This document shows, in pieces, positions 1 to 5,496 of a DNA stretch of 5,496 bases. Source of the stretch: Nitrososphaerota archaeon (GTDB lineage Archaea; Thermoproteota; Nitrososphaeria; Nitrososphaerales; UBA183). Made by a program: the position numbers and the translations under genes. Position 1 is the stretch's first letter. Each line of letters begins with the position of its first letter. The notes beneath the pieces are model-generated. The model was not told the DNA's origin. It made no database searches and was given only the letters and a program-made list of their open reading frames with translations. The stretch lies in NCBI GenBank assembly GCA_029785685.1, contig JAFLZE010000070.1, positions 1 to 5,496 on the forward strand. The letters are read 5' to 3'.

Positions 1-368
1 ACGTCAGGCTGGAAGACCTCCCCAAGACCAAGGGCGAGATCCGAGACATCGGACCGGAGACGCTCGACTGGTACGCCAACCTCCTGGGTGAGAAGCCGCT
101 CAGGATCCGCGCGGGTCCCCTCGGGGTCTACGAGAAGGGCTTCCAGAACGGGCTGGAGCTCACCAAGCGCATAAGCGGAGACGGTCTGATATTCCTTGGC
201 GGTGACACGTCGCAGGAGCTGAACGCCGCTGGCCTCCTAGGCCACATCGAGGACTCTGGCGGGAGGATCTGCATCAGCGGGGGGTCGTTCCTGCACGGGT
301 GGGCGGGGGGTCACTTTCCCGCAATCGACTCTCTCCTGAGCCTTCAGGCTCCCCTCGTCCTTGACTAG
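1..368 (+). CDS. pgk: Phosphoglycerate kinase, C-terminal part (5' end outside window)
   Basis: The reading frame is open from base 3 to the TAG at 366-368, giving 121 residues of a C-terminus. PGK interconverts 1,3-bisphosphoglycerate + ADP and 3-phosphoglycerate + ATP in cytosolic glycolysis/gluconeogenesis. Landmarks in order are DIGPETLDWYANLL (about fragment residues 15-28), matching the family's D-I-G-P-x-T segment; AGPLGVYEKGFQNG, the G-P-x-G-V-[FY]-E loop; FLGGDTSQEL, the nucleotide-binding G-G-D-T; and ICISGGSFLHGWAGGHFPAI, corresponding to the C-terminal S-T-G-G-G-A-S-L-E-x-L-x-G-x-x-L-P-G-I. The last two motifs are divergent: the usual triple Gly and the Leu-Glu are not kept, and the residue before GPLG is Ala rather than Asn. 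So this is a diverged, archaeal-looking PGK. It ends 54 bases before the convergent zinc-finger gene. The family is clear; activity of such a divergent copy is assumed. Confidence 0.85.
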   Translation, partial: VRLEDLPKTKGEIRDIGPETLDWYANLLGEKPLRIRAGPLGVYEKGFQNGLELTKRISGDGLIFLGGDTSQELNAAGLLGHIEDSGGRICISGGSFLHGWAGGHFPAIDSLLSLQAPLVLD

Positions 369-422
369 GGGTCGGGCGCCGCAGGGTCGCCTACCCTCTC
401 GTGGGGCATCGCCCATGGCGGC

Positions 423-638
423 CTATCGGGCGTAGACCTGCTGTGGGAGGCGACCGAGCGAGTGAGCACGGGAGTGCCTCGCCATGTGGATGTAGCAGTA
501 GGCGTCGCCGCATATGTGGCACTCGAAGTGATATCCCAGGCGAAGCCTCCCCCCGCAGTACTGGCAGAAGGTCTCCCTGTCAACCTGGGCGTGCGCCGTC
601 CCGCTCATCTCCGAGCCCACACTCTCAAGGCCAGCCAC
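423..638 (-). CDS. AN1-like zinc-finger miniprotein
   Basis: A small cysteine/histidine-rich protein of unknown role. Counted from the internal ATG (608-606) it shows C15-x2-C18-x11-C30-x2-C33-x4-C38-x2-H41-x3-H45-x3-H49, then a short basic tail. The first five Cys and the first His follow the AN1 zinc-finger pattern, but the usual H-x5-H-x-C end is replaced by extra histidines, so I call it AN1-like. Start choice: the frame is open back to a GTG at 710, but 656-716 is AT-rich and holds a palindrome and TATA-like boxes, so it reads as promoter. GTG 638-636 lies 25 bases after the TATA-like ATATAC (663-658), matching other leaderless starts here; ATG 608 is the alternative (61 residues). Convergent with pgk, and in line with the 46-residue gene upstream. 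Similar archaeal proteins are thought to bind nucleic acid or protein; that is inference. Confidence 0.68.
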   Translation of the reverse strand: MAGLESVGSEMSGTAHAQVDRETFCQYCGGRLRLGYHFECHICGDAYCYIHMARHSRAHSLGRLPQQVYAR

Positions 639-657
639 CCTGCGAAGGGAGCCTGGA

Positions 658-666
658 GTATATGGG
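658..666 (-). promoter_or_regulatory. TATA-like box of the AN1-like gene
   Basis: On the minus strand the segment reads CCCATATAC. It sits about 25 bases before GTG 638-636 in an AT-rich stretch unlike its GC-rich surroundings. A second TATA-like element (GATATAG, 686-680) lies further upstream and could serve a start at ATG 608 with a leader. Confidence 0.4.
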
Positions 667-697
667 TTCTCGAAATAGTCTATATCACACACTATGG

Positions 698-716
698 CGT
701 ATTGTGCCACAATACG
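698..716. promoter_or_regulatory. Perfect 19-bp palindrome, operator candidate
   Basis: CGTATTGTG-C-CACAATACG has two perfect 9-base arms around a single central base. It lies between the stop of the 46-residue gene (718-720) and the AN1-like gene, 11 bases upstream of the TATA-like box at 680-686. The one-base centre and odd symmetry fit a dimeric regulator's operator better than an RNA hairpin. A weak terminator for the upstream gene is the alternative. Confidence 0.5.
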
Positions 717-717
717 G

Positions 718-858
718 CTACTTGGGCCAGGCCTTCAGGGTCTCGAGTATCATCTTCGCCCTCTCCCCCCTGTAGTACTTCATCACGAGCTTGGTGAACT
801 GCAGCGGCCTATTCGCGTAGAGCACCCGGAGCTCTCGGGCCAGCTGCTCGTCTGACAT
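718..858 (-). CDS. 46-residue conserved-looking small protein, unknown function
   Basis: ATG at 858-856 to TAG at 720-718, 46 residues. It begins MSDEQLARELRVLYANRPLQ and continues through FTKLVMKYYRGERAKMILET to a short WPK end. I do not recognise the family. The protein is soluble, mostly charged/amphipathic helix with a central Lys/Tyr/Arg patch, and has no cysteine or membrane segment. Codon use supports it: almost every third position is G or C, as in neighbouring genes. It starts after GGCGGGGATA, a weak purine-rich ribosome site, with a TATA-like TTTAAC at 908-903 that would give a leader of roughly 20 bases. It is followed on the same strand by the AN1-like gene and is divergent from the gene at 971. 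It is easily missed because of its length; what else it could be is a chance frame, which the composition argues against. Confidence 0.6.
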   Translation of the reverse strand: MSDEQLARELRVLYANRPLQFTKLVMKYYRGERAKMILETLKAWPK

Positions 859-946
859 TATCCCCGCCAACCTGCTATCGCGACCTCTGGGCGGCGGAGA
901 CAGTTAAACCCAGGCACAGGCCTGCTTCCAGCCCTGCCAGAAACGC

Positions 947-953
947 ATTAATC
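947..953 (+). promoter_or_regulatory. TATA-like box for the gene at 971
   Basis: ATTAATC lies in an otherwise GC-rich stretch, 24 bases (from its first base) before GTG 971. With archaeal spacing the transcript would begin at or next to the start codon, so the mRNA would be leaderless. No Shine-Dalgarno sequence is visible before 971, in agreement. Confidence 0.5.
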
Positions 954-970
954 GGGGCGCGCCCCCGTTC

Positions 971-1423
971 GTGGCGTTGCTCTTCCTAGTGTCCCACCGC
1001 CACTCCGTCGACAGGTGCCCCGGGAACCAGGGAAAGGAAGCCGCGGACAAGCACTACAGGAGCCTGCAGACCGACGTCGCCGCAAGGCTCGGGATCAAGA
1101 TAGTCGCTTTGTACACGGCGCCCATCGAGCACGCGCGGTTCATCGTGCTCCAGACCGACAGCTTCGAGGCGCTCAGGGACTACCTCGAGCCCCTCTATCT
1201 CATCGGAGAGGTGGAGGTCTTCCCGGTGTCGTCCTTCGAGGAGAGGGTCCACAGCATCGGAGCCAGGCTCGAGGCGCCGCCCACCGACTACTACTGCATG
1301 ACCTGCCGGGCGAACTTCTTCGAGACGGAGATGGGCGCTCACAAGACTCACAAGTACTACAGCCAGAAGCAGATGGAGGAGATATGGCCGCACGAGCTGG
1401 GTGGCGAGGCGGGTGGAGGCTAG
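971..1423 (+). CDS. Alpha/beta-barrel-like domain fused to a C2H2 zinc finger
   Basis: A 150-residue protein in two parts. Residues 1-98 alternate strands and helices: strand ALLFLVSHRHS, a conserved-looking C-P-G-N loop at 16-19, helix 24-40, strand IKIVALYTAP, the segment HARFIVLQTD, helix 64-72, and strand EVEVFPVSS. This layout resembles ferredoxin-like dimeric alpha/beta barrels of the DUF3303 type (H-x-H near the N-terminus, then C-P). That assignment is by pattern only. Residues 107-128 form a C2H2 finger: C109-x2-C112-x11-H124-x2-H127. The tail is short and Gly/Glu-rich. GTG start chosen because it sits 24 bases after a TATA-like box, with no in-frame Met upstream that fits. It is divergent from the 46-residue gene and followed by a strong hairpin. 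Function unknown; binding of a small ligand by the N-domain and of DNA or protein by the finger are possibilities, not shown. Confidence 0.78.
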   Translation: MALLFLVSHRHSVDRCPGNQGKEAADKHYRSLQTDVAARLGIKIVALYTAPIEHARFIVLQTDSFEALRDYLEPLYLIGEVEVFPVSSFEERVHSIGARLEAPPTDYYCMTCRANFFETEMGAHKTHKYYSQKQMEEIWPHELGGEAGGG

Positions 1424-1424
1424 T

Positions 1425-1447
1425 GCCGCGCCGTACATCGGCGCGGC
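1425..1447. terminator. Perfect 9-bp GC hairpin after the zinc-finger gene
   Basis: GCCGCGCCG-tacat-CGGCGCGGC begins one base after the TAG at 1421-1423. The stem is perfect and all G/C with a five-base loop. No T-run follows, so it is not a textbook terminator; it could instead protect the mRNA 3' end. It also ends 9 bases before the TATA-like box at 1457, so an operator for the next gene is possible. Confidence 0.45.
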
Positions 1448-1456
1448 GACGATAGG

Positions 1457-1463
1457 ATTATAG
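1457..1463 (+). promoter_or_regulatory. TATA-like box for the secreted-protein gene
   Basis: ATTATAG, 27 bases (from its first base) before GTG 1484. This spacing points to a leaderless start at 1484, which is in a different frame from the main body of the protein (see the gene entry). Confidence 0.45.
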
Positions 1464-1483
1464 CGAGTCGGGCTCGCGCCCGC

Positions 1484-2144
1484 GTGGAAGCGCACTTTGA
1501 GCGTCTGCAGAGCCGCTACAACCTCCTCGGAGGGTTCTCCGTCCACCCCGGGGGTGAGGTCGAACAGGACCCTCTACGTGGTGGGGGTGGCCTGCCTGGT
1601 GCTCCTGGCCTTTGTGATCTACGGGTTCAACACCTTCAACGCCCAGCCTCCGGCGACCACGTCGACCACCTCCGAGACCACGTCGTACGACGTCCTGGCG
1701 ACCTCGGTCATATCAGGGGCTGCCGGATACCTGCCGTCTGGGTACTCTATGGGGTCGTCCGGAGCGCTCTCGCCGAACGAGACGGGCCTGGACGGCGCCG
1801 GGTACGCCATCTACTCGAGCCAGACCGGGGCGTACGCCAACATGACGGTGATGGTCTTCGGCTCCCAGCCTTCTGCCCTGGGCTACGCCGAGAGCGTGAT
1901 ATCCAACGCGAAGACACTTGGCGGCTACACGAACACGAACTCGACCCTGTCGGCCTATTCGCACTTTGGCGTCTGCTTCGGGTATGCCGAAGGCGACCCC
2001 GCAGGCGGCGAATACGTCGCGAACGGCGTCTGCACCAAGGGGAACGTCTACATCATGGTCCACCTCGCGGCGACCTCTTCCCTGGCATCGGCTGAAGGCG
2101 ACGCGGCGGGGTTCGTGGGCGCCGCTTACCGGGCTCTGGGCTAG
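1484..2144 (+). CDS. Membrane-anchored extracytoplasmic protein, apparent frameshift near its start
   Basis: The main body (frame of 1554-2144) begins at a possible GTG 1554 and gives 196 residues: RSNRTLYVVG, one hydrophobic helix (about 7-24), a Thr/Ser-rich linker (about 33-44), then a Ser/Gly/Tyr-rich domain with N-x-T sequons NET, NMT and NST and two cysteines (141 and 160) that could form a disulfide. This fits a signal-anchored surface protein. I do not recognise the family. The bases 1484-1549 look coding in another frame (VEAHFERLQSRYNLLGGFSV): GC is high at third and low at second codon positions, and GTG 1484 fits the TATA box. Removing one G from the C4G5 run at 1546-1554 would join the two into about 219 residues. 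If the sequence is right, translation probably begins at 1554, or at TTG 1497 in the same frame. The next gene is hsp20, 80 bases on. Confidence 0.68.
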
Positions 2145-2167
2145 TCCCCCCGCGGTCGAGCGTCTGC

Positions 2168-2183
2168 TTCTCAGCGATGAGAA
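2168..2183. promoter_or_regulatory. Operator candidate TTCTCA-N4-TGAGAA upstream of hsp20
   Basis: TTCTCA-gcga-TGAGAA, a perfect inverted repeat with 6-base arms. It ends 13 bases before the TATA core (TTAAA, 2197-2201) of hsp20. The same arms and 4-base spacer recur at 3443-3458, also 13 bases from a TATA core. Placement just upstream of the core promoter would suit an activator, or a repressor blocking TFB; the sequence cannot say which. Confidence 0.62.
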
Positions 2184-2195
2184 ACATCTCCCCTG

Positions 2196-2202
2196 CTTAA
2201 AG
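2196..2202 (+). promoter_or_regulatory. TATA-like box of hsp20
   Basis: CTTAAAG, with GTG 2225 lying 28 bases after the first base of the TTAAA core. It overlaps the region just before an in-frame upstream GTG (2204), which makes 2204 an unlikely start since it would sit upstream of the expected transcription start. Confidence 0.5.
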
Positions 2203-2224
2203 GGTGGGCGCTCCTCCCGTCCTA

Positions 2225-2791
2225 GTGGCGAGCGGGTTGCCGGAGAAGACTGATGCAGGTACGAAGGTCGCGGTAAGGTCCCGGGAGAAGGAGCGCGAGG
2301 AGAGGTCTGGCGCGATACGGCCTTGGAATCCCGAGGACCTGCAGGACGTAGACCGGTGGTTCGACGAGTTCGGGAGGCGGTTCGAGAGGGCGTGGCCGTT
2401 CGTCGGCCCATGGTTCGCGCCCAGGGGTGCCAGGGGCAGGTGGATGGCAGAGCTCCCTGGCACCAGGCGCCCGTTCGCGGACCTGGTAGACTCTGGCGAC
2501 GGCTACCGCGTGATGGTGGAGGTGCCGGGCATCCCGAAGGAGAAGCTCAAGGTTGCTGTCACGGACAGGGAGGCGACGATACAGGGGGAGGCCCGCACCG
2601 ACGTCCACGAGGAGCGTGAGGGCTACGTCCGCCGGGAGAGGGGTTACTCCAGGGTGTCGAGGACGGTCGTATTCCCCGAGCCCGTGCTCGGGGCCAAGGC
2701 CGAGGCATCCGTGACAGACGGGGTCCTCGAGCTGAGGGTGCCAAAGAAGGAGCCCGCGAAGTCTGCGACGCACAGGGTCGCGGTAAAGTAG
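2225..2791 (+). CDS. hsp20: Small heat-shock protein (Hsp20/alpha-crystallin family)
   Basis: A 188-residue ATP-independent holdase that would bind unfolding proteins in the cytoplasm as an oligomer. Residues 1-83 are a variable N-terminal arm, very rich in Lys/Arg/Glu at 14-30 and then Trp/Phe-rich (WNPEDLQDVDRWFDEF, WPFVGPWFAP), as in archaeal and bacterial Hsp20s. The alpha-crystallin domain runs from about 84 (PFADLVDSGDGYRVMVEVPG) to 175. It contains the V-P-G-I-x-K-E-x-L segment, the ERGYSRVSRTVVFPEPV strand region and the signature GVLELRVPKK (166-175), equivalent to G-V-L-x-[IVL]-x-[IV]-P. The C-terminal RVAV can serve as the I-x-I-type anchor. GTG 2225 is chosen over GTG 2204 because of the TATA box at 2196-2202. 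It has its own promoter with a palindromic operator candidate. The N-arm's basic/acidic stretch is longer than usual. Confidence 0.93.
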   Translation: MASGLPEKTDAGTKVAVRSREKEREERSGAIRPWNPEDLQDVDRWFDEFGRRFERAWPFVGPWFAPRGARGRWMAELPGTRRPFADLVDSGDGYRVMVEVPGIPKEKLKVAVTDREATIQGEARTDVHEEREGYVRRERGYSRVSRTVVFPEPVLGAKAEASVTDGVLELRVPKKEPAKSATHRVAVK

Positions 2792-2792
2792 C

Positions 2793-2818
2793 CCCCGCCC
2801 GCTGTCGGGGCCTCGGGC
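2793..2818. terminator. Competing GC hairpins just after hsp20
   Basis: CCCCG (2793-2797) can pair with CGGGG (2806-2810), and the overlapping GCCCG (2797-2801) with CGGGC (2814-2818). Only one can form at a time. They start right after the hsp20 stop and separate it from the convergent pseudogene. There is no T-run, so a termination role is tentative. Confidence 0.3.
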
Positions 2819-2829
2819 AGGCCACTGCT

Positions 2830-3397
2830 GGTCCCCCGTCGATCATCCACATCGCCGTGTCCTTGATGTCCTTGTCGAACTGCCTCTCGTCGTGACGTGG
2901 ATCCGCTGGAAGAGCGGTGGCTCGAGATCCTCCTGAGGGTGTCCGACCACTGCTCCCGCGTCTCTTCGTCCACCCATCCCCTTCTTGTGCGGCGAGCGGA
3001 TCTCCTCGAATGTCCCTTAGCCCATCATCAGGTACGCGAAGGCCGTCGCAGCCTCCTTCAGCTCGAGCAGCCTTGCGAGCTCGGGCCTCTCCACGAGCGT
3101 CCTGAAGTCCGTGCCCTCGCGTCACATGACTGTCTGGACCGCCGACTCCCTGACGGACCTCTCCCGGCCCCTGAGCTGGAAAGTGAAGACCGCCAGCGTC
3201 GCGGTGTTGACCACGGTCTGGAAGGTGGTCACGACCCGCTCCCCACTGTAGACCAACGGGCGCCTGACACTGCGCCGGTTGCTTGTGCGGTGGCCGTCCT
3301 ATACGAGGGGGCCGGACGTGAGTGCCAGGAATAGTATCGCCAGTATCGAGGCTATCCCGGCCGCCAGAGCCAGCCCGAGGCTGCTGAACCCGCTCAT
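2830..3397 (-). pseudogene. Decayed membrane-anchored protein gene (three stops, two frameshifts)
   Basis: From ATG 3397-3395 one frame runs to about 2974 and still reads as protein: a hydrophobic N-terminal helix (MSGFSSLGLALAAGIASILA...), then after TAG (3301-3299) a piece containing VVTTFQTVVNTATLAVFTFQ, LRGRERSVRESAVQTVM; after TGA (3124-3122) REGTDFRTLVERPELARLL and EAATAFAYLMMG; after TAA (3019-3017) GTFEEIRSPHKKGM. The sense then continues in a second frame (VDEETREQWSDTLRRI, from 2973) and a third (DERQFDKDIKDTAMWMIDGG, from 2891). Joined, this is about 190 residues: one N-terminal membrane anchor and a helical, charged cytosolic domain. I do not recognise the family. Such a plan is common among small membrane-anchored hypothetical proteins in archaea and bacteria. 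The number of lesions makes decay much likelier than sequencing error or recoding. A TATA box and operator remain upstream. It is convergent with hsp20. Confidence 0.62.
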
Positions 3398-3422
3398 CGG
3401 GGACGCGGGTGAGGCGACCGCC

Positions 3423-3430
3423 GTTATAAC
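3423..3430. promoter_or_regulatory. Palindromic TATA box GTTATAAC in a divergent promoter
   Basis: GTTATAAC reads the same on both strands. On the minus strand it lies 26 bases (edge to start) from ATG 3397 of the pseudogene; on the plus strand it lies 28 bases from ATG 3458 of a 19-codon frame. It could therefore position RNA polymerase in either direction, with flanking BRE bases deciding. Confidence 0.5.
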
Positions 3431-3442
3431 GCGCCGATACGA

Positions 3443-3458
3443 TTCTCACTCCTGAGAA
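3443..3458. promoter_or_regulatory. Second copy of the operator candidate TTCTCA-N4-TGAGAA
   Basis: TTCTCA-ctcc-TGAGAA, extended by one more pair (A 3442 / T 3459) to 7-base arms. Arms and spacer length equal those of the site upstream of hsp20. It lies 13 bases from the TATA core (3424-3429) on the pseudogene side, the same geometry as at hsp20. For rightward transcription from the same TATA box it would instead cover the start site. Confidence 0.62.
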
Positions 3459-3517
3459 TGAGCCCGTCCTGGTATGGCGAAAACTTCAAAGCCATATTCG
3501 CTTCGACCCGCGCGTGA
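3458..3517 (+). other. Possible 19-codon leader frame overlapping the next start (GTGA)
   Basis: ATG 3458 to TGA 3515-3517 encodes MSPSWYGENFKAIFASTRA. Its stop overlaps the GTG start of the membrane-protein gene (3514) in the sequence GTGA, a layout typical of translational coupling, and its start is placed suitably after the palindromic TATA box. It may be a leader peptide, or only chance. Confidence 0.25.
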
Positions 3518-3975
3518 AGTTCGGATTGGACGTCGACTATGTCGCCTTCGCGGTGCTGATGGGGGTCTTCGGGATAGTTGGAATCACGGCCACGGCTCAC
3601 GTCAGCCCCAACGTCCTGGCTGCGGTCACCTGCAACTGCATCCCGGGTCCAGCGGCGAGGCTGCAGGAGCTGTCGGTGGTCTTCCTCGCTATCGGCCTGG
3701 TGCTCGCCCCCATAGGGCTGCTGCGCAAGGCCACGATCAGGGCACCCAGCCCGGCCGACGAAGCGGGCGCCTCGGGCGGGGCGGGGATCCCTCCGATGAG
3801 GAGCCCCGGCGTCTTCTTCCTCGGGGTAGCCCTCGTCGTCTTCGGGGTCGCCCTCGTGATAGCCCCGTCCTTCCTGGTCCTCAAGAACACGCTCCTCATC
3901 GGGGAGGGGGCGGGGATGGTGGTGCTCGGGGCGCTCTTCGGGTACACGGGTGGAAGGACCCGGCAGGTGGTCTGA
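3514..3975 (+). CDS. Four-helix membrane protein, unknown function
   Basis: A 153-residue hydrophobic protein with four likely transmembrane helices: about 9-27 (YVAFAVLMGVFGIVGITAT), 53-70 (LSVVFLAIGLVLAPIGLL), 98-117 (PGVFFLGVALVVFGVALVIA) and 125-144 (NTLLIGEGAGMVVLGALFGY). A loop between helices 1 and 2 contains C40-N-C42, which might bind a metal or form a disulfide. Between helices 2 and 3 is a flexible Ala/Gly/Pro-rich loop (77-97). I do not recognise the family. GTG 3514 is the first start in frame; a clear TATA box for it alone is not seen, but the 19-codon frame upstream overlaps it. It lies 67 bases before the Rieske gene on the same strand, so it may belong with the respiratory genes, but a TATA-like sequence in between suggests separate transcription. 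Confidence 0.7.
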   Translation: MKFGLDVDYVAFAVLMGVFGIVGITATAHVSPNVLAAVTCNCIPGPAARLQELSVVFLAIGLVLAPIGLLRKATIRAPSPADEAGASGGAGIPPMRSPGVFFLGVALVVFGVALVIAPSFLVLKNTLLIGEGAGMVVLGALFGYTGGRTRQVV

Positions 3976-4000
3976 GAGTATGCGCGCGCTTCGGCAAAGC

Positions 4001-4018
4001 TTTAATGCAGTATTTTTG
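4001..4018 (+). promoter_or_regulatory. AT-rich promoter (and possible T-run terminator) before the Rieske gene
   Basis: This stretch has two TATA-like elements, TTTAAT (4001-4006) and TATTTTTG (4011-4018). The second would place the transcript start close to 4038-4043, at the beginning of the Rieske frame. The T5 run at 4013-4017 lies 38 bases after the preceding stop and might also end the upstream transcript, as archaeal polymerases can terminate at T-tracts. Confidence 0.42.
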
Positions 4019-4031
4019 ATGCGCCAAAACT

Positions 4032-4041
4032 GGAGCTGAGG
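4032..4041 (+). promoter_or_regulatory. Shine-Dalgarno-like sequence before the Rieske frame
   Basis: GGAGCTGAGG contains GGAG (4032-4035) and GAGG (4038-4041). GGAG is 7 bases before GTC 4043, and GAGG is 7 before ACG 4049. Either would support initiation at a non-standard codon in this short stretch rather than at a start inside the Tat signal helix (GTG 4130). Confidence 0.4.
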
Positions 4042-4042
4042 G

Positions 4043-4693
4043 GTCACGACGGACACCGAGCAAGCAGCACCAGACGAGGGGAGGCGGGACTTCCTAAAGT
4101 ACGCCGCCACTGCGTCGGCGGCTCTCGCGGTGGTCGGCGTGGCCGCCATGGCCAAGTCGGTGACCAACGGTGCCGCAGGCGGCGGAGCGGCCGCCCCCAC
4201 GACCTTCCCCAAGATACTGATCGCGAACATCAGCTCCCTGAAGGACAACGTCCCTGTGACGTTCAACTATCCTCTTCAGAACGAGCCCAGCCTTCTCGTC
4301 AAGGTGGGCCAGACGGCCGAGGGCGGGATAGGCCCCAACAACGACATCGTCGCGTTCAGCAACATCTGCCAGCACCTCGGGTGCATCTACGGCTTCCAGG
4401 CTCCCGGGACCTCGCCTCCCTGCAACTCCTCCTATGTGGCAAAGCAGCCGATGGGGTACTGCTGCTGCCACGGAAGCCAGTACGACTTTCTGGAGGGCGC
4501 GAAGGTGATAGGCGGGCCTGCTCCTCGACCCGTCCCGATGGTCAAGCTTGAGCTCGACTCCTCCGGTAACATCTACGCCATCGGGATGGACCCCCCGGTG
4601 ATCTACGGGCACGGGAGCCCCGGGTCTACCGACGTAACGACCGACCTGCAAGGCGGGACTCTGGTGACCGCCACCTCCGGAGGGCAAGCGTAG
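4043..4693 (+). CDS. Rieske iron-sulfur protein, Tat-exported
   Basis: The 2Fe-2S electron carrier that takes electrons from quinol in a cytochrome bc-type complex, facing outward. The N-terminus carries a twin-arginine signal: G-R14-R15-D-F-L-K followed by a hydrophobic, Ala-rich helix (about 20-36) that probably stays as the membrane anchor. Cluster box 1 is C109-Q-H111-L-G-C114; box 2 is C140-C-C142-H143-G-S-Q-Y-D. C109, H111, C140 and H143 are the expected iron ligands, and C114/C142 the disulfide. C141 replaces the usual Pro, and the 25-residue insert between boxes contains a further Cys (127). GPAPRPVPMVKLEL (about 159-172) is the conserved C-terminal G-P-A-x-R-P loop. Numbering assumes a start at 4043 (GTC). 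No ATG, GTG or TTG exists between the in-frame TGA at 4037 and the Arg pair, so the true start is uncertain: ACG 4046/4049 are alternatives. Cytochrome b follows directly. Confidence 0.9.
   Translation, partial: VTTDTEQAAPDEGRRDFLKYAATASAALAVVGVAAMAKSVTNGAAGGGAAAPTTFPKILIANISSLKDNVPVTFNYPLQNEPSLLVKVGQTAEGGIGPNNDIVAFSNICQHLGCIYGFQAPGTSPPCNSSYVAKQPMGYCCCHGSQYDFLEGAKVIGGPAPRPVPMVKLELDSSGNIYAIGMDPPVIYGHGSPGSTDVTTDLQGGTLVTATSGGQA
4679..4684 (+). promoter_or_regulatory. Ribosome binding site of cytochrome b inside the Rieske gene
   Basis: GGAGGG ends 9 bases before ATG 4694. It supports that ATG as the start and shows that this internal operon gene uses a Shine-Dalgarno site, unlike the apparently leaderless first genes in the window. 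Confidence 0.6.
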
Positions 4694-5496
4694 ATGGGCC
4701 ACGAGCAGGCGCAGCAGCAGGAAGAAGAGCCGCCAAAGGGCAAGATAGACCGGCTCGCGAGGTTCATATCGTCGCGGACCGGTGCGACGTACCCGCTCCT
4801 CAGGCCGGCCCCCGAGTACTCACTCAACCCGTTCTACTGGCTTGGCGCGCTCTCTGTGGTCGCGTTCCTGATACAAGGAGTCTCCGGGATCATCATGCTC
4901 CTCTGGTACACTCCAACGTCGGCCGCGGCCTACTCCTCCACGCAGTACATCTTCAAGAGCGTCTACATGGGCCAGTTCCTGGAGACGATCCACCTCTACA
5001 CTGCCTACGCGATGATAATGCTCGCCTTCATGCACATGATGAGAGGGTACTTCGTCTCGGTCCACAAAAAGCCCCGCGAGCTGATGTGGATAACGGGCAT
5101 GCTCATGGGCTTCGTGACCCTCGGGTTCGGCTTCACCGGGTATCTGCTGCCATACACGGTCGTGTCGGTGTCCGCATCGGACGTCGGCGTGGGGATGGTG
5201 AACGCCCTTCCCCCGCAGTTGGCGGGCCTGGTCAACTTCCTGATAACGGGCGGGGGGAGCACCGACGCGGAGCTCCTCCACTTTTACTTCCTGCACGTGG
5301 TGGTCCTCCCCGCCGTCCTCCTCGGCCTCCTTCTCGTCAAGATGATGATGCTGGAGACCCACGGCGTGGCCGAGCCGGTGACCGGGTCGCTCACTGCTAA
5401 GCTCAAGAGGACCCTCCCGATATTCCCCGACATGACCGTCTACATGCTGGAGCTGGCGATGATCTTCGGGGTCGGGATGCTCCTGGTCTCCGCCCT
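4694..5496 (+). CDS. Cytochrome b (b6-type), N-terminal 267 residues, continues beyond window
   Basis: The membrane subunit of a quinol-oxidising bc-type complex, holding two b haems and the quinone sites. ATG directly follows the Rieske TAG (TAGATG), so the two are one operon. After a polar N-terminus (1-48) come helices at about 49-72, 98-118, 133-155 and 196-218. Helix B has H100-x13-H114, then R118-G-Y and K-K-P-R-E-L-M-W, matching the b6 pattern H...H...R-x-Y...K-K-P-R-E-L-x-W. G-F-T-G-Y-L-L-P-Y (about 149-157) matches G-x-T-G-Y-S-L-P-W. Helix D has F-Y-F-L-H201-V-V-V-L-P206, matching b6 F-Y-S-L-H-T-F-V-L-P. The position 15 residues after H201, where b6 has its fourth haem ligand His, is K216; the next His is H223 in E-T-H-G. 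The C-terminal (subunit IV-like) part, fused or separate, lies outside the window. Confidence 0.93.
   Translation, partial: MGHEQAQQQEEEPPKGKIDRLARFISSRTGATYPLLRPAPEYSLNPFYWLGALSVVAFLIQGVSGIIMLLWYTPTSAAAYSSTQYIFKSVYMGQFLETIHLYTAYAMIMLAFMHMMRGYFVSVHKKPRELMWITGMLMGFVTLGFGFTGYLLPYTVVSVSASDVGVGMVNALPPQLAGLVNFLITGGGSTDAELLHFYFLHVVVLPAVLLGLLLVKMMMLETHGVAEPVTGSLTAKLKRTLPIFPDMTVYMLELAMIFGVGMLLVSA

Follow-up and report, generated by a model that had tools for sequence, protein, structure and literature searches.

Our study revealed a palindromic operator, TTCTCA-N4-TGAGAA in its exact form, that occurs far in excess of chance, stands in a fixed register to the TATA box, precedes identifiable target genes and is kept on orthologues within one archaeal family. 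The regulon that it marks is real and sharply defined, and no earlier description of either the motif or the regulon was found in the open-licence papers searched. According to the reading that we prefer, a dimeric regulator would bind TTYYCA-N4-TGRRAA-TCG, ending 12–13 nt before the TATA box, with the operator centre near −52 if the TATA box lies near −27. Once bound, the regulator would recruit TBP/TFB and thereby activate transcription, and the regulon would serve low-potential electron flow together with matching stress proteins. We give operator, activation and redox role, taken together and leaving aside which protein reads the operator, a probability of about 0.6.

The two palindromes in the window

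The stretch of DNA analysed here, referred to as the window, is 5,496 nt long and its features are listed in Table 1. A first-pass annotation had reported two palindromes with identical arms and differing spacers, each separated by 13 nt from a TATA-like element, and no other copy in the window; a pattern scan agreed on all of these points. Base composition predicts 6e-5 exact copies per window, compared to the two observed. Allowing up to three mismatches added a single match, itself with three mismatches, at 79–94, and a total of three matches at this tolerance is unremarkable (reached in 22 of 200 shuffles).

The annotation had also placed the second palindrome in a divergent promoter, and this description holds for one side. 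On the minus side a TATA-like element lies at the regular distance, followed by a hydrophobic ORF of 32 codons (3397–3299), which is presumed to be a leaderless target of this operator and has no clear relative among the loci compared. The gene on the plus side has no TATA box at the regular distance from the operator. The hsp20 transcript probably begins, without a leader, at the GTG at 2225. A mechanical ORF list placed the start of hsp20 at 2204; the start compatible with leaderless transcription is the GTG at 2225.

Table 1. Features of the 5,496-nt window, with positions counted from its first letter
Feature	Position	Strand	Remarks
Operator copy 1, TTCTCA-gcga-TGAGAA	2168..2183		Pattern scan
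TATA-like element CTTAAA, hsp20 promoter	2196..2201	+	Core TTAAA (2197–2201) starts after 13 nt
hsp20 (alpha-crystallin family)	2225..2791	+	PF00011, E about 1e-15; GTG start shortly past the TATA element
ORF of 32 codons, hydrophobic	3299..3397	-	Downstream of the minus-side TATA element of operator copy 2
TATA-like element TTATAA	3424..3429	-	13 nt from operator copy 2
Operator copy 2, TTCTCA-ctcc-TGAGAA	3443..3458		TCG adjoins on the minus (TATA) side
ORF without Pfam match, plus side of operator copy 2	3514..3975	+	31 % identical relative in L107
Rieske [2Fe-2S] protein	4046..4693	+	Context
Cytochrome b, cut short by the end of the window	4694..5494	+	Context

Copies in the genome of origin

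The assembly to which the window belongs (G000; 1.6 Mb, 88 % complete) contains nine exact copies of the operator, compared to 0.018 expected from base composition in 1.6 Mb. When one mismatch was allowed the number of sites rose to 20, whereas the reversed control motif yielded no exact site and one site at up to one mismatch. A TATA-like element, called here as an A/T-rich 6-mer (at least five of six positions) that begins 10–15 nt away from the operator on one side or both, accompanied all nine exact sites and 8 of the 11 with one mismatch, and was absent at 3 of the 20. The first-pass annotation had suggested scanning the whole genome, and the scan did not find the motif at chance frequency without promoter bias.

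Five of the exact sites are located on one contig (C49), within a single [NiFe]-hydrogenase/nickel gene cluster. They precede a NicO nickel transporter, the hydrogenase small subunit, a HypC-type maturation protein and a 211-aa protein without a family match, and the fifth lies between DUF6390 and TatA. Another contig (C45) carries two. One precedes the gene for a 130-aa Ligase_CoA/FdrA-like protein, downstream of which lies carbamate kinase, and the other precedes the gene for a 452-aa protein, itself ahead of a Rieske/cytochrome b pair. Genes for DsrE2, DUF1059, a chagasin-like inhibitor, an amidohydrolase, an MFS transporter and unmatched proteins follow the one-mismatch sites.

Spacing to the promoter and sign of control

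The distance between operator and TATA box was quantified in 95 distinct sites from the family (190 flanks). TTWW started at +12 in 32, at +13 in 61 and at +14 in 10, counts in which a single TATA box may figure twice, and every other position from 0 to 55 had at most four starts. Under a stricter TATA rule 71 of the 95 sites passed and 24 failed. Some of the failing sites show variants such as ATAAAT. Exact-arm family sites, picked on the operator alone, had TTWW at +12/+13 in 32 of 49 cases, against about 0.9 expected from positions further out, and lacked it there in 17. Sites from outside the family showed no peak, with TTWW at +12/+13 in 5 of 29. The distance from TATA box to start codon has a median of 36 nt (100 ORF calls), which matches short-leader or leaderless genes. 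The claim that one regulator controls both promoters in the window is thus upheld by sites that are two-fold symmetric, over-represented, linked to promoters and in fixed register to the TATA box, and we infer that this regulator is dimeric.

Archaeal activators act upstream of BRE/TATA in a fixed register, and the operator occupies such a position, which makes activation likely. A repressor acting from the same operator is an unlikely alternative that draws on the fact that a promoter-near palindrome does not by itself reveal the sign of control. However, archaeal repressors usually block the TATA box or the start, whereas these sites end 12–13 nt upstream of the TATA box at a rigid distance and overlap neither; where a palindrome does lie near the start, it is a different one, CCTAA-N4-TTAGG. 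The nearly fixed position relative to the TATA box would also suit a core promoter element read by a variant TFB or TBP, rather than an operator. We regard this as extremely improbable, given that at most about 20 sites were found per genome and that the element is a palindrome whose 4-nt centre is free to vary and which stops short of the BRE position; we know of no such core promoter class.

Conservation and phyletic spread

The window very probably belongs to the family Gagatemarchaeaceae (soil group I.1c), an assignment made by way of palsa_1368, a member of the same genus. A passage of PMC10640624 places palsa-1368 and group I.1c together in this family. A general form of the operator, TTYYCA-N4-TGRRAATC, was derived from the promoters of one conserved regulator and gave 181 matches in 46 family genomes, compared to 2 for the reversed control, with both strands scanned so that full palindromes count twice. 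At least one match to this degenerate operator was present in 40 of the 46 genomes. Exact TTCTCA-N4-TGAGAA sites occurred in 21 of the 46, with five to nine in each of G000, G306, G307, G308 and G332. When 89 sites were oriented by their TATA box, the TATA side read TGRRAA-TCG, and its third position, which had not been selected for, was G in 82 %.

Furthermore, the operator is kept on orthologous genes. These comprise the small subunit of the hydrogenase (G000, G307; 61 % identity across 66 residues, E 1e-24, the G307 gene being incomplete because it runs off its contig), DUF1059 (G000, G303), DsrE2 (G000, G327/G338, G314), POR gamma (G333, G328, G327, G321) and a gene encoding an HTH_10 protein, which is preceded by an operator with at most one core mismatch and a TATA box at 21 of 24 family loci. 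Close relatives are counted separately in the target lists, so these occurrences are not independent events.

A wide phyletic spread was considered and is unsupported. In an evenly drawn sample of 300 genomes of the phylum, G000 included, 72 had at least one exact match, and at least four were present only in G000, G161 and G191. Six of the 11 sites in G161 and G191 were inspected by eye and had no common promoter geometry. One site from these two genomes, in a locus of 33 % GC, has TTWW at +13.

Target genes and the likely signal

Our tally of targets comprised 76 first genes of at least 50 aa that start 28–70 nt past an operator, a mechanical pick from 100 ORF calls of which some are doubtful. 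These proteins matched 65 Pfam families, and the counts given here cover the 25 commonest: 4Fe-4S domains (six, four of them apparently POR proteins), HTH_10 (five), POR gamma (four), FAD_binding_2 (four, one being a weak match in a pyridine-nucleotide-disulphide protein), DsrE2 (three), and Usp, malic enzyme, TusA and DUF7521 (two each), with HSP20 representing the window's own gene. Targets scanned singly added molybdopterin oxidoreductase, citrate synthase, pyruvoyl arginine decarboxylase, flavodoxin, P-II, GYD, CBS, VKOR, aspartate-ammonia ligase, DeoC and weak cupredoxin/CoxB-like proteins. HypC, NicO, TatA, ferredoxins, 2-oxoacid:ferredoxin oxidoreductase and FAD flavoproteins are also among the named targets. 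A number of target proteins matched no family, and the amidohydrolase, the MFS transporter, DUF1059 and the peptidase-inhibitor-like protein are not evidently redox proteins. A haem-binding (EB_dh-type) label for the target family of L074 and L078 was dropped, as the one member tested had no Pfam or NCBIfam match. Because the regulon appears to serve low-potential electron flow together with stress proteins, the most likely signal would be redox state or low oxygen, a reading that we hold with moderate confidence.

The presence of hsp20 had led the first-pass annotation to guess at a heat- or stress-response regulator, and this guess did not hold up. In G000 a TATA box accompanies 17 of the 20 sites counted at up to one mismatch, and a known chaperone gene lies behind one of the 17, some first genes being without a family match. 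The one thermosome gene found in this 88 % complete assembly (C6:93682) has no operator nearby, the best match there having five mismatches, and many of the targets named above are hydrogenase and electron-transfer genes or other redox enzymes. The operator was also expected to be kept upstream of hsp20 in relatives and mostly is not: an operator-like site with a TATA box was present at one of nine other family Hsp20 genes (E ≤ 1e-15) and absent at eight. A heat-shock regulon is therefore unlikely. The same guess, put as a regulon for heat or for protein stress in general that is centred on Hsp20, could call upon the exact operator before the window's hsp20, upon Usp proteins among the targets and upon the G308 hsp20 (46 % identical), where an operator-like site with two mismatches to the TTCTCA arms, or one to TTYYCA, stands in the same geometry; against the thermosome, Hsp20 and redox-enzyme results, we consider it highly improbable.

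Candidate regulator

Of the 25 Pfam families matched most often by target proteins, HTH_10 alone is a family of transcription factors. The HTH_10 protein concerned is about 215 aa long, and two such proteins scored 69.8 and 58.8 bits against PF04967 (cut-off 23.1). Four cysteines (C31, C90, C100 and C103) are invariant in 49 aligned sequences, and a predicted model places two ferredoxin-like domains ahead of the HTH. The three family loci without an operator before this gene are L111 and L126, which are second copies in genomes where the other copy has one, and L113, the sole copy found in G323, a 70 % complete genome with no operator match anywhere. In named genomes, which largely overlap the 24-locus set, operator and TATA box precede the gene at 20 of 22 loci of nearly full length; three further matches, partial and distant, were left out.

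The distribution of the protein among genomes speaks in part against it as the reader. A profile search found no four-cysteine orthologue in G000, G306, G307 or G308, all of them operator-rich. G308 has a divergent four-cysteine relative, the relatives in G000 and G307 lack part of the cysteine set, and no member of the HTH_10 group was found in G306 (76 % complete). In G000 (88 % complete) the relative, at C11, is 27 % identical and another HTH_10 protein is encoded at C7; the relatives in G000 and G308 have a similar recognition helix. Of 25 genomes with a completeness of 85 % or more, 20 have a member of the HTH_10 group (E ≤ 1e-10) and averaged 5.3 operator matches, compared to 0.8 in the five without (P = 0.003), own promoters having been removed, although the grouping was set after seeing the data and kinship is uncorrected. 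For the four-cysteine type alone the association with operator number vanishes in genomes of this completeness (P = 0.22). The best candidate for the reader of the operator is a Bat-type HTH_10 protein of the small group found here, in which the four-cysteine form is the main type, a possibility that we put at slightly under even odds.

The HTH_10 promoters also carry a second palindrome. With at most one mismatch, CCTAA-N4-TTAGG is present in 20 of 22 of them, against an expectation of about 0.01 in each. It mostly lies near −98, and 10 of the 22 promoters have it (also) between −14 and −22. Across the family 109 sites were counted, compared to 34 for the control. Of the eight genomes in the genus to which the window belongs, six (G000, G303, G304, G305, G306 and G308) have no such site; G302, which has the four-cysteine type, has three sites, and G307 has two, one of which precedes the gene for the HTH_10 relative in that genome. 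Genomes with the four-cysteine type averaged 3.96 sites, compared to 0.64 in those without (P = 1.6e-6, own promoter included), or 3.1 compared to 0.64 with the own promoter removed (P = 9e-5). CCTAA-N4-TTAGG therefore tracks the four-cysteine type better than TTYYCA does. Five promoters of POR gamma genes have it roughly 50 nt beyond the point where the TTYYCA operator starts, at the place where transcription is expected to begin.

From these counts, CCTAA-N4-TTAGG would fit the four-cysteine HTH_10 protein at least as well as TTYYCA-N4-TGRRAA, and it may be the site of that protein itself, with the TTYYCA operator then read by another. We therefore weighed a variant of our explanation, compatible with its regulon part, in which another transcription factor is the reader and the four-cysteine HTH_10 gene is merely a target, its product perhaps reading CCTAA-N4-TTAGG and repressing its own gene from near the start. 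The strong dependence of CCTAA counts on the four-cysteine type speaks for this variant, as do four genomes that lack the type yet are rich in TTYYCA matches (14 in G000, 10 in G308, 6 in G307 and 5 in G306). However, the HTH_10 relatives of G000 and G308 combine a similar recognition helix with zero CCTAA sites, so that TTYYCA fits that group better, and no second transcription-factor family appears among the 25 commonest of the 65 target families. We treat the variant as a serious but less than even possibility. More speculatively, and unlikely in this full form, the regulon could be an FNR/DosR-like master switch peculiar to the Gagatemarchaeaceae. In such a switch falling oxygen would cause a small HTH_10 protein to activate hydrogenase, ferredoxin and stress genes from the palindrome fixed 12–13 nt ahead of the TATA box. 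The protein would contain ferredoxin-like domains in tandem and a centre built of four cysteines, perhaps of the Fe-S kind, and CCTAA-N4-TTAGG near the starts of some of these genes would act as an opposing brake.

Significance and comparison with known systems

To our knowledge, regulons defined by operator and spacing have seldom been so sharply resolved in archaea beyond haloarchaea, methanogens and a few thermophiles, and we know of no isolate of group I.1c. Passages of PMC10640624 describe these archaea as prevalent in acidic soils and their life with or without oxygen as disputed. A defined operator allows genes that would respond together to be read from sequence alone, predicts conditional hydrogen oxidation in genomes with the hydrogenase cluster, and offers a reporter-ready element with clear point mutations.

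Phr and HSR1, the known archaeal heat-shock regulators, have a motif that differs from TTCTCA-N4-TGAGAA; one hsp20 promoter is involved here as well, but the operator does not mark the thermosome gene detected in G000. Among thiol-based archaeal transcription factors, SurR acts in hydrogen metabolism, and the recognition sites of OxsR, SurR and MsvR differ from the TTYYCA operator. These three belong to the TrmB or ArsR families, and OxsR acts as both activator and repressor, according to passages of PMC9426492. Unlike the candidate reader, they are not HTH_10 proteins.

The DosR regulon of mycobacteria resembles ours in gene content only, as DosR is a bacterial two-component system with an unrelated regulator and operator. 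Its hrp1 product, hypoxic response protein 1, is a CBS protein. The members named in a passage of PMC4090907 include hspX, several universal stress proteins, a ferredoxin, hypoxic response protein 1 and a nitrate-reductase-type gene. The two HTH_10 candidates scanned had no Pfam match to GAF or PAS domains at E ≤ 0.01. Nor do they have FNR-type architecture, the match to HTH_Crp_2 being below threshold (19.2 bits against a cut-off of 27) in one of the two, with no sensor domain match. FNR itself combines a cysteine-based redox switch with a palindrome that has a 4-nt centre and lies upstream of anaerobic energy genes, and the proposed cysteine-based switch and the 4-nt centre are the points of resemblance.

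The helix-turn-helix of Bat, from Halobacterium, belongs to the HTH_10 family (PF04967), and it is this DNA-binding domain that the candidate reader shares. Passages of PMC2253796 describe Bat, which carries GAF and PAS/PAC domains, as the inducer of bop when oxygen is low, and give an upstream activator sequence for the bop promoter. The candidate is distinguished from Bat by its two predicted ferredoxin-like domains and four invariant cysteines, and the targets of the two systems differ.

Genes associated with the operator

Five exact copies of the operator, TTCTCA-N4-TGAGAA, were found within a hydrogenase cluster on contig C49 of the window's genome, one of them common to a divergent pair of genes encoding DUF6390 and TatA. 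The cluster also encodes a NicO transporter, a cytochrome b561-like protein, a radical SAM/B12 protein, HypC, HycI protease and a NUBPL-type ATPase. On contig C45, one operator is followed by an FdrA-like protein and carbamate kinase, and the other by another Rieske/cytochrome b pair, whose members match those in the window in protein family. Two ferredoxins from family genomes carry their VapB-antitoxin-like part N-terminally, followed by the ferredoxin part.

Within the window, the sole gene positioned to use the second operator (3443-3458) is a 32-codon ORF, of which no clear relative was found among the family loci compared. Neither the small cysteine-rich ORF (423-710) nor the protein at 971-1423 has an operator beside it. 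Window positions 1-826 precede the first base of assembly contig C30, and the window and that assembly therefore seemingly derive from different versions.

Features of the window and of loci from family genomes
Feature	Location	Strand	Remark
Small cysteine-rich ORF	window 423-710	minus	no Pfam match
Protein	window 971-1423	plus	sub-threshold DUF3303 match (Pfam)
Hydrophobic ORF	window 3299-3397	minus	32 codons
Two operator-led gene groups	L017 (C45) 10-7232		
Hydrogenase cluster	L018 (C49) 2445-19753		
Ferredoxin, VapB-antitoxin-like N terminus	L070:10908-11345	minus	operator present
Ferredoxin, VapB-antitoxin-like N terminus	L243:2685-3101	plus	operator present
CCTAA-N4-TTAGG, example sites	L086:5815; L110:1244 and 1323; L267:2682; L270:2391; L273:2650		

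A second palindromic element

A pattern scan of the window (5,496 nt) returned 0 copies of a second palindrome, CCTAA-N4-TTAGG. Across the 46 family genomes it gave 109 sites, compared to 34 control sites, and in some genes it adjoins the first operator, close to the presumed transcription start.
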